Assembly: GCA_944377745.1 (NCBI GenBank)
Contig: CALWFV010000001.1
Span: 186,001-250,000 of the forward strand
Reading direction: 5' to 3'
DNA: 64,000 nt
DNA from: an uncultured Mediterraneibacter sp.
GTDB taxonomy: Bacteria; Bacillota; Clostridia; Lachnospirales; Lachnospiraceae
Shown: positions 1 to 64,000 of the stretch, in pieces
Position numbering within the stretch: position 1 is the stretch's first letter
How the letters are laid out: each line of letters opens with the position of its first letter
Position numbers and translations under genes: made by a program
The notes under the pieces: generated by a model
Told to the model about the DNA's origin: nothing
Database searches by the model: none
What the model saw: only the letters and a program-made list of their open reading frames with translations

Positions 1-127
1 CCGACCCGCTCGGTCCCATCACCGCCACAAACTCTCCTTTCTCCACCTGAAACGACAGATGCTTCAGCACCGGGTAGACATGCTCCCCTGTGCGGTATGT
101 TTTATTCAGCTCTTCAACTCTCAGCAT
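1..127 (-). CDS. ABC transporter ATP-binding protein, N-terminal 42 residues only
   Basis: This is the start of an ABC ATPase running off the left edge. The visible residues begin MLRVEELNKTY and end at GPSGSG, the first part of the Walker A loop (about residues 38-43), with the usual A-loop region near residue 20. The ATG at 125-127 follows a strong AGGAGGAAAT ribosome binding site. The style (ELNKTYRTGE..., VLKHLSFQVEKGEF) is that of the LolD/MacB/BceA group of exporter ATPases, so an FtsX-like permease probably lies further left. It is divergent from the LytTR regulator at 359, which probably controls it. Signature and Walker B motifs are outside the window. Confidence 0.85.
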   Translation of the reverse strand, partial: MLRVEELNKTYRTGEHVYPVLKHLSFQVEKGEFVAVMGPSGS

Positions 128-186
128 AATATTTCCTCCTGATCCCTTCTTTGCGTCTGACACTCCATATGTCTGATACTTCATTT

Positions 187-258
187 ATTATAAAAACAGC
201 GTCATCTGAAAACCATTTTGCAAAAAGGTAAGTTTTGAAGGGATTTCGGAAAGTTTGG
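187..258 (-). promoter_or_regulatory. Promoter of the ABC transporter with two LytTR-type boxes
   Basis: On the minus strand a TATAAT -10 lies at 187-192, with a poor -35. Upstream of it, read on the plus strand, are TAAGTTTTG (229-237) and AAAGTTTGG (250-258). They are 9-bp direct repeats separated by 12 bp, so 21 bp centre to centre. The second fits the published LytTR consensus [TA][AC][CA]GTTN[AG][TG] at all positions and the first at eight of nine. The spacing is that of AgrA/LytTR sites. Placement upstream of the -35 suggests activation of the ABC genes by the adjacent regulator. Confidence 0.55.
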
Positions 259-289
259 CTGGTTATTCATTATTCACTGTACCAGGGTA

Positions 290-318
290 TGGCGCTTTCC
301 TCTAAAATCAGATATAAT
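290..318 (+). promoter_or_regulatory. Probable promoter of the LytTR response regulator operon
   Basis: A perfect TATAAT lies at 313-318, 17 bp after a weak -35 (TGGCGC, 290-295). It sits 41 bp upstream of the ATG chosen for the response regulator. Confidence 0.5.
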
Positions 319-358
319 GGAGAACGGCAATCTGCAAAAACAAAGAAGGAGCACATAT

Positions 359-1060
359 ATGGAGATCTGTATCTGCGATGACGAGAAAAAAATGAGAAAT
401 GCCCTGCGAAATGCAGTGGAGACAGAACTGCAGCTAAACGGCGTCTCCTGCGCTTTAAAGGAATTTTCATCCGGGGAGGCACTGCTTTGTTCTCTCGAGA
501 CTTCGGAACCGGATATCCTCTTCCTGGATATTGAAATGAAAGGTCTGAACGGAATGGAGACTGCTCACAGGCTGAGAGAACGATGCCGCAGGACCGTGAT
601 CATCTTTGTCACCGCCTATCCGGATTATGTGTTCCAGGGGTATGAAGTCCATGCCTTCCACTATATCCTGAAGCCTTACCGGGAAGAAAAGATCCGTGAA
701 GTGCTGCGTCTCGCCCTGGAAGAGACAGAGCGTCTGGAAGACCGATATTTCCTTATCGAGCAGAAAAGCCGGAGCCTGAAGATCCCGCTAAAGGATATCG
801 TCTATTTCAGGAGCGACCGCAAAAAGGTTTCTGCCGTGACAAATGGCCGCACTTATGAATTCTACGGGAAACTGGCGGACATCGAATCGGAGCTGCCGGA
901 ATATTTTATCCGCATCCACAACCGTTATCTTGTGAATCTGCGCCACGTTACAGACCTTGACGCTTCCTCCTGCATCTGCGGAGGAGAGGAACTCCCGGTA
1001 AGCCGTCCGAACCGTCATTCTCTTGCAGCCGCGTTTGCCAGAAATATGCTGGGCGGCTGA
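359..1060 (+). CDS. LytTR-family response regulator
   Basis: A 233-residue AgrA/VirR-like regulator. The receiver domain (about 1-115) shows the acidic pair D7-D8, the phosphoacceptor D57 in FLDIEMKG, T85 and K105. A LytTR DNA-binding domain follows (about 135-230, with the typical IHNRYLVN segment). The start chosen is the ATG at 359, preceded by AAGGAG at good spacing; an ATG at 317 is in frame but overlaps the -10 box. The kinase gene follows after 31 bp, so the two form an operon. Probable targets are the LytTR boxes at 229-258 in front of the divergent ABC transporter. The signal is unknown. Confidence 0.93.
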   Translation: MEICICDDEKKMRNALRNAVETELQLNGVSCALKEFSSGEALLCSLETSEPDILFLDIEMKGLNGMETAHRLRERCRRTVIIFVTAYPDYVFQGYEVHAFHYILKPYREEKIREVLRLALEETERLEDRYFLIEQKSRSLKIPLKDIVYFRSDRKKVSAVTNGRTYEFYGKLADIESELPEYFIRIHNRYLVNLRHVTDLDASSCICGGEELPVSRPNRHSLAAAFARNMLGG

Positions 1061-1091
1061 TTCCGGTCTGATAAAAGGAGGGGGAACTCAT

Positions 1092-2372
1092 ATGGAGACA
1101 TTGATCCATTTTCTCAGTATCATTCTTTATCTTATACAGGGCTGCTTTTTCTATAAGTCTGTCTGCTGCGCCATCCGCCCGCTGAATTCCCTCCCGGGGA
1201 AACTGCTGGCGTGGTTCCTGTTGAGCATGACAGGAAGCGTCAGGTTCTTTGCCGGGGATCCGGTCAATATCATCGGAACGCTCGGTCTTTTTCTCGCGGC
1301 GGTCTTTCTCCTTTTCCGGGGGCAGTGGTTCGTCAAGCTGGGGATTGTCATGATCTTCTATCCGATCATCGCGGCGTTCAATTTTCTGCACAACAGCCTG
1401 GGCGCAAATATCTTTTTTTCCTTTTCAGATGATATGGGGTTAAAAAACTATATCTTTTCCGTCCTGGCACAGGTCTTTCTGATCCTGTTCTGGTATCTCT
1501 TCCACAGGTTTATGGGCGAACGCCTTTCGAGGACATGCGGGGTGCTGGACCGGCGGTCCTGGATACTCCTCACTGTCATCTGCCTGGCTTCGCTGACTGC
1601 GGTCATCAGTCTGATCTGCTTTAATTTCTCCTCCGCTGTTGTACCCGCAGTCTATCCCTGCATGATAGCCTGCATCGTCACTAATTTTGGCAGCATCGGT
1701 CTTGCCGCCCGGCTTGCCGACACCGTCCTGGCGGATATGGATCGCAGGAATCTTCTGCTTCAGAAAAGCTACTATGAAGAACTGGACCGAAACCAGCAGC
1801 AGATCCGGAAGCTCCGGCACGATATGAATAACCATCTCTCTGTTCTGGAGGGACTTCTGGAAAAAGGGGATATACAGGACGCGATGGAATATTTCAAGGA
1901 TCTGGAAAAACATGTCCGGACAGGGACCCGCCGTTTCTGTAAAGACAGCATTGTAAACGCCGTGCTCAACGCGAAATACAACGCAGCAGAAGAGTCCGGC
2001 GCCGATTGCTTTTTTCATGTGGATATCGACGAAATCCTGGGCATTGACGCGGTATCCCTCTGCACCATCTTCTCCAACACGCTGGATAACGCTATTGAAG
2101 CATGCCTGAAGATCCCGGAAACAGAAAAACGGCGCATCTCTCTGAAAGCCCGATATACAGAGAACGGATACTTCAGCTATGAGATAATAAATTCAAAGAG
2201 AAATGAGATCAGAAAGAAAAAGGACGCCTTCCTCACCGACAAGGAAGACGCCCGCTCTCACGGTCTGGGGATTGCCTCAGTCCGGGATGTGGTCCGCAGG
2301 TATGACGGGACGCTGGATATCACTTACACGGAAGATGAATTCCGCGTCGTGATATTGATCAGGGCAAAATGA
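1092..2372 (+). CDS. GHKL-domain sensor histidine kinase (AgrC/HPK10-like)
   Basis: A 426-residue membrane kinase paired with the preceding LytTR regulator. The first 200 or so residues are hydrophobic with about six transmembrane segments, and there is no extracellular domain of note. The phosphoacceptor motif LRHDMNNHL is the HPK10 type, followed by the N-box NTLDNAIEAC and the G-box GLGIASVRDVV. The ATG at 1092 has AAAAGGAGGGGG just upstream; the open frame extends to 1023 but that part overlaps the regulator gene. Kinases of this class sense peptides or cell-envelope signals. The ligand cannot be told here, and no AgrB/AgrD pair is visible, so quorum sensing is not supported. Confidence 0.92.
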   Translation: METLIHFLSIILYLIQGCFFYKSVCCAIRPLNSLPGKLLAWFLLSMTGSVRFFAGDPVNIIGTLGLFLAAVFLLFRGQWFVKLGIVMIFYPIIAAFNFLHNSLGANIFFSFSDDMGLKNYIFSVLAQVFLILFWYLFHRFMGERLSRTCGVLDRRSWILLTVICLASLTAVISLICFNFSSAVVPAVYPCMIACIVTNFGSIGLAARLADTVLADMDRRNLLLQKSYYEELDRNQQQIRKLRHDMNNHLSVLEGLLEKGDIQDAMEYFKDLEKHVRTGTRRFCKDSIVNAVLNAKYNAAEESGADCFFHVDIDEILGIDAVSLCTIFSNTLDNAIEACLKIPETEKRRISLKARYTENGYFSYEIINSKRNEIRKKKDAFLTDKEDARSHGLGIASVRDVVRRYDGTLDITYTEDEFRVVILIRAK

Positions 2373-2384
2373 CCTCTGTCTCTC

Positions 2385-2801
2385 TCATCCCGCCTGCTCC
2401 GGCGTGTCGTCCTCAATCTCTTCCACAAAGGAAAAGTTCACCCCGTCCTCTGACCGGTACAGCGCTTCCGCCAGCTTTCCATCCTTTATATAGTCGCCGT
2501 CATCTCCCTGCCCCATTACCGCATACAGGATCCCATCTTCTTCATACATCTTTTCCACTGTATCAAAGGGATCAAATCCAAGTTCTCCTGTGATTTCTTC
2601 CGCCTCCGGAAGCGTGATGTCCTGAAATGTCTCCCCGCCGTCCAGAGTGACCATCATTTCCCCGCCCTTTGCGTAATATCCTTTTCCGTCCCTTGTCCAG
2701 AAGGAGCAGGTCAGATTCGTGCAAAAATAATCAGGCAGTGTGATGGGAGTCCAGTTTTCCAGATCTTCCGAGTAATATGTGCCGTAATGATATTTCCCCA
2801 C
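2385..2801 (-). CDS. Hypothetical protein with BNR/sialidase-like repeat style; possible remnant
   Basis: A 138-residue frame starting at a GTG. Phrases such as YYSEDLENWTPI, TLDGGETFQDI and YRSEDGVNFSFV look like BNR/Asp-box or exo-alpha-sialidase beta-propeller blades, so this looks like about three blades rather than a whole propeller. No signal peptide is visible. It lies in the same reading frame as the YhgE gene just upstream, separated only by its TAA and two codons. The GAGG before the GTG is too close to be an ideal ribosome binding site. It may be a small coupled gene, or the leftover end of a larger secreted protein. Function not assigned. Confidence 0.5.
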   Translation of the reverse strand: MGKYHYGTYYSEDLENWTPITLPDYFCTNLTCSFWTRDGKGYYAKGGEMMVTLDGGETFQDITLPEAEEITGELGFDPFDTVEKMYEEDGILYAVMGQGDDGDYIKDGKLAEALYRSEDGVNFSFVEEIEDDTPEQAG

Positions 2802-2807
2802 TGCCTC

Positions 2808-5480
2808 TTAAGCCAGCCCATGTTCTTCCAGCCACTCCATCCATGTGGTCTTCCCGTTCTCTATCTTTTTCGCCCGTACCTGGAATTCCAGGATCGTGAG
2901 CACAGAAAAGACCAGGAACAGCATCACAAGGAATGCAAGGCAGCCGTCAATGTTCTCCCCTCCGCTGATGGTACTGCGGAAAGCTGTCACCGTGTAGGTA
3001 AACGGCACCCAGCCATGGAGATACGGGACAAAGTTTCCGGAAATCTCCAGCGGGTATGTCCCCACGGACCCGGCAAGCTGGACCACCATAAAAATGAGCA
3101 TCAGGAAGCTGCCCACACGTCCCAGAAGGCTGGTAAAGAAATACATGACCGACATAAACGCCAGGGAAGCAATACACGCCGTCAGCACAGTCGTCCCCAT
3201 CCTCACCGGATCAAACCCGTCAAAAATATGCAGGGCGCCGATCATCACCACCGCCTGAAGCAGTGCCGTCGGGTAGAGGACGGACGCCTTGCTCATCCAC
3301 CATGCGGCGCCTGACCTCAGCTTTCCGGAATACTGGGTAAGGGGGTACATCAGGCTGAATGCGATACATCCGACCCACAGTCCCACGGACATCATATACG
3401 GCGCCATGGCATGCCCGTTATTTGGGACATCCGTGATCTGAGTTTCTTCTGTCTCAACCGGCGCGGAGAACATATCCACAGCGCTTTCGGAGGTATTCGT
3501 CTCCCGGATCTCAACTGCGCCTCCGTCCAGTTCCTCCGCAAGTGTCCCTGCCCCCTCCGTGACCTTCTCAAGTCCGTCTCCAAGTTTTCCGCTTCCATCC
3601 GCCATCTGTCCAGCCCCATCGCGTATCTGTCCTGCCCCTGCGCTGAGCAGTCCCGCGCCATTGAGCAGGGCGCCGCTTTTTCCTGTAAGCTCTCCGCTAC
3701 CGGATACAAGGGCGGCAGTCCCCTTTTTCAGGTTATCCGCCCCTTCCTGAAGCCGGCTGATCCCTCCGGCGAGCTGCGGCATCTGCCCTGCCATGCTCTG
3801 AGTCCCTTCAGCCAGCGTTTTATTTCCCTTTGCCAGTTCAGCCACGCCGCTGTTAAGGGACGCTGCTCCCTCGCTTAAAACAGAGGTTCCCTGCTCTTTC
3901 AGCTCATCCGCCCCGGAAGCAGCGCTTGAGATGCCCGCTGCCAGTTCAGGCGCTTTTTCCCTGAGGCTTTCTGTCCCGTTCCTCAGTTCATCGATCCCGC
4001 CGCTCAGAGAGTCCAGCCCTCCCGACAGGGCGTCTGCCCCCTCCTGTATCCCCAGGATCTGTCCGGAAAGTTCGCTGCTCCCTGCCGCTGCTCCATCCAC
4101 ACCGACAGTGTACGCGGACACTCCGTCCGCAACTGCATCCGCCTGCCCCTGAAGCGCCTGAAGCTGCGTCTGGAGTTCTGAAAGACGGCTTTGCAGTTCC
4201 GCCTGCCCCTCGATCGTGCTCCCGCCCTGGATCACTTCCCCATCTTCTCCCACAGAGCTGTATGCCTGCAGCCCTCCTGTCTGTGCGGCAAGCTGCCCCG
4301 ACAGATCCGCCAGAGAGGAAAGGGCTGATGATATCCCTGCCGTTCCGTCACGCAGGGACTGTGACTGTCCGCTCAGGGCGCTGAGCCCGGCGCTCAGTTC
4401 ATCTGCCCCGCCCTGCAAAGCTTTGACCCCCTCTGACAGCGAACGGGCTCCATCCTCAAGTTCTCCTGCCCCTGCGGACAGGGACGCTGCGCCGTCATTC
4501 AGAGTGGCAGCGGAATCCGGCAGCACGGACGCCGCTTCATCCAACTGTGAAAGTCCGTCCCGCAGATCTCCCATATTTGCGTCTACGTCCGCTGCACCGC
4601 CTGCAAGCTGGGCGCTTCCCGCGGACGCCGCGCTTGCCCCTTCCCGCAGTGCGGAAGCTCCCTGGTCCAGGGTCTTTACCCCTTCTGTCAATTCCGGCAT
4701 CTTATCCGCGAACTGACCTAACCCGTCCTTTAATTGTCCCGCTCCCTGGTCAAGTGCTCCGACGCCATCCGCCACCGCGCCAACTCCGGCTATGTACTGA
4801 CCCAGACCCTCTTCCATCTCTCTGCTTCCATCAGCAAAAGTCAGGGTGCTGTCTGCCAGGACCTGCAGGTTTTCCGTGATCGTCCGGCTGCCGTCCATCA
4901 ACTGTTCCGCCCCGTCTTTGATCTTCCCGGATCCCTCTGCCGCTTCCGCCATTCCTTCCCCTGCCTCTTCGATCTTCTCAAACATGACACGGGCATAGGT
5001 TTTAGTCACTTCCTCCCGGACTGAGTTTTCCAGCTCTTTCATCGCGCTCTCACTCATTTTGGAAGCGATATAATTTGTCCCCGGATTCGTCTGATAGTCA
5101 AGCTGCATCTTTTCCGGTTCCTTCTCTGTCACTGTGGCGGCACAGGCAGAAAAATCCTCCGGGATCGTTATGACCATATAATAAGTACCGTCTTTCAATC
5201 CCTGCTCCGCCCTGTCTCCTTCAGGAAAGCAAAAATCCAGCGCGTCGTTTGTCTTAAGTTCCTCCATCAGTTCCCGTCCCACTGCCAGTTCTTTTCCCTC
5301 ATAGCTGACCGGGACGTCCTTATTGACCACCGCTACCGGAAGCCTGTCCAGATTTCCATACGGATCCCACATAGATCCCAGAAAAAGGGTTGTATAGATC
5401 GTCGGGATCACTATGACCGCTGCAGTAACGATCAGGAGTATCCTGTTATGTAAGAGCCCTTTCCACTCTCTCTTTAACAT
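2808..5480 (-). CDS. YhgE/Pip domain membrane protein with long glycine-rich coiled region
   Basis: 890 residues. One transmembrane segment near the N terminus (about 20-45) precedes the YhgE/Pip N-terminal domain. Then comes a very long region (about 190-650) of repeated short units like LxxGaxxLxxG, LSGGL, LRDGT and LNSGV, and finally five or six transmembrane segments resembling ABC-2 permeases. The family includes the phage infection protein Pip and B. subtilis YueB, a phage SPP1 receptor; some members act in secretion or export. The start is the ATG at 5478-5480, 9 bp after AAAGGAG; an upstream in-frame ATG at 5516 lies within the operator-like repeat. Nearby genes do not show a type VII secretion locus. 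Confidence 0.88.
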   Translation of the reverse strand: MLKREWKGLLHNRILLIVTAAVIVIPTIYTTLFLGSMWDPYGNLDRLPVAVVNKDVPVSYEGKELAVGRELMEELKTNDALDFCFPEGDRAEQGLKDGTYYMVITIPEDFSACAATVTEKEPEKMQLDYQTNPGTNYIASKMSESAMKELENSVREEVTKTYARVMFEKIEEAGEGMAEAAEGSGKIKDGAEQLMDGSRTITENLQVLADSTLTFADGSREMEEGLGQYIAGVGAVADGVGALDQGAGQLKDGLGQFADKMPELTEGVKTLDQGASALREGASAASAGSAQLAGGAADVDANMGDLRDGLSQLDEAASVLPDSAATLNDGAASLSAGAGELEDGARSLSEGVKALQGGADELSAGLSALSGQSQSLRDGTAGISSALSSLADLSGQLAAQTGGLQAYSSVGEDGEVIQGGSTIEGQAELQSRLSELQTQLQALQGQADAVADGVSAYTVGVDGAAAGSSELSGQILGIQEGADALSGGLDSLSGGIDELRNGTESLREKAPELAAGISSAASGADELKEQGTSVLSEGAASLNSGVAELAKGNKTLAEGTQSMAGQMPQLAGGISRLQEGADNLKKGTAALVSGSGELTGKSGALLNGAGLLSAGAGQIRDGAGQMADGSGKLGDGLEKVTEGAGTLAEELDGGAVEIRETNTSESAVDMFSAPVETEETQITDVPNNGHAMAPYMMSVGLWVGCIAFSLMYPLTQYSGKLRSGAAWWMSKASVLYPTALLQAVVMIGALHIFDGFDPVRMGTTVLTACIASLAFMSVMYFFTSLLGRVGSFLMLIFMVVQLAGSVGTYPLEISGNFVPYLHGWVPFTYTVTAFRSTISGGENIDGCLAFLVMLFLVFSVLTILEFQVRAKKIENGKTTWMEWLEEHGLA

Positions 5481-5512
5481 TTTATCCAGTCTCCTTTCAT
5501 GCTTTATGATAG

Positions 5513-5588
5513 ACATAACATCTGATAACAGATATTATGTTGTTTATTTAAACATGATAAATTATAGAAGACTCCTGGAAAAATGCAA
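5513..5588 (-). promoter_or_regulatory. Promoter and operator-like inverted repeat of the YhgE gene
   Basis: On the minus strand, TTGCAT (5583-5588) and TATAAT (5561-5566) are separated by 16 bp. Just downstream of the expected start of transcription is an inverted repeat with arms CATAACATCTG (5514-5524) and CAGATATTATG (5529-5539) around ATAA, with one mismatched pair. The size and position fit a TetR-type repressor operator. No TetR gene is in the window. The rest of the 5589-5704 interval shows nothing. Confidence 0.6.
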
Positions 5589-5704
5589 CCGTTGATTTCA
5601 CTTCGTTTTGTCGGTTACCGGACAGTTTTTCAATATTCTGTCTATCTTTTATTCTTTTTTAATAACTTCTCAAAGCATAATGGTCACGGCGGATCCATCC
5701 TACC

Positions 5705-6214
5705 TTATACGTCAGGGCATGTCTCTATATTCAATATGCTTCCTAAGATATAACCGCAGTCCCAAGCCTGAAACTTCGGCTCATCGAACAGGAAACAAGG
5801 ATGCTTAAATACGCAGGGCAGACCATCAATATCAAACACAGGGATCCTCTCCCCTTCCGTCATCGGCACGATCTCAAGCGTCCCGGGAAATCTCTCCCCG
5901 AAGGCTTCCTCATCACGGTAAATCCTTCCCTGATATTCAGGGATTCTGAGAAAGCGTCCGCAAAATAAAAAATCAATCCTCCGCACGACCGTTCCTCCCG
6001 TGCCTTCTTCCGGGACAGGATGCACCGTTTCCTCCGCGCGTATCTTCATGATATCCACACCTAATGAACGGAAAAACGCTTTCTGCTTCTCTGACATGCC
6101 GTCACAAATTTTTTCATTTATCCGTTTATCTTCTGCGTAGTCATTTGACAGGTACAGTTGCCTTGTCGCCTCCACATTTATGTCTGTCTCCCAAGGATAA
6201 AACTCAAATGTCAT
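5705..6214 (-). CDS. Hypothetical protein, 169 residues
   Basis: I do not recognise a family. The protein is soluble, begins MTFEFYPWETDIN, and has no signal peptide or transmembrane segment. It has a run of acidic and aromatic residues and four cysteines spread through the second half. The ATG at 6212-6214 is preceded by AGAGGAGACAG, a good site; the open frame continues to 6268 but without a better start. It stands alone between the YhgE promoter and the type I toxin locus. The coding look is clear (GC-rich third positions, consistent with neighbours), so it is probably a real gene. Confidence 0.7.
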   Translation of the reverse strand: MTFEFYPWETDINVEATRQLYLSNDYAEDKRINEKICDGMSEKQKAFFRSLGVDIMKIRAEETVHPVPEEGTGGTVVRRIDFLFCGRFLRIPEYQGRIYRDEEAFGERFPGTLEIVPMTEGERIPVFDIDGLPCVFKHPCFLFDEPKFQAWDCGYILGSILNIETCPDV

Positions 6215-6327
6215 TTTCTGTCTCCTCTCGGCACATAAATTCACATGGATTTTCAGGTAACAGTTCATCCATCAGTGCGGTTTTCCGAATGACGCGGTTG
6301 AATTGTTACATTTTCATTTTCAAAAAC

Positions 6328-6356
6328 TTGAATCATCAGGAGCAATATGCTATAGT
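6328..6356 (+). promoter_or_regulatory. Promoter of the antisense RNA
   Basis: TTGAAT (6328-6333) and TATAGT (6351-6356) are separated by exactly 17 bp. Transcription should start near 6363, at the left end of the short RNA that faces the toxin gene. Confidence 0.7.
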
Positions 6357-6362
6357 GGGAAT

Positions 6363-6462
6363 AGAAAAGGAACAACCGCCCACAAGGGGGTTGACCTCGA
6401 AAGAATAACTTTATAGAATCGCCACTCCTTCGCTCGTCAAAGTTTCGGGGTGGTTTTTCTAT
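6363..6462 (+). ncRNA. Short antisense RNA, probable type I antitoxin
   Basis: About 100 nt from the promoter at 6328-6356 to an intrinsic terminator formed by CCACTCC (6422-6428) and GGGGTGG (6446-6452), followed by TTTTTCT. It carries a second stem around ACCGCCCACAAGGGGGTT (6374-6391). It converges on the toxin gene on the other strand, so it would pair with the 3' part of the toxin mRNA, as in txpA/RatA-type and Fst-type modules. No open reading frame of note. Ends are inferred from sequence signals, not measured. Confidence 0.65.
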
Positions 6463-6473
6463 GCCTTAAAACA

Positions 6474-6566
6474 TTACTTCAAGTTCGCGAAAACGAATGT
6501 CAGCAATGCCAGAATGAACATCCCAAAAGCCATCAGATCTTTAAAGTCAAACGGTTTCTTGTCCAT
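6474..6566 (-). CDS. Putative holin-like toxin (type I toxin peptide)
   Basis: A 30-residue peptide starting MDKKPFDFKDLMAFG and ending in a hydrophobic stretch (FILALLTFVFANLK): a short charged head, then one membrane helix with a positive end. This is the pattern of the small holin-like toxin family of Firmicutes, which depolarises the membrane when not held down by antisense RNA. The ATG at 6564-6566 has GGGGGTGG in front; an earlier ATG at 6579-6581 has no ribosome binding site. It has its own promoter at 6634-6662, and its 3' side overlaps the converging RNA at 6363-6462. Confidence 0.75.
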   Translation of the reverse strand: MDKKPFDFKDLMAFGMFILALLTFVFANLK

Positions 6567-6633
6567 CAGCACCACCCCCATTCTATGTAAGAATAGAGGT
6601 CAGCCACCCTGCAACACAGTTTTTCCTGTCCAT

Positions 6634-6662
6634 ATATTACCATAAGCACGCAATGTGTACAA
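6634..6662 (-). promoter_or_regulatory. Promoter of the holin-like toxin gene
   Basis: On the minus strand, TTGTAC (6657-6662) and TAATAT (6634-6639) are separated by 17 bp. The mRNA would start near 6627 and carry a leader of about 60 nt before the toxin ATG. Confidence 0.65.
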
Positions 6663-6694
6663 TATTATTTTATTATCACCGGAATCCTGCTTTG

Positions 6695-6730
6695 TAAAAA
6701 TAGCGCAGATAATGTCTCCACTATCTGCGC
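6695..6730 (-). terminator. Intrinsic terminator of leuS
   Basis: A perfect 9-bp stem, GCGCAGATA (6703-6711) and TATCTGCGC (6722-6730), is followed on the minus strand by TATTTTTAC. A second perfect hairpin with 10-bp arms (CTTATGGAAC at 6761-6770, its complement at 6778-6787) lies between this and the leuS stop; it lacks a U-tract. Confidence 0.8.
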
Positions 6731-6817
6731 CGTTTCCCTGAACAAATCTCCAGGCACTTTCTTATGGAACCGTTAATGTTCCATAAGCCTGTATGCTGTT
6801 GCGAGGTTTCCCCCTGA

Positions 6818-9250
6818 TTATTTCATTACGATATTGATGATCTTCTTCGGAACATAAATCTCTTTGACCACATTTCCTGTCAGTTTATCCGCGATCGCTT
6901 CTTTTCCTGCAGCAATAGCGTCCTCCTTCGAGATATCCGCGGAGATGCTGATGACAGCTTTCGTCTTCCCGTTGATCTGAACCGGGATCTCGATCTCATC
7001 ATCCTTCATCTCGTTCTCATCATAGGTCGGCCATCCTGCCTTGAAGACAGTCTCCGTATGTCCTAACTGCTCCCACATTTCCTCTGCGAAGTGAGGTGCG
7101 AACGGCGAGATCAGGACGGCAATGGTCTCGAGAGTCTCTTTGTCAATTCCGCCTTCTTTCTTGGCGACCTCGATGAACTTGTTGTTGTACTCCATGAAGC
7201 CGGAGATAACCGTGTTCAGGCTGAAGCTCTCCAGGCGGCTGGTAATATCGTATACCATCCTGTGACGGAGTTTGATCATCTCTTTCGTCGCCTTGATGTC
7301 CTTATCCTTGCTGTCCATGAGCAGGTTCCAGAGACGTTTCAGGTAACGGTTTACGCCGTCGATTCCTCTGTCGTCCCACTCTGCATCCAGCTCCGGCGGA
7401 CCCACGAAGAGTTCGTACATTCTCAGCGAATCGCATCCGTAATCTCTTACAAGATCATCCGGCGATACCACATTTCCTTTGGACTTGCTCATCTTGATCC
7501 CGTTCTTTCCGGTGATCATGCCCTGGTTGAACAGCTTGTGGAACGGCTCGTCAAAGTCGATCACGCCGATATCGCACAGGAACTTCGTATAGAATCTGGA
7601 GTACAGCAGATGGAGGACCGCATGCTCCACTCCTCCGATATACATATCTACCGGCAGGTATTTGTCTGCTTTCTCCCTGGATACCAGTTCCTTGTCGTTG
7701 TGGTTGTCCACATAGCGCAGGAAATACCAGGAGGAACCAGCCCACTGAGGCATGGTGTTCGTCTCTCTCTTCGCCGGTTTTCCGCAGACCGGACACTTAC
7801 AGTTCACCCACTCGTCGATAGCGGCAAGCGGTGACTCGCCTGTACCCGTCGGCTCGTAGGACTCTACATCCGGCAGGCGCAGCGGAAGTTCTTCCTCCGG
7901 CACCGGCACGCATCCGCAGTCCGGGCAGTGTACGATCGGGATCGGCTCTCCCCAGTAGCGCTGACGGGAGAATACCCAGTCACGGAGCTTGTAGTTTACT
8001 GTCGCCCGTCCGATTCCCATCTTCTCGATGATATGCGGAGCCTCTTTCTTGAGGACAGCGGACTCCATTCCGTTCCACTCTCCGGAATTGATCATGGTTC
8101 CGGAAGCTTCTGTATAAGCCTCTGTCATGTTTTCAATCTCTTTGCCGTCTTTCGCGATAACCTGGATGATCGGAATGTTGAATTTTGTAGCGAACTCAAA
8201 GTCACGGTCGTCATGAGCGGGAACACACATGATCGCTCCGGTACCATAGTCAGCCAGTACGTAGTCGGACAGCCAGATCGGTGTCTTCGCCCCGTTCAGA
8301 GGATTGATCGCATAGCTTCCTGTAAACACACCGGTCTTTTCCTTATCCTGCATACGGTCAACGTTGGACTTCATGGAAGCCTCGTAGATGTATTTCTCAA
8401 CTGCGTCCTTCGTCTCCGGAGTTGCAAGAGATTTTGCCAGTTCATGCTCCGGAGCCAGCACCATGAAAGTTGCTCCGTACAAGGTATCCGGTCTTGTCGT
8501 GTAGACTGTGATCTTCTCGTCACGTCCCTCTACCGGGAAATCAACTTCTGCTCCGTAGGATTTTCCGATCCAGTCTGTCTGCATCTTTTTGACCTTCTCC
8601 GGCCAGTCCAGCTTGTCCAGGTCATTTAACAGACGGTCAGCGTATTTCGTAATGCGGAGCATCCACTGGCGCAGGTTCTTCTTCGTCACCTCAGCGCCGC
8701 AGCGCTCACATTTTCCGTTTACGACTTCCTCGTTTGCCAGACCGGTCTTACAGGACGGACACCAGTTGATCGGGAATTCCTTCTCATATGCAAGACCAGC
8801 CTTGAACATCTTTACGAAGATCCACTGTGTCCATTTGTAGAAGTTCGGATCTGTCGTATTTACTTCCATATCCCAGTCATAGAGAGCTGCGATATCGTTG
8901 ATCTGTTTCTTGATGTTCGCCACATTCTCAGCGGTTGATTTCGCCGGATGAACGCCCATTTTGATGGCATAGTTCTCAGCCGGGAGACCGAATGCATCCC
9001 ATCCCATAGGGTGGATGATGTAGTATCCCTGCTGAAGTTTGTAACGGCTCCATACATCGGAGATGACATACCCTCTCCAGTGACCTACATGAAGTCCGTT
9101 TCCTGACGGATACGGGAACATGTCAAGACAGTAATATTTCGGTTTTTCCTTCCCGTTTTCATCCACCTTCGGATTGACCGGATCCTTCTCCCATTTCTCG
9201 CGCCACTTCTTTTCAATGGCTCTGTGATTGTACACGATCTTTGTACCCAT
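6818..9250 (-). CDS. leuS: Leucyl-tRNA synthetase
   Basis: 810 residues, the usual length for bacterial LeuRS. This cytoplasmic class I enzyme charges tRNA-Leu. Seen are the HIGH motif as HVGH (H54-H57), a zinc-binding pair CPSC/CERC, the CP1 editing domain, and KMSKS at about 586-590. A C-terminal region closes with the usual leucine-specific tail. The ATG at 9248-9250 (MGTKIVYNH) follows AGAGG; the frame remains open upstream through the T-box terminator and is not coding there. Expression is controlled by the T-box leader at 9271-9545, so the gene should respond to uncharged tRNA-Leu. It is transcribed alone. Confidence 0.98.
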   Translation of the reverse strand: MGTKIVYNHRAIEKKWREKWEKDPVNPKVDENGKEKPKYYCLDMFPYPSGNGLHVGHWRGYVISDVWSRYKLQQGYYIIHPMGWDAFGLPAENYAIKMGVHPAKSTAENVANIKKQINDIAALYDWDMEVNTTDPNFYKWTQWIFVKMFKAGLAYEKEFPINWCPSCKTGLANEEVVNGKCERCGAEVTKKNLRQWMLRITKYADRLLNDLDKLDWPEKVKKMQTDWIGKSYGAEVDFPVEGRDEKITVYTTRPDTLYGATFMVLAPEHELAKSLATPETKDAVEKYIYEASMKSNVDRMQDKEKTGVFTGSYAINPLNGAKTPIWLSDYVLADYGTGAIMCVPAHDDRDFEFATKFNIPIIQVIAKDGKEIENMTEAYTEASGTMINSGEWNGMESAVLKKEAPHIIEKMGIGRATVNYKLRDWVFSRQRYWGEPIPIVHCPDCGCVPVPEEELPLRLPDVESYEPTGTGESPLAAIDEWVNCKCPVCGKPAKRETNTMPQWAGSSWYFLRYVDNHNDKELVSREKADKYLPVDMYIGGVEHAVLHLLYSRFYTKFLCDIGVIDFDEPFHKLFNQGMITGKNGIKMSKSKGNVVSPDDLVRDYGCDSLRMYELFVGPPELDAEWDDRGIDGVNRYLKRLWNLLMDSKDKDIKATKEMIKLRHRMVYDITSRLESFSLNTVISGFMEYNNKFIEVAKKEGGIDKETLETIAVLISPFAPHFAEEMWEQLGHTETVFKAGWPTYDENEMKDDEIEIPVQINGKTKAVISISADISKEDAIAAGKEAIADKLTGNVVKEIYVPKKIINIVMK

Positions 9251-9270
9251 TTGATAATTCCTCTCTTTCA

Positions 9271-9545
9271 TAATAGAAAAAGCCTTTTCACTCTGAAAAC
9301 TCAAGAGACGAAAAGGCTTTGATTCCGTGGTACCACTCTTATTCATCTGCTTTTCTTCGCAGATGCACTCATTCATTCTGTAACGGGAACTCCCGCTCCT
9401 GCCTACTCTCCGCGCCGCGCTCAGGCGGTCATCCGTTTCAGCAGAAGGACTCCGAGATCAGTTCAGAGTTTACGCTGCTGCCTCGCACCTTCCGGCAGTT
9501 CTCTGAAAGCGGTACGCTCCTACTACTTCTCTTCTTCGTCTTTGT
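9271..9545 (-). promoter_or_regulatory. T-box riboswitch of leuS
   Basis: The leader contains the conserved T-box sequence around GTGGTACCAC (9325-9343). It is followed on the minus strand by a terminator stem whose halves read AAAGCCTTTTC and GAAAAGGCTTT (about 9278-9320), then a U-tract near 9271. A candidate specifier codon CUC (Leu) lies at 9454-9456 in the Stem I region. Binding of uncharged tRNA-Leu would favour the antiterminator and allow leuS transcription. The specifier is assigned by position and match to leucine; the full Stem I fold was not computed. Confidence 0.9.
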
Positions 9546-9558
9546 CATATACTCATTT

Positions 9559-9587
9559 ATTATATGAAGCAGATTAAAATTAGTCAA
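9559..9587 (-). promoter_or_regulatory. Promoter of the leuS T-box transcript
   Basis: TTGACT (9582-9587) and TATAAT (9559-9564) on the minus strand, 17 bp apart, nearly consensus. It begins only 8 bp past the stop codon of the upstream ATPase gene. Confidence 0.85.
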
Positions 9588-9594
9588 GAAATTT

Positions 9595-11367
9595 TTAAAT
9601 TTTCCCGATCAGAACTCTCTTCCCCTGAAAAGCAAACCCGTATTTTCTTATCCTTTCCTCCGGAATCCCCCGCACTATCAAATCTGACGCATACTTCTTA
9701 TCTTCAATCTGCCGCAGCGCCGACTTTACTGTCTCTGACAGATCCGCCTCTTCTTCTCCATCTCTTACCTTGAATTCAAAGATAAATGCCGGGTTGCTGT
9801 GCTCCCGGGGCTCCATCACCACATCGTATCTTCCAAACCCGCTTTCCCTGTTTGACGTAATGATATACCTGTCTCCCAATTCAACAAGCAGCCCAAGTAC
9901 AAAGCCATGGTAAAACCGTTCCGGTTCGCTCTCGGCTGAGGATTGGTTTCCACTGTCAAAGAAACTGATCGTTGCCATGGCAACCCGGTTCATATAAATA
10001 TTCATGGCTTTCAGGTCGTCTGCAAACAACGCCTTGATAAAATCATTGTAACCACAGTCATAATCGGCAAACCACTCATGTATGATCCCGTTAAACATCA
10101 CATGCACTTCTTTATTCGTCAGTTCCAGGCAGCAGCAGGTCCTCCCTGTCCGTCCATTAAATTCTGTGTCAGCCGCTTTCAGATATCCGCCCGCAAGCAG
10201 AAGGCTCCAGATCGCACTCTCGCTTGTATCAAGCTGATTATAGACGATCTGTTCGTCAATCTCTGTCCGGATCTGCCCTCCCTTCATAAGAAGTTCAAAA
10301 TCTTCTTTAATCTTCCTTCCACTTTCCCGGATCAGTTTTCCCGCAAGACTGTTTGAGCTTGTATTCGCCCAATACGCCCCAAGCTTTCCCGTATCAAGGA
10401 AATTAAGGATCGACCACGGATTATAAATATCTTTAATCTGTCCAAAAGTAAAACCGTCGTACCACTTTTTTACGTTTTCTCTCTGATCAGAAAGTCCATA
10501 TTCATCCAGTGCCGAGAAAACCTCTTTCTCTGTAAATCCAAAACTGGACGCATACTCATCCGAAGTGGTAGTGATCACTTTCAGGTTATTGAGATCCGAA
10601 AAGATAGATTGGCATTGAGTGCTTAGCGAGGTGTTTTCGAGCTTAGCAGGAAAGCCCACCTCGTCCACTTGGCGAGGTATTTTCGAGCCTAGTGGCGATG
10701 GTGCGTCAATTCCCGTCATAATCGCCTTCTCAAGATACGGATTACTCTTAAACGACGCGTTAAAAAGACTTCTTACAAATGCAGTCAGTTCATCCCAGTA
10801 ATCTTCCAGATAAGCTTCCTGCATCGGAGTATCATATTCATCCAGAAGAATGATCACTTTCTTTCCATAGTAGCGAAACAGAAACTCTGACAGCCTTCTC
10901 AGACTGAGTGTCACCTCGTACTCCTCCGCAGAAGAAGCGATGAGGTCAAAATATCTTTTTTCATTTTCATTCAGCAGACTGCCCTCTGTCAGGAAATAAT
11001 TCTTATTGTACTGATCCGCTATCACTGCTCTGATCTTTTTCCATGCCGATGTATAATTCGTTTCTTTTATATCAGAAAAGGTCAGTGAAATGACCGGATA
11101 TGTGCCATGGAGCTGGCGGAATCTCTCATCCTGCCATATCTGCATATTCTCAAAAAGATCCGTGCGCTCGCTGCAGGACACTGAAAAGAACTGCTCCACC
11201 ATACTCATGGTCAGCGTCTTTCCAAATCTCCTTGGACGTGTGATCATCGTCACGTCATCCCCTGACTCCCACCATTCTTTAATGAATAAAGTTTTATCCA
11301 CATAAAAGGCATTCCGCTCTTTTATTTTCGTAAAATCCTGAATGCCTATGGCAACGGTCCTCTTCAT
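9595..11367 (-). CDS. AAA-ATPase-like / PD-(D/E)XK nuclease-like protein with internal repeat insertion
   Basis: 590 residues of the AAA-ATPase-like plus PDDEXK_9 family, common in multicopy in gut Firmicutes and of uncertain role. A P-loop (RPRRFGKT, about 44-51), a Walker B-like ILLDEYD and the family motif SIFSDLNNLKV are visible. The C terminus carries a nuclease-like core with a D in GRYDVV and ExK in FEFKV. About residues 217-250 do not belong to the family: where relatives have a short TGITRVSKE-like turn, this protein has an insert encoded by the palindromic repeat at 10619-10696. The frame stays open through it. The ATG at 11367 has AAAGGAGAT nearby. Function or activity of the interrupted protein is doubtful. 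Confidence 0.85.
   Translation of the reverse strand: MKRTVAIGIQDFTKIKERNAFYVDKTLFIKEWWESGDDVTMITRPRRFGKTLTMSMVEQFFSVSCSERTDLFENMQIWQDERFRQLHGTYPVISLTFSDIKETNYTSAWKKIRAVIADQYNKNYFLTEGSLLNENEKRYFDLIASSAEEYEVTLSLRRLSEFLFRYYGKKVIILLDEYDTPMQEAYLEDYWDELTAFVRSLFNASFKSNPYLEKAIMTGIDAPSPLGSKIPRQVDEVGFPAKLENTSLSTQCQSIFSDLNNLKVITTTSDEYASSFGFTEKEVFSALDEYGLSDQRENVKKWYDGFTFGQIKDIYNPWSILNFLDTGKLGAYWANTSSNSLAGKLIRESGRKIKEDFELLMKGGQIRTEIDEQIVYNQLDTSESAIWSLLLAGGYLKAADTEFNGRTGRTCCCLELTNKEVHVMFNGIIHEWFADYDCGYNDFIKALFADDLKAMNIYMNRVAMATISFFDSGNQSSAESEPERFYHGFVLGLLVELGDRYIITSNRESGFGRYDVVMEPREHSNPAFIFEFKVRDGEEEADLSETVKSALRQIEDKKYASDLIVRGIPEERIRKYGFAFQGKRVLIGKI
10619..10696. repeat. Palindromic repeat doublet inserted in-frame in the ATPase gene
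   Basis: Two related hairpins sit side by side. Copy A has arms GCTTAGC (10621-10627 and 10641-10647). Copy B has arms CCACTTGGC (about 10665-10673) and GCCTAGTGG (about 10687-10695). Both enclose the same loop, GAGGT(G/A)TTTTCGA. The arrangement resembles a REP/BIME-like or MITE-like dispersed element. Its length keeps the host reading frame, and on the coding strand it reads as a peptide containing KIPRQVDEVGFPAKLENTS. No other copy was noticed in this window. Confidence 0.65.
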
Positions 11368-11412
11368 GGATCAGATCTCCTTTCCGGTCTTTGCTGTAAT
11401 TCAGTATAACAT

Positions 11413-11441
11413 AAAACAGCAGTCAAAATAACTGCTGTTTT
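11413..11441 (-). terminator. Hairpin between the ATPase gene and putP, probable terminator
   Basis: A perfect 11-bp stem (AAAACAGCAGT at 11413-11423, ACTGCTGTTTT at 11431-11441) with a 7-nt loop and T runs on both sides. It lies downstream of putP on the minus strand and so probably ends that transcript; it could work in both directions. Confidence 0.7.
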
Positions 11442-11505
11442 ATCTGATCCATATTATTTTAAGATTTTATCTCTTCGATACCATTACTTTGCTGCTATAC
11501 ATTTC

Positions 11506-13056
11506 TTACCTGCCTGCCACTTCATCAAACTCTCTCTGGATCTGTGCCGACGGCTCCGGCGTCAGGAGTGATACAACAACGATGCAGATACAGGAGAAGA
11601 TAAACGCCGGAAGGAGTTCATAGATATCCCACAGACCTCCCAGCGGGCGGACAAGCAGATTCCAGACAAATACCATCCCGGCTCCGCTGACCATGCCTGC
11701 GATCGCGCCTGCCCTCGTCGTTCTCTTCCAGAACAGGCTGAAGAGCATCAGCGGTCCGAACGTAGCGCCGAATCCTGCCCAGGCAAAGCTTACGATGGTA
11801 AAGATGACACTGTTCTCATCCAGTGCGATGATGATCGCCACCACAGCGATCAGAAGCAGCGTCAGTCTGGAAATGTTCAGAACTTCCCTGTCAGAAGCTT
11901 TCTTGCGGAACAATCCCTGATAGATATTTTTTGCAAATGCGGACGCCGCGATCAGCAGGTAGGAATCCGATGAGCTGATCGTCGCCGCAAGGATCCCCGC
12001 CATCACAAATCCTGCGATCAGCGGAGGCAGCAGGTTTGTTGAGAGAAGGATGAACACGTTCTCCGCGTCTGACGACGTTGTCAGAGCCGTCGGATAAAGT
12101 GTTCTCCCAACAAGTCCGATGAACACAGCGATCGTCAGGGAGATAACGCACCATACCGTAGCGATGCGGCGGGAGCGTTTCAGTTCATCCTCATGGCGGA
12201 TTGCCATAAAGCGAAGGAGTACCTGGGGAACTCCGAAATATCCCAGTCCCCACGCAAGCGCGGATGCAACGGGAAGGATACCATACGAGGCTGCCTCACC
12301 GAACAGAGGGACTCCGTCTGCCGCCTGCTGTACGCCGTCCACCGTCTGGGGCGTCGCGATCCCGAAGAAATCAAGGAATCCCGGGATAGACTGTGCATTC
12401 TCGATGACAGCGCCAAATCCTCCCGCTGAGACGGTTCCCACGACAACGATCACGCCCAGCGCCACGATCATGACCACCGCCTGCATGAAATCCGACGCGC
12501 TCTCTGCCAGGAATCCTCCGATGATCGTATAGATAAGCACAAACACAGCGCCCACGATCATCATCGGAATATAAGGCATATCAAACAGTGTAGAAAAAAG
12601 CTTGCCGCAGGTCACCAGGCAGCTTGCCGCATAGACCGTGAAGAAGATCAGGATAAATACAGCCGCGATCGTCATGATCACCTTCCGCTTCTCGTGGAAA
12701 CGATTTGAAAAATACTCCGGCAGCGTGATAGCGTTTCCTGCCTTCTCACTGTAGCGCCTGAGCCTTTTTGATACGATCAGCCAGTTGACGTATGTACCCA
12801 CTGCCAGTCCGATTGCAGTCCATGCCGCGTCCGCGATACCGCACCAGTAAGCCACGCCGGGCAGCCCCATGAGCAGCCATCCAGACATGTCTGACGCCTC
12901 CGCGCTCATCGCCGTCACCCAGGGTCCAAGGCTCCTGCCGCCGAGGAAATATGCATCAGAACTTGCATTTGCCCTCCTCGCAAAAGTAACACCCAAAATG
13001 ATCACCGCAGCCATGTAGATGACCATGGCGATCAGTATCTGTAATGTGTCTCCCAT
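11506..13056 (-). CDS. putP: Sodium/proline symporter (PutP, SSS family)
   Basis: 516 residues, the normal size for PutP, with about 13 hydrophobic helices. It carries the family signature segments, including the early DMSGWLLMGLPG and the later GYFGVPQVLLRFMAIR, the Na+/proline symporter hallmark. The protein imports L-proline with Na+ across the cytoplasmic membrane for nutrition or osmoprotection, and proline uptake also feeds Stickland-type metabolism. The ATG at 13056 follows AAAGGA. It is transcribed alone from the promoter at 13193-13221 and ended by the hairpin at 11413-11441. Confidence 0.95.
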   Translation of the reverse strand: MGDTLQILIAMVIYMAAVIILGVTFARRANASSDAYFLGGRSLGPWVTAMSAEASDMSGWLLMGLPGVAYWCGIADAAWTAIGLAVGTYVNWLIVSKRLRRYSEKAGNAITLPEYFSNRFHEKRKVIMTIAAVFILIFFTVYAASCLVTCGKLFSTLFDMPYIPMMIVGAVFVLIYTIIGGFLAESASDFMQAVVMIVALGVIVVVGTVSAGGFGAVIENAQSIPGFLDFFGIATPQTVDGVQQAADGVPLFGEAASYGILPVASALAWGLGYFGVPQVLLRFMAIRHEDELKRSRRIATVWCVISLTIAVFIGLVGRTLYPTALTTSSDAENVFILLSTNLLPPLIAGFVMAGILAATISSSDSYLLIAASAFAKNIYQGLFRKKASDREVLNISRLTLLLIAVVAIIIALDENSVIFTIVSFAWAGFGATFGPLMLFSLFWKRTTRAGAIAGMVSGAGMVFVWNLLVRPLGGLWDIYELLPAFIFSCICIVVVSLLTPEPSAQIQREFDEVAGR

Positions 13057-13192
13057 TCCATTAGTCCTTTCTTTACCGCACCGATATGAACTGGTGCTTT
13101 ATTCTGCGTCTGTGGCAGCATCTTCTCCCGGGAATGACTCTTTGCCATCTTTTTCCCGGAAAACCGTCTGTTCATGACGCAATATGGGACTA

Positions 13193-13221
13193 ATTATAAA
13201 CAAATTGTTAAATTTTTGCAA
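13193..13221 (-). promoter_or_regulatory. Promoter of putP
   Basis: TTGCAA (13216-13221) and TATAAT (13193-13198) on the minus strand, 17 bp apart, inside a very AT-rich stretch right after the stop of the dehydrogenase gene. Confidence 0.75.
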
Positions 13222-13224
13222 TAT

Positions 13225-13695
13225 TTATTTATATTTATGCAGATTTCCTTCGATTTTCTCAATTTTTTTGCGCAGCTCCTTGACACGGGAAGGATCCTCT
13301 CCGCCGGAACTGATCCCGACCACCGCATTTTCCGTCATTACTACAGACGGAAAATAAAAATCACAGAGGCTCTTATCATCCGCCACATTCACCGTGACGC
13401 CGCTCTTCCTGCATTCTTCCCAGATCATCCGGTTTGTCTCCCTGCTGTCCGTAGCCGCCAGTACCATGTCATACCCCGACGTATCGCCCGGCTTGTATTC
13501 CCGGCGCTCCGCCGTGATCTTACCCTGCCGCTCCAGTTCCAGAAGTTCCCCGCACAGTTCCGGCGCAGTCACATGGATGACCGCCCCGAATTGACGGAGT
13601 GTCTGCACCCGTCGGAGGGCGATCTTCCCGCCGCCTGCCATCAGGACTTTCTTCCCTGTCAGGTCCACAAACATGGGGAAATATGGTCTCTCCAT
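13225..13695 (-). CDS. Precorrin-2 dehydrogenase / siroheme synthase N-terminal-like (Met8/SirC type)
   Basis: 156 residues, matching the NAD-binding domain of CysG/Met8/SirC. It starts MERPYFPMFVDLTGKKVLMAGG, with the glycine-rich GGGKIALRR NAD motif and the family's VNVADDKSLCDFYFPS segment. It should oxidise precorrin-2 to sirohydrochlorin in the cytoplasm, the entry to cobalt corrinoids (and siroheme). The ATG at 13693-13695 follows GGAGAGGAAAG; the longer open frame overlaps cbiC and is not supported. It is the last gene of the minus-strand run from 22127, 61 bp after cbiC. The C-terminal half of Met8 (ferrochelatase part) is absent, as in SirC. Confidence 0.9.
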   Translation of the reverse strand: MERPYFPMFVDLTGKKVLMAGGGKIALRRVQTLRQFGAVIHVTAPELCGELLELERQGKITAERREYKPGDTSGYDMVLAATDSRETNRMIWEECRKSGVTVNVADDKSLCDFYFPSVVMTENAVVGISSGGEDPSRVKELRKKIEKIEGNLHKYK

Positions 13696-13756
13696 ATGTC
13701 TTTCCTCTCCTTGCCTCTGACGTTTTTGTTGAACATATTGAATAATCGTGCTGATC

Positions 13757-14464
13757 TTATTCATCCAGCATATACAGAAGCGCGTTGCAGATACACGCCG
13801 CGATATTGCTCCCGCCTTTGCGCCCTCTCGCAACGATGTAAGGCGTATCCTCCAGGTTCAGGATCAGTTCCTTTGACTGGACCACATTGACAAAACCAAC
13901 GGGGACTCCGATGATCAGTTCCGGTCTGAGTCTGCCTTCCTTTATCAGTTCATAAAGCCGCACAAGGGCTGTAGGCGCGTTTCCCACCGCGAAGATCAAA
14001 CGGTCATTACAGGTTCCGATCCCAGCCATATTTTTCCCACCGGATGATGATTCCACGTTTTTTTCCTGCGCGGCTCTGTACATTTCCGCCGCTTTATCCA
14101 TGCTCGCCGCCGCTCTCGTTGTACCGTTTTTCTTCGCCGCTTCCGCCACATCTTCATCCGACATGAAGCAGTACACTTCTCCGCCATACCGGGCTAATCT
14201 CTTTTTATTGATACCGGCGCGTCCCATCTGGGTATCCGTCACGATGGAGGCGCCGCTGCGGATCGCATCGAGTGCGCGCTGTACCGCATTTTCCGAGAAA
14301 ACGAGGTTGTCCGCATAATCAAAGTCGGCGCTGGTATGGATGCACCGCTTGACGATCGGCTCCGTCCCCGGAGCAAGCACCTTGTCTCCCAATTCTTCTG
14401 TTATGATCTCAAAACTTCTCTTTTCAATATCCGCAGGAAGTACCTGCTCAAGTTCTGTCAGCAT
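13757..14464 (-). CDS. cbiC: Cobalt-precorrin-8 methylmutase
   Basis: 235 residues, a full-length CbiC/CobH. It moves the C11 methyl group to C12 and gives cobyrinate. The catalytic histidine is seen in RCIHTSADFDYA, followed by the substrate-pocket phrases TDTQMGRAGI and AVGNAPTALVRL and the late GVPVGFVNVVQSKE. The ATG at 14464 lies 48 bp after the stop of the CobU-like gene, in the same operon. The rest of the ring-building cbi genes are 45 kb away at 59-64 kb, so the pathway is split. Confidence 0.96.
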   Translation of the reverse strand: MLTELEQVLPADIEKRSFEIITEELGDKVLAPGTEPIVKRCIHTSADFDYADNLVFSENAVQRALDAIRSGASIVTDTQMGRAGINKKRLARYGGEVYCFMSDEDVAEAAKKNGTTRAAASMDKAAEMYRAAQEKNVESSSGGKNMAGIGTCNDRLIFAVGNAPTALVRLYELIKEGRLRPELIIGVPVGFVNVVQSKELILNLEDTPYIVARGRKGGSNIAACICNALLYMLDE

Positions 14465-14512
14465 CTGAATCTCCCCTTTCCGCGCATGACCGCCAACGAC
14501 TGTCTGACTGCA

Positions 14513-15616
14513 TCATTTTATCTGTATTCCTATCCCGCATATGACCCGGTCCACCCGGTCCGCCCTCCGGACAAACTCTGTGCAGATCCGCCCCACTGCT
14601 TCCCTGTATTCCCGTTCAAAAGCGTCCACCGGGACGAGCCCGCATCCCACATCGTCACAGATAAGGGTCAGCTCCCGACCGTCCTTTAAGATCGCATCGG
14701 TCAGTTCCTCTTTCGTCCTGCCGGCCTTCATCCATCTTCTCACAAAGAGATGGAAACGGTTCATGCCGCTGCATGCCGCGATTTCTTCCAGCTCGCACTC
14801 TGATCCGTCTGTCCATTCTGTATCGGGGCATATTTTTTTCGCGTAATCGAGCTTTCCCTGAAAGGCTCCTCCGACGATCAGCCTCATCCTTGTGTTCTCC
14901 TGTCCCTCTGATATTCTTTCCTCTGATGATCTTCCCGCTAATGTTCTTTCCACTGACGTTCTTTCCACTGCTTTTTTTTCTCCCGGCGTTTTATCCTCTG
15001 GCATTTTATCCTCTGGCGTTTTTTCCTCCGGCATCCGTTCTCCCTTTATAAAATATGGAATCCCGTATATCACTTCCGTCACCCGGTCCGCCATCTCAGC
15101 CAGAGACCGGTTGATCCGCGCAAGATTTTCCTTATATACCGCCATTTCCGGAGAATCCGGCTCAGATTCGGAGAAGACTTCGTTCGTCACCACGACAAGA
15201 TGCCTGCTCTTCTCTTTAAGGAGACGGATCCCGTTTATCACAGCGTCCACTGTGTTCTCCCCGGCTCCGCCTTGCATATACATCTCGTTGGCTGTTAGGT
15301 TGGACACGCACTCCAGAAGGACGCAGGCTCCCGACAGGTCAGGCGACTGATCCCCGGTCAGTTTTCCCTCAAGATCCTGATACCACTCCAGCGTTTGGAA
15401 GCCCTTTCCAGCCCGCATCCTCCTGTGGTTAGCGATCTTCTCCTCCGTCTCTTTTCCATAGGGAAACATATCCGCGATGTAGTAAAGGGAAGGATTATGG
15501 TAAAGCGGCGTATTTTCTATCTCTTTTCCATCCATAATCTTCCGGCACCGGCAGACCGCATTCTCTGCATATGCAGATTTTCCGCTGCCGCTGCCTCCTG
15601 TGACAAGTTCCATCAT
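14513..15616 (-). CDS. cobU: Bifunctional adenosylcobinamide kinase/guanylyltransferase-like protein, two CobU-like domains fused by a repeat linker
   Basis: 367 residues, about twice a normal CobU. The N-terminal domain (about 1-190) has the P-loop GGSGSGKS, a RRMRAGKGF-like segment and LECVSNLTANEMY, which fit CobU. A pentapeptide-repeat linker follows (about 191-238), then a second domain (about 239-367) starting RLIVGGAFQGK, a form often seen as a separate CobU-like protein in clostridia. CobU phosphorylates adenosylcobinamide and transfers GMP to it. Which domain does what here is unclear. The start ATGATG (15611-15616) overlaps the stop of the ThrE-like gene. The fused form may let both half-reactions or two substrates be handled in one chain. 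Confidence 0.85.
   Translation of the reverse strand: MMELVTGGSGSGKSAYAENAVCRCRKIMDGKEIENTPLYHNPSLYYIADMFPYGKETEEKIANHRRMRAGKGFQTLEWYQDLEGKLTGDQSPDLSGACVLLECVSNLTANEMYMQGGAGENTVDAVINGIRLLKEKSRHLVVVTNEVFSESEPDSPEMAVYKENLARINRSLAEMADRVTEVIYGIPYFIKGERMPEEKTPEDKMPEDKTPGEKKAVERTSVERTLAGRSSEERISEGQENTRMRLIVGGAFQGKLDYAKKICPDTEWTDGSECELEEIAACSGMNRFHLFVRRWMKAGRTKEELTDAILKDGRELTLICDDVGCGLVPVDAFEREYREAVGRICTEFVRRADRVDRVICGIGIQIK
14903..15043 (-). repeat. Coding minisatellite: pentapeptide-repeat linker in the CobU fusion
   Basis: About nine 15-nt units encode a linker with period five: ERMPE, EKTPE, DKMPE, DKTPG, EKKAV, ERTSV, ERTLA, GRSSE, ERISE. The best-conserved DNA units read TTTTATCCTCTGGC(G/A)T on the plus strand. 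Units on the 3' side are more diverged. Such arrays can change length by slippage; each 15-nt step keeps the frame. Confidence 0.75.
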
Positions 15617-16062
15617 GATCTGTCTTTCTCCTGTCTGCGCGGGATCTTTATGCGGAACACCGCATCCACGATAAAGACTGCCAGAGCGATCACTCCTGCG
15701 ATCTCAAGCGTCTGTATCAGATAATAGGAAGACCGCGCCCGGTCGTCAGTGATAATATAATAAACCGCCCTGTACATCCCGGCTCCGGGTACAGTGGGAA
15801 GGATGCCTGCGATCAGGAAAACCGTGACAGGCGCCTTGAAGATCCTGGCAAAAATATGTGCCAGCAGTGAGATCACAAGGGCGGAAAGGAAACAGGCGGG
15901 CACTGTGTCCAACCCCTTCTGCATCCCGAAAAAGTATACCCCTCCTCCGCACGCTCCGGCAAATCCTGCCTGCAAAAGGTATTTTCCCGGAGTCTCTACC
16001 AGGACAGCAAATCCAACAACAGCAAGAAAGCATCCCACTGTCACCAGAAACAGTTCCATCAT
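15613..16062 (-). CDS. Threonine/serine exporter family, small subunit (ThrE2-like)
   Basis: 149 residues with four or five transmembrane helices, including GILPTVPGAGMYRA, a hallmark of the small ThrE half (DUF3815). With the 256-residue partner encoded just upstream it makes a complete split ThrE transporter of the cytoplasmic membrane, a family known for threonine and serine export. The ATG at 16060-16062 has GGGAGGTGG before it; the longer open frame is out of phase with the partner gene and is rejected. Both ends overlap neighbours by a few bases, so it is coupled to the exporter partner and to the CobU fusion. Confidence 0.88.
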   Translation of the reverse strand: MMELFLVTVGCFLAVVGFAVLVETPGKYLLQAGFAGACGGGVYFFGMQKGLDTVPACFLSALVISLLAHIFARIFKAPVTVFLIAGILPTVPGAGMYRAVYYIITDDRARSSYYLIQTLEIAGVIALAVFIVDAVFRIKIPRRQEKDRS

Positions 16063-16832
16063 CAAAGACCACCTCCCTGCCAGAAAACCGTCGTCAGCGC
16101 CATTCCCACACCGACTCCGATAGCAATGGCCGCAGCCGTCACAAAAGCCTCCAGTGCTCTCGCCCCTCCCGAGATATAATCTCCCCGGAGAGTATCCCGT
16201 ATCGCATTCGTGATCGCCACGCCGGGAACCAGGGGCATGATCCCGCTGATGATGACCGTGTCCATGTTCAGAAGAGGATTCCACAGCTTCAGGAGCACCG
16301 CCGCAACAGCAACGCCCACCGCGCAGAGGATATTCAGTATAAAAGCACTGGTCTTCACTCTCTTTCCGATGGTCATGAGAACTGCAAGAACAATGCCTGC
16401 CCCTCCCGCGGCAAGGATCTCACGCAGTCCTCCGCCGAACAGCGGCGCGAATCCCGCCGGGACCAGGATTGTCGCCAGGTTATACATCCATACCGTATAC
16501 TGTTTTCCTTTTATCCTTTTCAGCTTTTCCCAGGTCTCCTCCGCCGACAGTTCCCTGGCGCAGTATTTTCTGGAGATTTCATTTACCTCTACGATCCGGT
16601 GCATGTTGGTGCCTCTCTCATGGACCCTGCGCATCACCGTGACCGCCTCCTGCCCGGGGCGGTCAATGGTGACGATGATCCCGGTCAGCATCACAAGCGA
16701 TTCCGTCTCCGCAGTGCCCGCCGTATCCAGGATATGTTTGATCGTATCCTCCACCCGGTAGGTCTCCGCACCGCTTCTGAGCATGATCTCTCCCGCAAGG
16801 ACCGCCATATTTGCGATTGATTTGTCATCCAT
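16062..16832 (-). CDS. Threonine/serine exporter family, large subunit (ThrE1-like)
   Basis: 256 residues. A soluble N-terminal part (MLRSGAETYRVEDTI...) resembles the family's proteolysis-related domain, and the C-terminal part holds about five transmembrane helices with PLVPGVAITNAIRDTL, the hallmark of DUF1212/ThrE. The start chosen is the ATG at 16830-16832, with AGAGG 9 bp before; an ATG at 16862 lacks a ribosome binding site and overlaps the upstream lipoprotein gene. Its stop overlaps the start of the small subunit (ATGA). Threonine is the precursor of the aminopropanol arm of cobalamin, which may explain the operon context, but that is inference. Confidence 0.88.
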   Translation of the reverse strand: MDDKSIANMAVLAGEIMLRSGAETYRVEDTIKHILDTAGTAETESLVMLTGIIVTIDRPGQEAVTVMRRVHERGTNMHRIVEVNEISRKYCARELSAEETWEKLKRIKGKQYTVWMYNLATILVPAGFAPLFGGGLREILAAGGAGIVLAVLMTIGKRVKTSAFILNILCAVGVAVAAVLLKLWNPLLNMDTVIISGIMPLVPGVAITNAIRDTLRGDYISGGARALEAFVTAAAIAIGVGVGMALTTVFWQGGGL

Positions 16833-16848
16833 TGCTCCAAACCTCTTT

Positions 16849-18561
16849 TCAGATATCCGCATACCGGTATTCCAGCGCCCCGCTTGCCGGGATCTGCCGG
16901 ATCCCGGTGATCTCCGGATTCACCAGATTCACACTCTTCATTGCATAGAGAGGAATGATATAGAACCGTTCCCCGACGGCAAGCTGCTCCGCCTGATGCA
17001 TCAGGTCCGCCCTCTTTGCAGGGTCCGCTTCCGAGTTGGACTGCTCCACCAGGGCGTCATACTCCGGATCATTGATCCCGCTGCAGTTGTACGTGCTGTT
17101 GGACAGAAGCATGGACAGATAGGTGTAGGGATCCGCGAAATCTGCGGTCCAGTTCATCCGGATCAGCTCGAAATCGCCTGCGTAACGGCTGCTGTAGTTG
17201 GACTGAAGTTCCTGGGCGTTCAGTTCAATATTGATATTCAGGTTTTCCTTTAACTGGGACTGGATCACCTGAGCCGTATCCGAATCCATCTCCAGCGTAG
17301 GGTAGCTGTAGGTCAGCCTGGGAAATCCTTCCCCGTCCGGGTATCCCGCCTCAGCGAGAAGCTCCCGTGCCCGCTCCACATTTTCCTCAAAAGGCTGCTC
17401 TGCTCCGTCCACAAAGTACTCTCCCGTCTCTTTGTCTTTCATATACTTTGCGATCAGATTGTAGGTGGGTTCTGTGTCCAATCCCACAATCTGGCAGAGT
17501 TCCTCCCGGTCGATGGCAAGGTTGATCGCTTCCCGGACTCGGACGTCGTCCAGCGGCTCCACGTTCAGGTTAAAATAAATGTAACGCGTGGCGATCAGAT
17601 CCGTGACCAGAAGATCATCCTGTCCCTCGTAGAGTTCCATGACTGTGGACGGAAGGGAAGTCGCCACATCCACCTCACCGGTCTCATAGGCATTTGCCAT
17701 GGACTGAGTATCATCAAAAAAGCGATAAGTGATGCGATCCAGGCTGATTCGATCCTTATCCCAGTAATTTTCATTTTTCTCCAGGACAAAATACTGGTCC
17801 GGCACATATTCCGTCAGATAAAAAGGACCGTTGGCAAGACTGGTCTCCGGATCTGTGTCCCATCTGCTGTCCGGGGAATCCGCGTATTTCTCACAGGAGG
17901 GTGTGTACACCGGAAGCCTGAGAAGATCCAGGAAATACACACAGGGCTCCTCCAGATGAAAGACCAGTGTATGATCATCCGGGGTCTCAACACCCAGCGT
18001 ATCCATCTCCGCTTCGCCGTTATAAATTGCCTCCGCGTTCTCGATGGGGAACAGATAATTTGCGTACCCGCTGCCTGACGCAGGATCCAGCGCCCGGGTG
18101 ATGGTGTTGAGGAAGTCTCCGGAGGTCACCGGCGTTCCGTCTGACCAGAGGGCGTCCTCTCTGAGATGAAATGTCCACTCCGTGGAATCCTCATTGACCT
18201 CATATGACTCTGCAGCTCTGTACTCGATCTCTCCGTTCTCATCAAAAGTCAGAAGTTCGTCCAGAGCGCTCACCGAGTAGGCGAGATAGGTAAGGGCAAT
18301 GGAGCCTGCCGGATCCATGGTCCCGGTCTCGCTGTTGATCGCCACCGTGATCGCTTTCTCTCCGGTGTCCGTTCCCGCGCTTCCTCCGCTCTCCGGTCCG
18401 GCACACCCGGTCAGAACTGCCGCGCAGAGAAAGATTCCCGAAAGAAGAAGGGCTGCCGCCCGCTTTCCGGCCGGATACCCGCTTCCTCCTCTCCTGTTCT
18501 GTCTGTTCTTCTCATTGTCACCCCTGCTGTTGATGATCCAGTCTGTCAGTTTTCTTTTCAT
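16849..18561 (-). CDS. Peptide-type ABC transporter substrate-binding lipoprotein
   Basis: 570 residues of the SBP_bac_5 (OppA/DppA) family. After an unusually long, positively charged N-terminal region (about 35 residues) comes a hydrophobic segment and the lipobox LTGC, so the mature protein is anchored to the outer face of the membrane. The family phrase WTFHLREDALWSDGTPVTSGDF is present near residue 120. Ligand binding cannot be read from sequence; similar proteins bind oligopeptides. The ATG at 18561 follows AAAGGA. It is the last gene of the five-part transporter and is 16 bp from the ThrE gene. Confidence 0.94.
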   Translation of the reverse strand: MKRKLTDWIINSRGDNEKNRQNRRGGSGYPAGKRAAALLLSGIFLCAAVLTGCAGPESGGSAGTDTGEKAITVAINSETGTMDPAGSIALTYLAYSVSALDELLTFDENGEIEYRAAESYEVNEDSTEWTFHLREDALWSDGTPVTSGDFLNTITRALDPASGSGYANYLFPIENAEAIYNGEAEMDTLGVETPDDHTLVFHLEEPCVYFLDLLRLPVYTPSCEKYADSPDSRWDTDPETSLANGPFYLTEYVPDQYFVLEKNENYWDKDRISLDRITYRFFDDTQSMANAYETGEVDVATSLPSTVMELYEGQDDLLVTDLIATRYIYFNLNVEPLDDVRVREAINLAIDREELCQIVGLDTEPTYNLIAKYMKDKETGEYFVDGAEQPFEENVERARELLAEAGYPDGEGFPRLTYSYPTLEMDSDTAQVIQSQLKENLNINIELNAQELQSNYSSRYAGDFELIRMNWTADFADPYTYLSMLLSNSTYNCSGINDPEYDALVEQSNSEADPAKRADLMHQAEQLAVGERFYIIPLYAMKSVNLVNPEITGIRQIPASGALEYRYADI

Positions 18562-18579
18562 AGTATCCTTTCCTGTCCT

Positions 18580-20340
18580 TCAGATCTGTGAAGTCATTAT
18601 ATAGTCTCTGCTGCGCCTTCCGCTGTGTTCCTCAGAATAGAGGAAACAGGACACAGCCCGTTCCCCGAATCTGTATGTTTCCGGTTCCTCCTCTGTGCAG
18701 CACTTCATCGCATAGCCGCACTCTCCGGCAAAAGGACATCCTTTGTCCCGCATTCCCCGGCCGCCGTTATCCTGCTTTCCTGCCGGAAGACTGCGGATCC
18801 TGCGCGCTCTCAGCGGATCCGCCTCAAGAGACGACTCCAGCAGCAGCTTCGTATAGGGATGCCACGGGTCGGAACAGACTTCCCTGGTCCGCCCGGTCTC
18901 CACCAGCCTTCCTCCGTACATGACGCCCATCCGGCTGCTGATCCTGCGGATCACATGCATATCATGGGAGATAAACAGGCAGGCAATCTGCTGTTCTTTC
19001 TGGATGTCCAGAAGAAGGTCGAGGATCTGCTGCTGCGTTACCGCATCAAGGGAGGAGAGCGCCTCATCACAGATCAGGATCTCCGGACGTACGATCAATG
19101 CGCGAGCAATCCCGATCCTCTGCCGCTGTCCGCCGGAAAATTCAGATGGATATTTGTCCATGTCCTCTTCCGTCAACCCGACCCGCTCCATCATGTTGCG
19201 GATCCGTTCCCGCCTTTTCTCCCGGTCAGTTCTTTCCTCGGGGGAACCTGCGGCCCGGAGCGCTTCATCCAGAGCCTGGCCCGCAGTGAGGCAGGGGTTG
19301 AGAGAACCATACGGATCCTGAAAGACCATCTGGATCCTTCCCCCGGCTCTTCCCTTTCTGCTCAGAGGCTCACCCCTGTAGAGGATCGACCCGCTGTCCT
19401 CCTTCAGGATACCTGTCAGGATCCTCGCCAGAGTCGTCTTTCCGCTGCCGCTCTCGCCTGCAAGAGCGAAAAGCTCGCCCTCATGCAGTTCCAGGGTGAC
19501 TCCCTTTACTCCGTCTCTGGTGTCAAACTCTTTCGTCAGGTTCTCCACCAGGAGAAGGCTCTCTTCTTTTGTTCCTTCGGACAGTTTCCTCTTCTTTTTT
19601 ACGCTGTCCAGAAGCTGTTTCGTATATTCCTCTCCGGGATCGTAAAAAATGTCCTCCACGCTCCCGGATTCCACGATCCTTCCCCGCCGCATCACATAGA
19701 CTCTCCTGCAGAGAGATGCGGTGACTCCCAGATCATGGCTTACCAGAAGGAGAGCTGTCCCGGTCTCTTCCACGATCCCCCTTAAGAGCCGCAGGATCTG
19801 CGCCTGAACAGCCGCGTCCAGCGCCGTGGTAGGCTCGTCTGCGATGATCACTCTGGGCTCACAGGCAAGAGCTATGGCGATGACTACTCTCTGGAGCATT
19901 CCCCCGGAAAGTTCAAAAGGATACTGTCTCATACGCATCTTTGCGTTTCCGATCCCGGTCATGTCCAGAAGTTCCAAAGCCCTCTCCCGGGCCTCCCGCC
20001 TTCCGCAGTGTCTTCTCGCTCTGACTGTCTCTGTGATCTGCCTCCCGATCTTTACCGAAGGGTTCAGGCAGCTCTGCGGGTTCTGAAATACCATGGCGAT
20101 ATTCACGCCCGGGACAGCCGGCTCTCCACACACTGTGATCCGCTCCGACTGTACGGAAGCGTTTTCCTTTAACAGCCCCATGACAGCCAGCATGGCTGTG
20201 CTCTTCCCGGACCCGGACTCACCGACAAGGCCTGTGATCTCCCCTTCTTCCACATGGAGATCCATCTCTTCAAGTGCCCTGCACTCTCCCTGTTCCGTAT
20301 GATATTGTACACGCAGTTTTCGTATATCAAGAACTCTCAT
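18580..20340 (-). CDS. Peptide ABC transporter, fused double ATPase (DppD-DppF type)
   Basis: 586 residues with two full ATPase cassettes in one chain. Cassette 1: Walker A GESGSGKST, signature LSGGM, Walker B VIIADEPTTALD. Cassette 2: Walker A GESGSGKTT, signature FSGGQRQR, Walker B ILICDEALSSLD. The end has the Cys-rich OppD/OppF-like tail (CPFAGECGYAMKCC), which in this family may bind an Fe-S cluster. Normally these are two separate proteins; here they are fused, a known variant. It powers import through the two permeases encoded just before it (11-bp gap). The ATG at 20340 starts MRVLDIRKLRVQY. Confidence 0.95.
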   Translation of the reverse strand: MRVLDIRKLRVQYHTEQGECRALEEMDLHVEEGEITGLVGESGSGKSTAMLAVMGLLKENASVQSERITVCGEPAVPGVNIAMVFQNPQSCLNPSVKIGRQITETVRARRHCGRREARERALELLDMTGIGNAKMRMRQYPFELSGGMLQRVVIAIALACEPRVIIADEPTTALDAAVQAQILRLLRGIVEETGTALLLVSHDLGVTASLCRRVYVMRRGRIVESGSVEDIFYDPGEEYTKQLLDSVKKKRKLSEGTKEESLLLVENLTKEFDTRDGVKGVTLELHEGELFALAGESGSGKTTLARILTGILKEDSGSILYRGEPLSRKGRAGGRIQMVFQDPYGSLNPCLTAGQALDEALRAAGSPEERTDREKRRERIRNMMERVGLTEEDMDKYPSEFSGGQRQRIGIARALIVRPEILICDEALSSLDAVTQQQILDLLLDIQKEQQIACLFISHDMHVIRRISSRMGVMYGGRLVETGRTREVCSDPWHPYTKLLLESSLEADPLRARRIRSLPAGKQDNGGRGMRDKGCPFAGECGYAMKCCTEEEPETYRFGERAVSCFLYSEEHSGRRSRDYIMTSQI

Positions 20341-20350
20341 GGGTCTGTCC

Positions 20351-21193
20351 TTATCTCCTGTTTCTCTGCTCCAGTGACGTTCCGATCAGGTTCAGCGCCA
20401 GCATCATCACACAGAGCACGAGCAGCGGGAATACCATCTGATACGGATACACCATCATCTGGCTCCTTGCTTCCTGTATGATCGTCCCCAAACTTGCCGC
20501 CGGTGCCGCGATCCCGATTCCAAGAAAACTTAAGAAAGCCTCAGTAAAGATTGCCTGGGGGATAAGAAAAATGAAATTTACAGTGATCGGTCCCGCTGCG
20601 TTGGGGAGAAGATGCCTTGTCAGGATCCTGATAGAAGGGATCCCCTCTATCTTTGCCGCACGGGCAAAATCCGTCCCTTTCAGACGAAGGATCTCTCCCC
20701 GGACGATCCGTGCCATATTGATCCATCCGGCAACACAGAGTCCCAGGATGATACTTGGCGCCCCTGCTCCAAGGACCAGTGTGATCAGGATCACATAGAG
20801 CATGGATGGGATCGCCGACACCACATCCGCGATCCGCATCAGGATCAGATCCGCTTTTTTTCCCGCATACCCTGACACCGCACCATACAGGACGCCGATG
20901 CAGCCGTTGAGCGCCGCGCTGACCAGCCCCACCAGAAGGCTTAAGCCCGCTCCGTACCACACCCGGGCGAACAGATCCCGTCCGAATTTATCCGTCCCGA
21001 ACCAGTGCTCAGAGGACGGCAGACTGTTCTGGATCGCCGCGTTCTGTTCCGAATAGGACCAGGGGGAAAGGAGCGGAACAAGAACTGCCAGAAGGATCCA
21101 GATTCCAAGCAGGATACATCCCGCTGCTGCCCGGCGGTCTTTTCGGAAATATTCCCGGAAATCTGTCCTTCTCCTTCGCTTCTGTACTGCCAT
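20351..21193 (-). CDS. Peptide ABC transporter permease (DppC-like)
   Basis: 280 residues with six transmembrane helices, a first helix near 25-45 and the DppC/OppC N-terminal domain ahead of the BPD_transp_1 core. The EAA-type loop is seen as GCIGVLYGAVSGYAG... and ARAAKIEGIPSIRILTRHLLPNA. It pairs with the DppB-like permease to form the import channel. It follows that gene directly (stop at 21195, start at 21193), so the two are translated together. Confidence 0.94.
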   Translation of the reverse strand: MAVQKRRRRTDFREYFRKDRRAAAGCILLGIWILLAVLVPLLSPWSYSEQNAAIQNSLPSSEHWFGTDKFGRDLFARVWYGAGLSLLVGLVSAALNGCIGVLYGAVSGYAGKKADLILMRIADVVSAIPSMLYVILITLVLGAGAPSIILGLCVAGWINMARIVRGEILRLKGTDFARAAKIEGIPSIRILTRHLLPNAAGPITVNFIFLIPQAIFTEAFLSFLGIGIAAPAASLGTIIQEARSQMMVYPYQMVFPLLVLCVMMLALNLIGTSLEQRNRR

Positions 21194-21194
21194 C

Positions 21195-22127
21195 TTATCC
21201 TGTCTCCTCCTGATATGACCGTCTCACCGCCGGATCCAGCCATGCTCCCAGAAGATCCGTGATCAGGTTCACTGCGATGACCACGGCTCCCATAAATATG
21301 GTCAGCCCCATGATCAGCGTGTAATCCCTGTTTGTGATCGAATTTACAAACTCTCTCCCGATGCCCGGGATCGTAAAAATGCTCTCCACCACGAAGCTTC
21401 CCGTGAGAAGATAGGCAGAAGCGGGCCCGATATAGTTCAGCACCGGTCTCCATGCATTTTTCAGAGCATGGGTAAATATGATCCGCTTCCTGCCAAGTCC
21501 CTTCGCCCGGTCAAAGAGAACATAATCCTTCTCCATCTCCGTTTCCAGCGCATTTCCTGTCAGACGCATGATCACCGCCGCCGGATAGATGGCAAGAGAG
21601 ATCACCGGAAGCACATAGTGAGCGGGAGACAAAAGTCCCGACGCAGGAAACCATTTCAACTGAACGCTGAAGATCAGAAGGAGCAGGATCGCCGCCGCGA
21701 ATCCGGGAATCCCCGCAAGGATCATCCCCACTGCGGAAATAACTTCCCGGACGCCCTGATTCTTTGAAACCGCCCGGACGATCCCGAAAGCTGTCCCTGC
21801 CAGGATAGCGACGATCAGCGCCGGCACTCCCAGAGAGGCTGTGATCCCCCAGGTCCTTCCTATGATCTCCGTCACTTTTACACCAGGATCCTCATAGGAT
21901 ACGCCTAAGTCTCCGCGGAGAAGATTTCCCATATAAGTGAGAAACTGCTCGTCCAGAGGACGGTCCAGACCGTATTCCCGCTCCACAGCCTCCACTACCT
22001 GCTCAGACACGCTTCCAGTCTGAAACGGGCTGCCCGGCATGAGACGGACGAGGAAAAAGGTCACGCACGCCAGCACAAAAAGAGCCAGTATCCCTGTCAG
22101 TATCCTTTTAAGGGTATAACGCAGCAT
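21195..22127 (-). CDS. Peptide ABC transporter permease (DppB-like)
   Basis: 310 residues, the first gene of the transporter operon. Six transmembrane helices with the DppB hallmark start MLRYTLKRILTGILALFVL, the GSPF segment after the first helix, and the EAA loop LFDRAKGLGRKRIIFTHALKN. The ATG at 22127 has GTGAGGGAA before it. A promoter at 22191-22219 sits 64 bp upstream, so transcription of the whole run to 13225 (transporter, ThrE pair, CobU fusion, cbiC, dehydrogenase) may start here. Confidence 0.94.
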   Translation of the reverse strand: MLRYTLKRILTGILALFVLACVTFFLVRLMPGSPFQTGSVSEQVVEAVEREYGLDRPLDEQFLTYMGNLLRGDLGVSYEDPGVKVTEIIGRTWGITASLGVPALIVAILAGTAFGIVRAVSKNQGVREVISAVGMILAGIPGFAAAILLLLIFSVQLKWFPASGLLSPAHYVLPVISLAIYPAAVIMRLTGNALETEMEKDYVLFDRAKGLGRKRIIFTHALKNAWRPVLNYIGPASAYLLTGSFVVESIFTIPGIGREFVNSITNRDYTLIMGLTIFMGAVVIAVNLITDLLGAWLDPAVRRSYQEETG

Positions 22128-22190
22128 ATTTCCCTCACCGTCCTTCCCGTGCCTTTATGATGATCTGCTTCTGAAAATGTCCATTCCATA

Positions 22191-22219
22191 AGTTTAGTAT
22201 AAACAGGGAGAATTGACAA
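22191..22219 (-). promoter_or_regulatory. Promoter of the peptide transporter operon
   Basis: TTGTCA (22214-22219) and TAAACT (22191-22196) on the minus strand, 17 bp apart, just after the stop of the P-loop kinase gene. No terminator separates that gene from it. Confidence 0.65.
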
Positions 22220-22222
22220 GAC

Positions 22223-22723
22223 TCAGGTGTCTTCCGGTTTTCCGGAAAAGTATGTATCTGCCTCCTCCCGGCACCGGAAAACGTGTACTTTCCGTCCTTT
22301 GTGGTACTGTTCCAGAAGTTCACAGATACGTGGACGCTGATCTTTCGGGAAATCCAGGATTTCCTGTCTGAACTCCCCGTCAAACTCGTGTTCCACCCAG
22401 GGCAGATCCTCACGCTTCGTACCGATTCTTTCTTCCGCTCCCTGAAGGCAGACATCCATAGGATAGTCCAGCAGAAATATCGTGTCACATGCCTTAAGCC
22501 GCATTTCAAGAGTCCTGAGATAGTTTCCGTCTATGATCCAGCGGTCCTCTGCAAGAATTTCCTTTAGCCGCGTATCAAACTCTTCTCGGGATATATTCGT
22601 CTGATCCGGTCTATGCCAGATCAGATCCAGATAATAGAGGGGAAGTCCTGTCTTCTCTCTTAACTTCCGAGCAAACGTGCTTTTCCCCGCCCCGGGACTT
22701 CCGATAATGATCACCTTCTGCAT
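22223..22723 (-). CDS. Small P-loop kinase-like ATPase (topology modulation/adenylate-kinase-like)
   Basis: 166 residues starting MQKVIIIGSPGAGKST, a Walker A loop at about 8-15. It then has the LDLIWHRPDQT segment and the DRWIIDGNY motif common to the FlaR/topology modulation group of adenylate-kinase-like proteins, and a basic lid region (RPRICELLEQYHKGRKVHVFR). Substrate unknown; nucleotides or small phosphoacceptors are possible. The ATG at 22723 follows AAAGGAG. It is transcribed alone from the promoter at 22794-22822. Confidence 0.85.
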   Translation of the reverse strand: MQKVIIIGSPGAGKSTFARKLREKTGLPLYYLDLIWHRPDQTNISREEFDTRLKEILAEDRWIIDGNYLRTLEMRLKACDTIFLLDYPMDVCLQGAEERIGTKREDLPWVEHEFDGEFRQEILDFPKDQRPRICELLEQYHKGRKVHVFRCREEADTYFSGKPEDT

Positions 22724-22793
22724 AGACCGCTCCTTTCCTGATCCCCATACTGCCGGACTTTGATCAGTCCGTCACACCGGCCGCAATGCTTAT

Positions 22794-22822
22794 ATTATAA
22801 TCGATGACTTCCTCCACATCAA
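22794..22822 (-). promoter_or_regulatory. Promoter of the P-loop kinase gene
   Basis: TTGATG (22817-22822) and TATAAT (22794-22799) on the minus strand, 17 bp apart. The leader contains a small hairpin (GGACT/AGTCC, 22755-22770). Confidence 0.7.
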
Positions 22823-22906
22823 GATAGCTTCCTGTTTCATTGACACATAATAATAGGGCTAAAAGACATTGTTCTAAAAGGCAGGAAGTCCCAAGAGAAC
22901 TTTTTA

Positions 22907-22935
22907 TTTTCACACTCCTGGAATTATGGTAGAAT
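22907..22935 (+). promoter_or_regulatory. Promoter of the small membrane protein gene at 23035
   Basis: TTTTCA (22907-22912) and an extended -10, TGGTAGAAT (TAGAAT at 22930-22935), 17 bp apart. The leader is about 90 nt. Apart from this and the divergent promoter, the 22724-23034 interval holds nothing I can name. Confidence 0.55.
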
Positions 22936-23034
22936 GGGAAACAGAGCGAAAAACCGGAAGTTATAAGGGGAATTATTCTTTATAATTGAGTGATGATACA
23001 GATTAACAAAAATCGAGTTTTGAGGTAAGCAGAA

Positions 23035-23277
23035 ATGCACAAATATAAGATATTGACTAAATATTTATTACCGGTAATGCTACAAATGACGATAATAGCG
23101 TTCATAGCTTTTTGCTGCAAAATCATCGGAATAGAAACAGGTTATGGGAACGGTATTGGCATAACACTGATTATTGTTGCAGGTGTTTCCTCTGCTTTAT
23201 GGGGCATTTTATATCAGTACCAGTATAATCACAAATATCTGACCGAATGCCCGAAAGATAACAAAACCCTAAAATAG
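23035..23277 (+). CDS. Small membrane protein with two transmembrane helices
   Basis: 80 residues, no family recognised. Two hydrophobic segments (about 13-30 and 42-60) are joined by a short polar loop, GIETGYGNG, and followed by a polar tail, YNHKYLTECPKDNKTLK. The base composition is lower in GC than the neighbours. The ATG at 23035 has TGAGGT at acceptable spacing, and a promoter lies at 22907-22935. It is convergent with the DUF6054-like gene. Confidence 0.65.
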   Translation: MHKYKILTKYLLPVMLQMTIIAFIAFCCKIIGIETGYGNGIGITLIIVAGVSSALWGILYQYQYNHKYLTECPKDNKTLK

Positions 23278-23298
23278 CTCCCCCGCAAATCATATAGT

Positions 23299-23631
23299 TC
23301 AGAGGGATGCCACCACCTCAGCGATGGTCTCCAGAAATGACTCTTCTCCAATCGTATTCATCTTAAAAAACATCCCCTGACTGCCACCTGATGTGATCGC
23401 CGAGAGGAAAAATACCCCGCCTCTGCCTGCCAGCGTCAGGGACATACTCACCCGGTTGCCTCCGGTCCAGCTGTATCTCTCATAGACACGCACTGCACAC
23501 CGGAACTCTCCCTGTGAAAAATCGCTTCCATCCTCGTAGGACGCAGAGGTACTCCCACTCATCACCGCTCTATGCAGCTGATCTAATATCCTGTCAAAAT
23601 TCCCATATACGACTTTCTCATATTTTGCCAT
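23299..23631 (-). CDS. DUF6054-like protein
   Basis: 110 residues starting MAKYEKVVYGNFDRIL, without signal peptide or membrane helix. The pattern (a short helical start, then GSTSASYEDGSDF, a beta-rich middle VRVYERYSW..., and a glycine-rich SAITSGGSQGMFF) fits the small uncharacterised family DUF6054 found in Firmicutes. The role is unknown. It lies 36 bp after the threonine aldolase stop and may be cotranscribed with it. Confidence 0.75.
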   Translation of the reverse strand: MAKYEKVVYGNFDRILDQLHRAVMSGSTSASYEDGSDFSQGEFRCAVRVYERYSWTGGNRVSMSLTLAGRGGVFFLSAITSGGSQGMFFKMNTIGEESFLETIAEVVASL

Positions 23632-23667
23632 ACTTCTATCCTTTTCCCTATCTGTTTCAGATTATTT

Positions 23668-24690
23668 TTACAACAGTCTGCTTAGTTCCTCAATTTCTTC
23701 CTCTTTCGTTCCCCAGCTTGTGGCAAATCTCACGACCGTATGATCCTGATCCGCCTTCTCCCAGAAGCTGAACACTACTTTTTCCCTTAACTGTCCCATC
23801 TTCCTGTCATCCATGATCACGAACTGCTGGTTTGTCGGCGACTCCCATGCAAAGGAAAGTCCTTTTTCTCTGAACACTTCTTTCAGTTTTTCCGCCATCT
23901 CAATGGCATGGCTGCTGATCCTGAAGTAAAGGTCATCTGTAAAGAGGGTATCGAACTGGATTCCCAGCAGCCTTCCCTTTGCCAGAAGCGCCCCGTGCTG
24001 CTTTACAGCGGTCAGAAAGTGCTTCGGAGCCTTTCGCGGAAATACCACTGCCTCTCCGCAGAGTGCACCCACTTTTGTCCCTCCGATATAGAACGCGTCG
24101 CAGAACTCAGCCACGTCGCAGAGAGACACATCCGTTCCTCTGCTCATCAGTCCGTATCCCAGACGGGCACCGTCCAGATACAGAGGGATCTCATATTCCC
24201 GGCAAATCTCTGAAATCTGTCTCAGCTCCTCTTTTGTATACATTGTCCCGAACTCAGTGGGATGGGAAATATACACCATACCGGGGAAAACCATGTGCTC
24301 ATGATTCTCATCTTGCCAGAATCCCTGAATATACTGCCTCAGTTCATCCCCATTGATCTTCCCGGTATGACCGGGTACGGTAAGCACCTTATGACCGGTG
24401 AACTCCACCGCCCCCGCTTCATGGATAGCGATATGCCCGCTGTCCGCGGCGACGACGCCCTCATACCCATTCAGCATGGCGTCGATCACCGTGGCATTGG
24501 TCTGGGTTCCTCCTACAAGGAAATGAATCTCCGCATTCTCACAGCCGCAGGCTTTCCGTATCTTCTCCCTTGCGCTTTCACAGTATGGATCGCTGCCGTA
24601 TCCGGACAGAGGCTCCATGTTGGTCTCCGCCAGACGCCGCAGGATTTCGGGATGCGCGCCCTGTATGTAGTCATTTTCAAATGATATCAT
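23668..24690 (-). CDS. Low-specificity L-threonine aldolase family enzyme
   Basis: 340 residues, fold type I PLP enzyme. It splits L-threonine or allo-threonine to glycine and acetaldehyde in the cytoplasm. Seen are the N-terminal MISFENDY, the phrase HFLVGGTQTNATVID, the aspartate in LYLDGARLGYGL, and the PLP lysine in GGTKVGA. The ATG at 24688-24690 follows ACAGGA; the longer frame lies inside the upstream gene and is rejected. It overlaps the end of the ArsC-acetyltransferase gene by 14 bp, so it is coupled to it. The genes upstream and downstream do not explain its role. Confidence 0.92.
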   Translation of the reverse strand: MISFENDYIQGAHPEILRRLAETNMEPLSGYGSDPYCESAREKIRKACGCENAEIHFLVGGTQTNATVIDAMLNGYEGVVAADSGHIAIHEAGAVEFTGHKVLTVPGHTGKINGDELRQYIQGFWQDENHEHMVFPGMVYISHPTEFGTMYTKEELRQISEICREYEIPLYLDGARLGYGLMSRGTDVSLCDVAEFCDAFYIGGTKVGALCGEAVVFPRKAPKHFLTAVKQHGALLAKGRLLGIQFDTLFTDDLYFRISSHAIEMAEKLKEVFREKGLSFAWESPTNQQFVIMDDRKMGQLREKVVFSFWEKADQDHTVVRFATSWGTKEEEIEELSRLL

Positions 24691-25744
24691 GGTCGATTTT
24701 CCTGTCCTTAAAATAGTATTCTCTGTCATGCTCTCCGATCTCCCGGAGCACCCGGCAGGGATTTCCCACCGCCACCACATTTGCCGGAATATCCTTGGTC
24801 ACAACGCTTCCTGCGCCGATGACCGTATTGTCCCCGATGGTCACACCCGGCATGATCAAAGCTCCGGCGCCAATCCAGCAGTTTCTTCCGATATGGACAG
24901 ACATGTTATACTGGTACAGCTTTTCTCTGAGTTCCGGCAGGATCGGATGCCCTGCCGTCGCCACCGTGACATTTGGTCCGAACATAGTATAATCCCCGAC
25001 ATAAATATGGGTATCGTCCACCAGCGTCAGATTAAAGTTTGCATAGACATTTTTCCCGAAATGTACATATGCTCCGCCCATATTCGCATGGAGCGGGGGC
25101 TCAATATAACAGCCCTCCCCAATCTCAGCGAACATTTCCTTTAGCATTTCTGTTCTCTTTTCCCCTTCTGTGGGACGGGTCATGTTATAGTCATAAAGTC
25201 TGTCGAGACGCTTTGTCTGAACCTCTACGATCTCATCGTCGCCCGGGAGATAGAGTTCTCCTGTGTGAAGTTTTTCTTTCATTGTGCTTATAGTCTTTTC
25301 CTCCTTATACGGGATATTCCCGTTTATAAATGTTTCCTGTGATTCTCCCTCAAGATTTTTAATCCGTTCAGCAAGATTTCTGACTTTCTCTTCGATTTCC
25401 TCCGCCACAGAGACAAACTCCTGATCCGATTTCCCCGACGGGTCATCCAGTCCCCAGTCCTCTCTGTATCTGCACGGCAGGGATGGGCACTGCACATTGC
25501 AGCCCATGGTGATCACAACGTCAATCTCCGGCAGCTCATCGATAAGCTTGGGATACTGATCTTTCTCCATATCAATGCCATACAACTCCTTTATAATACG
25601 GACTGCATCCTGATTGATCTGCGGCTTTGTCATCGTTCCCGCCGAGTAACTTTCAAATACTTCGGCGGCATATTTTCTGCCGAGTGCTTCCGCCATCTGG
25701 CTGCGGCAGGAATTATGTACACAGATAAACGCAACTTTCAGCAT
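24677..25744 (-). CDS. Fusion: arsenate reductase (LMW-PTPase type) + maltose O-acetyltransferase
   Basis: 355 residues joining two unrelated enzymes. Residues 1-135 are a thioredoxin-coupled ArsC/low-molecular-weight phosphatase: the loop CVHNSCR (C8 to R14) and a cysteine-rich MGCNVQCPSLPC, fitting the three-cysteine relay that reduces arsenate. Residues 155-355 are a maltose/galactoside O-acetyltransferase of the left-handed beta-helix type, with MKEKLHTGELY, the active-site histidine in ATAGHPI and hexapeptide repeats. The frame is continuous. A strong AAGGAGG (25300-25306) sits 8 nt before an ATA codon (25289-25291) at the junction, and 17 nt before the ATG at 25280-25282, so the second part may still be made alone. 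Confidence 0.88.
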   Translation of the reverse strand: MLKVAFICVHNSCRSQMAEALGRKYAAEVFESYSAGTMTKPQINQDAVRIIKELYGIDMEKDQYPKLIDELPEIDVVITMGCNVQCPSLPCRYREDWGLDDPSGKSDQEFVSVAEEIEEKVRNLAERIKNLEGESQETFINGNIPYKEEKTISTMKEKLHTGELYLPGDDEIVEVQTKRLDRLYDYNMTRPTEGEKRTEMLKEMFAEIGEGCYIEPPLHANMGGAYVHFGKNVYANFNLTLVDDTHIYVGDYTMFGPNVTVATAGHPILPELREKLYQYNMSVHIGRNCWIGAGALIMPGVTIGDNTVIGAGSVVTKDIPANVVAVGNPCRVLREIGEHDREYYFKDRKIDHDII

Positions 25745-25779
25745 TTTTATATCCTCTTTAAATTTGAAATTCTCCTCCT

Positions 25780-25808
25780 ATCTTACCTCAATCCTGATAC
25801 TGGTTCAA
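25780..25808 (-). promoter_or_regulatory. Promoter of the ArsC-acetyltransferase / threonine aldolase operon
   Basis: TTGAAC (25803-25808) and TAAGAT (25780-25785) on the minus strand, 17 bp apart, 36 bp before the ATG. Confidence 0.65.
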
Positions 25809-25860
25809 CTGAAATCTCGTCCGATACAACCGATTTGTTTCCACCAGGAATGATTTCACT

Positions 25861-25890
25861 GATACCTCCTTTTCTACACCGTAAGGTATC
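25861..25890. promoter_or_regulatory. Inverted repeat upstream of the flavoenzyme gene
   Basis: GATACCT (25861-25867) and AGGTATC (25884-25890) form a perfect 7-bp inverted repeat with a 16-bp gap. It could be a regulator site for the flavoenzyme gene. It has no U-tract. No clear -35/-10 pair was found in this leader. Confidence 0.4.
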
Positions 25891-25900
25891 ATATTTATAA

Positions 25901-25937
25901 AAAGGGGACTGTCCCCTTTGCAAAAGGGTCAGGCCCC
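25901..25937. repeat. GGGGACTGTCCCC palindrome, likely a dispersed repeat
   Basis: AAAGGGGAC (25901-25909) and GTCCCCTTT (25911-25919) form a perfect 9-bp palindrome around one base, followed by GCAAAAGGGTCAGGCCCC. It ends 24 bp before the flavoenzyme ATG, in its leader. The look is that of a small repeat of the kind linked to REP-associated transposases; no transposase is nearby. Confidence 0.5.
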
Positions 25938-25961
25938 AATGAAACGCAGAAAGGAGACACT

Positions 25962-27953
25962 ATGAAGTACAAGAAACTATTTTCCCCTGTCAAAGTGGGA
26001 AGCATCACTCTGAAAAACCGCTTTGCGATGGCCCCGATGGGACCTCTCGGTCTTGCCGATGCCAACGGCGGCTGGAACCAGCGCGGGATCGACTACTACG
26101 TGGAACGTGCCAAAGGAGGGACCGGACTGATCATCACCGGCGTTACCTTCTTCGACCAGGTGGTGGAGAAGCAGGATCCTTCCACCGTGCCGAATCCGCT
26201 GTACAAGCCGGTCAATTTCGTCAAGACAAGCCGTGAGATGACGGAGCGTGTACACGCTTACGGAAGCAAGATCTTCCTTCAGCTGAGCGGCGGTTTCGGA
26301 CGTGTCACGATCCCGACCAACGTAGGAGACATTCCGCCCATCGCCCCCTCTCCCATCCCGCACCGCTGGCTGGACAAGATCTGCCGTGAGATCAGCGTGG
26401 ACGAGATCCATGCTATCGTGCGTCAGTTCGGCGAGGCTGCCTTCCACGCAAAGAGAGCAGGATTTGACGGGGTTCAGATCCATGCCGTACATGAAGGATA
26501 CCTGATGGATCAGTTCGCCATCTCCATGTTCAACCAGAGGACAGACGAGTACGGCGGATCTCTGGAAAACCGTCTCCGTTTTGCAAGAGAAGTGGTGGAG
26601 GAGATCAAGAAACGCTGTGGTCAGGATTTCCCGGTCACACTGCGTTTCAGCGTGAAGAGCATGATCAAGGACTGGAGAGTCGGCGCTCTTCCGGGAGAAG
26701 AGTTCGAAGAAAAAGGACGTGACACCGAGGAAGGGCTGGAAGCTGCAAAACTTCTGGAATCCTACGGCTACGACGCTCTGGATACCGATGTAGGAACCTA
26801 TGACGCATGGTGGTGGAATCATCCGCCGATGTATCAGGAAAAAGGCCTGTACCGGAAATACTGCAAGATGGTAAAAGAAGTGGTAAACATCCCTGTCTTC
26901 TGCGCAGGCCGCATGGATGACCCGGACATGGCACTGGACGCGATCGAGAACGGTATCTGTGATGTGATCGACCTGGGACGTCCGCTCCTTGCCGATCCGG
27001 ACTACTGCAACAAGCTGCGCTCCGGACGTCAGGGCGAGATCCGTCCCTGCATTTCCTGTCAGGAAGGCTGCATGGGACGTGTGGCGGAATATTCTCTGAT
27101 CAACTGTGCCGTCAATCCTCAGGCTGCGAGAGAGCGCTTTACAGCGTATGAACCAATCCTCCGTCCGAAAAAAGTCCTGATCGTCGGCGGCGGAGTTGCC
27201 GGATGCGAAGCCGCCCGTGTGCTGGCGACGAGAGGCCATAAGCCGGAAGTCTTTGAGAAAGGAAGCCGCCTTGGAGGAAATCTGATCCCGGGAGGCGCTC
27301 CGGAATTCAAGGAGGACGATATCGCACTGGCGGACTGGTATACAAGAGAACTGGAACGGCTGAACGTGCCTGTCCACCTGAACACCGCACTCACGAAGGA
27401 GGACGTCCTGAAGTCCGAATTCGATACGCTGATCATCGCCACCGGTTCCACGCCGAAGGTATTCTCTCTTGGAGACGATGAGCATGTATATACCGCTTCT
27501 CAGGTCCTTCTGAAAGAGAAAGACTGCGGCAGCACGACCGTTGTCGTGGGAGGCGGACTGGTAGGCTGTGAGACCGCCCTGTGGCTGGCACAGCACGGAA
27601 AGAAAGTGACCATCGTGGAGGCTCTTGACAAGATCATGGCAGTCAACGGTCCTCTCTGCCACGCCAACAAGGACATGCTGGAAGCGCTGCTGCCGTTCAA
27701 CGGCATCGATATCCTCACCAGTGCGAAAGTGACCGGATATGCCGACGGAAACCTTACCGTTTCCACAGAGGACGGCGAGAAACAGATTCCCTGCGACAGC
27801 GTGATCCTGTCTGTGGGATATAAAGAGGAAAACTCACTGTATCAGGAGCTTGAGTTTGAAGTTCCTGAGATCTATCTCCTTGGCGACGCCAAAAAAGTGT
27901 CAAATATCATGTATGCCATCTGGGATGCATTCGAAGTCGCAAACCATATCTGA
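25962..27953 (+). CDS. Fe-S flavoenzyme of the old yellow enzyme/enoate reductase family, BaiCD/BaiH-like
   Basis: 663 residues. The N-terminal FMN TIM barrel (about 1-345) has H174, H177 and Y180 in HAVHEGYLMDQF, the likely substrate-binding and proton-donor positions. A 4Fe-4S site follows with cysteines 363, 366, 370 and 382. Then come two Rossmann parts, VGGGVAGCEAAR (FAD) and VGGGLVGCETAL (NAD(P)H). The segment FSVKSMIKDWRVGALPGEEF and DVGTYDAWWWNHPP match the BaiCD/BaiH subgroup that reduces bile acid or steroid 3-oxo-4-enes. The true substrate is not known. Codon use is strongly biased to C-ending codons, pointing to high expression. An AGAAAGGAG site precedes the ATG. A LysR gene follows. 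Confidence 0.9.
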   Translation: MKYKKLFSPVKVGSITLKNRFAMAPMGPLGLADANGGWNQRGIDYYVERAKGGTGLIITGVTFFDQVVEKQDPSTVPNPLYKPVNFVKTSREMTERVHAYGSKIFLQLSGGFGRVTIPTNVGDIPPIAPSPIPHRWLDKICREISVDEIHAIVRQFGEAAFHAKRAGFDGVQIHAVHEGYLMDQFAISMFNQRTDEYGGSLENRLRFAREVVEEIKKRCGQDFPVTLRFSVKSMIKDWRVGALPGEEFEEKGRDTEEGLEAAKLLESYGYDALDTDVGTYDAWWWNHPPMYQEKGLYRKYCKMVKEVVNIPVFCAGRMDDPDMALDAIENGICDVIDLGRPLLADPDYCNKLRSGRQGEIRPCISCQEGCMGRVAEYSLINCAVNPQAARERFTAYEPILRPKKVLIVGGGVAGCEAARVLATRGHKPEVFEKGSRLGGNLIPGGAPEFKEDDIALADWYTRELERLNVPVHLNTALTKEDVLKSEFDTLIIATGSTPKVFSLGDDEHVYTASQVLLKEKDCGSTTVVVGGGLVGCETALWLAQHGKKVTIVEALDKIMAVNGPLCHANKDMLEALLPFNGIDILTSAKVTGYADGNLTVSTEDGEKQIPCDSVILSVGYKEENSLYQELEFEVPEIYLLGDAKKVSNIMYAIWDAFEVANHI

Positions 27954-27973
27954 ACCGAAACAGGAGAATAAAC

Positions 27974-28009
27974 GAAACCGCTTCACGGGTCATTCCCGGA
28001 AACGGTTTC
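27974..28009 (+). terminator. Hairpin after the flavoenzyme gene
   Basis: Arms GAAACCG (27974-27980) and CGGTTTC (28003-28009), with an inner CGGG/CCCG stem, followed by TTCATTT. The U-tract is weak, so read-through to the LysR gene is possible. Confidence 0.5.
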
Positions 28010-28058
28010 TTCATTTGAGGCAAGCCAGAATCCTGATATTCCTGCCTTTTCATAAGAT

Positions 28059-28085
28059 CACTGTTTTTTTCTCGTGGAAACAGTG
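28059..28085. promoter_or_regulatory. Operator-like inverted repeat before the LysR gene
   Basis: CACTGTTT (28059-28066) and AAACAGTG (28078-28085) form a perfect 8-bp inverted repeat with an 11-bp gap, the spacing usual for LysR-type sites. A TAAGAT -10-like box follows at 28087-28092. It may be an autoregulatory site. The -35 region is only a T run. Confidence 0.5.
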
Positions 28086-28124
28086 TTAAGATAAGACTGA
28101 TCAAAATGGAAGGGAGAAAATGAA

Positions 28125-28997
28125 ATGGATATAAAGCATCTTGAATACTTCCGCATCGTCTGCGAAGAGAAAAGCATACATGCCGCCGCAAGGAAACTCT
28201 TTATTTCTCCCCAGGGTCTGGGGCGCATCATCCAGAACATGGAAAACGAATTTGGCACTTCCTTTTTCACCCGGACCAAAAACGGCGTTTTTCCCACCGA
28301 GGAAGGCACCCTTTTCTATGAGCAGTGTGTCCGGACATCACAGGAGCTTGACATTCTCCGCTCCCGGATCCGGCAGATGGAAGAAAAGGGCCATTCTATC
28401 CGGATCGGCTTCGCCACCGGCACCCTGCAGCTCTTCCCTCTGGAGGTCCTGTTCCGTTTCACAGAAGAAAATCCGAAGATCCAGGTGAACTGGTGTGAAT
28501 ACCACAATCCGGAGCTGCTCAAAAAGATCCTCTCGTCTGAGGTAGATTACGGATTCATCGTCGGGAAGGCGCCCCGGGACAGACTGATCCAGCATCTGCG
28601 CTGTGTCTGTCCTGTCGTCCTCCTTGTGTACAAAGGACATCCTCTGTATAACGAAGAGATCATCTCCCTTGACATGCTGAAGGAGGAAAACCTGATCCTT
28701 ATGAACGAAATGTTTCAGATCTACCACGATTTCCTGCGCGCATGCCGTCTCCACGGATTTGAGCCTCGGGTCATCGCCAAGACTATGGACGGCGCCACCC
28801 TCTACCGGCTCTGTACCGCCGGGCTCGGGGTCGCGGTCAGCCCCCGTTTTCCAGATCAGAATCTGCCGAATATCAGGGCAATCCCTCTGGTCGGAGATTA
28901 CAACTGGGAGATCTACGGGACATGGCTTAAGGAACAGGAGAACAATGAGAGCATCCGCCTTCTGGATCTTTTCCTTGAGAAGGAACTCTCCGTATGA
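28125..28997 (+). CDS. LysR-family transcriptional regulator
   Basis: 290 residues. The winged helix-turn-helix is at the N terminus (MDIKHLEYFRIVCEEKSIHAAARKLF...), with the usual long linker helix, and the C-terminal part is a periplasmic-binding-like ligand domain starting IRIGFATGTLQ. The ATG at 28125 follows GGGAG. It is encoded right after the BaiCD-like reductase in the same direction, so regulation of that gene by a small aromatic or steroid-like ligand is plausible but not shown. Its last 71 bp overlap the 3' end of the convergent permease gene. Confidence 0.93.
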   Translation: MDIKHLEYFRIVCEEKSIHAAARKLFISPQGLGRIIQNMENEFGTSFFTRTKNGVFPTEEGTLFYEQCVRTSQELDILRSRIRQMEEKGHSIRIGFATGTLQLFPLEVLFRFTEENPKIQVNWCEYHNPELLKKILSSEVDYGFIVGKAPRDRLIQHLRCVCPVVLLVYKGHPLYNEEIISLDMLKEENLILMNEMFQIYHDFLRACRLHGFEPRVIAKTMDGATLYRLCTAGLGVAVSPRFPDQNLPNIRAIPLVGDYNWEIYGTWLKEQENNESIRLLDLFLEKELSV

Positions 28998-31893
28998 TCT
29001 CCGGAACCATCAGGCAGATCCCCGTCAGCCCTGCCAGCAGGAGCAGCGTCCAGACATAGGGATACTGATACTGAAAATAAGAGAGCCGCTCTTCCATGTA
29101 CCTCCGGATCAGGTGCAGGATCCCGCTTCCTGCCGTCAGCATGAGCACCGCTGTGATCAGGCAGCAGCATCCGCCCTCCGCCAGGAACATCGCCCGTTTC
29201 TGCTTCCCGGTCATCCCGATGCTCTCCATTATCTTCAGTTCCCTCCTGCGGGACAGGATCCCCGTGATCATGACATTGAGATAATTGGTAAATCCGGCGA
29301 CAAGAAGCATCACACTGATGCTCCCCAGGATCAGCCGGTTTCCTCTTATCTGAGCCGCAGCCTCCGCCATCAGATCCGACCTGCTGATACAGAAGATCCC
29401 TGCCTCGCCGGTATCCACGTCAAATCCGGTCCCTGTCATGCCGGCACGTCTTTCGTTCTCTCTGGAAACGATCTCCGCGATCTGGCTTTTAATCCGTGGT
29501 TCTTTCTCCTGCTCCACATTCAGTTCCATATAGAGTGTCTTCTTCTCTGTGGGAAATTTCTCAAATCCTTTTTCACTGATCAGAAAATACAGGTTCGCCT
29601 CCGAACCATGCCATGTCTGCCGTATCTTCGGGAAGCCTTCTCCCCGGTTGTCCAGATAGCCGCTGAGCTGGAATATCTCTGAACTTTCTCCCTTATAGTC
29701 CTTCTCATAACCGCCCTCCTCCCGGATCGTCCGGTTCCGCTCCAGTGCTTCTTCTCTTGAACACAGGGCAGTAAAATATACCGGTTCTCCTACACTTTCT
29801 TCCGCCATCTTTTCCTGTTCCCGTGAGAGCCTGTGGTCATGCAGGATCAGCACCCCGGTCCCGTTTTCCAGCGAATCCATATCCACCGGAAGGCTGTTTT
29901 TCTCCACATAGCTTTTCAGCTCCCGGATCTCCTGATCCGACAGGATCTGGATCACATCCACGTCCGAGTTTTCCACCCACTCCGTATTATCGGAATAGGA
30001 ATATCCGACGCTCCCTTTCTCCGGCTCTTCCTCTGTTATCAGGATATCGGGATCTGTCACCACAGGGCGTATCCCTTTTCTGGAAAGGGTGGCAGTCATA
30101 TAAGCTCCCTCCATGATATAAGATCTGTCTCTTTCCACCCCGTCAAGTCCGAGGAGCTGTTCTCTCACCTCACGGGAAATAGGGGAAAATTCATCGTAAT
30201 CATTGTCATACAGTAGGAAAATGTTATCTCCTTCCGTAAGCATTGGATCCTCCCCCACGTCACGGGACTGATACTCCTTTCCGTATCCCGATTCCTGCCC
30301 CGGGTTCCCGAACTGACCGGCAATCAGAAAATCAGGGTGCTGTTCGATCACATGAGCATAATCGCTGCCGTCCGTGATCACCACCGCCCCGAGAAACGCT
30401 TCCGCTCCCAGGAACAGGGAAAGTACCGTGAGAACAAATCTTCCTCTGTATCGCGTCAGGTTCTGCCATGCCATGAACAGGATCTCCCCGCCGGGACTCC
30501 GGCGACTGTATTTCCTGCTTCGGGTCCTTTTCTCTCTTCCCTTTTTCTTGCTGCTCCTTCCTCTCCGCTGCTTTTTCTCCAGCCCGGTATAGTGTATCGT
30601 CTCCGCACAGGACTCCCGCGCCGCCTTTCGGATCACGCCCGAGGAGGATATAAAAAGCAGAATCACCGCGAAAAGAACAGACATTGCCAGGGTCCCCGGG
30701 CGGAAGATCTGAAGTCCTTCTGATCCGCCGTACCGGTTCAGGTACTGATCCCCCAGGATCCTCGGGAGAAGGAACATCAGAGCCCCTGCGGACAGGACTG
30801 CTCCGCCGATCACTCCCGGGAGTAGCACACGGAAAAGCTGTCCGTAATAGATCCTGCGTATCTGTTTCTCTGTTGTCCCGATCACATTGAGAAGCCCCAT
30901 CTGACGGACATCCCCCATCATGGAGATCTGCATCACGTTATGGATCAGGAAGAACATCCCGCTCAGAATCACAAGTGCTCCGAACGCCGCCATCCCGTAG
31001 CCTCCTGTCATCTCATTGACCGCCTCGTAGGCATAGGTGTCAGATACGGTGATCTTCTGGGCGGAATCTTTCATGGGTACGTCCTCATACAGCTTCTCTT
31101 CCGCCTCACGCCAGTCCATCCCGTCAGACTGCCGGAAGAGGATATTCGATTCTATATCCGGATCATATCCCCAGTTCTCCAGCTTTTCCTGAGAGATATA
31201 ACCCGGAGAAGCTTCTTCTGTGTCTTCCGAATGATCCGTAAACCAGCCGCTGAGCCGGAAAGTCTCTGTCTCGGTTCGAAACAGTCCGATGAAAACTTTC
31301 AGACTGATCTGCATTCCCTGTTCGGGTCTCTCAATCCCCAGCGCATTCAAAGCCCGGAGCGAAAGCATGATCTCCTGCTCCTGTTCCGGATAAGCCCCCC
31401 GGATCTCCGTATAGGCCGGGGACGCCATCTCCTCCCATGCGTCCCGGTCCATCCACTTGACAACGCACAGAGTCCCGGGCTCATCTGCCGCTTCCGCCGC
31501 TCCTGACTTTTCTGTCTCTGGATTTTCGGTCTCTGCCTTCGCCGTTTCTGACTGTTCTCCCGCTGTCTGCGCATCTGCCTCCCGGGCTTCTCCCACCGTC
31601 ACACTTCTTCCCGCTTCACTGATATATCCCAGGGACCGCACTGCCGCATACTGAGAACTGTCAGCGCCCTGGATCACTCCCGACGCCGCAGTCCCTGCCT
31701 GTCGGACAGCCCGCAGTTCTTCCGCACGGATCCTGCCGTAAGAGATTCCGAACACCATGGTCAGCGTCACAATGCTCAGAATCACCGCTCCCAGAAGGAT
31801 CCGGTTCCTGCCCCGGTTGCATTGGGCATACTTTCCCGACAGCATCCGGATCACAGAACCATTGTCATTCGGAGTAAACTTTCTGTCTCTCAT
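28927..31893 (-). CDS. FtsX-like ABC transporter permease (large)
   Basis: 988 residues. After one N-terminal transmembrane helix (about 30-55) and a large outside domain come three helices, including MFFLIHNVMQISMMGDVRQMG with the FtsX core GLLNVIGTTEKQI. A second similar half follows, ending with three more helices. The outer region near 95-130 holds an acidic, low-complexity stretch. This is the MacB/FtsX-type exporter family for peptides or lipids; its partner ATPase is the next gene. The ATG at 31891-31893 follows AAAGGAG and overlaps that gene's stop (ATGA). The last 71 bp overlap the LysR gene on the other strand. Confidence 0.92.
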   Translation of the reverse strand: MRDRKFTPNDNGSVIRMLSGKYAQCNRGRNRILLGAVILSIVTLTMVFGISYGRIRAEELRAVRQAGTAASGVIQGADSSQYAAVRSLGYISEAGRSVTVGEAREADAQTAGEQSETAKAETENPETEKSGAAEAADEPGTLCVVKWMDRDAWEEMASPAYTEIRGAYPEQEQEIMLSLRALNALGIERPEQGMQISLKVFIGLFRTETETFRLSGWFTDHSEDTEEASPGYISQEKLENWGYDPDIESNILFRQSDGMDWREAEEKLYEDVPMKDSAQKITVSDTYAYEAVNEMTGGYGMAAFGALVILSGMFFLIHNVMQISMMGDVRQMGLLNVIGTTEKQIRRIYYGQLFRVLLPGVIGGAVLSAGALMFLLPRILGDQYLNRYGGSEGLQIFRPGTLAMSVLFAVILLFISSSGVIRKAARESCAETIHYTGLEKKQRRGRSSKKKGREKRTRSRKYSRRSPGGEILFMAWQNLTRYRGRFVLTVLSLFLGAEAFLGAVVITDGSDYAHVIEQHPDFLIAGQFGNPGQESGYGKEYQSRDVGEDPMLTEGDNIFLLYDNDYDEFSPISREVREQLLGLDGVERDRSYIMEGAYMTATLSRKGIRPVVTDPDILITEEEPEKGSVGYSYSDNTEWVENSDVDVIQILSDQEIRELKSYVEKNSLPVDMDSLENGTGVLILHDHRLSREQEKMAEESVGEPVYFTALCSREEALERNRTIREEGGYEKDYKGESSEIFQLSGYLDNRGEGFPKIRQTWHGSEANLYFLISEKGFEKFPTEKKTLYMELNVEQEKEPRIKSQIAEIVSRENERRAGMTGTGFDVDTGEAGIFCISRSDLMAEAAAQIRGNRLILGSISVMLLVAGFTNYLNVMITGILSRRRELKIMESIGMTGKQKRAMFLAEGGCCCLITAVLMLTAGSGILHLIRRYMEERLSYFQYQYPYVWTLLLLAGLTGICLMVPEIIRRVPSQGKDPEGGCSHCSPVP

Positions 31894-32570
31894 AAAGTCT
31901 GCTCCTTTCCGCTGATCCGGCCGTCCTCCAGACGGATAATCCGATCCGTCATCTGTGCCACTTCCTCCTGATGGGTCACCACCAGCACCGTCTGGTGAAA
32001 TCTCTGTGCACAGGACTTGAGAAGCCCTGTCACCTCCATACTGGTGGCTGAATCGAGATTCCCTGTAGGCTCGTCGCACAAGAGGATGGCAGGCTTTGCC
32101 AGAAGAGCCCGGGCGATCGCCACTCTCTGCTGCTGTCCTCCTGACAGAGTCTCCGGCAGACGATCCAGCTTGTCATCCAGACCAAGGAGTGAAACGACCT
32201 CCTCCAGAAATTCCCCGTCGATCTCCGCTCCGTCCAGGCGGAGGGGCAGCACGATATTCTCATACACACTGAGCACCGGGACAAGGTTATACTGCTGAAA
32301 TACGAAACCGATATTCCTCCGACGGAAGATCGTCCGCTCCTCTTTGACCATGTCTTTCAGGCTGTTTCCCCTGATCCAGACTCCGCCGGAAGTTGGGACA
32401 TCCAGCCCTCCCAGAAGATTGAGGAGGGTGGTCTTCCCGCTTCCCGAGGTCCCTATGATCGCCAGGAACTCCCCATCCTCTGCGGACAGGGATACCCCGT
32501 CCAGGGCGTGTACCTCATAGGTATGCGTAACATAATATTTCTTCAGGTTTACTGCATTTATCATTTGCAT
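31890..32570 (-). CDS. ABC transporter ATP-binding protein (LolD/MacB-like)
   Basis: 226 residues with Walker A GTSGSGKTT, signature LSGGQQQR, Walker B ILLCDEPTGNLDS and the H-loop VVTHQEEV. Such ATPases work with FtsX-type permeases. The ATG at 32568-32570 follows AGGAGG; an ATG at 32564 is the alternative. The gene is the first of the pair and is probably driven by the promoter region at 32666-32701. The adjacent two-component system is likely its regulator, as in BceRS-BceAB-type antimicrobial peptide or envelope-stress modules. Confidence 0.95.
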   Translation of the reverse strand: MQMINAVNLKKYYVTHTYEVHALDGVSLSAEDGEFLAIIGTSGSGKTTLLNLLGGLDVPTSGGVWIRGNSLKDMVKEERTIFRRRNIGFVFQQYNLVPVLSVYENIVLPLRLDGAEIDGEFLEEVVSLLGLDDKLDRLPETLSGGQQQRVAIARALLAKPAILLCDEPTGNLDSATSMEVTGLLKSCAQRFHQTVLVVTHQEEVAQMTDRIIRLEDGRISGKEQTL

Positions 32571-32619
32571 AATGACTGCCTCCTGTTCTGAGCTGCAGCT
32601 GACACAACTGCTGTCCTGC

Positions 32620-32651
32620 AAAGGAAAAAGCGGATGCTTATGATCCGCTTT
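32620..32651 (-). terminator. Hairpin with U-tract between the kinase gene and the ABC genes
   Basis: AAGCGGAT (32628-32635) and ATCCGCTT (32643-32650) form an 8-bp stem with a 7-nt loop. On the minus strand it is followed by a run TTTTTCCTTT. It could end the kinase transcript, or act as an attenuator in the leader of the ABC genes if the promoter at 32666-32671 is real. Confidence 0.65.
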
Positions 32652-32665
32652 GCTGCTATGCGTTC

Positions 32666-32701
32666 AGTATACAGGACAGTTCTGACAATCTTCTGACAAT
32701 C
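32666..32701 (-). promoter_or_regulatory. Promoter region of the ABC genes with tandem 11-bp direct repeats
   Basis: On the plus strand TTCTGACAATC occurs twice in direct tandem (32680-32690 and 32691-32701). A TATACT -10-like box (32666-32671, minus strand) follows 8 bp downstream of the repeats. Tandem sites of 11 bp fit OmpR-family response regulators, which bind as head-to-tail dimers. There is no good -35 at 17 bp, as in activator-dependent promoters. Confidence 0.55.
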
Positions 32702-32729
32702 CTGTATCTTTTTTCACATCGCCATATTA

Positions 32730-33674
32730 TTACAACTCCACAGGAAGACTGATCTCCATCAAAAGCCCCGGCTCCATCCGTTTTGCCAGAAGGAATCCTC
32801 CGTGCAGGCTCACGATCTCCCGCGCCAGATAAAGCCCGAGCCCGAAGCCTTCCTGGGTAGTGACCCGGTTTCCCCTGTAGAACCTGCGGAAGATCTGATT
32901 CTCCTCCCCCGGATCGATTCCCAGTCCAAAGTCCCGCACCCGGATCTTTGCGAACATCTCATTTTCACAGACAGACAGCTCGATCCTGCCTCCGGGAGCA
33001 CTGTACTTCAGCGCATTATCCAGAAGATTTCCGATCGCTTCTCCCAGCCAGTTGGCGTCATGGGGACAGATCACTTTTTCCGGAAATGTAATGTCAAAAC
33101 AGATCTGTTTTTCCTCCGCCTGGTTCTGGATCTGCCCTAATACATTCTTCACGGTCTGTAAAAGGTCTGTTTCCTCCTTCCGGATCTGGATGATCCCCTG
33201 CTCCAGCCTGGACATCTTGATAAAACTCTCCGTCAGGAAATGCAGTTTCCTTCCGCTCTCCTCCAGAGCGGAAGTATATACCAGAAGGGGCTGCGTCTTC
33301 GTCTCCTCCCCGGATTCCAGTCTCTCCCTCAGAAGCCCGGTATATGTCTCCATGTTGGCAAGGGGAGTGCGCATCTGATGGGCGATCTCCGAGATAAGCT
33401 TCTGGATCTCGTCCCGGCTTTTCTCCGCCTCTTCTGTCCGTCCCCGGAGCATCTCCTGCATCCGTACCAGCTGATGCTCGATCCTCCCGTACAGCGTCTC
33501 TTCCCCGGGAGCCGCCGCCTGCAGGGGCTTCCCGTTCATGATATCCTCTGCGATCCTCCCGATCTCTCTCAGTTCCAGCTTTCTCCGTCTACGCTGTATC
33601 CAATACACTGCGACGCCGCCGATGAACAGACCGATCACAAAAACTGCTGCTGTCCAGATCATCCTTTCTCTCAC
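32730..33674 (-). CDS. Sensor histidine kinase with one transmembrane helix
   Basis: 314 residues. One transmembrane helix near the N terminus (about 7-25), then a basic stretch and a short linker; no extracellular sensor domain. The phosphoacceptor is in SEIAHQMRTPLANM, followed by N-box NLLDNALKYS and the G1/G2 boxes VRDFGLGIDPG and GFGLGLYLAREIV. A GTG start at 33674 overlaps the regulator stop (GTGA); an ATG at 33662 is the alternative with a less clear ribosome binding site. It probably relies on the adjacent ABC exporter to sense, as in Bce-type systems, but that is inferred from layout. Confidence 0.88.
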   Translation of the reverse strand: MRERMIWTAAVFVIGLFIGGVAVYWIQRRRRKLELREIGRIAEDIMNGKPLQAAAPGEETLYGRIEHQLVRMQEMLRGRTEEAEKSRDEIQKLISEIAHQMRTPLANMETYTGLLRERLESGEETKTQPLLVYTSALEESGRKLHFLTESFIKMSRLEQGIIQIRKEETDLLQTVKNVLGQIQNQAEEKQICFDITFPEKVICPHDANWLGEAIGNLLDNALKYSAPGGRIELSVCENEMFAKIRVRDFGLGIDPGEENQIFRRFYRGNRVTTQEGFGLGLYLAREIVSLHGGFLLAKRMEPGLLMEISLPVEL

Positions 33675-34363
33675 TCTCCCATCCGATATCCCAGACCGAA
33701 CACGTTCCGGATATAGACCGGACGGCTCATATCCGGCTCGATCTTCTTCCTCAGTCGGCGGATCGTCACACTGACTGTATTCTCCGATACGAACTCTCCG
33801 TCCAGTCCCCAGACCGCCTGCAGAAGGTTGTCCATAGTCAGCACCTGTCCCTGGTTTCTCATAAAATGTTCCAGAAGCCGGTATTCCTTCGCCGTCAGGC
33901 TGATTTCCTCCCCGCGCTGGAACACCTGTTTCCGCTCCGGATACAGCTCCAGATCCCTGCAGACAAGGATGCTGCCCTTGCTGTTCCTCCTCAGAACGAC
34001 TTCGATCCGCTTCAGCAGCACCTTCATAGAGAAAGGCTTGACCACATAGTCCTCCGCTCCCACGTCATAGGCGGCGAGCATATCCCGCTCCTCATCCCTC
34101 GCCGTAAGGAAAATTGCCGGGAGCCTTTCCTCCTGAGAGTTCCCGCGAAGTTCTTTTCCCTCCCTGCAAAGCTGTTGATACAGCCGGATGCCGTCCCCGT
34201 CGGGAAGCCCGATATCGATGAGAAGGAGGTCCTCCTTCCCGTCAAACAGGCTGAGAGCCTCCTTCTTCGTATTCGCGCTCACTGTCTCATAGCCTGCCTC
34301 CTGCAGGGCAATCTCCAGTGCATGACATAAAAGTCTGTCGTCTTCAATGATGCCGATCCGCAT
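33671..34363 (-). CDS. OmpR/PhoB-family response regulator
   Basis: 230 residues. Receiver domain with D8-D9 and the phosphoacceptor D50 in LLLIDIGLP, then the winged helix DNA-binding domain (about 130-225) with the usual end phrase IRNVFGLGYRMGE. It partners the kinase at 32730. The ATG at 34361-34363 follows AGGAGAG. The start lies inside the last codons of cobA-hemD (20-bp overlap), so this two-component gene is coupled to a tetrapyrrole gene. The repeats at 32680-32701 are its likely binding site. Confidence 0.95.
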   Translation of the reverse strand: MRIGIIEDDRLLCHALEIALQEAGYETVSANTKKEALSLFDGKEDLLLIDIGLPDGDGIRLYQQLCREGKELRGNSQEERLPAIFLTARDEERDMLAAYDVGAEDYVVKPFSMKVLLKRIEVVLRRNSKGSILVCRDLELYPERKQVFQRGEEISLTAKEYRLLEHFMRNQGQVLTMDNLLQAVWGLDGEFVSENTVSVTIRRLRKKIEPDMSRPVYIRNVFGLGYRMGE

Positions 34364-35927
34364 AACCACTCTCCTGATCTGTTCCAAACAGTTCCATGAT
34401 CTTCTCCACCATCGCGTCCATAGAAGCCTCCCGGGCAATCTCTACCTGCATCCCAAACTTTTCCGCTTCCCGGGCAGTCTGCTCTCCGATACACACCGAA
34501 TGTACAACAGTGAACTCCCTCTCCCCCAACGCCTGTGTAAATCCTCTCACCGTGGAACCGCTGGTAAATGTCACAGCATCGATCTCACCGTTTTCGAGCA
34601 TCTCCCTGATCCGGTCTTTCAGCATCGGTTCCACCTCATAAACTGTCCGATACAACGGAATATCCTCTGCGCTGATCCCCGCATGATTAAGCGGAGGGAT
34701 CAGACCCTCAGATCCCATCTCCGCCCTGACGATCAGGACATGGCTTCCCTCCTCCGCTTTTTCCGCCAGCGCTCTTCCCAGTTCTTGCGCACTGTAGACC
34801 GAAGGGACGAGATCCGGGAAGATTCCATGTTTGGAAAGTGCTTTTGCCGTAGCGGAGCCGATCGCCGCCACTTTCGTCGATCCTGCACCACAGAACAGAG
34901 ACCGCAGATCCATCTTCATCTCCACAAGCTGCTCAAAGAAGACAGAGACCCCGATGGGACTGGTAAATACGAGCCACTTCTCCCCTTTTCTGTTCGAAAA
35001 ACGCTCCAGCGCGTCACTTAGCGCCGGATTGGGAGAAATAGGTTCCGTGCGGATGGCAGGCATCTCAATCACCTGCGCCCCCAGATCCCGAAGCCTTCCC
35101 GCAAGGGAAGATATATTCTGTCTCGGGCGGGTGAGAAGGAACCGTCTTCCGCCAAGGATACGGTCCTCCGCCCAGTGAAGTTCTTCTGCGAGAGAACACA
35201 CCTTTCCCACCACAATGAGCGCAGGCGTACTGATCCCAGCCCGGTCCGACGCTTCTTTGAGTGTGCTCACGGTTGCAGTCACTCTTCTCTGCTTCGCGGT
35301 AGTTCCCCGCTCCAACACAGCGGCAGGCATATCCGGATCCATTCCTGCATCCATAAGCCCCTTCAGGATTTTTTCCATAGAGGACACACTCATGAGGAAC
35401 ACCAGCGTTCCCTGCAGCTTTACAAGAGAATCAAAGTCAATGGAAAGTGTCCCGTCCTTTCTGGCATGTCCGGTGATGACATGAAAGGACGATGTGTAAT
35501 CCCGGTGAGTGACCGGGATCCCCGCATAAGCTGGAACTGCCACAGAGGAAGTGATCCCCGGAACCTCTTCAAAGGGGATTCCTTCCCGGAGCAGGAGTTC
35601 CAGTTCCTCCCCGCCCCTTCCGAATACAAAGGGGTCTCCGCCTTTCAGCCGGAGCACGCGTTTCCCTTTCTTCGCCTCCCGTACGAGGATCCGGTTGATC
35701 TCATCCTGAGGTACGGGATGACTGCCGGAATGCTTTCCCACGTAGATCGTCTCCGCTGTCGGAGGGATCCGGCTTAAGATCTCCGGGCTGATCAGCGCGT
35801 CATAGACGATCACGTCCGCCGTTTCCATCAGTTCTGCTGTCTTGAGAGTGAGAAGCCCCTCGTCTCCTGGACCTGCTCCGGCAAGCCAGACCTTTCCTGT
35901 TTTATATTCCGAATTTTGATTCAACAT
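34344..35927 (-). CDS. cobA-hemD: Uroporphyrinogen-III C-methyltransferase / uroporphyrinogen-III synthase fusion
   Basis: 527 residues joining two steps. The N-terminal SUMT domain (about 1-255) has VWLAGAGPGDEGLLTLK and RLKGGDPFVFGRGGEE and methylates uroporphyrinogen III at C2 and C7 to precorrin-2. The C-terminal domain (about 265-520) is HemD, which closes and inverts ring D of hydroxymethylbilane. This fusion is common in clostridia. The ATG at 35925-35927 follows GGAG, with a promoter at 35974-36001. HemC, its usual partner, is 3 kb upstream, beyond two unrelated genes. Its last 20 bp overlap the response regulator. Confidence 0.96.
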   Translation of the reverse strand: MLNQNSEYKTGKVWLAGAGPGDEGLLTLKTAELMETADVIVYDALISPEILSRIPPTAETIYVGKHSGSHPVPQDEINRILVREAKKGKRVLRLKGGDPFVFGRGGEELELLLREGIPFEEVPGITSSVAVPAYAGIPVTHRDYTSSFHVITGHARKDGTLSIDFDSLVKLQGTLVFLMSVSSMEKILKGLMDAGMDPDMPAAVLERGTTAKQRRVTATVSTLKEASDRAGISTPALIVVGKVCSLAEELHWAEDRILGGRRFLLTRPRQNISSLAGRLRDLGAQVIEMPAIRTEPISPNPALSDALERFSNRKGEKWLVFTSPIGVSVFFEQLVEMKMDLRSLFCGAGSTKVAAIGSATAKALSKHGIFPDLVPSVYSAQELGRALAEKAEEGSHVLIVRAEMGSEGLIPPLNHAGISAEDIPLYRTVYEVEPMLKDRIREMLENGEIDAVTFTSGSTVRGFTQALGEREFTVVHSVCIGEQTAREAEKFGMQVEIAREASMDAMVEKIMELFGTDQESGYADRHH

Positions 35928-35973
35928 GTGTTTTTCTCCATTTTCTATATGATACTTATGGCATGGTGCATCC

Positions 35974-36001
35974 ATTATAGCATTAATTGACTGCCTGTGA
36001 A
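35974..36001 (-). promoter_or_regulatory. Promoter of cobA-hemD
   Basis: TTCACA (35996-36001) and TATAAT (35974-35979) on the minus strand, 16 bp apart. It lies in the 161-bp interval divergent from the Fic gene. Confidence 0.65.
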
Positions 36002-36033
36002 AGAAAGTCATACTCATTCTGGACTTTATACTG

Positions 36034-36071
36034 TATAATAGAGGGAGAAAATACGCAAGATAATACGCAAG
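36034..36071 (+). promoter_or_regulatory. Fic gene -10 box and tandem repeats in its leader
   Basis: A perfect TATAAT lies at 36034-36039 with no good -35. AATACGCAAG is repeated in tandem at 36050-36059 and 36062-36071, a 12-bp period, between the expected transcription start and the ribosome binding site of the Fic gene. The repeats may be an operator. Confidence 0.45.
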
Positions 36072-36088
36072 TATATGGAGGTGTTTTC

Positions 36089-37081
36089 ATGGAAAAGTAT
36101 AACCCACCTTTTACGATCACCAACGAGATTTTGTCACAGGTAGCATCCATCTCAGAAAAGATCGGTAAGATTACCGCCCTCAGTACTCTGGAAACCAGAC
36201 CACGCCTGAGAAAGAATAATCGTATTAAATCCATCCATTCCTCCCTGAAGATTGAAGCAAATTCACTTTCATTGGGTCAGGTCAGGGATGTCATCAACGG
36301 CAGGACTGTATTAGGCGAGCAAATGGAAATCCAGGAAGTGAAAAATGCCTATGCTGCTTATGAAAAAATTTCCGAAATGGATCCTTACAGCATCAAAGAC
36401 CTGAAAAAGTTCCACAACATTATGACAAAATATGTTGTGGAAGAATCCGGTGACTTCCGCCATGGGGAAGAGGGCGTGTTCAATGGTGATCAGTGTATTT
36501 TTATGGCGCCCCCCGCGCGGTTTGTTCCACAGTTAATGGATGATCTTTTTATCTGGATGAAAGAAGCACAAAGCAGTGTTCATCCCCTGATCCTGAGCAG
36601 TGTATTCCATTATGAGTTTGTTTTTATCCATCCCTTTTCTGATGGCAATGGCAGAATGGCACGTTTGTGGCATACCGCTATCCTTTCAAAATGGAAACCT
36701 GTATTTGAATATGTCCCGCTGGAAAGCCAGATTGAAAAATTTCAGGATGAATATTACGATGCGATCGCAAAATGCCATTTAGAAGGTTCATCTACAATTT
36801 TTATTGAATTTATGCTGACTCAGATTGATAAGATTCTGGATGAGATTTCTGTTCAGATCAGTGAGGACAGTGAACTGCTTTCTGAATATGTCAGTCGGTT
36901 GCTCGATGTCATGGAATATGATTTTCCTTACACGAGCAGGGCGCTTATGGACAAGCTTAGGCTGAAATCCAGGGAAGGATTCCGCAGAAATTATCTCCGC
37001 CCGGCGATAGATATGAATCTCGTTCGTATGACGATTCCTGATAAGCCCAACAGCAGAAACCAGAGATATATCAAAGTCTGA
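36089..37081 (+). CDS. Fic-domain protein (putative AMP transferase)
   Basis: 330 residues. The Fic active site HPFSDGNGRMAR runs H181 to about R192, with the catalytic histidine and the phosphate-binding loop complete. N-terminal to it, near 50-70, is a segment (SSLKIEANSLS) in the position of the inhibitory helix of class II Fic proteins. The C terminus (about 270-330) looks like a winged helix. Such proteins add AMP to target proteins; some act as toxins and others as regulators. No small antitoxin gene is next to it. The ATG at 36089 has GGAGG 7 bp before. GC is lower than in the cobalamin genes. Confidence 0.93.
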   Translation: MEKYNPPFTITNEILSQVASISEKIGKITALSTLETRPRLRKNNRIKSIHSSLKIEANSLSLGQVRDVINGRTVLGEQMEIQEVKNAYAAYEKISEMDPYSIKDLKKFHNIMTKYVVEESGDFRHGEEGVFNGDQCIFMAPPARFVPQLMDDLFIWMKEAQSSVHPLILSSVFHYEFVFIHPFSDGNGRMARLWHTAILSKWKPVFEYVPLESQIEKFQDEYYDAIAKCHLEGSSTIFIEFMLTQIDKILDEISVQISEDSELLSEYVSRLLDVMEYDFPYTSRALMDKLRLKSREGFRRNYLRPAIDMNLVRMTIPDKPNSRNQRYIKV

Positions 37082-37090
37082 TCATAGCGT

Positions 37091-37125
37091 ATTTCCCGGA
37101 GAGAAATGGTTTTCTCCCGGGAAAT
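37091..37125. terminator. Hairpin after the Fic gene
   Basis: Long arms ATTTCCCGG-A-GAGAAA and TTTCTC-CCGGGAAAT with a TGGT loop (37091-37125). It lies between the convergent Fic and AAA/DUF4143 genes. U-tracts are weak, so the terminator role is only likely. Confidence 0.5.
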
Positions 37126-37162
37126 ATCTCATAAAATACTTTCAAAATTCTTTTGGCTCTAT

Positions 37163-38416
37163 CTACAGTTCCAGGCTATTCTCCTTCAGGAGAAAATCAT
37201 ATACGCTCATAGTCGTGATTCCATTTTCATCCCTGGTCACATTCACCACATCTTTCACCACAATAATCTTCTTGAAAGAATCTCTCACCTGTAGCAGGGA
37301 TGCTTTCTCCTGCTGACGCTTTTCCTCGGTCGGCATAGCAAATGCAGACTGGATATAATATCTCCGGCTTCCCATATTTGCTACAAAATCGATTTCCAAC
37401 TGTTTTCTTTCTGCTTTTCCCTCAGCGTTCCGGCTGCGATCCTCCACCAGCCCTACATCTACAGAATATCCCCGGCTGCGAAGTTCGTTATAGATAATAT
37501 TTTCCATCAGATGTGTTTCTTCCACCTGCCGGAATCCCAGTCTGGCATTCCTAAGCCCTACGTCTTCAAAATAATATTTCACAGGTGTGCCGATATATTT
37601 TCTGCCTTTCACATTATAGCGATTTGCCTTGTGGACGATGAAAGCCTCTTCCAGATATTCGATATACTGGCGGATTGTATTTCCGCTGATGGCAGAGCTG
37701 ATCACACTTTTAAATGTCGCTTCTATCTTCGACACATTGGTCAGTGAGCCAATGGCTGATGCAAGAATATTAACCAGGTCCTCAAGTTCCTGTGTCTTTT
37801 CAATATGGTAACGCTCAATAATGTCCTTCAGATAAGTCTCCTCAAACAGCCGGGTCAGATATGAAACTTTCTGTTCCTCTGTGTTCATTGTCGAAACCAG
37901 AGGCAATCCGCCGTACGTCATATAATCCGCCCATCCATGGTATATATCTCCTTCATATACCTGCATGAATTCCCGGAACGTCAGGGGAAATATATGGATC
38001 TCATCTCCTCTCCCCCTAAGTTCCGTTATCACATCCTTGGAAAGGAACCTTGAATTACTTCCTGTCACATATACATCTACATTGTCGATATGCAGCAAAG
38101 AGTTCAGCACTTCTTCAAATTCATTTAAGAGTTGTACTTCATCCAGAAGTATATAATACATCTCTCTGTCCTGGATGCGGGACTCGATATAGTCAAGAAT
38201 CACATCAGGATCCCTGTATTGCCTGTGTTTTCTCTGATCCAGTTCAACACTGATAATATGAGACTCCGGGATTCCCTGTTCCAGAAGGTAATTTTGAAAG
38301 ATATGAAATATCAGATAAGATTTCCCTGCCCTTCTGATGCCAGTCACTACTTTAATCAGATGATTATGCATCCGATTGATCAGCGCCTGCAGATATTGTT
38401 CCCTCTTAATTTCCAT
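37163..38416 (-). CDS. AAA-family ATPase with DUF4143 domain
   Basis: 417 residues of the AAA_14/DUF4143 family. The P-loop is VTGIRRAGKSYL near residue 25-35; a Walker B-like YYILLDEVQLL follows at about 85-95. A winged helix and the C-terminal DUF4143 nuclease-like domain with LEIDFVANMGSRRYYIQ (D and K of a PD-(D/E)XK core) complete it. Role unknown; members are common as orphan genes in gut bacteria. The ATG at 38416 follows AAGAGG. It has its own promoter and a palindrome (38443-38496). Low GC, probably acquired. Confidence 0.92.
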   Translation of the reverse strand: MEIKREQYLQALINRMHNHLIKVVTGIRRAGKSYLIFHIFQNYLLEQGIPESHIISVELDQRKHRQYRDPDVILDYIESRIQDREMYYILLDEVQLLNEFEEVLNSLLHIDNVDVYVTGSNSRFLSKDVITELRGRGDEIHIFPLTFREFMQVYEGDIYHGWADYMTYGGLPLVSTMNTEEQKVSYLTRLFEETYLKDIIERYHIEKTQELEDLVNILASAIGSLTNVSKIEATFKSVISSAISGNTIRQYIEYLEEAFIVHKANRYNVKGRKYIGTPVKYYFEDVGLRNARLGFRQVEETHLMENIIYNELRSRGYSVDVGLVEDRSRNAEGKAERKQLEIDFVANMGSRRYYIQSAFAMPTEEKRQQEKASLLQVRDSFKKIIVVKDVVNVTRDENGITTMSVYDFLLKENSLEL

Positions 38417-38442
38417 ATAGCGCCTCTTTTCATTGATTTTTT

Positions 38443-38496
38443 TGACACATGTGTCACTTTTTTAAATATTATACTCTGCAAAGCAAAGATTCGCAA
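38443..38496 (-). promoter_or_regulatory. Promoter of the AAA/DUF4143 gene with a perfect palindrome downstream
   Basis: TTGCGA (38491-38496) and TATAAT (38468-38473) on the minus strand, 17 bp apart. About 5-18 nt past the expected start is the perfect 14-bp palindrome TGACACATGTGTCA (38443-38456). Position and symmetry suggest a repressor site. A half copy, TGACACAT, is found again at about 38515-38522. Confidence 0.65.
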
Positions 38497-38539
38497 CTTG
38501 ATATTGAAAATTCTTGACACATTCTCCACTTTTATTCAA

Positions 38540-39016
38540 TTAATTCTGAAATAAAAAAATCCCATCCTCAAACCTGCATTTCCCATCCGTATACTTCTCA
38601 ATCACGTTCTTCCAAAAAAGATACGCCTTTTCACTCCCGTAAGACGGACGGACTTCCCAGTTTCCCCGGTACTGCTCAAAGCACAGGACTGCCGCCTTCT
38701 TTCCTACTCCCTGTCTCCGGTACTTTGGAATGACCATAAATTCTGCGATGCTGTGTCCCTCGCTGAACTTCTGCATATATTCATTCACCATGACGAATCC
38801 GAGCAGTTTACCCGTCTCTTCCTCCCGGATAAAGTAAGCATCCCTCTCCATAGCGTCCCGCTGGTCAAAATAGCAGTCAAACCACTGATATTCAAACAGG
38901 CCGTCCTCGCCCATCTCATTTAGGTCTGTCCCGCTCTCCTCATACAGAGAGTACTGCAGAAGACGGTACAGGATTTCCTTTTCTTCCGTTTTTACCGGTT
39001 CCAGTCTGATCTCCAT
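38540..39016 (-). CDS. GNAT-family N-acetyltransferase
   Basis: 158 residues with the GNAT fold; the acetyl-CoA loop is IPKYRRQGVGKKAAVLCF. The rest has the usual beta-alpha pattern, starting MEIRLEPVKTEEKEILYRLL. Substrate unknown. The ATG at 39016 follows AAGGAG. It begins 15 bp after hemC in the same direction, so it is cotranscribed with the cobalamin genes cobQ-Nudix-hemC. The tail lies 40 bp from the promoter of the AAA/DUF4143 gene. Confidence 0.9.
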   Translation of the reverse strand: MEIRLEPVKTEEKEILYRLLQYSLYEESGTDLNEMGEDGLFEYQWFDCYFDQRDAMERDAYFIREEETGKLLGFVMVNEYMQKFSEGHSIAEFMVIPKYRRQGVGKKAAVLCFEQYRGNWEVRPSYGSEKAYLFWKNVIEKYTDGKCRFEDGIFLFQN

Positions 39017-39031
39017 CTTTCTTCTCCTTCC

Positions 39032-39916
39032 TCACTCCGCTTCCCGCAGCAGACGCTTCGCAAGTTCCTCCCCCGCCTGCTCAGCCCGGCTGACATCCGT
39101 GCACAACACTCCCCGGGAATACTTTCCGGTCTTCTCGCTCCAGCAAAGCCCTGTCAACTTCAGTTCATTTCCACTGACCTGTGCATGGGCCGCTGACGGA
39201 GAAGTGCATCCGCCTCCCAGCACGCGGATAAACTGGCGCTCTGCAAGAGCCGCCGCCCGGCTTGCCGGACTATCCACCTGGCCGATCCAGTCGTAATTTT
39301 CGCCCTTTCTCCCCTGCACCGCGAGAATTCCCTGCCCCGCCGCAGGGATCATCTCATCTACAGACAAATACCGGCCTGCCACATGCTCCATTCCGAGCCG
39401 TTTCAGTCCTGCTGCCGCAAGGAGAGTTCCGTCATATCCCTCTTCCTCCAGTTTTCTCAACCGGGTCTGCACATTTCCCCTGATACCACAGAAGGTACAG
39501 CCCGGATAAAGCCGTTTCATCTGCAGTGCTCTTCTCCTGCTGGACGTGCCGATCACAGGACATTCCGGCAGTTCTTCCAGCCCGTTCCGATAGATAAGGA
39601 CGTCCCTCGGGTCTTCCCGCTTTCCAAAAGCAAGGATGGGAAGTTCCCCGTTCACTTCCATAGGCATATCTTTCAGGCTATGTACAGACAGATCGATCCG
39701 CCCTTCCAGAAGAGCCCGGTCCAGTTCCTTTACAAACAGTCCTTTTCCACCGATCTTCTCCAGACTTTTATCCAGGATCTTGTCTCCTGTGGTTTTCATT
39801 GTGATGATACGTACTTCCGTTTCCGGGGCATGCCTTTGTATCAGATCCCGGATGATCTCCGCCTGGCGGACCGCCAGCGCGCTCTCCCGGCTCCCGATCC
39901 TTATTACAGAATGCAT
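39032..39916 (-). CDS. hemC: Hydroxymethylbilane synthase (porphobilinogen deaminase)
   Basis: 294 residues. It joins four porphobilinogens to a linear tetrapyrrole on its dipyrromethane cofactor. The cofactor cysteine is seen in LGGGCTSPSAAHAQ, and the N-terminal VIRIGSRESALAVRQAE and SSRRRALQMKRLYP are standard. The ATG at 39916 is preceded by AAAGGA. HemD (fused to CobA) is 3 kb downstream, separated by GNAT, AAA and Fic genes. The gene lies directly after a Nudix hydrolase in the cobQ-run. Confidence 0.97.
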   Translation of the reverse strand: MHSVIRIGSRESALAVRQAEIIRDLIQRHAPETEVRIITMKTTGDKILDKSLEKIGGKGLFVKELDRALLEGRIDLSVHSLKDMPMEVNGELPILAFGKREDPRDVLIYRNGLEELPECPVIGTSSRRRALQMKRLYPGCTFCGIRGNVQTRLRKLEEEGYDGTLLAAAGLKRLGMEHVAGRYLSVDEMIPAAGQGILAVQGRKGENYDWIGQVDSPASRAAALAERQFIRVLGGGCTSPSAAHAQVSGNELKLTGLCWSEKTGKYSRGVLCTDVSRAEQAGEELAKRLLREAE

Positions 39917-39983
39917 GGTGCATCATTTCCTTTCTCGAAAAACTAATTCTGATTCAATACCGTTCTATATAGAAGATTTCATT

Positions 39984-40421
39984 TTATATTGCTTTCGAAA
40001 TCTGAAGATACTTTTCTATCAATTTGGGTTGTATCAATGGATATGTCCAGTTTTCAGGCAGCTCATCCATAAGCACGACCTTCTCCATCTCACTGTCCAG
40101 TTTACCTGAAAATTCCATTATTTCCGCAAAGCACAATAACCCGAATGTTTCTTCACCGCTCTCATTCACCCGGTTTCTTCCGGTGACTGAATAAACGCAT
40201 ATCGGCTTAATATCAAACCGGACAGCACTGGTTTCTTCCTGAAGTTCACGCCGTGCAGTTTCTATAATATCCTCACCTGGTTCACGATGACCTCCCGGCA
40301 CTTCATATGTATCTCGTTCCTTATGCTTGCAAAACACCCATTTCCCATTGCTCTGTGAAATAATAACCGCGAACTTCAGCAATGCATCATCCACTGCATC
40401 ATAAAATTTCACTTCCAGCAT
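39984..40421 (-). CDS. Nudix hydrolase
   Basis: 145 residues. The Nudix box is complete: GHREPGEDIIETARRELQEETSA fits Gx5Ex7REUxEExGU, with E residues for metal binding. It should hydrolyse a nucleoside diphosphate-linked compound; the substrate is not known. Start MLEVKFYDAVDDAL; the frame is clear. It is between cobQ and hemC in the minus-strand run, but no link to cobalamin is evident, so it may be a passenger. Confidence 0.92.
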   Translation of the reverse strand: MLEVKFYDAVDDALLKFAVIISQSNGKWVFCKHKERDTYEVPGGHREPGEDIIETARRELQEETSAVRFDIKPICVYSVTGRNRVNESGEETFGLLCFAEIMEFSGKLDSEMEKVVLMDELPENWTYPLIQPKLIEKYLQISKAI

Positions 40422-40455
40422 ATCAGCGTTCTCTTTCCCACTCTGACATAATTAC

Positions 40456-42027
40456 TCAACCTTGAATGATCTTATAAATTGCCTCCATGTCCAGACTGCT
40501 CCTGATAATATCGGCAAGCCTGTCGTACTGTTCTTCCTTGTGCGCTTTCCAGTCAGCGACCTGGATCTGATCCGGATCGTATCCTTTCTTCTTCAGGATC
40601 GCCGTCAGGAACCCTTTCGCCGCCTCCGGCGCGTCAAAGATCCCATGGATATAGCAGCCGTAGACATTCCCGCACTGGGCGCCGTCGGCACGAAACGAAT
40701 CTGTACGGAGTGGCGAGAGCGTGTCTTTCCCGCCTGCCGCCGTCTCATCCGTGAACTCCACAAGTGCCTCGCTATGTGTTCCGGACACACCTTTTGCAGA
40801 ATCATCCCCGTCCGTGTAAAAACTCTCTCCCATATGGATCTCGTATCCTTCCATCCGGGCTCCGCTCATCTCTTCAAGCATCCCTTCAAGCCGGAGGAAA
40901 TGCCCCTGCACTCTCGTCCTTCTCTTTTCCTGCCGAAATACTGTGCGCACGGGGAGAAGCCCCAGTCCGGGCACTGTTCCTCTCTGTTCCGCGCCGTCGG
41001 GATCGGAGATCTCTTCTCCCAGCATCTGATATCCGCCGCAGATTCCGAACACCAGCCCGTCCCGCCCGGCATGCTGCAGGATCTTCGCCTCCAGTCCGTT
41101 CTGCCTCATCCACAGAAGATCCTGTATGGTGTTTTTGCTTCCCGGAAGGAGTACCGCATCCGGGTTGCCGAACTCTGCCGGAGAAGAGACGTATCTGACG
41201 CTTACTTCCTCCATTGCCTCAAGGGGTGCGAAATCTGTAAAATTCGAGATCCGGGGAAGGCGGATCACTGCAAGATCGATCAGTCCTGCGCTGTCTTTTT
41301 TCCAGAACCGCTCCGTAAGACTGTCCTCATCGTCAATATCAAGATAGAAATAAGGCACCACTCCTAGCACCGGGATCCCTATCTTCTCTTCCAGCATGGA
41401 AAGTCCCGGTTTCAGGATCGACACATCTCCCCGGAACTTGTTGATGATAGTCCCCTTGATCCTTCTTCTCTCTTTTTCCTCCAGGAGCATGACCGTTCCC
41501 ACAAGCTGAGCGAACACGCCGCCTCTGTCGATATCTCCCGCAAGGAGCACAGGTGCGTCCACCAGTTCCGCCAGACCCATGTTGACGATATCGTCCTGTT
41601 TCAGGTTGATCTCCGCCGGGCTTCCCGCCCCCTCTATGACGATCACATCATAAGACTCTTCCAGCTTATGATATGCTTCCAGGATTGCCGGGATGTAGTC
41701 TTTCTTGTGCCTGTAATATTCTACCGCAGACATGGTCCCCACAGGCTGCCCGTTTACGATCACCTGGGAACCTGTATCATTGGTGGGTTTGAGCAGGATC
41801 GGGTTCATGCACACGTCAGGCTCCACACCTGCCGCCTCTGCCTGCATCACCTGTGCCCGCCCCATCTCGAGACCATCCCTGGTAATAAACGAATTGAGCG
41901 CCATATTCTGGGACTTAAAAGGCGCCACACGGAAGCCGTCCTGTTTCAGTACCCTGCACAGTCCACCCGCAAGGACGCTCTTTCCCGCATTGGACATGGT
42001 TCCCTGTATCATGATCGATCTTGCCAC
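40456..42027 (-). CDS. cobQ: Cobyric acid synthase
   Basis: 523 residues of the CobQ/CbiP family. It adds four amides to adenosylcobyrinate a,c-diamide with glutamine and ATP. The N-terminal ATP-binding domain starts [15 protein letters not shown]; the C-terminal glutamine amidotransferase domain has the cysteine in [10 protein letters not shown] and the histidine in YIHGIFD. The catalytic residues are thus present. The ATG at 42027 begins MARSIMIQ. It follows cobD (69 bp gap) in the same direction and reads on to Nudix and hemC. Confidence 0.97.
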
Positions 42028-42095
42028 TGTATCTGTTTCCTCCTTGCACTCCTATAATTAGTCACGGTCTTTCCCACAACATCATTTCATTTCTA

Positions 42096-43133
42096 TTAAC
42101 CGCAGATCTGCCGGATTGCCTCCAGCAGCCGGTCATTTTCCTCTCTTCTCCTCACGGCAGTGCGATACCATCCCTTTCCAAGGCCACTGTAATTTGAACA
42201 GTCCCGGATCAGGATCCCTCTGTCCTTCAGAAGAGAGAAAAGGTCATATGGACTGTACATCAGAATAAAATTCGCCTTTGAAGGGATCACGTCCACCCCG
42301 GCGTCTCTCAGTTCTTTTTCCATCCGGCGTCTCTCGCTGCAGACCAGTTTCCGCGCTTTCTGTACCCTGTCACTATCCTGCAGCGCCGCGAGCCCTGCTG
42401 CCTGGGCAGGCGTGGACACGCTCCAGGGCTGACGTACCTGCTGCATCCGCTCCAGAATTTCCTGATCCGAGGTCATCCCGTATCCCAGCCGAAGCCCGGG
42501 GATGGCATGTGTTTTTGTAAAAGCCTGGACTACAAACAGGCAGGAATACTGCTCTGTCATCCTCTCCATAGTAAATTCTGACGGTTCCGGGAGGAAATCG
42601 ATGAAGCACTCGTCCACCACAAGGCGAATCCGTGCCTTTTCACACCGGTCCGCAATCCGGCAGAGAAGTTCTCTTTCGATCACCTGCCCCGCCGGGTTAG
42701 AGGGACTGCACAGAAAGGCGATATCCGCCTCCGGCGTCAGGCATTCCAGAAAATCCTCTGTCAGGATGAACTGCTCCTCCCTGTGCAGGGCATACTCCTC
42801 GATCCGGCAGTCCACTGTCTTCAGAGCCTGTTCATATTCTGAAAACGTCGGAACCGGGATCACCGCCTTTTTCGGTTTCTCCGCCAGAACAAGAGAAAAA
42901 AACAGATCCGCCGCGCCGTTTCCAACAAGAAAACGGTCTTTCGGGATTCCCTTCTTCTCTGAAAGTGCTGCCCGCAGTTCTCTGCACCGGCTGTCCGGAT
43001 ACTGAGCCGCCCGCTCCACACCTTTTTTTGCCGCCTCTATAACTTTCCTGGACGGTCCCAGCGGATTCACATTCACGGAAAAATCAAGCATGTCCCTGTA
43101 TGTATAGATATCTCCTCCGTGTCCGTATTCCAT
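42096..43133 (-). CDS. cobD: Threonine-phosphate decarboxylase-like PLP enzyme
   Basis: 345 residues of the class I/II aminotransferase fold. CobD removes the carboxyl group of L-threonine-O-3-phosphate to give aminopropanol phosphate, the linker of the nucleotide loop. The PLP lysine lies in FTKTHAIPGLRLGYG, and the N-terminal MEYGHGGDIYTY and DFSVNVNPLGPS are typical CobD rather than HisC. The ATG is at 43133. It stands between cobQ and the DUF1016 nuclease. The threonine could be supplied or drained by the ThrE exporter at 16 kb, but that is speculative. Confidence 0.93.
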   Translation of the reverse strand: MEYGHGGDIYTYRDMLDFSVNVNPLGPSRKVIEAAKKGVERAAQYPDSRCRELRAALSEKKGIPKDRFLVGNGAADLFFSLVLAEKPKKAVIPVPTFSEYEQALKTVDCRIEEYALHREEQFILTEDFLECLTPEADIAFLCSPSNPAGQVIERELLCRIADRCEKARIRLVVDECFIDFLPEPSEFTMERMTEQYSCLFVVQAFTKTHAIPGLRLGYGMTSDQEILERMQQVRQPWSVSTPAQAAGLAALQDSDRVQKARKLVCSERRRMEKELRDAGVDVIPSKANFILMYSPYDLFSLLKDRGILIRDCSNYSGLGKGWYRTAVRRREENDRLLEAIRQICG

Positions 43134-43156
43134 CTGTTTCTCCTTCCTGGCATATA

Positions 43157-44242
43157 TTATGCTTGCTTGTTCTGCTGTAAATAGAACATCATTTTCTGTG
43201 TTTCAATTTCAGCCCGCAATTCTTCCTCTGTCGGAAGATAAAGTTTGTATTTAGACGTAAACAGCTGTTCATTTCCATGCATAACAGAATACCGGGCAAT
43301 ATCTTCATCAGTATCTGAACATAATACAATTCCTATCGTAGGATTATCTCCTTCCCCTCTTTTTAATTCATCATACATTCGGATATACATATCCATCTGT
43401 CCTACATCCTGATGAGTAATCTTTTCAGTCTTCAAGTCAATCAGCACAAAGCATTTGAGAATATAATTATAAAACACAAGATCAATATAGTAATCCTGCT
43501 TTTCCGTATGAATATGCTGCTGTCTGGCCACAAAAGCGTAACCTTTTCCTAACTCCATCAAAAATTTCTGCAAATTAGAAAGAATACTCTTTTCAAGATC
43601 ACTTTCTGTATAATCTGTATCTAAAGAAAAGCCTAAAAATTCAGCGATGACCGGATTTTTTATAAATTCCAACCTGTCCTGCTGATATCCAGCTGTCTGC
43701 TTCCTCATTTCCTTTTCAACAATATCTTTATTTTGGGTTTTCAACATACGGTAATAGTATTGAGAGGATACATTTCTCTGCAATGTCCGTACACTCCACG
43801 CCTGGCTGATGGCCTCTTTTTCGTACCAGTCACGCGCTTGTTTATCACTGAACTGTAACAGAATACGGTAGTGCGTCCATGAAAGAAGATGTTGAGATTT
43901 TCCACCCAGTGAGTGGAAAATCTCAGGATACTCCTTGTAAAACGAATAGAAGTTATATAAATTGGTTTTTGTAAATCCCTTGCCATATTCAGAGGTAAGC
44001 GTTTTTGACAGTTTGACAATAACATTTGCCCCATATTCTGCCCGATCTGCTCCCAGAAAACCTTCCTCTGCTATCCGATACCCAATCAGCCAATTTCTTT
44101 GTAATAATATGGTATTTACGGCTTTATATGCAGTATTTCTTGAAGTTTCAATAATTTTCCGCATGTCATTTACAATATCGTCTGTCTTGGAAAAATTTTT
44201 CATGAACATATTCTGCTCAAAATCCGCTGATATATCCGCCAT
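43157..44242 (-). CDS. DUF1016/YhcG-like PDDEXK nuclease-domain protein
   Basis: 361 residues with an N-terminal helical DUF1016-N region (FYSFYKEYPEIFHSLGGKSQHLLSWTHY) and a C-terminal PD-(D/E)XK core (YYIDLVFYN, then CFVLIDLKTEK). These proteins are of uncertain function; some relatives lie near restriction-modification or defence loci. The ATG at 44240-44242 follows AGGGGAAG. GC is clearly lower than in cobD and cbiB on both sides, so it is probably an inserted gene. It splits the cobalamin run. No partner methylase or restriction subunit is nearby. Confidence 0.9.
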   Translation of the reverse strand: MADISADFEQNMFMKNFSKTDDIVNDMRKIIETSRNTAYKAVNTILLQRNWLIGYRIAEEGFLGADRAEYGANVIVKLSKTLTSEYGKGFTKTNLYNFYSFYKEYPEIFHSLGGKSQHLLSWTHYRILLQFSDKQARDWYEKEAISQAWSVRTLQRNVSSQYYYRMLKTQNKDIVEKEMRKQTAGYQQDRLEFIKNPVIAEFLGFSLDTDYTESDLEKSILSNLQKFLMELGKGYAFVARQQHIHTEKQDYYIDLVFYNYILKCFVLIDLKTEKITHQDVGQMDMYIRMYDELKRGEGDNPTIGIVLCSDTDEDIARYSVMHGNEQLFTSKYKLYLPTEEELRAEIETQKMMFYLQQNKQA

Positions 44243-44327
44243 ATTCACTTCCCCTTCCTACCGTTTTGTTGTCTTTCCAGACAAGACTGCATCTCCGGTT
44301 CAAAAACAACCTTCTGTTTTCTAACCG

Positions 44328-44341
44328 CCTCGAATTCGAGG
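44328..44341. repeat. Palindrome CCTCGAATTCGAGG between cbiB and the DUF1016 gene
   Basis: A perfect 14-bp palindrome, extended by weaker AACC/GGTT pairs, with A and T runs to its right (TTTAAAAAATTTTTT). It is beyond the cbiB stop on the minus strand. It could be a terminator or a boundary mark of the inserted nuclease gene. The rest of 44243-44361 shows nothing. Confidence 0.45.
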
Positions 44342-44361
44342 GGTTTAAAAAATTTTTTCAG

Positions 44362-45324
44362 TTACATCATCACCGCCAGCTTTACCGCCCCGAATACAAC
44401 CAGCACAAGAAACGCCGTCACATACATCAGCCTTCCCGCCCGCCGGATATCCTCCGGTTCTATGGAGCGTATCGGATCCCCCAGATACTCTTTCTTATGC
44501 ACCTTTCCAAAATAGACCGCGTCTCCCGCCAGCCGCACCCGGAGCGCCCCCGCGCAGGCTGATTCCGTCTGGGCGGAATTGGGGCTGGCATGTTTTCTAC
44601 GGTCTCTTCTCCAGATCTTCCAGGCATTCTTCCCGTCCATTCCGGTGAGGAACGCAGCCGCGACCATAAAAAGCGCCGTGATACGGGAAGGGATAAAGTT
44701 GAATACATCGTCCATCTTTGCCGGAAACCTTCCGAAATACAGATATTTTTCATTCTTATACCCCAGCATGGAGTCCATGGTGTTCACTGCCTTGTACAGG
44801 AATCCAAGAGGAGCCCCTCCCAGGAGCAGGAACAGAAGCGGCGCGGTCACTCCGTCGGATGTGTTCTCCGCCACCGTCTCCACCGCTGCTTTCGTCACGC
44901 CTTCCTCTGTCAGGTTCTCCGTATCGCGGCCGACGATCATGGAAACAGCCCTCCTTGCGCCGGGCAGATCCTTCTCTTTCAGCCTGTCATAGACTTTTCC
45001 GCTCTCCCTGACCAGGCATCTCGCTGCCAGGATCTGGTAACACCAGAAGCTCTCGACCAGGAACCTAAGCGCCGGATGGAGCCTCTGCACCCCCGCAAGG
45101 ATAAGAAAAGGGATAACAAAAGAAAATCCTGCCGTCAGGAACCAAAGTACCGTTCCTGCCGCCAGTTCTCCTCTCTCCGTCTTTCCGAATATCCCGCGGA
45201 GTTTTCGTTCTCCGAAGGAGATAAAATTTCCGATCACCCGGACCGGATGATAAAGCCAGACCGGATCGCCGAATATAAAATCCAGGAAAAAGCCTGTCAA
45301 ACAGGCTGCAAGTGAGATCATCAT
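44362..45324 (-). CDS. cbiB: Adenosylcobinamide-phosphate synthase
   Basis: 320 residues with about eight transmembrane helices, the CobD/CbiB family of membrane proteins. It attaches aminopropanol (or its phosphate) to adenosylcobyrate. The N-terminal GFFLDFIFGDP and VIGNFISFGERKL and the middle VETVAENTSDGVTAPL are the family hallmarks. Start ATG at 45324 or at 45321. It follows the YbaK-like gene by 13 bp and runs toward the nuclease insertion. Confidence 0.95.
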   Translation of the reverse strand: MMISLAACLTGFFLDFIFGDPVWLYHPVRVIGNFISFGERKLRGIFGKTERGELAAGTVLWFLTAGFSFVIPFLILAGVQRLHPALRFLVESFWCYQILAARCLVRESGKVYDRLKEKDLPGARRAVSMIVGRDTENLTEEGVTKAAVETVAENTSDGVTAPLLFLLLGGAPLGFLYKAVNTMDSMLGYKNEKYLYFGRFPAKMDDVFNFIPSRITALFMVAAAFLTGMDGKNAWKIWRRDRRKHASPNSAQTESACAGALRVRLAGDAVYFGKVHKKEYLGDPIRSIEPEDIRRAGRLMYVTAFLVLVVFGAVKLAVMM

Positions 45325-45337
45325 TTACAGGTTACTC

Positions 45338-45817
45338 CTATTCCGCAATGTCATCCAATTCATACCGGATTACTTTTTTCAGATCTTCCAGGCTTACTTC
45401 CACCTGGAATCCTATCTTTCCGGCGCTGAAGATGACCCTTCCGTATTCTTCCGCGCTCCGGTCTATGGTAGTGGTGAATTGTTTTTTCATCCCGATGGGG
45501 GAACAGCCGCCGTGGATATACCCTGTCAGAGGGAGAAGCTCCTTTTGTTTTATCATTTCAATGCTCTTCTCCCCTACGCTGTGAGCCGCTTTTTTCAGGT
45601 TCAGTTCCTTATTCACAGGAACCACAAACACATAGTTTGCCTTCGACTTTCCGACCGTTACAAGGGTTTTGAACACCATCCCCGGATCTTCGCCAAGAGC
45701 CTGGGCGACTTCTATCCCGTTCACCGCGCCGGTCTTGAGATAGTTGTAGCTCTTATACGGAATCTTCTTCTGATCCAGTATCCTCATTACATTTGTCTTT
45801 TCATCTTTTTTGCTCAT
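45338..45817 (-). CDS. ybaK: Cys-tRNA(Pro)/Cys-tRNA(Cys) deacylase-like (YbaK/EbsC)
   Basis: 159 residues of the YbaK/ProX superfamily, which clears cysteine mischarged on tRNA-Pro. The phrases VFKTLVTVG, KKAAHSVGEKSIEM and PLTGYIHGGCSPIG match YbaK closely. The ATG at 45815-45817 lies inside the end of the PanE-like gene (17-bp overlap), so the two are coupled. Location between cbiB and a ketopantoate reductase-like gene has no obvious meaning. Confidence 0.93.
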   Translation of the reverse strand: MSKKDEKTNVMRILDQKKIPYKSYNYLKTGAVNGIEVAQALGEDPGMVFKTLVTVGKSKANYVFVVPVNKELNLKKAAHSVGEKSIEMIKQKELLPLTGYIHGGCSPIGMKKQFTTTIDRSAEEYGRVIFSAGKIGFQVEVSLEDLKKVIRYELDDIAE

Positions 45818-46751
45818 ATTTCAACAGTCCTTCATACATCTTTTCTGATACCGGCATGTCCAGCCCCAGTTTTTTTCCTTCCCGGACAATATATCCGCTG
45901 AATGTATCGACCTCCGCCTGTTTCCCGTCCCGGACGTCTCTCTGCAGGGAACTGGTCGCATTATCCGCCAGTTCATGATAGAACCTGTGGAGGATCGCAT
46001 CGACGTCCTCCTGCCCCACGTTCACGCCCTTTGCCCTGGCGACCGAATATGCCTCCCGGACCAGTGCTTCGTATTCTTTTGCTTTCGCCGGATCACTGCG
46101 GAGCTGACCGATATTGTTGTCATAATAAGCACTTGCCACATTATATGCGCAGTTCAGGATATATTTCTTCCAGACCGCTGACTGGATATCCTCAGCAACC
46201 TGATGATCGATATCCGCGGCGGAGAGAAGTTCCGAAACCTCCTCGATCTTTTTCTGCTCCCTCTCATCGGCGTCCTGGATCCCGATCCTTAAGTTTGCGA
46301 AATCCCCCTGCTGGGTAATGGAGTAGTCCGCATTCGCAAACGCGACGATATAGATCAGAGAATCCACTACTGTGCCTTTTCCCAGCAGTTTTCTCATCCG
46401 CTCTCCCGGATCCGCCCCGTTCATGACCGGGATCAGGACCGTCTCGTCTGTGACAGCGTCCCGAAGTTCCCTGCACACTTCCTCCAGAGAGTAGTTCTTT
46501 ACACAGACAAAAATATAATCCTGCCGCCCCATCTCTCCCGCCGGGACAACTTTCTCCGGGCGGACCGCGATCTCCCCTTTATAGTCGCTGTGGAGGATCA
46601 GCCCTTTCTCCAGGACAGATTCCCTTCTTCCTCCCCTTGCGGCAAGTGTAAGATGAGGGCAGGCTCTTCCGAGCATTCCCGCCAGATAACCGCCTACGCC
46701 GCCGATCCCGACGACCGCGACTTTTTTCTCCGTTATACTCTTTTCACCCAT
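45801..46751 (-). CDS. 2-dehydropantoate 2-reductase-like (ketopantoate reductase)
   Basis: 316 residues. The NADP-binding motif is VVGIGGVGGYLAGMLGR near the N terminus, and the C-terminal helical domain has WKKYILNCAYNVASAYYD, typical of the ApbA/PanE family. It may reduce ketopantoate for pantothenate, but the family has many paralogues and other substrates are possible. The start used is the ATG at 46749-46751, after AAGGAGG; a TTG further up is less likely. It is coupled to the YbaK-like gene. A small hairpin (GACTCGC/GCGAGTC, about 46775-46790) lies upstream. Confidence 0.88.
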   Translation of the reverse strand: MGEKSITEKKVAVVGIGGVGGYLAGMLGRACPHLTLAARGGRRESVLEKGLILHSDYKGEIAVRPEKVVPAGEMGRQDYIFVCVKNYSLEEVCRELRDAVTDETVLIPVMNGADPGERMRKLLGKGTVVDSLIYIVAFANADYSITQQGDFANLRIGIQDADEREQKKIEEVSELLSAADIDHQVAEDIQSAVWKKYILNCAYNVASAYYDNNIGQLRSDPAKAKEYEALVREAYSVARAKGVNVGQEDVDAILHRFYHELADNATSSLQRDVRDGKQAEVDTFSGYIVREGKKLGLDMPVSEKMYEGLLKYEQKR

Positions 46752-46816
46752 CTCTTTTTCTTCCTCCTTCAAGACTCGCCTGCGAGTCCTGGCGCGGAAT
46801 CCGGGGCAGCTTTTCT

Positions 46817-48319
46817 CTATTCTGTCTTCCGGTTCCCGGTTTTACGTTTCACTATAATGATCCCTGACACAATGCCTGCTGCCAGGACAATACCTGCCGC
46901 AGCCAGAAGATATCCCGCCGGATATCCTATGCCTGCGCCGCCGCTGTCCCGATCTGCCAGCGGTGATCCTTTTGTCTGCGCAAGCGTAAACTCCAGTTCT
47001 CCCGCCGGAAGCGAATCTGCTGCAAGAGTATATCCGCCGTCTGTCTTTTCAAACCCTTCCAGGCTGCTCTCCCGCATAAAAAAAGGAGTATTGACCACTA
47101 CCTCAAGGCCGTGGAATTCTTTCCACGTCTGTGCCGGAGAGAGAAGGTAAGTATAATCATAGGAAGGATGTTCCCGACCGTGTATCTCCGGGTAGAGAGG
47201 CGCCGTGACCTCATTGGTGATCCGCTCTCCGGGTCCGATGGTGATCTCATACTCATACCACCGCATGAGCGTGTCGGATACGTCCAGTTTATCAAAAAAG
47301 CTGTCAATAAACCCAAAATCTCTTTCATACAGGTTCATCTCACAGATGACCGCATTGTACCAGTCTGTCTCGCTGATGTTGGAGTCCGGGTCATAGGACA
47401 TCATGGTGAATTCCCGGAAGGTCATCTCTTCCACATCCGTCAGGTCCATCTCTCCTTCTATCCGCTCCTCCATGGCTCCGTCCTCACAGATATACCATTC
47501 GGGAAGCTCTTCCGGCTGTTCCCCGATCATGTACACGTTCACCTGCACCCCGTTGTTCACCCACGCGGAAATCTCCAGTTCCTTCCCCAGTCGATTATAT
47601 CCCGAACTGTTCTCTATGTAAACTTTTCTTTTCCCGTCACCCCCGGAAAGCCGGAAGCCCGCGCTGGCAGCGCCGTTCAACTCCGGGTCGATCCCGTTTG
47701 CAGTATAGGTATATTTTGTCACGGGCAGATCCGGGTCATAAAACGGATCCTCTGCATATCCGTCATGCAGTTTTGCCAGGTCCCGCTCCAGTTCAAAATC
47801 ATCCGGCGCATAAGTATGCCGGAGCGTCTTTTCAATCTCCTCCCCGTTGACCGTAACGCCATACTTCCCTGTGTCAGCGCCAAAGCATTCCTCCAATGTC
47901 GCCGTATCGTACTGGAACGCGTAATCCGGAGCCTTTCCAAAGGGAAACAGAAGCGTTGCCGTCACCGTATAATCTTCGGGGTTATAAAAGGTATACTCTG
48001 CGGACACATTTCCACTGTAGGAGAGAAACTCATCCCGGCTCTCATAATGCGGTTCCGGAAATTCGGATACGTCAAAGGTCAGAATCTCCCGCTCCACGAT
48101 CACCGGGCACTCTTCGTCTTTTGAGATAGTCCCGTTTGCATAAGTCCCGTCCCAGTCGCTCTGCGCCGAATTTGCCAGGGCACTGACCGGAAACGCCAGG
48201 CACAGGCTGAATGCCATGCACAGTCCGTATGCCATGCACGGATCAGACGCCACACCTAAGCTGCACCCCGCAGCCTCTTTCAAAACTGATCTTCCCCATC
48301 TTTTCCTTTTTCCCAGCAT
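46817..48319 (-). CDS. Secreted, membrane-anchored surface protein of unknown function
   Basis: 500 residues, no family recognised. A signal peptide (about 1-50) includes MAYGLCMAFSLCLAFPVSALA, probably cut after ALA. A large outside domain is rich in acidic and aromatic residues, with phrases such as YTFYNPEDYTVTATLLFPFG and FTLAQTKGSPLADR. A transmembrane helix near 470-490 (YPAGYLLAAAGIVLAAGIV) is followed by a short basic tail. So the bulk faces outward and is tethered at the C terminus. The ATG at 48317-48319 has AAGGAGG before it. It follows the OLD gene by 34 bp. Confidence 0.78.
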   Translation of the reverse strand: MLGKRKRWGRSVLKEAAGCSLGVASDPCMAYGLCMAFSLCLAFPVSALANSAQSDWDGTYANGTISKDEECPVIVEREILTFDVSEFPEPHYESRDEFLSYSGNVSAEYTFYNPEDYTVTATLLFPFGKAPDYAFQYDTATLEECFGADTGKYGVTVNGEEIEKTLRHTYAPDDFELERDLAKLHDGYAEDPFYDPDLPVTKYTYTANGIDPELNGAASAGFRLSGGDGKRKVYIENSSGYNRLGKELEISAWVNNGVQVNVYMIGEQPEELPEWYICEDGAMEERIEGEMDLTDVEEMTFREFTMMSYDPDSNISETDWYNAVICEMNLYERDFGFIDSFFDKLDVSDTLMRWYEYEITIGPGERITNEVTAPLYPEIHGREHPSYDYTYLLSPAQTWKEFHGLEVVVNTPFFMRESSLEGFEKTDGGYTLAADSLPAGELEFTLAQTKGSPLADRDSGGAGIGYPAGYLLAAAGIVLAAGIVSGIIIVKRKTGNRKTE

Positions 48320-48353
48320 CTCCTTCCTCCCTTCCCGGAAGCTGGTCCGTTCC

Positions 48354-50204
48354 TCACTTTTTCCGGCTCTCAAAATAGATAAAGCGGTCTATGGAGTCCA
48401 GGATATCCGCGAAATCCTCCCTCGGAGCCGCGTTGATATACCTGGTCAGGATCTCCTGTTCCTCCTGCTTGTACCTGCCATAATATATATCGTAAAGGTT
48501 GTGCCCCCGCATATGGATCTTTATCTCCTCCATATGCTCTTTTACATCCTCTTCCGACCCGAAATCCTTCCCGATCACTTCCCGCAGCTTCTGTCCGCTC
48601 TTTAAGCGGTACAGGTACTCCTTCCACTTTTCCAGGAAGATCCTGTAAAACTGTTCCTCCGATTCCAGTATCCCGATCTTCGCCATGACCTTCGGATCCA
48701 GGAAATAATTCTCAAATGAATAATATTTCAGGACGAGCACATTCTTCTCCGTCACCCTTGGGAGCCGGTCCACATCCTCCTCATTCCTTCGGGCATAGTA
48801 GCTGCAGAGCTGTCTTTTCAGTTCTTCCCTGTCTTTCCCGTCTCCGTCCCGGATCATGAGGAAATTGTCCCTGATATATACCTGGTTCATATATTTCAGG
48901 TTGGCATAGGTCTTGATGTTGGTGCAGCTGTTCGTCGTGATGATCGCAATCCGTGAAAGATTCCCGTCGCTGTCATATGTCTCCGAATAATATTTTCGGA
49001 TCAGCAGGGGCAGCCTGCTCTTGTCCTGTTTCCCTTCTACGATAAAAACAAAATTCACATTCATCAGGTCATTCGCCGAATATCCGAGATCATCCAGCAC
49101 GGCGCTGATATCTGTCTTCTCCCTGACCGCCGGGAAGCCGTCCTGATCCAAAAACACCTGGCGGATCTGCCTGCTGTTGAAATTGGACAGCAGGTTCGGT
49201 GAATGGGTTGAAAAGATCACCTGGTTCTTTTTCGACAGGCGGTAGAGGATATCCCCGGAAACTTTCTGGAGTTTTGGATGCAGGAAGATTTCCGGGTCCT
49301 CCACCAGGATCAGATCCGCGTTCTTCCTGCCCTCCTCTTCGTATGTCTCAAGAAGTGACAGCATATAGATGCTGCGCATCCCCTTTCCCATGCTCCCCAC
49401 CGGATGTTTCTCCTTCTGCCCCGCCTTCTGTATCTCCGTTGTGACGGCGAGCGTCTTCTCCACATCCAGGTTCATGGAATACAGGATCTCGTCTCTTCCC
49501 CCGTTTTTCCGAAAATTCTCGTTCACCCTTCTTGAAAATGTATCCAGGTTCAGATTATACAGCTTATATTCCAGCAGCTTTGCAGCCTCAAAGGCATTCA
49601 GTTCCCCCGGCGTCTTCCTGCTGACCAGTCCGATACAGGAAAAACAGTGATTGCATTCCTTTGCCATGTCAAACATACAGCAGCCTGCCCGCATCTGTTT
49701 GAGCAGATCGTCCTCCTGCAGCATGAGGAGGTCATCCTGGAACCGTTCCAGATCCCGCTCCGTATCCATATAATAGATATGGGGGAAAACCTGGGGAATA
49801 TAGCTGTTGTTCTTCCCATGTCCGTCGCTGTAGCGCACCCTTCCTTCCCGGTTTACAGAATATTCAAAGGTAAGCTCCCCATTCTGGAAAGAAGGGAGCT
49901 TTTTGCAGAAATCCCTGTACCAGGCTTCATACCTCCGGTAGGAGCTGACCATCCCGTATCTGTGGAACCGCTGCAGATCCGTCTCGGTGACCTGCTGCGT
50001 GACCATGATCTCTATATTGGGAAAATTCTCCTGAAAGTCCTCCTCCCGTACCTCATAGTCGCCTCCCACCGCACGGACAGCGTCCAACACCGCAGTCTTT
50101 CCGGTATCGTTCTTTCCCACCAGGATGAGCGCATTTTCAATATCGGCGATGTGCATATCCTTGATAGACTTAAAATTTCGGATCCATAAATCCGTGATCT
50201 GCAT
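48354..50204 (-). CDS. OLD-family ATP-dependent nuclease (AAA + TOPRIM)
   Basis: 616 residues. ATPase part: Walker A GKNDTGKT (about 32-39), ABC-like GSMGKGMRSIYML, Walker B LILVEDPEIFLHP, and FSTHSPNLL. TOPRIM part: FIVEGKQDKSRLPLLI and MIRDGDGKDREEL give the metal-binding acidic residues. It is a class 1-like OLD nuclease, a group that cuts DNA and serves in phage defence, often with a partner helicase; none is present. A cysteine cluster (about 173-190: CC, then CNHCFSC) is unusual and could bind zinc or an Fe-S cluster. It starts 5 bp after the zinc-ribbon gene. Confidence 0.93.
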   Translation of the reverse strand: MQITDLWIRNFKSIKDMHIADIENALILVGKNDTGKTAVLDAVRAVGGDYEVREEDFQENFPNIEIMVTQQVTETDLQRFHRYGMVSSYRRYEAWYRDFCKKLPSFQNGELTFEYSVNREGRVRYSDGHGKNNSYIPQVFPHIYYMDTERDLERFQDDLLMLQEDDLLKQMRAGCCMFDMAKECNHCFSCIGLVSRKTPGELNAFEAAKLLEYKLYNLNLDTFSRRVNENFRKNGGRDEILYSMNLDVEKTLAVTTEIQKAGQKEKHPVGSMGKGMRSIYMLSLLETYEEEGRKNADLILVEDPEIFLHPKLQKVSGDILYRLSKKNQVIFSTHSPNLLSNFNSRQIRQVFLDQDGFPAVREKTDISAVLDDLGYSANDLMNVNFVFIVEGKQDKSRLPLLIRKYYSETYDSDGNLSRIAIITTNSCTNIKTYANLKYMNQVYIRDNFLMIRDGDGKDREELKRQLCSYYARRNEEDVDRLPRVTEKNVLVLKYYSFENYFLDPKVMAKIGILESEEQFYRIFLEKWKEYLYRLKSGQKLREVIGKDFGSEEDVKEHMEEIKIHMRGHNLYDIYYGRYKQEEQEILTRYINAAPREDFADILDSIDRFIYFESRKK

Positions 50205-50209
50205 TTCCC

Positions 50210-50734
50210 TTAAAACCCGTACCTTTCTTTGAGTTCTTCCACCCGCTCTTCTCTTAGTTTCTCAATCCTCTGTTCCGCCGCCCGGTCTGCGAAACGCATC
50301 GGTATGCTCATCACCGCCATAATGAGCACCCCGCCGATAACCATAAAGATCAGCCAGCGTATCCCGTTTTTGACCGCCGGTTTTTCCATCCGGGAAGTAA
50401 GTTCATTGATATTAAGTACCTGCGCGTATTGTCTCCTGCCGCAGCACGGACAGAAAAATTTTTTTGCGTAATATGAATACGTCCTGCGGTTTACAAACGC
50501 AGCTCCGCTGACCTGGGTCCTGGTCATGCTTTTTGACTTTGACATATGGCTTTTTGTAAACTCTTCGGCGCTGACGTCATACTCTGTGCCGCATTTCTCA
50601 CATTTTACATGACCTGTCAGCCCGGACTTTACAGTCATCTTTGCAGCGCTTTGAAAGAACCGGACAGCGCAGAAAATGACCCATATCATCAGCAGCATTC
50701 CCATGACCAGCGTGATTATGAGCCTTGCATCCAT
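50210..50734 (-). CDS. Membrane protein with zinc-ribbon-like cysteine pairs
   Basis: 174 residues. One transmembrane helix near the N terminus (LIITLVMGMLLMIWVIFCAV), then a CEKC pair and a CPCC pair about 50 residues later, which could hold zinc, then a second helix (WLIFMVIGGVLIMAVM) and a charged coiled tail (RIEKLREERVEELKERYGF). Family unknown. The ATG at 50732-50734 is chosen over an upstream GTG at 50743. Its stop is 5 bp before the OLD gene, so it is probably coupled with it. Confidence 0.75.
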   Translation of the reverse strand: MDARLIITLVMGMLLMIWVIFCAVRFFQSAAKMTVKSGLTGHVKCEKCGTEYDVSAEEFTKSHMSKSKSMTRTQVSGAAFVNRRTYSYYAKKFFCPCCGRRQYAQVLNINELTSRMEKPAVKNGIRWLIFMVIGGVLIMAVMSIPMRFADRAAEQRIEKLREERVEELKERYGF

Positions 50735-50783
50735 TTCCCTCACCTGTCCTTCCCAAGTTTTTCTTTCATCCTTCTTAGTCAGC

Positions 50784-51134
50784 TCACTTTCTCAGGATCT
50801 TATCCATACTTTTTCCTTTTGACAGTTCATCGATCAGCTTATCCAGATAACGTATCTCCTGCATGAGAGGCTCCTGGATCTCCTCTACCCTCACGCCGCA
50901 TACCACACCTTTGATCAGCTTTCGATTCTCGTTGAGTGCCGGAGCATTCTGGAAAAAATCTCCATATCCGATCGAGGTTCCTGACATTTCTTCCAGGTCA
51001 TTCTGACTGTAACCGGTGAGCCAGCGGATGATTTCATCCACCTCTTCTTTTGTCCTGCCCTTTCTGACCGCCTTGTTTACAAGAAGCGGATAGACTTTTG
51101 CAAACTCCATCTTATATACTTTTTCGTTGCTCAT
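50784..51134 (-). CDS. DUF2200-family protein
   Basis: 116 residues starting [22 protein letters not shown], with [19 protein letters not shown]. This is the DUF2200 family, small soluble proteins of unknown function widespread in Firmicutes and proteobacteria. The ATG at 51132-51134 follows GGAG; it overlaps the stop of the GNAT gene upstream (ATGAG), so it is coupled to it. Confidence 0.9.
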
Positions 51135-51598
51135 CTCATCTTTTTCTCCATCACGAAATTTGTAAGCTGGATTCCGCATCGCCCGACACGCTGTTCTCTT
51201 ATAACCCGATAGCCTCTCTTCTTAAAAAAGGGCTTTGCAGTTATCGACGCGTGAACTGTATACACTCCTTCTTTTACAGAATGCTCCAGCTCGTCACAGA
51301 TGGCAGCAGCAACGCCCTGTCTCTGATGATCCTTATGTACATACAGCCTGTCAAGATAGCCGCTGCTGTCCATATCACCGAATCCGATGATCTTTTCCGT
51401 CCCATTCTCTTTCTCCACCGCCACGACTGTGACGTGTTCTCGAAAAGATTTATCCCATGCTTCCAGATCCACTTTCCCGGTCGCCCAGGCGTCAAGCTGT
51501 TCTTTCGTATAGTCCGCCGCATTAACGGAGTGGACGGTATCGTAAAAAAGTTCCGCCATCTCCTTACAGTCCGAAGTCCTGTATCTTCTGAGTATCAT
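51131..51598 (-). CDS. GNAT-family N-acetyltransferase
   Basis: 155 residues starting [20 protein letters not shown], with the acetyl-CoA loop [15 protein letters not shown]. Substrate unknown. The ATG at 51596-51598 is chosen because GGAGGAG lies 7 bp before it; a GTG at 51619 overlaps the flavodoxin gene end. It is coupled downstream to the DUF2200 gene. Confidence 0.9.
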
Positions 51599-51615
51599 AA
51601 AGTTCTCCTCCGGGA

Positions 51616-52140
51616 TCACATGATGTACTGTAAGAGCGGTTCCAGATATTTCTTATCTGTCCAGTCGCACTTCTGTCCCACTGCACACATCAGGGCGGTC
51701 ATCCATGGCTCATAGGTCGATGGATCTTTTTTGGCAACCGCTTTCTGAAGGATCCTGCACATTGTCCTGTCCGTAAAAGACATGGCAGACTCGTCCCACA
51801 TTCCTCTTCCATAAAACAGAGGAATTTCTTTCAGATCGTCTTTCAGATTATGTTCTTTTACCTCTTTCAGTGCCTTTTCATCGTACGGGGAAGCCCCCAC
51901 GCAGAAAACTGCTGTCTTTTTCCCCTCCAGGATCTGCCTGTTTTTCCTCAGAAACGAGAGTCCGGCTATCCCCGATGCATAGATTCCTCCGCATAGTACG
52001 ATCCTGTCATAGTCCCTGAGTATCCGGCTTTTCGCCTTCGGCGTCTCGACGATATCAAATCCCGCAGCATCCGCCAGCCACTGGGCATATTTCTTTGTTG
52101 CCCCGTATTTGGACTGGTAGATGATCAGACCTTTCCCCAT
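51616..52140 (-). CDS. Flavodoxin-domain protein (HemG/flavodoxin_5-like)
   Basis: 174 residues. N-terminal GLIIYQSKYGATKKYAQWLA is the FMN phosphate loop, followed by a Rossmann-like flavodoxin core (DRIVLCGGIYASG). The length and pattern fit the protoporphyrinogen oxidase HemG-like group, but HemG activity is not implied; an anaerobe with mostly cobalamin-type tetrapyrrole genes would more likely use it for electron transfer. The ATG at 52140 starts the gene. Confidence 0.88.
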   Translation of the reverse strand: MGKGLIIYQSKYGATKKYAQWLADAAGFDIVETPKAKSRILRDYDRIVLCGGIYASGIAGLSFLRKNRQILEGKKTAVFCVGASPYDEKALKEVKEHNLKDDLKEIPLFYGRGMWDESAMSFTDRTMCRILQKAVAKKDPSTYEPWMTALMCAVGQKCDWTDKKYLEPLLQYIM

Positions 52141-52171
52141 AGCGTTCTCCTCCTCTCAAATCTTTTCCGTC

Positions 52172-52657
52172 TTAACCCGGAGTATGTACGTCGCCCTTGT
52201 CCGCGGCAAATTCAAACTCCAGGGCTGTTACCTCTGCTCCGACCAGTTTAACCCGGTTCTCTCCCTGTTTTATCTCAAAAGTTCCTGAACCTTCCTGTTC
52301 TCCACCGGTTGACGCTTCACATTCCACAAGCGTGGACAGATTTCCATCCGGATCGATCAGGACAAGTTTCGCTTTTCCGGATGAGACACTCAGTTTCCAG
52401 GAAAGGGTGACTTCCGTATCGTCGGGAGCCGTATAGTTCCATATTGTATCCATCCCTTCCATCTTTTCCGCTGAGCCGGACACTGTATTATCATCCTGGC
52501 TTCCCGAATAATTTGTCAGATTATAACTGTTGGTTTCCCCCGCGATTCCCTTCTCGTTATCATAAAATCTTTCCCCGGGATTCACGGCGAAAGTGCATCC
52601 TGTGATTAGCATGCCTGCTGCAAGTGCTACCAGGCATCGTTTTATTTTATATTGCAT
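52172..52657 (-). CDS. Small lipoprotein
   Basis: 161 residues. The signal peptide MQYKIKRCLVALAAGMLITGC ends in a lipobox (LITGC), so it is a membrane-anchored lipoprotein. The mature part is acidic with a beta-sandwich look (TEVTLSWKLSVSSGKAKLVLIDPDG...). Family not recognised. The ATG at 52657 lies 15 bp after the stop of the pRiA4b ORF-3-like gene. Confidence 0.82.
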   Translation of the reverse strand: MQYKIKRCLVALAAGMLITGCTFAVNPGERFYDNEKGIAGETNSYNLTNYSGSQDDNTVSGSAEKMEGMDTIWNYTAPDDTEVTLSWKLSVSSGKAKLVLIDPDGNLSTLVECEASTGGEQEGSGTFEIKQGENRVKLVGAEVTALEFEFAADKGDVHTPG

Positions 52658-52672
52658 GATCTTTCCTTCACT

Positions 52673-54403
52673 TTAATATCCAAACCGCTGCATCTCCTGT
52701 CTGAATTCTTCGATCGCTTTCAGCTTTTTTACTCTCCTCAGTCTGATCCCTGATTCCCTGCAGATCTGTTCCAGGGTCGCTTCGATGATGACATTGCCTA
52801 CACGGATCTCCTTTGGCGCCCCAAAATGAAAGATAAAACCGATCAACGCCTCCGCCAGAGTCACGCCTGCATCTTTTTCCGGGCCTGCCATTTCTGCCTT
52901 CAGCATGAGCCCGGAATGTGCATCTGCTACAAGGCAAAGACAGGGATTTGCAGGACGCTGGTACCGCTCGTCCATGACAGCGGCTCCGGTGTAAGCGATA
53001 TCAGCCTCCAGCACAGCATTGCATTTCTCAGATTTTCTCAGATCTTCAAGGAGATTTTCATCTGTCAGGGTCAGAACAGGGAAGTTACATCCGGTAAACG
53101 GAAGCGGAAGTTCTCCCGCAGTTATCTCATCCCCGTCTGTGGAGTAAAAGTAGGTGTTTTTGTGTTCAAAATCCACCTTTATCTCATTCTTCCGGTAATA
53201 CTCCACTGCATCGGCAAGCATCTTCAGATATCCGGTCATGCGAAGGACTTCACTCTTGTCCATATTGTATGGGAAATATCCCCGCTGGTAAGACAGAAAA
53301 TACAGCCACTGGTTCTTCCCGCGGAATTTATATCCCAGATCCTTTACAGTCTGCCACTGTTCCCTGGTCAGTTCTTCCCTGTTTCCCCAGTAGCAGGTCA
53401 GATTGTTCTGACTGAACATGGCGTATTCGGAAGAGAGGTTCATTTTCTCCGACAGTGTCAGCAGCATAAAATCATTCAGTCCGTCAAGACCTTCATACAC
53501 GGAGATCCCATAGCAGTCTCCTCCCTTTCCGAGAATGCTGACAAAAACTTCGTCCTCCCATTCGCCTTCCAGCGTGATCAGATCCATATCCCAGAACGTT
53601 TCCCAGGGTTTGATCTCTTTTAAACGCATCGCCGCCTCATATAGAGCGCGCCATTCCTCCAGGTCAGCCTCACGGCGTTCCCCGTCGTATCCGTCCGTCT
53701 CCTCTGCTCCGCCTTCAGTCACTGCTTTTCCGCCTTTCTGCACTGCATCGAAAGTCCCGCGTTCTCCCATCAGAAGTTTTTCATACAGCGTATTGGCGTC
53801 AGATTCATCCGGTTTCTTTACAAACCGTACCTGGAAACAGGATTCCAGAAGTTTATTGGTCCCTTCGATATCGTAATATGACGGATCATACTCCCCGTCT
53901 TCCATGTATCCCGTTGCCTCTGCCCACCCGCAGATATCCTCATGTTCCTCATTCTCCGGATCCCGGATCGCCTCCAGAAAATCATAATATCCGCCGATCC
54001 CTCCGCAGTCCTCAAAGGGACAGGCTCCTTTCGCTTTCAGGACGACCGGGTGAGTATATTCGCTGTCCGGTATCACTGATTCGACATCGACCCTGTGTTC
54101 CCAGTCGTCCCCAAAGTCATAGCAGTAAGTAAACCACTTTACACGCTCCATATATGGATCGATCTGAGTCTCTGTGGCTTCTTCCAGCTCATAGTATGGA
54201 TCTCCATAATCTTCATCTATCTCTTCCACACAGATCCCCAGATCATGGAACCGGAACATAAACAGATGATACCCCTTCCATCCCATGATCTCATTGAACA
54301 GTACGCCGAGTTGTGAAAATGTGATCCCCGCTGGGATGATGCATCTGCGCCAGATCGGGGGATGGGAGCCCTTGACCGTTATTTTTACCTGATATGCCTT
54401 CAT
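52673..54403 (-). CDS. pRiA4b ORF-3-like protein with long C-terminal region
   Basis: 576 residues. The first 190 are a pRiA4b ORF-3-like domain (VTVKGSHPPIWRRCIIPAG, then YDFGDDWEHRVDVE), a family found in many bacteria whose function is unsettled. The rest (about 240-576) is not clearly assigned and may hold a second domain; it includes W/Y-rich phrases such as FWDMDLITLEGEWEDEVFV. No membrane helix. ATG at 54403. The 70-bp interval to the phosphatase gene is bare. Confidence 0.85.
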   Translation of the reverse strand: MKAYQVKITVKGSHPPIWRRCIIPAGITFSQLGVLFNEIMGWKGYHLFMFRFHDLGICVEEIDEDYGDPYYELEEATETQIDPYMERVKWFTYCYDFGDDWEHRVDVESVIPDSEYTHPVVLKAKGACPFEDCGGIGGYYDFLEAIRDPENEEHEDICGWAEATGYMEDGEYDPSYYDIEGTNKLLESCFQVRFVKKPDESDANTLYEKLLMGERGTFDAVQKGGKAVTEGGAEETDGYDGERREADLEEWRALYEAAMRLKEIKPWETFWDMDLITLEGEWEDEVFVSILGKGGDCYGISVYEGLDGLNDFMLLTLSEKMNLSSEYAMFSQNNLTCYWGNREELTREQWQTVKDLGYKFRGKNQWLYFLSYQRGYFPYNMDKSEVLRMTGYLKMLADAVEYYRKNEIKVDFEHKNTYFYSTDGDEITAGELPLPFTGCNFPVLTLTDENLLEDLRKSEKCNAVLEADIAYTGAAVMDERYQRPANPCLCLVADAHSGLMLKAEMAGPEKDAGVTLAEALIGFIFHFGAPKEIRVGNVIIEATLEQICRESGIRLRRVKKLKAIEEFRQEMQRFGY

Positions 54404-54476
54404 ATGTGCCTCCTTTGCTCATCTCAATGATTGGATCGTGTCCATAGTCCCATGATACCTCAATCTCTTCCATCCC

Positions 54477-55079
54477 TCAACAGCTTTTCAGTTTCTTAAC
54501 ATTCTTTAAGACACCTTCTCCTTTATTCCAGTCCTCTTCTGACACTTCCGCCGTAAATCCACCGCCGTTTTCCACCTGCCAGTGATAAAAATCATAGGGT
54601 TCCTCCGCCAACTGTGACAATGCCGCCATGATCGTCCCTCCGTGTACTACAAACGCCGCGCTCGCCGCTCTTTCTTCTGTCATCAGGCTGATCCATTTTC
54701 GAACTCCTTCTGCGCATCTCTCCCGGAAGGCCTCCTGCGCCTCCCCATCCGGGAACGCCGTCGTTCCCTCTGATTCCAGCCATTCAACATAAGCCGGATG
54801 CTCTTTCAGTTCCTCATAAGTCTTTCCCTCAAAGAGGCCGAAATTACACTCCCTGAGCATAGGCTCTGTACGGATCTCCACACCCGGATAGATCAGGCGT
54901 GCTGTCTCGATACACCGCTTCATTGGACTCGCAATGATATACTGTACATCCGGATATGTATATCTTCTGTTGCGAAACGCTTCCACTGCTGCGTCTGACA
55001 GATGCTCATCTGTACATCCGATATACCGTCTTTTTTCATTGCCAGGCGTGGGCAGGTGACGAATAAATACTGTCTTCAT
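54477..55079 (-). CDS. cobC: Histidine phosphatase family protein, probable alpha-ribazole phosphatase
   Basis: 200 residues of the phosphoglycerate mutase-like fold. The catalytic histidine is in FIRHLPTPGNE and the second in VVHGGTIMA, with the acid in RECNFGLFEG. The canonical RHG is RHL here, a variant also seen in clostridial CobC-like proteins. In this context, next to cobS and cobT (only the toxin-antitoxin pair between), CobC, which removes the phosphate from alpha-ribazole-5'-phosphate, is likely, but other substrates cannot be excluded. ATG at 55079. Confidence 0.72.
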   Translation of the reverse strand: MKTVFIRHLPTPGNEKRRYIGCTDEHLSDAAVEAFRNRRYTYPDVQYIIASPMKRCIETARLIYPGVEIRTEPMLRECNFGLFEGKTYEELKEHPAYVEWLESEGTTAFPDGEAQEAFRERCAEGVRKWISLMTEERAASAAFVVHGGTIMAALSQLAEEPYDFYHWQVENGGGFTAEVSEEDWNKGEGVLKNVKKLKSC

Positions 55080-55143
55080 AATTTTTCTCCAAAGTCAATG
55101 ATATAAATTGTTCCTTAATTTTGCGAATTTCATATCTATTGAG

Positions 55144-55179
55144 TTGATTCTGCATTGCAAATGGCATATACTGTATGTG
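55144..55179 (+). promoter_or_regulatory. Promoter and operator of the DinJ/YafQ pair
   Basis: TTGATT (55144-55149) and TATACT (55167-55172) are 17 bp apart. An imperfect palindrome CATATAC-T-GTATGTG (55165-55179) overlaps the -10, the usual place for autorepression by antitoxin or antitoxin-toxin complex. Confidence 0.65.
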
Positions 55180-55205
55180 TAATAAACTTGAAAGGGGCTG
55201 ATACA

Positions 55206-55481
55206 ATGGCTAACACGACAAATTTCAGCGTCCGCATGGACAGTGACATCAAAAAGCAGTGCGAAAAGCTTTACAATGAATTAGGCATAAATCTCACTAC
55301 AGCGATCAATGTATTTCTTCGCCAGTCGCTCCGCGTCGGTGGCTTTCCCTTTGAAGTCAGGCTGGAACAACCTAACAAGGAAACCATTGCCGCCATGTTA
55401 GAGGCAGAACGGATTGCACATGATCCCAATGTAAAGCACTACTCCGATGTAGAAGAGGCCCTCCGGGAGCTGAAACGATGA
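55206..55481 (+). CDS. RelB/DinJ-family antitoxin
   Basis: 91 residues. N-terminal NTTNFSVRMDSDIKKQCEKLYNELGINLTTAINVFLRQSLR is the ribbon-helix-helix DNA-binding part; the C-terminal helix (about 60-91) would wrap the toxin. It binds and neutralises YafQ and represses the operon. The ATG at 55206 follows AAAGGGG; an earlier ATG at 55155 falls in the promoter and is rejected. The stop overlaps the toxin start (ATGA). Confidence 0.93.
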   Translation: MANTTNFSVRMDSDIKKQCEKLYNELGINLTTAINVFLRQSLRVGGFPFEVRLEQPNKETIAAMLEAERIAHDPNVKHYSDVEEALRELKR

Positions 55482-55759
55482 AACGCGATATTGTTTGGAC
55501 AACAAAGTTCAAAAAAGATTACAAAATGGCAATAAAGCGGCACCTGGACATTAACCTGTTAGATGATATTATACGGGCTTTGTCCCGGGGCGAAAAATTG
55601 CCAGCCAAAAACAAAGACCATGAACTTACCGGCGATTGGGTAGGGCATCGGGAATGTCACATTCAGCCGGACTGGCTGCTCATCTACCGGATCGAGGATG
55701 ATGTGCTGGTACTGACCTTGGCACGCACCGGATCGCACAGCGACTTGTTCGGCAAATAA
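55478..55759 (+). CDS. yafQ: YafQ-family mRNA interferase toxin
   Basis: 93 residues of the RelE/ParE superfamily. The residues known from E. coli YafQ are seen: the histidine in HELTGDWVGHRECH, the HIQPDWLLIY stretch and the C-terminal SHSDLF with the catalytic histidine. It would cut mRNA at the ribosome when the antitoxin is lost. It overlaps the antitoxin by 4 bp and ends 8 bp before a strong terminator stem. The module sits on the plus strand inside the minus-strand cobalamin cluster, so it looks like an insertion. Confidence 0.94.
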   Translation: MKRDIVWTTKFKKDYKMAIKRHLDINLLDDIIRALSRGEKLPAKNKDHELTGDWVGHRECHIQPDWLLIYRIEDDVLVLTLARTGSHSDLFGK

Positions 55760-55767
55760 TTCATTTA

Positions 55768-55803
55768 CCGTCGTATGGGGAAACCTGTACGACGGTTTTT
55801 CTG
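55768..55803 (+). terminator. Intrinsic terminator after the toxin gene
   Basis: CCGTCGTA (55768-55775) and TACGACGG (55788-55795), a perfect 8-bp stem, followed by TTTTTCTG. Confidence 0.85.
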
Positions 55804-55844
55804 TATCAGTCAAAGATTCGGCTCCATTCATAGGTTATGCTATC

Positions 55845-56609
55845 TTAACTTATCCCCCTGCTCAACACTGCCCCTGCCAGCATCGCCAGTTCACAGACCT
55901 GCAGAAAATATCCCGCCAGATCCCCTGTAGTCCCGCCGAACTGCTTCCGGCTCATCCTGTAATAATAGAAAAACACAAGAAGCGCCGCCAGGATCACGAT
56001 CACTGCCGTCTTCCAGGAAAGATACAGCATGATTCCGCTGCAGGCACATGCCCACAGGATCAGCACTACTCTGACGCGCTTTCTCTGGGCTCCGTCCTGA
56101 AAGGTGCGCAGAAGTCCGCTGTTCTTTGCCGCCCGGAAACGCACCACAGAAATACCGCTCAGAGACCGGGAAAGCATATATGTACACGCGATCACAGGCA
56201 GAAGTTTCATCGTAACTTCACTCCAGAACGCCACATCTGCCAGGAAATAAACACACAGCCCGATCACAGCGAAAGCTCCTGTATTCGGGTCCTTCAGGAT
56301 CTCCAGCTTCTTCTCCCTGTCCCCGTAGGAACTGAGGGCGTCCACCGTATCTGCAAACCCGTCCAGATGGATCCCGCCGGATACAAGCACCGGGATCAGT
56401 GCCATGGCGATTGCAAAAAACAGGTTTCCACAGGAAGTATGTTCCATAAGAAGATATCCGATAAGAAGCTGCAGCCCTCCTGTGACCGCTCCCACCACAG
56501 GAAAAAAACACATCGCATACTTCATATTTTTCTCGTTCCATTCCACCATGGGGACCGGGATCTTGGAATACATGGATATGGCGATTGCCAGTGATCGTAA
56601 CAGGTACAT
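55845..56609 (-). CDS. cobS: Adenosylcobinamide-GDP ribazoletransferase
   Basis: 254 residues, about six transmembrane helices. It joins adenosylcobinamide-GDP and alpha-ribazole, the last step of cobalamin assembly. The motif SGGIHLDGFADTVDAL with its acidic residues is the metal-binding site of CobS. The ATG at 56609 follows cobT after 13 bp. The gene is the last of the cobT-cobS end of the large cluster. Confidence 0.95.
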   Translation of the reverse strand: MYLLRSLAIAISMYSKIPVPMVEWNEKNMKYAMCFFPVVGAVTGGLQLLIGYLLMEHTSCGNLFFAIAMALIPVLVSGGIHLDGFADTVDALSSYGDREKKLEILKDPNTGAFAVIGLCVYFLADVAFWSEVTMKLLPVIACTYMLSRSLSGISVVRFRAAKNSGLLRTFQDGAQRKRVRVVLILWACACSGIMLYLSWKTAVIVILAALLVFFYYYRMSRKQFGGTTGDLAGYFLQVCELAMLAGAVLSRGIS

Positions 56610-56622
56610 TTATCCCACACTC

Positions 56623-57693
56623 CTACTCATACTCTTCATACTGTTCCACTTTGATCTCCTCAAAGGTACTCATCTTCAGATAGACCGCCAGTCCCATGTC
56701 CAGAAGAGGCATGGCGGCTACTGCTCCGCTCCCTTCCCCGAGAGACATATTACAGTCGATAAATTCAGACAGCCCCAGTGCATCCAGTACCATTCCTCCT
56801 GCCGTCTCCCCTGACCTGTGAGACGCCAGCATATAATCCCTGCACTCCGGTACCATCTTTACCGCACACAGAGCCGCGGCTGATGAGATGAACCCGTCGA
56901 TCATGACCGGGATGTGGCAGAAAGCCCCGCCCAGAAATACTCCGGCAAGTCCGGCAATATCAAGACCTCCCACTTTCGCCAGGACATCCAGCGCGTCCTT
57001 TCGGTCAGGCTCATTGAGACGAATGGCTTCCCGGATCACCTGCACCTTTCGCCTGAGCCCTTCTGAGCTTAAACCTGCCCCGCGCCCGGTGACCGCCTCC
57101 ACGTCCTTTTCCAGGAGAACAGAGACCACAGCGCTGCTGGTCGTGGTATTGCCGATCCCCATCTCTCCTGTAGCCAGGATATCGTATCCCTTTTCCGCCA
57201 GTTCTCTGACGATCCGGATTCCGTTTAAGACTGCCTGCGCGGCCTGCTCCCTTGTCATGGCCGGACCTTTCATCATATCCTTTGTCCCGTATGCCACCTT
57301 GTATTTCTCTCTGGTGACCGCCGGCACATCTGTGACCATCCCGATATCCACCGGAAACAGATCCACGCCGGCGATCTCCGCCATAAGGCAGACGCTGGTT
57401 TCCTTCTTCGTGAAGTTTTCCGCTACAATGGCTGTGACTTCCTGCCCGGTCTGGGTAACTCCTTCCGCCACTACGCCGTTGTCGGCACACATGATTACAA
57501 GTCCTTTCCGGTCAAGACTGTAAACAGGCTTTCCCTTTATCCCCGCGATCCGTATCACCGCATCTTCCAGTTTTCCCAGGCTGAACAGAGGCTTTCCGAC
57601 CGTTTTCCACCTCTGCTTTGCCTTTTCCATGCTCTCCGCGTCTGCCGGCACGATCTGTTTTAACTCTTCTCTCAGTTTTTCTTCTGCTGTCAT
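56623..57693 (-). CDS. cobT: Nicotinate-nucleotide-dimethylbenzimidazole phosphoribosyltransferase
   Basis: 356 residues. CobT makes alpha-ribazole-5'-phosphate, the lower-ligand nucleotide. The catalytic glutamate is in SLGEGSGAVAA near the end, and DNGVVAEGVTQTGQEVTA and GEMGIGNTTTSSAV are conserved. The start is the ATG at 57691-57693, in the sequence TGA-G-ATG at the end of cbiA, so the two are coupled; an earlier GTG at 57717 is possible. Confidence 0.94.
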   Translation of the reverse strand: MTAEEKLREELKQIVPADAESMEKAKQRWKTVGKPLFSLGKLEDAVIRIAGIKGKPVYSLDRKGLVIMCADNGVVAEGVTQTGQEVTAIVAENFTKKETSVCLMAEIAGVDLFPVDIGMVTDVPAVTREKYKVAYGTKDMMKGPAMTREQAAQAVLNGIRIVRELAEKGYDILATGEMGIGNTTTSSAVVSVLLEKDVEAVTGRGAGLSSEGLRRKVQVIREAIRLNEPDRKDALDVLAKVGGLDIAGLAGVFLGGAFCHIPVMIDGFISSAAALCAVKMVPECRDYMLASHRSGETAGGMVLDALGLSEFIDCNMSLGEGSGAVAAMPLLDMGLAVYLKMSTFEEIKVEQYEEYE

Positions 57694-57694
57694 C

Positions 57695-59227
57695 TCATTC
57701 ACCCATCTTATCCTCACATTCTTTTCGATTTCTGTCCTGCCTTTTCTCCTGATCGGAATCCATTCCTGTCTCAGTCTTTTCTCTCCAGTTCCCGCATCTT
57801 CTCACAAAACGCTCTGCAAATCCTCTCATGGACGGCAGATACAGATGAGGATATCCCGCGAACAGATTTCCCTCCATATGGATGCAGTTCCATTTTCTGC
57901 ATCCGTCCGGCTTCACGGCAACACAGTCCTCTCCACTGTCCGTACTGTCCCAGTAATGGAACTCATGTCCCCGGACCGTCTCCCCCGAGAGAAGATATCC
58001 TTCCGAAAGACGATTTCCCTCCGGACAAGAGTCCCCTTCCTCCCGGCTCCTGATCTGCACATATCCGAACCGGACCAGTTTTCCTGTGGGATATGTCCTC
58101 CCATGTATCCTTCCCACGAGGGAATAAACATTCCCATCCCGGTTCTCCATCTCTTCATGAAGATACATGAATCCCCCGCACTCGGCAAGGCAGGGCATCC
58201 CCGCTTCCAGCGCAGACCTCACAGAAGACAGCATTCCTTCATTCTCCGCAAGTTCTTTCCCGTGAAGTTCCGGATATCCTCCGCCCAGGATCAATCCGTC
58301 CAGGTCCTCCGGCAGGGCACTGTCACGAAGCGGACTGAAGGGAACGAGAGTGCATCCAAGATCTTCCAGAAGAGTCAGATTGTCCTTGTAATAAAAGCAG
58401 AACGCCTCATCTCTGGCAATGCCAAGGCGGATTTTTCTCCTGACCGGAACGTGATCTCCATCCTGTTCTCTGACCTGCTCCGATCCTGACCCCGATCCTG
58501 CTCCGATCCCGGAGTCCCGTGCCGCTCTCCCTGCGATCTCTCTCACCAGATCCAGGTCCACCGTCCGGGAAAAGAGATTTCCTGCCTCCTGCATCCGTGC
58601 TTTCAGCCCCTCCATCTCCTGGGGCGTCACAAGTCCCAGATGACGGCTCTCCATCCGGAAACAGGGATCCTCCGGCAGATAGCCCACCACCGGGATACCG
58701 AGTCCCATTTTCCGGAGTTCCTCCTCCAGCATCTTCTTCAGCCGGGGATACAGCATATCCGATACCCGGTTCAGAAGGATCCCGCAGACATTGCTGTCCT
58801 CCCGGAACTCCGCGATTCCCTTCACCACTGCCGCCAGAGAAAGGGACGCGCCCCGGCAGGGAAGCACCAGAAGGACGGGAAGCCCGAGCGTCCTTGCCAC
58901 ATCGTAGGAGCTGGCTCTCTCCGAATCCAGCGCCATACCGTCGTAATATCCCATCACGCCCTCTGTGACAGTGATATCTGCGCCCTCTGTATGTCTTTCA
59001 TATTCCCGGATCAGTTCCTCTTTTCCGGAAAAGAACAGATCCAGGTTCTTCGAATCAATCCCAAGCACTTCTCTGTGGAACATGGGGTCAATGTAATCCG
59101 GACCGCACTTGCACGCCCGCACCTTCAATCCCCGGTCCCGCAGCGCCGCCATCAGCGCACATGCCGCCGCAGTCTTCCCGCCGCCGCTGGCAGGGGCAGT
59201 GAGCAGGATCCCTCCTGTCTTCTCCAT
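57695..59227 (-). CDS. cbiA: Cobyrinate a,c-diamide synthase
   Basis: 510 residues. CbiA amidates the a and c side chains of cobyrinate using glutamine. The N-terminal LLTAPASGGGKTAAACAL binds ATP; the amidotransferase part has the cysteine in LAECGGFMYL and a conserved histidine in GHEFHYW. A polar C-terminal tail, rich in K, R, E and D, is longer than in most CbiA. The ATG at 59227 overlaps the stop of the CbiET gene. Confidence 0.96.
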   Translation of the reverse strand: MEKTGGILLTAPASGGGKTAAACALMAALRDRGLKVRACKCGPDYIDPMFHREVLGIDSKNLDLFFSGKEELIREYERHTEGADITVTEGVMGYYDGMALDSERASSYDVARTLGLPVLLVLPCRGASLSLAAVVKGIAEFREDSNVCGILLNRVSDMLYPRLKKMLEEELRKMGLGIPVVGYLPEDPCFRMESRHLGLVTPQEMEGLKARMQEAGNLFSRTVDLDLVREIAGRAARDSGIGAGSGSGSEQVREQDGDHVPVRRKIRLGIARDEAFCFYYKDNLTLLEDLGCTLVPFSPLRDSALPEDLDGLILGGGYPELHGKELAENEGMLSSVRSALEAGMPCLAECGGFMYLHEEMENRDGNVYSLVGRIHGRTYPTGKLVRFGYVQIRSREEGDSCPEGNRLSEGYLLSGETVRGHEFHYWDSTDSGEDCVAVKPDGCRKWNCIHMEGNLFAGYPHLYLPSMRGFAERFVRRCGNWREKTETGMDSDQEKRQDRNRKECEDKMGE

Positions 59228-60480
59228 CAGGCATCACCTCTCTCTGCAGAAATCCCTCCTGCGGAAATGATATAGACCGGATTCTGTCCCGTCATCATAT
59301 GATATCTCCCCAGTTCCCGGGATCTGGACACGGAAAGCTGAGTGATCTCCGGATGCCTCAGCAGTCCTCCTTCAACCGCCTCCATCACTTCCTTTACTGT
59401 CTCAAGGGAAATGGCGTTGATGACAATGCGGACCTGATCATTTTTCTCAATGGCACAGGAAAGGATTTCCTTCAGATTGCCGGAACTTCCCCCGACGAAC
59501 AGATGGGTTGGGGGTTCCAAAGTCTTCAATGCTTCCGGAGCCACTCCTGGAATGATCCGTATCCCGTCCGTCCGGAATCGTCTCCGGTTCGCCCGAATCA
59601 GTTCCAGCGCTTCCGGATTTTTCTCCACTGCATAGACCCGGATCCGGCTCCCGCATCGCGCCGCCTCTACGGATACAGATCCGGTTCCCGCGCCAACATC
59701 CCACACTACCGCGTCTTCTGTCAGCCTGAGCCGGGCGATGCTGACCGCCCGGACCTCTTCCTTGGTCATTGGGACCTTTCCCCGGATGAACTCTTTGTCG
59801 CTCACATGGGGACCTGTCTGTTCCGACGGATGGGAATTCTCGATCAGCACCGTACAGAGTCCCTCCAGGTCGTCTCCTGTAAGCTCAGAAGGTTTCCCGG
59901 AAATGATCTTTTCATCCTCGTAAGAGAGCCTGCTGCCGGCATGGATCGTCACATGATCCATCCCGTATTCCAGCAGCCTCTCCAGCACCTTCTTTCCACT
60001 CCCTGCGCTTCCCAGCAGGAGGAACGTTTTCCTGTTACGGTCCACTGTTTGTATAAAGTCCTCATCTTTGCCGTGAAGACTCACAAGAGCAGCGTCCTCC
60101 CAGGAAGTCTCCAGTCTGGCGGCAAGGTACACTACAGAAGAAATACCGGGAATCATCTTCACTTTACATCCCTTCATCCGTTCCCGGATTTCTGAAGCAA
60201 GCTTCTTTGCCCCGCTGTAAAAACCGGTATCGCCGGAAAGGAGCACTCCGATCCGTCCGTACTCCGGGTGTGTCTCCACATAGGAAACGATCTCTTTCGG
60301 ACGATATTCCGCCAGCATCGGCTTACTCTTTCTCTCTTCGCTTCCAACAGATTCCAGCATGCGCTGTGCCCCGATCAGACAGTCGCAGGAGCGGATACAT
60401 CTCTCTGCCTGCACGGTCATTCCATCTTCTGTTCCCATTCCGATCCCCACAAGGAAGATCACACGCTCTTTCTCACACAT
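59227..60480 (-). CDS. cbiET: Cobalt-precorrin-7 methyltransferase, CbiE-CbiT fusion
   Basis: 417 residues. The N-terminal CbiE part (about 1-205) starts VIFLVGIGMGTEDGMTVQA and methylates C5; the C-terminal CbiT part (about 225-417), with the SAM motif WDVGAGTGSVSVEAAR, methylates C15 and decarboxylates the acetate side chain. The fusion is the CobL arrangement. The ATG at 60480 overlaps the end of cbiH (stop at 60473). Confidence 0.95.
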   Translation of the reverse strand: MCEKERVIFLVGIGMGTEDGMTVQAERCIRSCDCLIGAQRMLESVGSEERKSKPMLAEYRPKEIVSYVETHPEYGRIGVLLSGDTGFYSGAKKLASEIRERMKGCKVKMIPGISSVVYLAARLETSWEDAALVSLHGKDEDFIQTVDRNRKTFLLLGSAGSGKKVLERLLEYGMDHVTIHAGSRLSYEDEKIISGKPSELTGDDLEGLCTVLIENSHPSEQTGPHVSDKEFIRGKVPMTKEEVRAVSIARLRLTEDAVVWDVGAGTGSVSVEAARCGSRIRVYAVEKNPEALELIRANRRRFRTDGIRIIPGVAPEALKTLEPPTHLFVGGSSGNLKEILSCAIEKNDQVRIVINAISLETVKEVMEAVEGGLLRHPEITQLSVSRSRELGRYHMMTGQNPVYIISAGGISAERGDA

Positions 60481-61204
60481 CTTTATATCCTCTCGGCGTC
60501 ACCATCCTGCCGTTTAATTCCATCGTCTTCGAATTGCCGATAAAGACCGTTGTAAACATGTCGGTCTGTGTCGTCTTCAGCCGCTCGAGAGTGAGGATCT
60601 CATATGCCTCACCCTCCCGCCCGATATTTTTTACGATACCACAGACCGTCTCCGGCGCACGGTGCCTCAAAATGATCCCACATGCTTTCTCCAGATAGTC
60701 CGCACGCTTTCTGCTGGAAGGATTATAAAGACAGATGACAAAATCAGCTTCCGCCGCAGCGTTCAGACGCTTCTCGATCAGTTCCCAGGGGGTCAGCAGA
60801 TCGCTCAGACTGATGACTGCGAAATCATGCATCAGCGGCGCCCCCAAAACAGCAGCTCCGCCGGACGCGGCTGTGATTCCCGGCACCACTTCGATCCCGA
60901 TCTCAGGAAAGTCCTTCCCGATCTCACAGATCAGGCCCGCCATGCCGTAGATCCCGGCATCCCCGCTGCACACCATTGCCACATCCTGACCTTTCTCTGC
61001 CTCCTCAAAAGCCATACGGCACCGGTCCGCCTCTTTGCGCATGGGCGTGCTCAGGAACACCTTATCCGGAAACTGATCCCGGATAAGGTCGATATACACC
61101 GTATATCCAATGATAACCGGACAGTGTTCCAGCACCTTTCTGGCTTTTATCGTCATCTGGTCTGCGGCGCCCGGCCCCAGCCCCGTCACATAGATCGTGC
61201 TCAT
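60473..61204 (-). CDS. cbiH: Cobalt-precorrin-3B C17-methyltransferase
   Basis: 243 residues, the CbiH/CobJ type of tetrapyrrole methylase. Start MSTIYVTGLGPGAADQMTIKA; the GDAGIYGMA motif at about 85-95 is the SAM pocket, and LYNPSSRKRADY near 180 is typical of CbiH. It contracts the ring at C20 and methylates C17 in the anaerobic route. The ATG at 61202-61204 follows AAGGAG; the longer frame lies in the intergenic stretch after cbiF. Confidence 0.95.
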   Translation of the reverse strand: MSTIYVTGLGPGAADQMTIKARKVLEHCPVIIGYTVYIDLIRDQFPDKVFLSTPMRKEADRCRMAFEEAEKGQDVAMVCSGDAGIYGMAGLICEIGKDFPEIGIEVVPGITAASGGAAVLGAPLMHDFAVISLSDLLTPWELIEKRLNAAAEADFVICLYNPSSRKRADYLEKACGIILRHRAPETVCGIVKNIGREGEAYEILTLERLKTTQTDMFTTVFIGNSKTMELNGRMVTPRGYKDV

Positions 61205-61249
61205 TTTATCTGCTCCTTTTTTCTTTTCTTCTGCCACGGCGTTTCCGCC

Positions 61250-62080
61250 TCATCTCGATTGAAGGTTTCTTCTATCTGAAAGTTTTCTCTCCTCTGCGTG
61301 CGCAGAAAGTTCTCTCTTTCCCGGGTCTGCGGACGCTTTACGGAACTCTGTGGTAAATAACGGGTCATACAGCTTTGATCTCTCATACTCGCCATCCAAT
61401 ACTCTTCCCACCACGATCAGTGCGGTCTTTGTCACATTCTCCGCCTCCGCAGTCTCCGCCAGATCAGCCACAGTGCACCGCAGCACCTTCTCCTCCGGCC
61501 AGGTTGCCTTGTATACAATGGCCGCAGGCGTATCTGCAGGGTATCCTCCACGGATCAGCTCCTCAGAAAGCTGCCGGAGCATCCCGGTACTCAGGAAGAT
61601 GACCATGGTAGACTGATGGGCGGCAAAACTCCGGATCGACTCCTTCTCCGGCACAGGCGTCCTGCCTGCCATCCTTGTGATCACCACAGACTGGGAGATT
61701 CCCGGAAGGGTGTACTCTGCCTCCAGCGCAGCGGCGGCGCCGCAGAAAGAGCTTACGCCCGGGCACACCTCATAGGAAATGCCGCACCGGTCCAGTTCAT
61801 CCATCTGCTCCCGGATCGCTCCGTAAAGACACGGATCCCCCGTGTGGAGACGGACAATCTCTTTTTTCTCTTTCTCCCCCCGCTCCATCACTTCCATTAC
61901 CTCTTCCAGAGTCATCTTTGCACTGTTATAGATCTCGCATTCATCCCTGCACAGCGACAAAAGACCGGGATTTACAAGAGATCCCGCATAGATCACGATA
62001 TCCGCGGACTGTAACAGCCGCTGTCCTCTCACAGTGATCAGATCCTCGGCGCCCGGTCCGGCTCCCACAAATGTAATCAT
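61250..62080 (-). CDS. cbiF: Cobalt-precorrin-4 C11-methyltransferase
   Basis: 276 residues, CbiF/CobM type. N-terminal VGAGPGAEDLITVRGQRLL, the phrase HTGDPCLYGAIREQMDEL and VFLSTGMLRQL are standard. The C-terminal tail (about 250-276) is longer than usual, with charged residues (SADPGKRELSAHAEERKLSD). It adds the C11 methyl group. The ATG at 62080 overlaps the cbiL stop by 4 bp. Confidence 0.95.
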   Translation of the reverse strand: MITFVGAGPGAEDLITVRGQRLLQSADIVIYAGSLVNPGLLSLCRDECEIYNSAKMTLEEVMEVMERGEKEKKEIVRLHTGDPCLYGAIREQMDELDRCGISYEVCPGVSSFCGAAAALEAEYTLPGISQSVVITRMAGRTPVPEKESIRSFAAHQSTMVIFLSTGMLRQLSEELIRGGYPADTPAAIVYKATWPEEKVLRCTVADLAETAEAENVTKTALIVVGRVLDGEYERSKLYDPLFTTEFRKASADPGKRELSAHAEERKLSDRRNLQSR

Positions 62081-62841
62081 ATCTTCTCTCCTCCCGATCT
62101 TCTTTCTTTTACAATGAGCAGGGAGTAATATCCCGCCCGCTCCGGTATCTCTTCCGCGGAAAGATAAACTTTCTCATTTTCCATACCGCAGTTTTCCACC
62201 ATCTCCGCATCCATTCCTTTTTCCATCAGGATCTGCTTCACATCCGACATCTTCCGGCCTGCTTTCATCAGCACCTTCGTCCCCGGAAGTTCCAGTCCTT
62301 TTTCAATCTGATAGGACGCCGGAAGGATATGAAGTTCCTGCCGGTTCTCCGCAAGGGATATGTCCATCCGTGCTGCAGCCGCACAGAAAGAAGGGATTCC
62401 GGGCACAAGTTCCGTAGGATACCCCTTCCTCTTCAGCCTTTTATGCACATACATACAGGTTGAATAGACGGTTGGATCACCCAGCGTGAGAAAGACGACA
62501 TCCCGCCCCTGTTCCAGTATCTCGCCAACTGCTTCCGCATCCCTGTCATGAATGTTCTTTAGTTTGTCCTTCTCCTTGATCATCGGCATGGGCAGAAAGA
62601 TCCTGTCCTTCTTTTCCACCTCCGGCACAGCGCCCCGGGCAATGCCAAACGCCACGCACCGCTCAAGATATTCTGCATACTGACTCTCAGTTTCAGCATT
62701 CTCATAGACAGGCGCCTCCAGACTGTTGTCCGATACCGGAACGGCGATCACGCTGCACTCCCGGATCACACGGACCGCCTTTAATGTCATCAGTTCCGGG
62801 TCGCCCGGTCCCACTCCCACTCCTGTAAATGTTCCACTCAT
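62077..62841 (-). CDS. cbiL: Cobalt-precorrin-2 C20-methyltransferase
   Basis: 254 residues, CbiL/CobI type. It starts SGTFTGVGVGPGDPELMTLKAVRV, with VFLTLGDPTVYSTCMYVHKRL and the late PGIPSFCAAAARMD. It adds the C20 methyl group to (cobalt-)precorrin-2, the first corrin methylation in the pathway. ATG at 62841. The gap to the cbiD stop is 65 bp. Confidence 0.95.
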   Translation of the reverse strand: MSGTFTGVGVGPGDPELMTLKAVRVIRECSVIAVPVSDNSLEAPVYENAETESQYAEYLERCVAFGIARGAVPEVEKKDRIFLPMPMIKEKDKLKNIHDRDAEAVGEILEQGRDVVFLTLGDPTVYSTCMYVHKRLKRKGYPTELVPGIPSFCAAAARMDISLAENRQELHILPASYQIEKGLELPGTKVLMKAGRKMSDVKQILMEKGMDAEMVENCGMENEKVYLSAEEIPERAGYYSLLIVKERRSGGEKI

Positions 62842-62906
62842 TTCTGGTCTGTTCCTCCTGTCTTTTTCTCCTGATCTCCCTGGCCGTCTGCGCAGGCTGC
62901 TTTTTC

Positions 62907-64000
62907 CTAGTCATCTGCGCGCTTCACTCTTTCCTGTTTCTCTGCAGATTCCTCTTTTTCCCTGGAGATCCGCTGCAGAAGTTCTTCTGCTTCCTTCGTC
63001 CTCCCAAGGATCCCTTCCTCCAGAGAAAACAGGATTGCTCCGATCACGAGTTCCTCTCCGGCTCTATGACGAAGATAAAACTCGATCCGGTCCATCACAG
63101 TCTCTATCACCTGCTTCAGGACTCCCTTTTCCTTTAAGATCCCGACTGCTTCTTCGGTATTGATGCACTGCATCAGCCTTCGCACCGTCTCCCGGTCCGC
63201 TCCTGCCATAGCCGCATGGGAAGCAAATACTTCCATCCTGCAGTCCGCCTGCCGGGAATGGGTATTCATGACTCCCGCCGCCAGTTTGATAAATTTCCCC
63301 ACGTGGCCGATCAGAAGGATCCCTTTCATCCCCAGGAGCCTGGCATCATCAATGGTCTCTCCCACATAGTTGCTGCATTTGACCGCAAGAAAAGGATCCG
63401 CCTTCAGCGTCTCCCTTAAAAAGTCTGTTCCATAATTGCCCGGGACAACATAGCAGTATCGATGACCGTTCTCCCGCAGCATCTTCATCTCAAGCCAGAT
63501 CGTATCCGTCAGCGCTTTCTCACTCATGGGCTCCACGATCCCGCTGGTCCCAAGGACAGACAGTCCGCCCTCAATCCCCAGTCTGGGGTTGAAAGTTTTT
63601 TTCGCCGTCTCTTCTCCCTGGGGAATAGAAATTGTCACCCGGAGCAGATCACCGCAGCCGTATTTCCTGCGGATTTCATTCACCGCTTCCCCGATCATCC
63701 TGCGGGGCACTCTGTTGATCGCCTCCTGACCGACATGCTGCTCCAGGCCGGGTTTTGTCACTCTGCCGACTCCTTCACCGCCATCGATAAGAATACCTTC
63801 CTCATCAAAACAGGATTCTGTATCATTACTCTCCCGCTTATCAGGCTCCGCCGCAATCTCCACCCGCGCAAAAACGAGGAGCCCGTCTGTCACATCCGGG
63901 TCATCCCCGCTGAATTTGCGCACTGCGCACTCTGCGTATTCTGCTGTTCTTGTAATGCATTCCACATCCAGATAAAGTTCGATTCCCTTCGGGGTCATCA
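62907..64000 (-). CDS. cbiD: Cobalt-precorrin-5B C1-methyltransferase, N terminus beyond the window
   Basis: 364 codons visible. The protein normally begins with a GYTTGSCA-type segment; that part lies beyond the right edge, so the first residue seen (in TPKGIELYLDVE) is internal. The diagnostic SVLGTSGIVEPMSEKA and LLIGHVGKFIKLAAGVMNTHSRQAD motifs are present. It methylates C1 and removes the two-carbon unit in the anaerobic route, so it marks this as the oxygen-independent pathway. The C-terminal tail is a charged helix (EEAEELLQRISREKEES). Upstream partners such as cbiG or cbiK are probably just outside. Confidence 0.93.
   Translation of the reverse strand, partial: MTPKGIELYLDVECITRTAEYAECAVRKFSGDDPDVTDGLLVFARVEIAAEPDKRESNDTESCFDEEGILIDGGEGVGRVTKPGLEQHVGQEAINRVPRRMIGEAVNEIRRKYGCGDLLRVTISIPQGEETAKKTFNPRLGIEGGLSVLGTSGIVEPMSEKALTDTIWLEMKMLRENGHRYCYVVPGNYGTDFLRETLKADPFLAVKCSNYVGETIDDARLLGMKGILLIGHVGKFIKLAAGVMNTHSRQADCRMEVFASHAAMAGADRETVRRLMQCINTEEAVGILKEKGVLKQVIETVMDRIEFYLRHRAGEELVIGAILFSLEEGILGRTKEAEELLQRISREKEESAEKQERVKRADD

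What the first reader, a model, noticed from the sequence alone, without database searches (positions are those of the whole stretch)
6328..6662. Complete type I toxin-antitoxin locus: 30-residue holin-like peptide facing a short RNA
Seen: a hydrophobic peptide gene on the minus strand with a 17-bp-spaced promoter, and a converging plus-strand RNA of about 100 nt with its own 17-bp-spaced promoter and terminator. Known: the txpA/RatA and Fst families have this convergent layout. Inferred: the RNA pairs with the 3' side of the toxin mRNA. The gene is too short for ordinary gene finders.
Basis: partly seen in the sequence, partly recalled or inferred. Interest (0 to 1): 0.72.

Follow-up and report, generated by a model that had tools for sequence, protein, structure and literature searches.

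The report
Peptide toxin with twin-start antitoxin RNA
This looks like a tiny bacterial addiction module, a 30-residue membrane peptide held silent by a facing small RNA, that recurs in many related gut bacteria and whose two RNAs begin with almost the same sequence.

Summary
Two convergent promoters (6328-6356 +; 6662-6634 -) flank a 30-aa hydrophobic ORF (6474-6566 -) and a ~97-nt plus-strand RNA (about 6363-6459) with one shared two-way terminator. The RNA model hits 38 of 120 sampled genomes of the family (Lachnospiraceae, inferred), the window's own included. The peptide is under purifying selection (pN/pS 0.07). Of 49 strong toxin hits none is shown to lack an antitoxin gene (41 adjacent, 5 diverged, 2 split by insertions, 1 at a contig end), whereas about 21 of 66 RNA hits lack a recognisable toxin. 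[quoted passage not shown] transcription and toxicity are untested. The peptide is a just-sub-threshold Hol_Tox (PF16935) relative. Unexpectedly, both RNAs of a locus start alike (22 of 31 positions here). This sameness co-diverges locus by locus in Hol_Tox loci (17 of 23 outside the family) and is weak in 5 of 6 Fst-type controls. New variant of a known kind; the twin 5' ends are the interesting part.

The parts
6328..6356 (+). promoter of the antitoxin RNA: TTGAAT, 17 bp, TATAGT with TG before the -10
   Evidence: conserved in the family
6363..6459 (+). predicted antitoxin RNA, about 97 nt
   Evidence: fold z -3.1; model R1, 38 of 120 family genomes; no Rfam match in the window
6373..6393 (+). 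near-invariant 5' hairpin of the antitoxin RNA, CAACC...GGUUG arms
   Evidence: 96% of outer-pair cells paired
6413..6462 (.). shared two-way terminator: stems 6413-6418/6457-6462 and 6422-6428/6447-6453
   Evidence: 91% of cells paired, 126 double-change cells in 156 copies; the profile matches itself on the other strand; use by both transcripts is inferred
6474..6566 (-). toxin ORF, 30 aa, hydrophobic
   Evidence: pN/pS 0.07 in the family
6574..6600 (-). mRNA hairpin that buries the ribosome-binding site GGGGG (6575-6579)
6596..6627 (-). toxin mRNA 5' leader, near-copy of the antitoxin 5' end 6368-6398 (+): twin 5' ends, 22 of 31 aligned positions identical
6601..6609 (-). leader segment GGGUGGCUG complementary to antitoxin 6373-6381 (CAACCGCCC), one A-C mismatch in this copy
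   Evidence: 83% of cells paired in 156 copies against 24-45% when slid, without covariation
6634..6662 (-). promoter of the toxin mRNA: TTGTAC, 17 bp, TAATAT (7 of 12 consensus positions)
   Evidence: family copies

Best explanation
A type I toxin-antitoxin unit. Shown from sequence: two converging promoters, a conserved hydrophobic 30-aa peptide gene, a conserved ~97-nt RNA gene on the other strand, a terminator that can serve both, a hairpin hiding the toxin's ribosome site, and twin 5' ends. Inferred: the toxin mRNA is poorly translated by itself because its ribosome site is in the hairpin; the antitoxin RNA opens its 5' hairpin onto the matching leader of the toxin mRNA (contact 6373-6381 with 6601-6609, extending across the twin region) and also meets it at the complementary terminator loops. 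This covers the leader where a ribosome could wait for the hairpin to open (as I recall for IstR-1/tisB) and offers double-stranded RNA to RNase III. If the RNA is lost or runs low, the mRNA is translated and the peptide inserts in the membrane. Chromosomal copies are scattered and often decaying; plasmid copies would act as addiction modules. The pairing is hardly locus-specific within the family, so RNAs of one copy probably silence others.
For: Recurrence of the unit. Purifying selection on the peptide: pooled pN/pS 0.07 over 624 close pairs of 127 distinct coding cores; entropy by codon position 0.77, 0.25, 1.33 in 138 cores. Independent censuses in the same 120 genomes: of 78 listed toxin hits I assessed the 49 with >=40 bits; 40 have an RNA hit on the other strand within 60 nt and one lies at 62 nt; of the other 8, five carry a diverged RNA gene seen by eye, two keep the RNA 5' part but with an insertion in the terminator loop, one is cut by a contig end. 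The reverse is not so: of 66 RNA hits >=45 bits, 26 lack a toxin >=40 bits nearby; of these, two are the 62-nt and the insertion case, and of the other 24 one is cut by a contig end, two face a diverged toxin ORF, two face an unlike hydrophobic ORF and 19 none, so about 21 are without a recognisable toxin. Beside leuS in a sister genome the RNA is deleted and the toxin gene there is cut too. Leader hairpin: 84.6% of cells paired against 51-58% slid; own strands better than swapped ones, 18 of 5000 swaps reaching it. 5'-5' duplex mean -22.0 against -17.5 dinucleotide-shuffled, mean z -1.4; control against the ORF -0.08.
Against: No transcript, toxicity or half-life data. The 5'-5' contact is conserved but not supported by compensatory change: 8 double-change cells against 13-20 in slid controls; the leader hairpin's 48 double-change cells are also within its slid controls (21-73). 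The cofold gain in this copy is only -3.3 kcal/mol. Own RNA-leader pairs are barely better than mixed pairs within the family (40 of 5000 permutations). A generic direct-repeat score is weak (mean z 0.69), and the same score misses the repeats published for Fst-type loci (mean z 0.15), so it lacks power. The 29 toxin hits under 40 bits were not assessed for an RNA gene, so toxins without antitoxin may hide there. Pfam score 22.5 is just under the curated 23.3. A relative in the same Pfam family is named for inhibiting competence. The window's toxin promoter matches only 7 of 12.
Confidence: 0.78

Rival explanations
1. Same parts, but control as described for txpA/RatA: the RNA acts through the 3' overlap and RNase III only; the 5' sequences matter for RNA stability, not for pairing.
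For: The shared terminator gives complementary 3' parts by layout; 5'-5' pairing shows no covariation.
Against: Strongest conservation of the RNA lies in its 5' hairpin. In L352 and L353 an insertion puts the RNA 5' part 1985 and 1173 bases from the toxin start, breaking the 3' overlap, yet toxin ORF and both twin ends stay intact; the genome of L353 has no other R1 hit, though that search used filters that lose weak matches, while the genome of L352 has three further full copies.
Confidence: 0.25
2. The peptide is not an addiction toxin but a membrane regulator like the competence inhibitor ComI, with the RNA setting its level.
For: Only NCBIfam model matched at E<=1 is ComI (21.6 bits against cut-off 55); the B. 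licheniformis ComI peptide printed in PMC5503854 scores 38.2 bits on PF16935.
Against: No toxin shown without an RNA gene against about 21 RNAs without toxin, as expected if the peptide harms; multiple, decaying and plasmid-borne copies.
Confidence: 0.12
3. A small mobile element whose inverted promoters and twin 5' ends are terminal repeats; the genes are passengers.
For: Inverted similarity at both ends, several scattered copies in some genomes; 16 of 151 copies have a direct repeat of 7 or more bases between their inner flanks against 3 shuffled.
Against: Similarity stops outside the promoters (mean z 0.11, 9 of 151 above 2) and the flank repeats have no fixed length; some copies are tandem (L192, L209).
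Confidence: 0.07
4. Chance ORF and promoters in an AT-rich spacer.
For: Promoter and terminator scan of the region alone is within the shuffled range.
Confidence: 0.01

Closest known systems
PF16935 Hol_Tox peptides (TxpA of B. subtilis recalled as a member; ComI of B. licheniformis scores over the cut-off)
   Same: short hydrophobic peptide with an F-G-x-F-[IL]-[IL]-A-L-L core; family copies with the DRNNKRK tail score up to 48.5 bits
   Different: this peptide lacks the charged C-terminal tail, starts with a polar FDFKD segment and scores 22.5 against 23.3
txpA/RatA type I locus
   Same: convergent genes, related toxin family (recalled)
   Different: RatA overlaps the 3' end by about 75 nt with no complementarity to the initiation region (PMC4147584, passages); here the overlap is the terminator and the 5' ends match
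pAD1 par (Fst, RNA I/RNA II) and Lpt of L. rhamnosus
   Same: convergent RNAs; par shares a terminator and has direct repeats giving complementarity; Lpt has a 24-nt complementary repeat, an upstream helix and a stem-loop (PMC4147584 and PMC5608710, passages)
   Different: toxin of another Pfam family; Lpt's complementary repeat spans the start codon, here the contact lies upstream; in the six Fst-family loci tested twin similarity is weak in 5 (z -0.1 to 1.5) and 3.0 in one
[quoted passage not shown]
   Same: same species as the plasmid copies
   Different: known to me only through one passage of PMC6563280; the survey I took it to be is not held, so identity with this family is untested

Membership tests
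type I toxin-antitoxin systems | small hydrophobic peptide gene | tested here: met
type I toxin-antitoxin systems | antisense or facing small RNA with own promoter and terminator | tested here: met
   by sequence and conservation only, no transcript seen:
type I toxin-antitoxin systems | RNA pairs with the toxin mRNA | tested here: inconclusive
   3' overlap follows from the layout; 5' contact above shuffles but without covariation
type I toxin-antitoxin systems | peptide harms the cell and the RNA prevents it | not testable with these tools
   only the one-sided loss pattern
PF16935 Hol_Tox | score at or above the curated cut-off of 23.3 bits | tested here: not met
   window peptide 22.5 bits, E 1.1e-4; of ten relatives 5 score over 23.3, 4 score 17.7-22.6, 1 has no match
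Fst toxin family (PF13955) | match to the family model | tested here: not met
   no PF13955 match at E<=1 for the window peptide
pAD1 par-type control | shared terminator of convergent RNAs | tested here: met
   by sequence:
pAD1 par-type control | direct repeats in the DNA making the RNA 5' ends complementary | tested here: inconclusive
   CAACCGCCC / CAGCCACCC present, 83% paired in the family; generic direct-repeat score weak here (mean z 0.69, 4 of 51 above 2) and it also fails on Fst loci (mean z 0.15)
fstAT antitoxin RNA (RF01797) | match to the Rfam model | tested here: not met
   no match in the window at gathering nor at E<=5 in 6200-6820
ComI (NF052249) | score at or above cut-off 55 | tested here: not met
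   21.6 bits

The most novel reading that the evidence does not exclude
In Hol_Tox toxin-antitoxin loci generally, toxin mRNA and antitoxin RNA are kept with the same 5' end, and it is this sameness, more than complementarity, that is under selection. Both RNAs would then be handled by one common partner (a ribonuclease, an RNA-binding protein or the transcription start itself), or each hairpin would swap strands with its twin, so that toxin and antitoxin are decayed and paired by a symmetric mechanism that I have not seen described for type I systems. The sameness has been rewritten together in lineages whose sequences no longer resemble each other.
Probability: 0.4. Interest if true: 0.72.

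Novelty: new variant of a known kind. Interest (0 to 1): 0.52.

Why it matters
A toxin-antitoxin unit with a 30-codon gene recurs in about a third of the sampled genomes of its family (38 of 120), with several copies in some, and on mobilizable plasmids, where no gene is listed under the match (that gene table is incomplete). No Rfam family matched it in the window or in 11 further loci. It joins a Hol_Tox-like peptide to an RNA layout like that of par, which the review passages I saw describe as separate systems. The twin 5' ends give a concrete, cheaply testable question about how type I pairs recognise each other, and a sequence signature with which further loci might be found even when neither peptide nor RNA is conserved.

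Tried and rejected
Rfam: no match for this unit at gathering score in the window, none credible at E<=5 in 6200-6820, only tRNA and cobalamin hits in 11 family loci. PADLOC: none for two peptides. PHROGs: phrog_9488, unknown function. Phage records: no match by DNA or peptide. RNA model outside the family: 9 of 397 other phylum genomes at 29-36.5 bits; in the 10 loci scanned I recognised no Hol_Tox-like peptide. Class sample: 5 of 147 other genomes; 3 of these 5 (G676, G631, G670) show the layout by eye, 2 (G614, G621) do not. Locus-specific pairing within the family: almost none. A best-duplex test of leader against the facing strand in PF16935 loci from other families (23 parsed of 30; 7 dropped because no toxin was parsed) reached z below -2 in only 2; the later twin test on the same 23 was above 2 in 17, a choice of test made after seeing the sequences. 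Some of the 23 are near relatives (L100 and L102), so they are not independent. Fst searches in sampled genomes by PF13955 (0 of 249) and RF01797 (0 of 199, nothing rang in the controls) gave no control loci, so six plasmid loci were used; their leader windows may not cover the published repeats. Mobile-element reading: no similarity outside the promoters, slight excess of flank repeats. An ORF pattern found no toxin in L354, L357 and L358 although one search hits lie there, so it is insensitive; one search replaced it. Literature, search listings only unless said otherwise. None of the listed titles or abstract starts names this family or twin 5' ends; I opened passages of PMC6563280, PMC4147584, PMC6811638, PMC5608710, PMC11318856 and PMC5503854 and read no paper whole. 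Most subscription papers are not held.

Full report
Observation. The interval 6328-6662 holds, on the plus strand, TTGAAT-17-TATAGT followed by an RNA of about 97 nt ending in a GC stem and T tract, and on the minus strand TTGTAC-17-TAATAT (7 of 12 consensus positions) followed by a leader of about 60 nt and a 30-codon ORF with a ribosome site. By itself the scan of the region is within the shuffled range. Conservation settles the matter: a second copy at 88% lies in the same genome; 32 of 150 family genomes have a blastn match; a covariance model of the RNA (R1, from 50 copies) finds it in 38 of 120 family genomes, two of them with weak hits near 30 bits and one with seven copies. Both counts include the window's own genome. 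An exact-motif scan of named genomes for the RNA hairpin stopped at its limit with 119 stretches; of these I saw 80 rows (L135-L214), most titled Lachnospiraceae or genera I place there, others Eubacterium, Clostridium, Clostridia and one Bacteroidales bin. Eleven viral contigs and three Enterocloster bolteae mobilizable plasmids carry it too.

Data set. From 291 loci a script took 233 non-identical elements, of which 171 had a hydrophobic ORF behind a ribosome site; 15 of these were dropped by further filters on motif, position and score, and 156 were aligned. Conservation covers both promoters, the RNA 5' hairpin, the terminator, the ORF and the leader, and drops outside the two -35 boxes.

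The peptide gene is real. In 138 aligned cores of 18 codons (of 156) the entropy by codon position is 0.77, 0.25, 1.33, and pooled over 624 close pairs of 127 distinct cores pN/pS is 0.07. The window peptide scores 22.5 bits on PF16935 (cut-off 23.3); of ten relatives five exceed the cut-off, the best with 48.5 bits. So it is a diverged Hol_Tox relative, formally just outside. The only NCBIfam match is the competence inhibitor ComI (21.6 bits, cut-off 55), and the B. licheniformis ComI peptide printed in PMC5503854 (passages) is itself a PF16935 member at 38.2 bits.

Toxin and RNA belong together, unequally. In the same 120 genomes a search with a peptide profile listed 78 places. I assessed the 49 with 40 bits or more, not the 29 weaker ones: 40 have an RNA hit on the other strand within 60 nt and one more lies at 62 nt. 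I read the other eight: five have a diverged RNA gene with promoter and terminator (L354-L357, L359; by eye), two have the RNA's promoter and 5' part but an insertion in the terminator loop (L352, L353), one is at a contig end (L358). So no strong toxin was shown to be without an antitoxin gene. Conversely 26 of 66 RNA hits of 45 bits or more lack a strong toxin hit nearby. Two of them are the 62-nt case and the L352 insertion; of the other 24, one is cut by a contig end, two face a diverged toxin-like ORF (L361, L268), two face an unlike hydrophobic ORF and 19 face none. About 21 of 66 are thus RNA without a recognisable toxin. Beside leuS in a sister genome (G683, which has a full copy elsewhere) a remnant keeps the leader and the start of the toxin gene but has lost the RNA gene and the rest of the toxin. 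Loss of the toxin is tolerated and loss of the antitoxin was not seen: the pattern expected of an addiction pair, though it is inference and not a toxicity test.

Anatomy of control. The toxin's ribosome site lies in a hairpin: pairs p with 13174-p for p = 6590-6600 are formed in 84.6% of cells against 51-58% when slid; double-change cells (48) are not above the slid controls (21-73). In 114 leaders parsed of 156 the stem has 9.4 of 11 pairs; among 58 distinct stems own strands beat swapped ones (9.26 against 8.93), 18 of 5000 swaps reaching the observed mean. In 115 of 154 leaders at least four bases of the site are paired in the predicted fold. The terminator stem is paired in 91% of cells with 126 double-change cells, and the profile matches itself on the other strand, so it can serve both transcripts; the T tract on the toxin side is poorer. 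The RNA segment 6373-6381 is complementary to leader 6609-6601 in 83% of cells against 24-45% slid, but with only 8 double-change cells, fewer than the slid controls (13-20): conserved, not covarying. The 5'-5' duplex averages -22.0 kcal/mol against -17.5 for dinucleotide shuffles (mean z -1.4; 20 of 78 below -2), while the same RNA against the ORF gives z -0.08 (3 of 78) (every second of 156 elements). In this copy the predicted gain is -3.3 kcal/mol and the ribosome-site hairpin stays closed in the predicted complex, so I infer that the RNA blocks the leader upstream of the hairpin (a standby-type block, recalled from IstR-1/tisB) rather than the ribosome site itself. Mixed pairs within the family are nearly as good as own pairs (-21.4 against -21.8; 40 of 5000 permutations): copies should cross-silence.

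Twin 5' ends. The two RNAs of a locus begin with nearly the same sequence. Here 22 of 31 aligned positions are identical between RNA 6368-6398 and mRNA 6627-6596, 2 of 5000 mononucleotide shuffles reaching that score. In the family sample 71 of 78 have z above 2, mean 5.4. The sameness is found in PF16935 loci from other families as well: 17 of 23 above 2, mean 3.9 (7 of 30 loci could not be parsed; some of the 23 are near relatives). It is locus-specific there: among those 23, own pairs score 26.8 against 17.6 for mixed pairs, none of 10000 permutations reaching it, and the own leader is the best match in 13; with 36 diverse family loci added, 24.9 against 17.0, again none, but own is best in only 19 of 59, because leaders within the family are alike. 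Diverged loci make the point by eye: L357 has GGAACCUC in both RNAs where the family has GGUUGACC, and L355 has GGGAARCCAUAGG at both starts. In six Fst-family plasmid loci five scores are weak (z -0.1 to 1.5) and one is 3.0 with a promoter-like match, mean 0.9, against 41 of 51 above 2 (mean 4.3) in the family by the same method. That control is small, and its companion direct-repeat score missed the repeats published for Fst loci, so its windows may be badly placed. The similarity does not continue outside the promoters (mean z 0.11), which speaks against terminal repeats of a mobile element; a slight excess of flank direct repeats (16 against 3 of 151 at 7 bases or more) remains. Sameness is a stronger signal than complementarity in these tests. 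A hairpin shared by both RNAs makes them mutually complementary, so the two are linked; which one selection sees is open.

Comparison with the known. From PMC4147584 (passages): RatA overlaps txpA by about 75 nt at the 3' end and has no complementarity to the initiation region; par RNA I and RNA II share a terminator and pair through direct repeats. From PMC5608710 (passages): Lpt has a par-like layout with a 24-nt complementary repeat spanning the start codon, an upstream helix and a stem-loop. The present unit thus works, by anatomy, like par, but carries a Hol_Tox-like peptide and is not a member of the Fst family (no PF13955 match for its peptide). [quoted passage not shown] bolteae from an earlier survey; I could not read the survey (the one I took it to be is not held). 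Those may include this family, so the peptide may not be wholly new to print.

Verdict. New variant of a known kind. The twin 5' ends are the part worth a bench test.

Noticed in passing
window 6272-6314: About 40 bp upstream of the antitoxin promoter match many scattered places in genomes of the same genus, like a short dispersed repeat; it lies outside the conserved toxin-antitoxin unit.
   Followed up: no
window 9301-9545 (-): T-box leader (RF00230, 126.5 bits) at the 5' side of the ORF 6818-9376 (-), which reads as a leucyl-tRNA synthetase.
   Followed up: no
L192, L209, L199, L234, L237, L022/L356: Tandem arrays of two to four toxin-antitoxin units (393-396 bp apart in L192), in L356 with different RNA types side by side.
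   Followed up: partly
L352 and L353: Two units carry an insertion in the shared terminator loop; antitoxin 5' part and toxin start stay intact 1985 and 1173 bases apart: natural tests of whether the 3' overlap is needed.
   Followed up: partly
ComI of B. licheniformis (PMC5503854): The competence inhibitor ComI is itself a PF16935 member at 38.2 bits, so this toxin family and a named competence inhibitor overlap.
   Followed up: partly
L355, L356, L359; peptides alone in L218, L139, L146: A second related peptide type (ITYQDLFLF / VTYADLxQ); in the first three loci its antitoxin RNA ends in a GCCGTCACTA...TAGTGGCGGC terminator. The RNA of the last three was not looked at.
   Followed up: no
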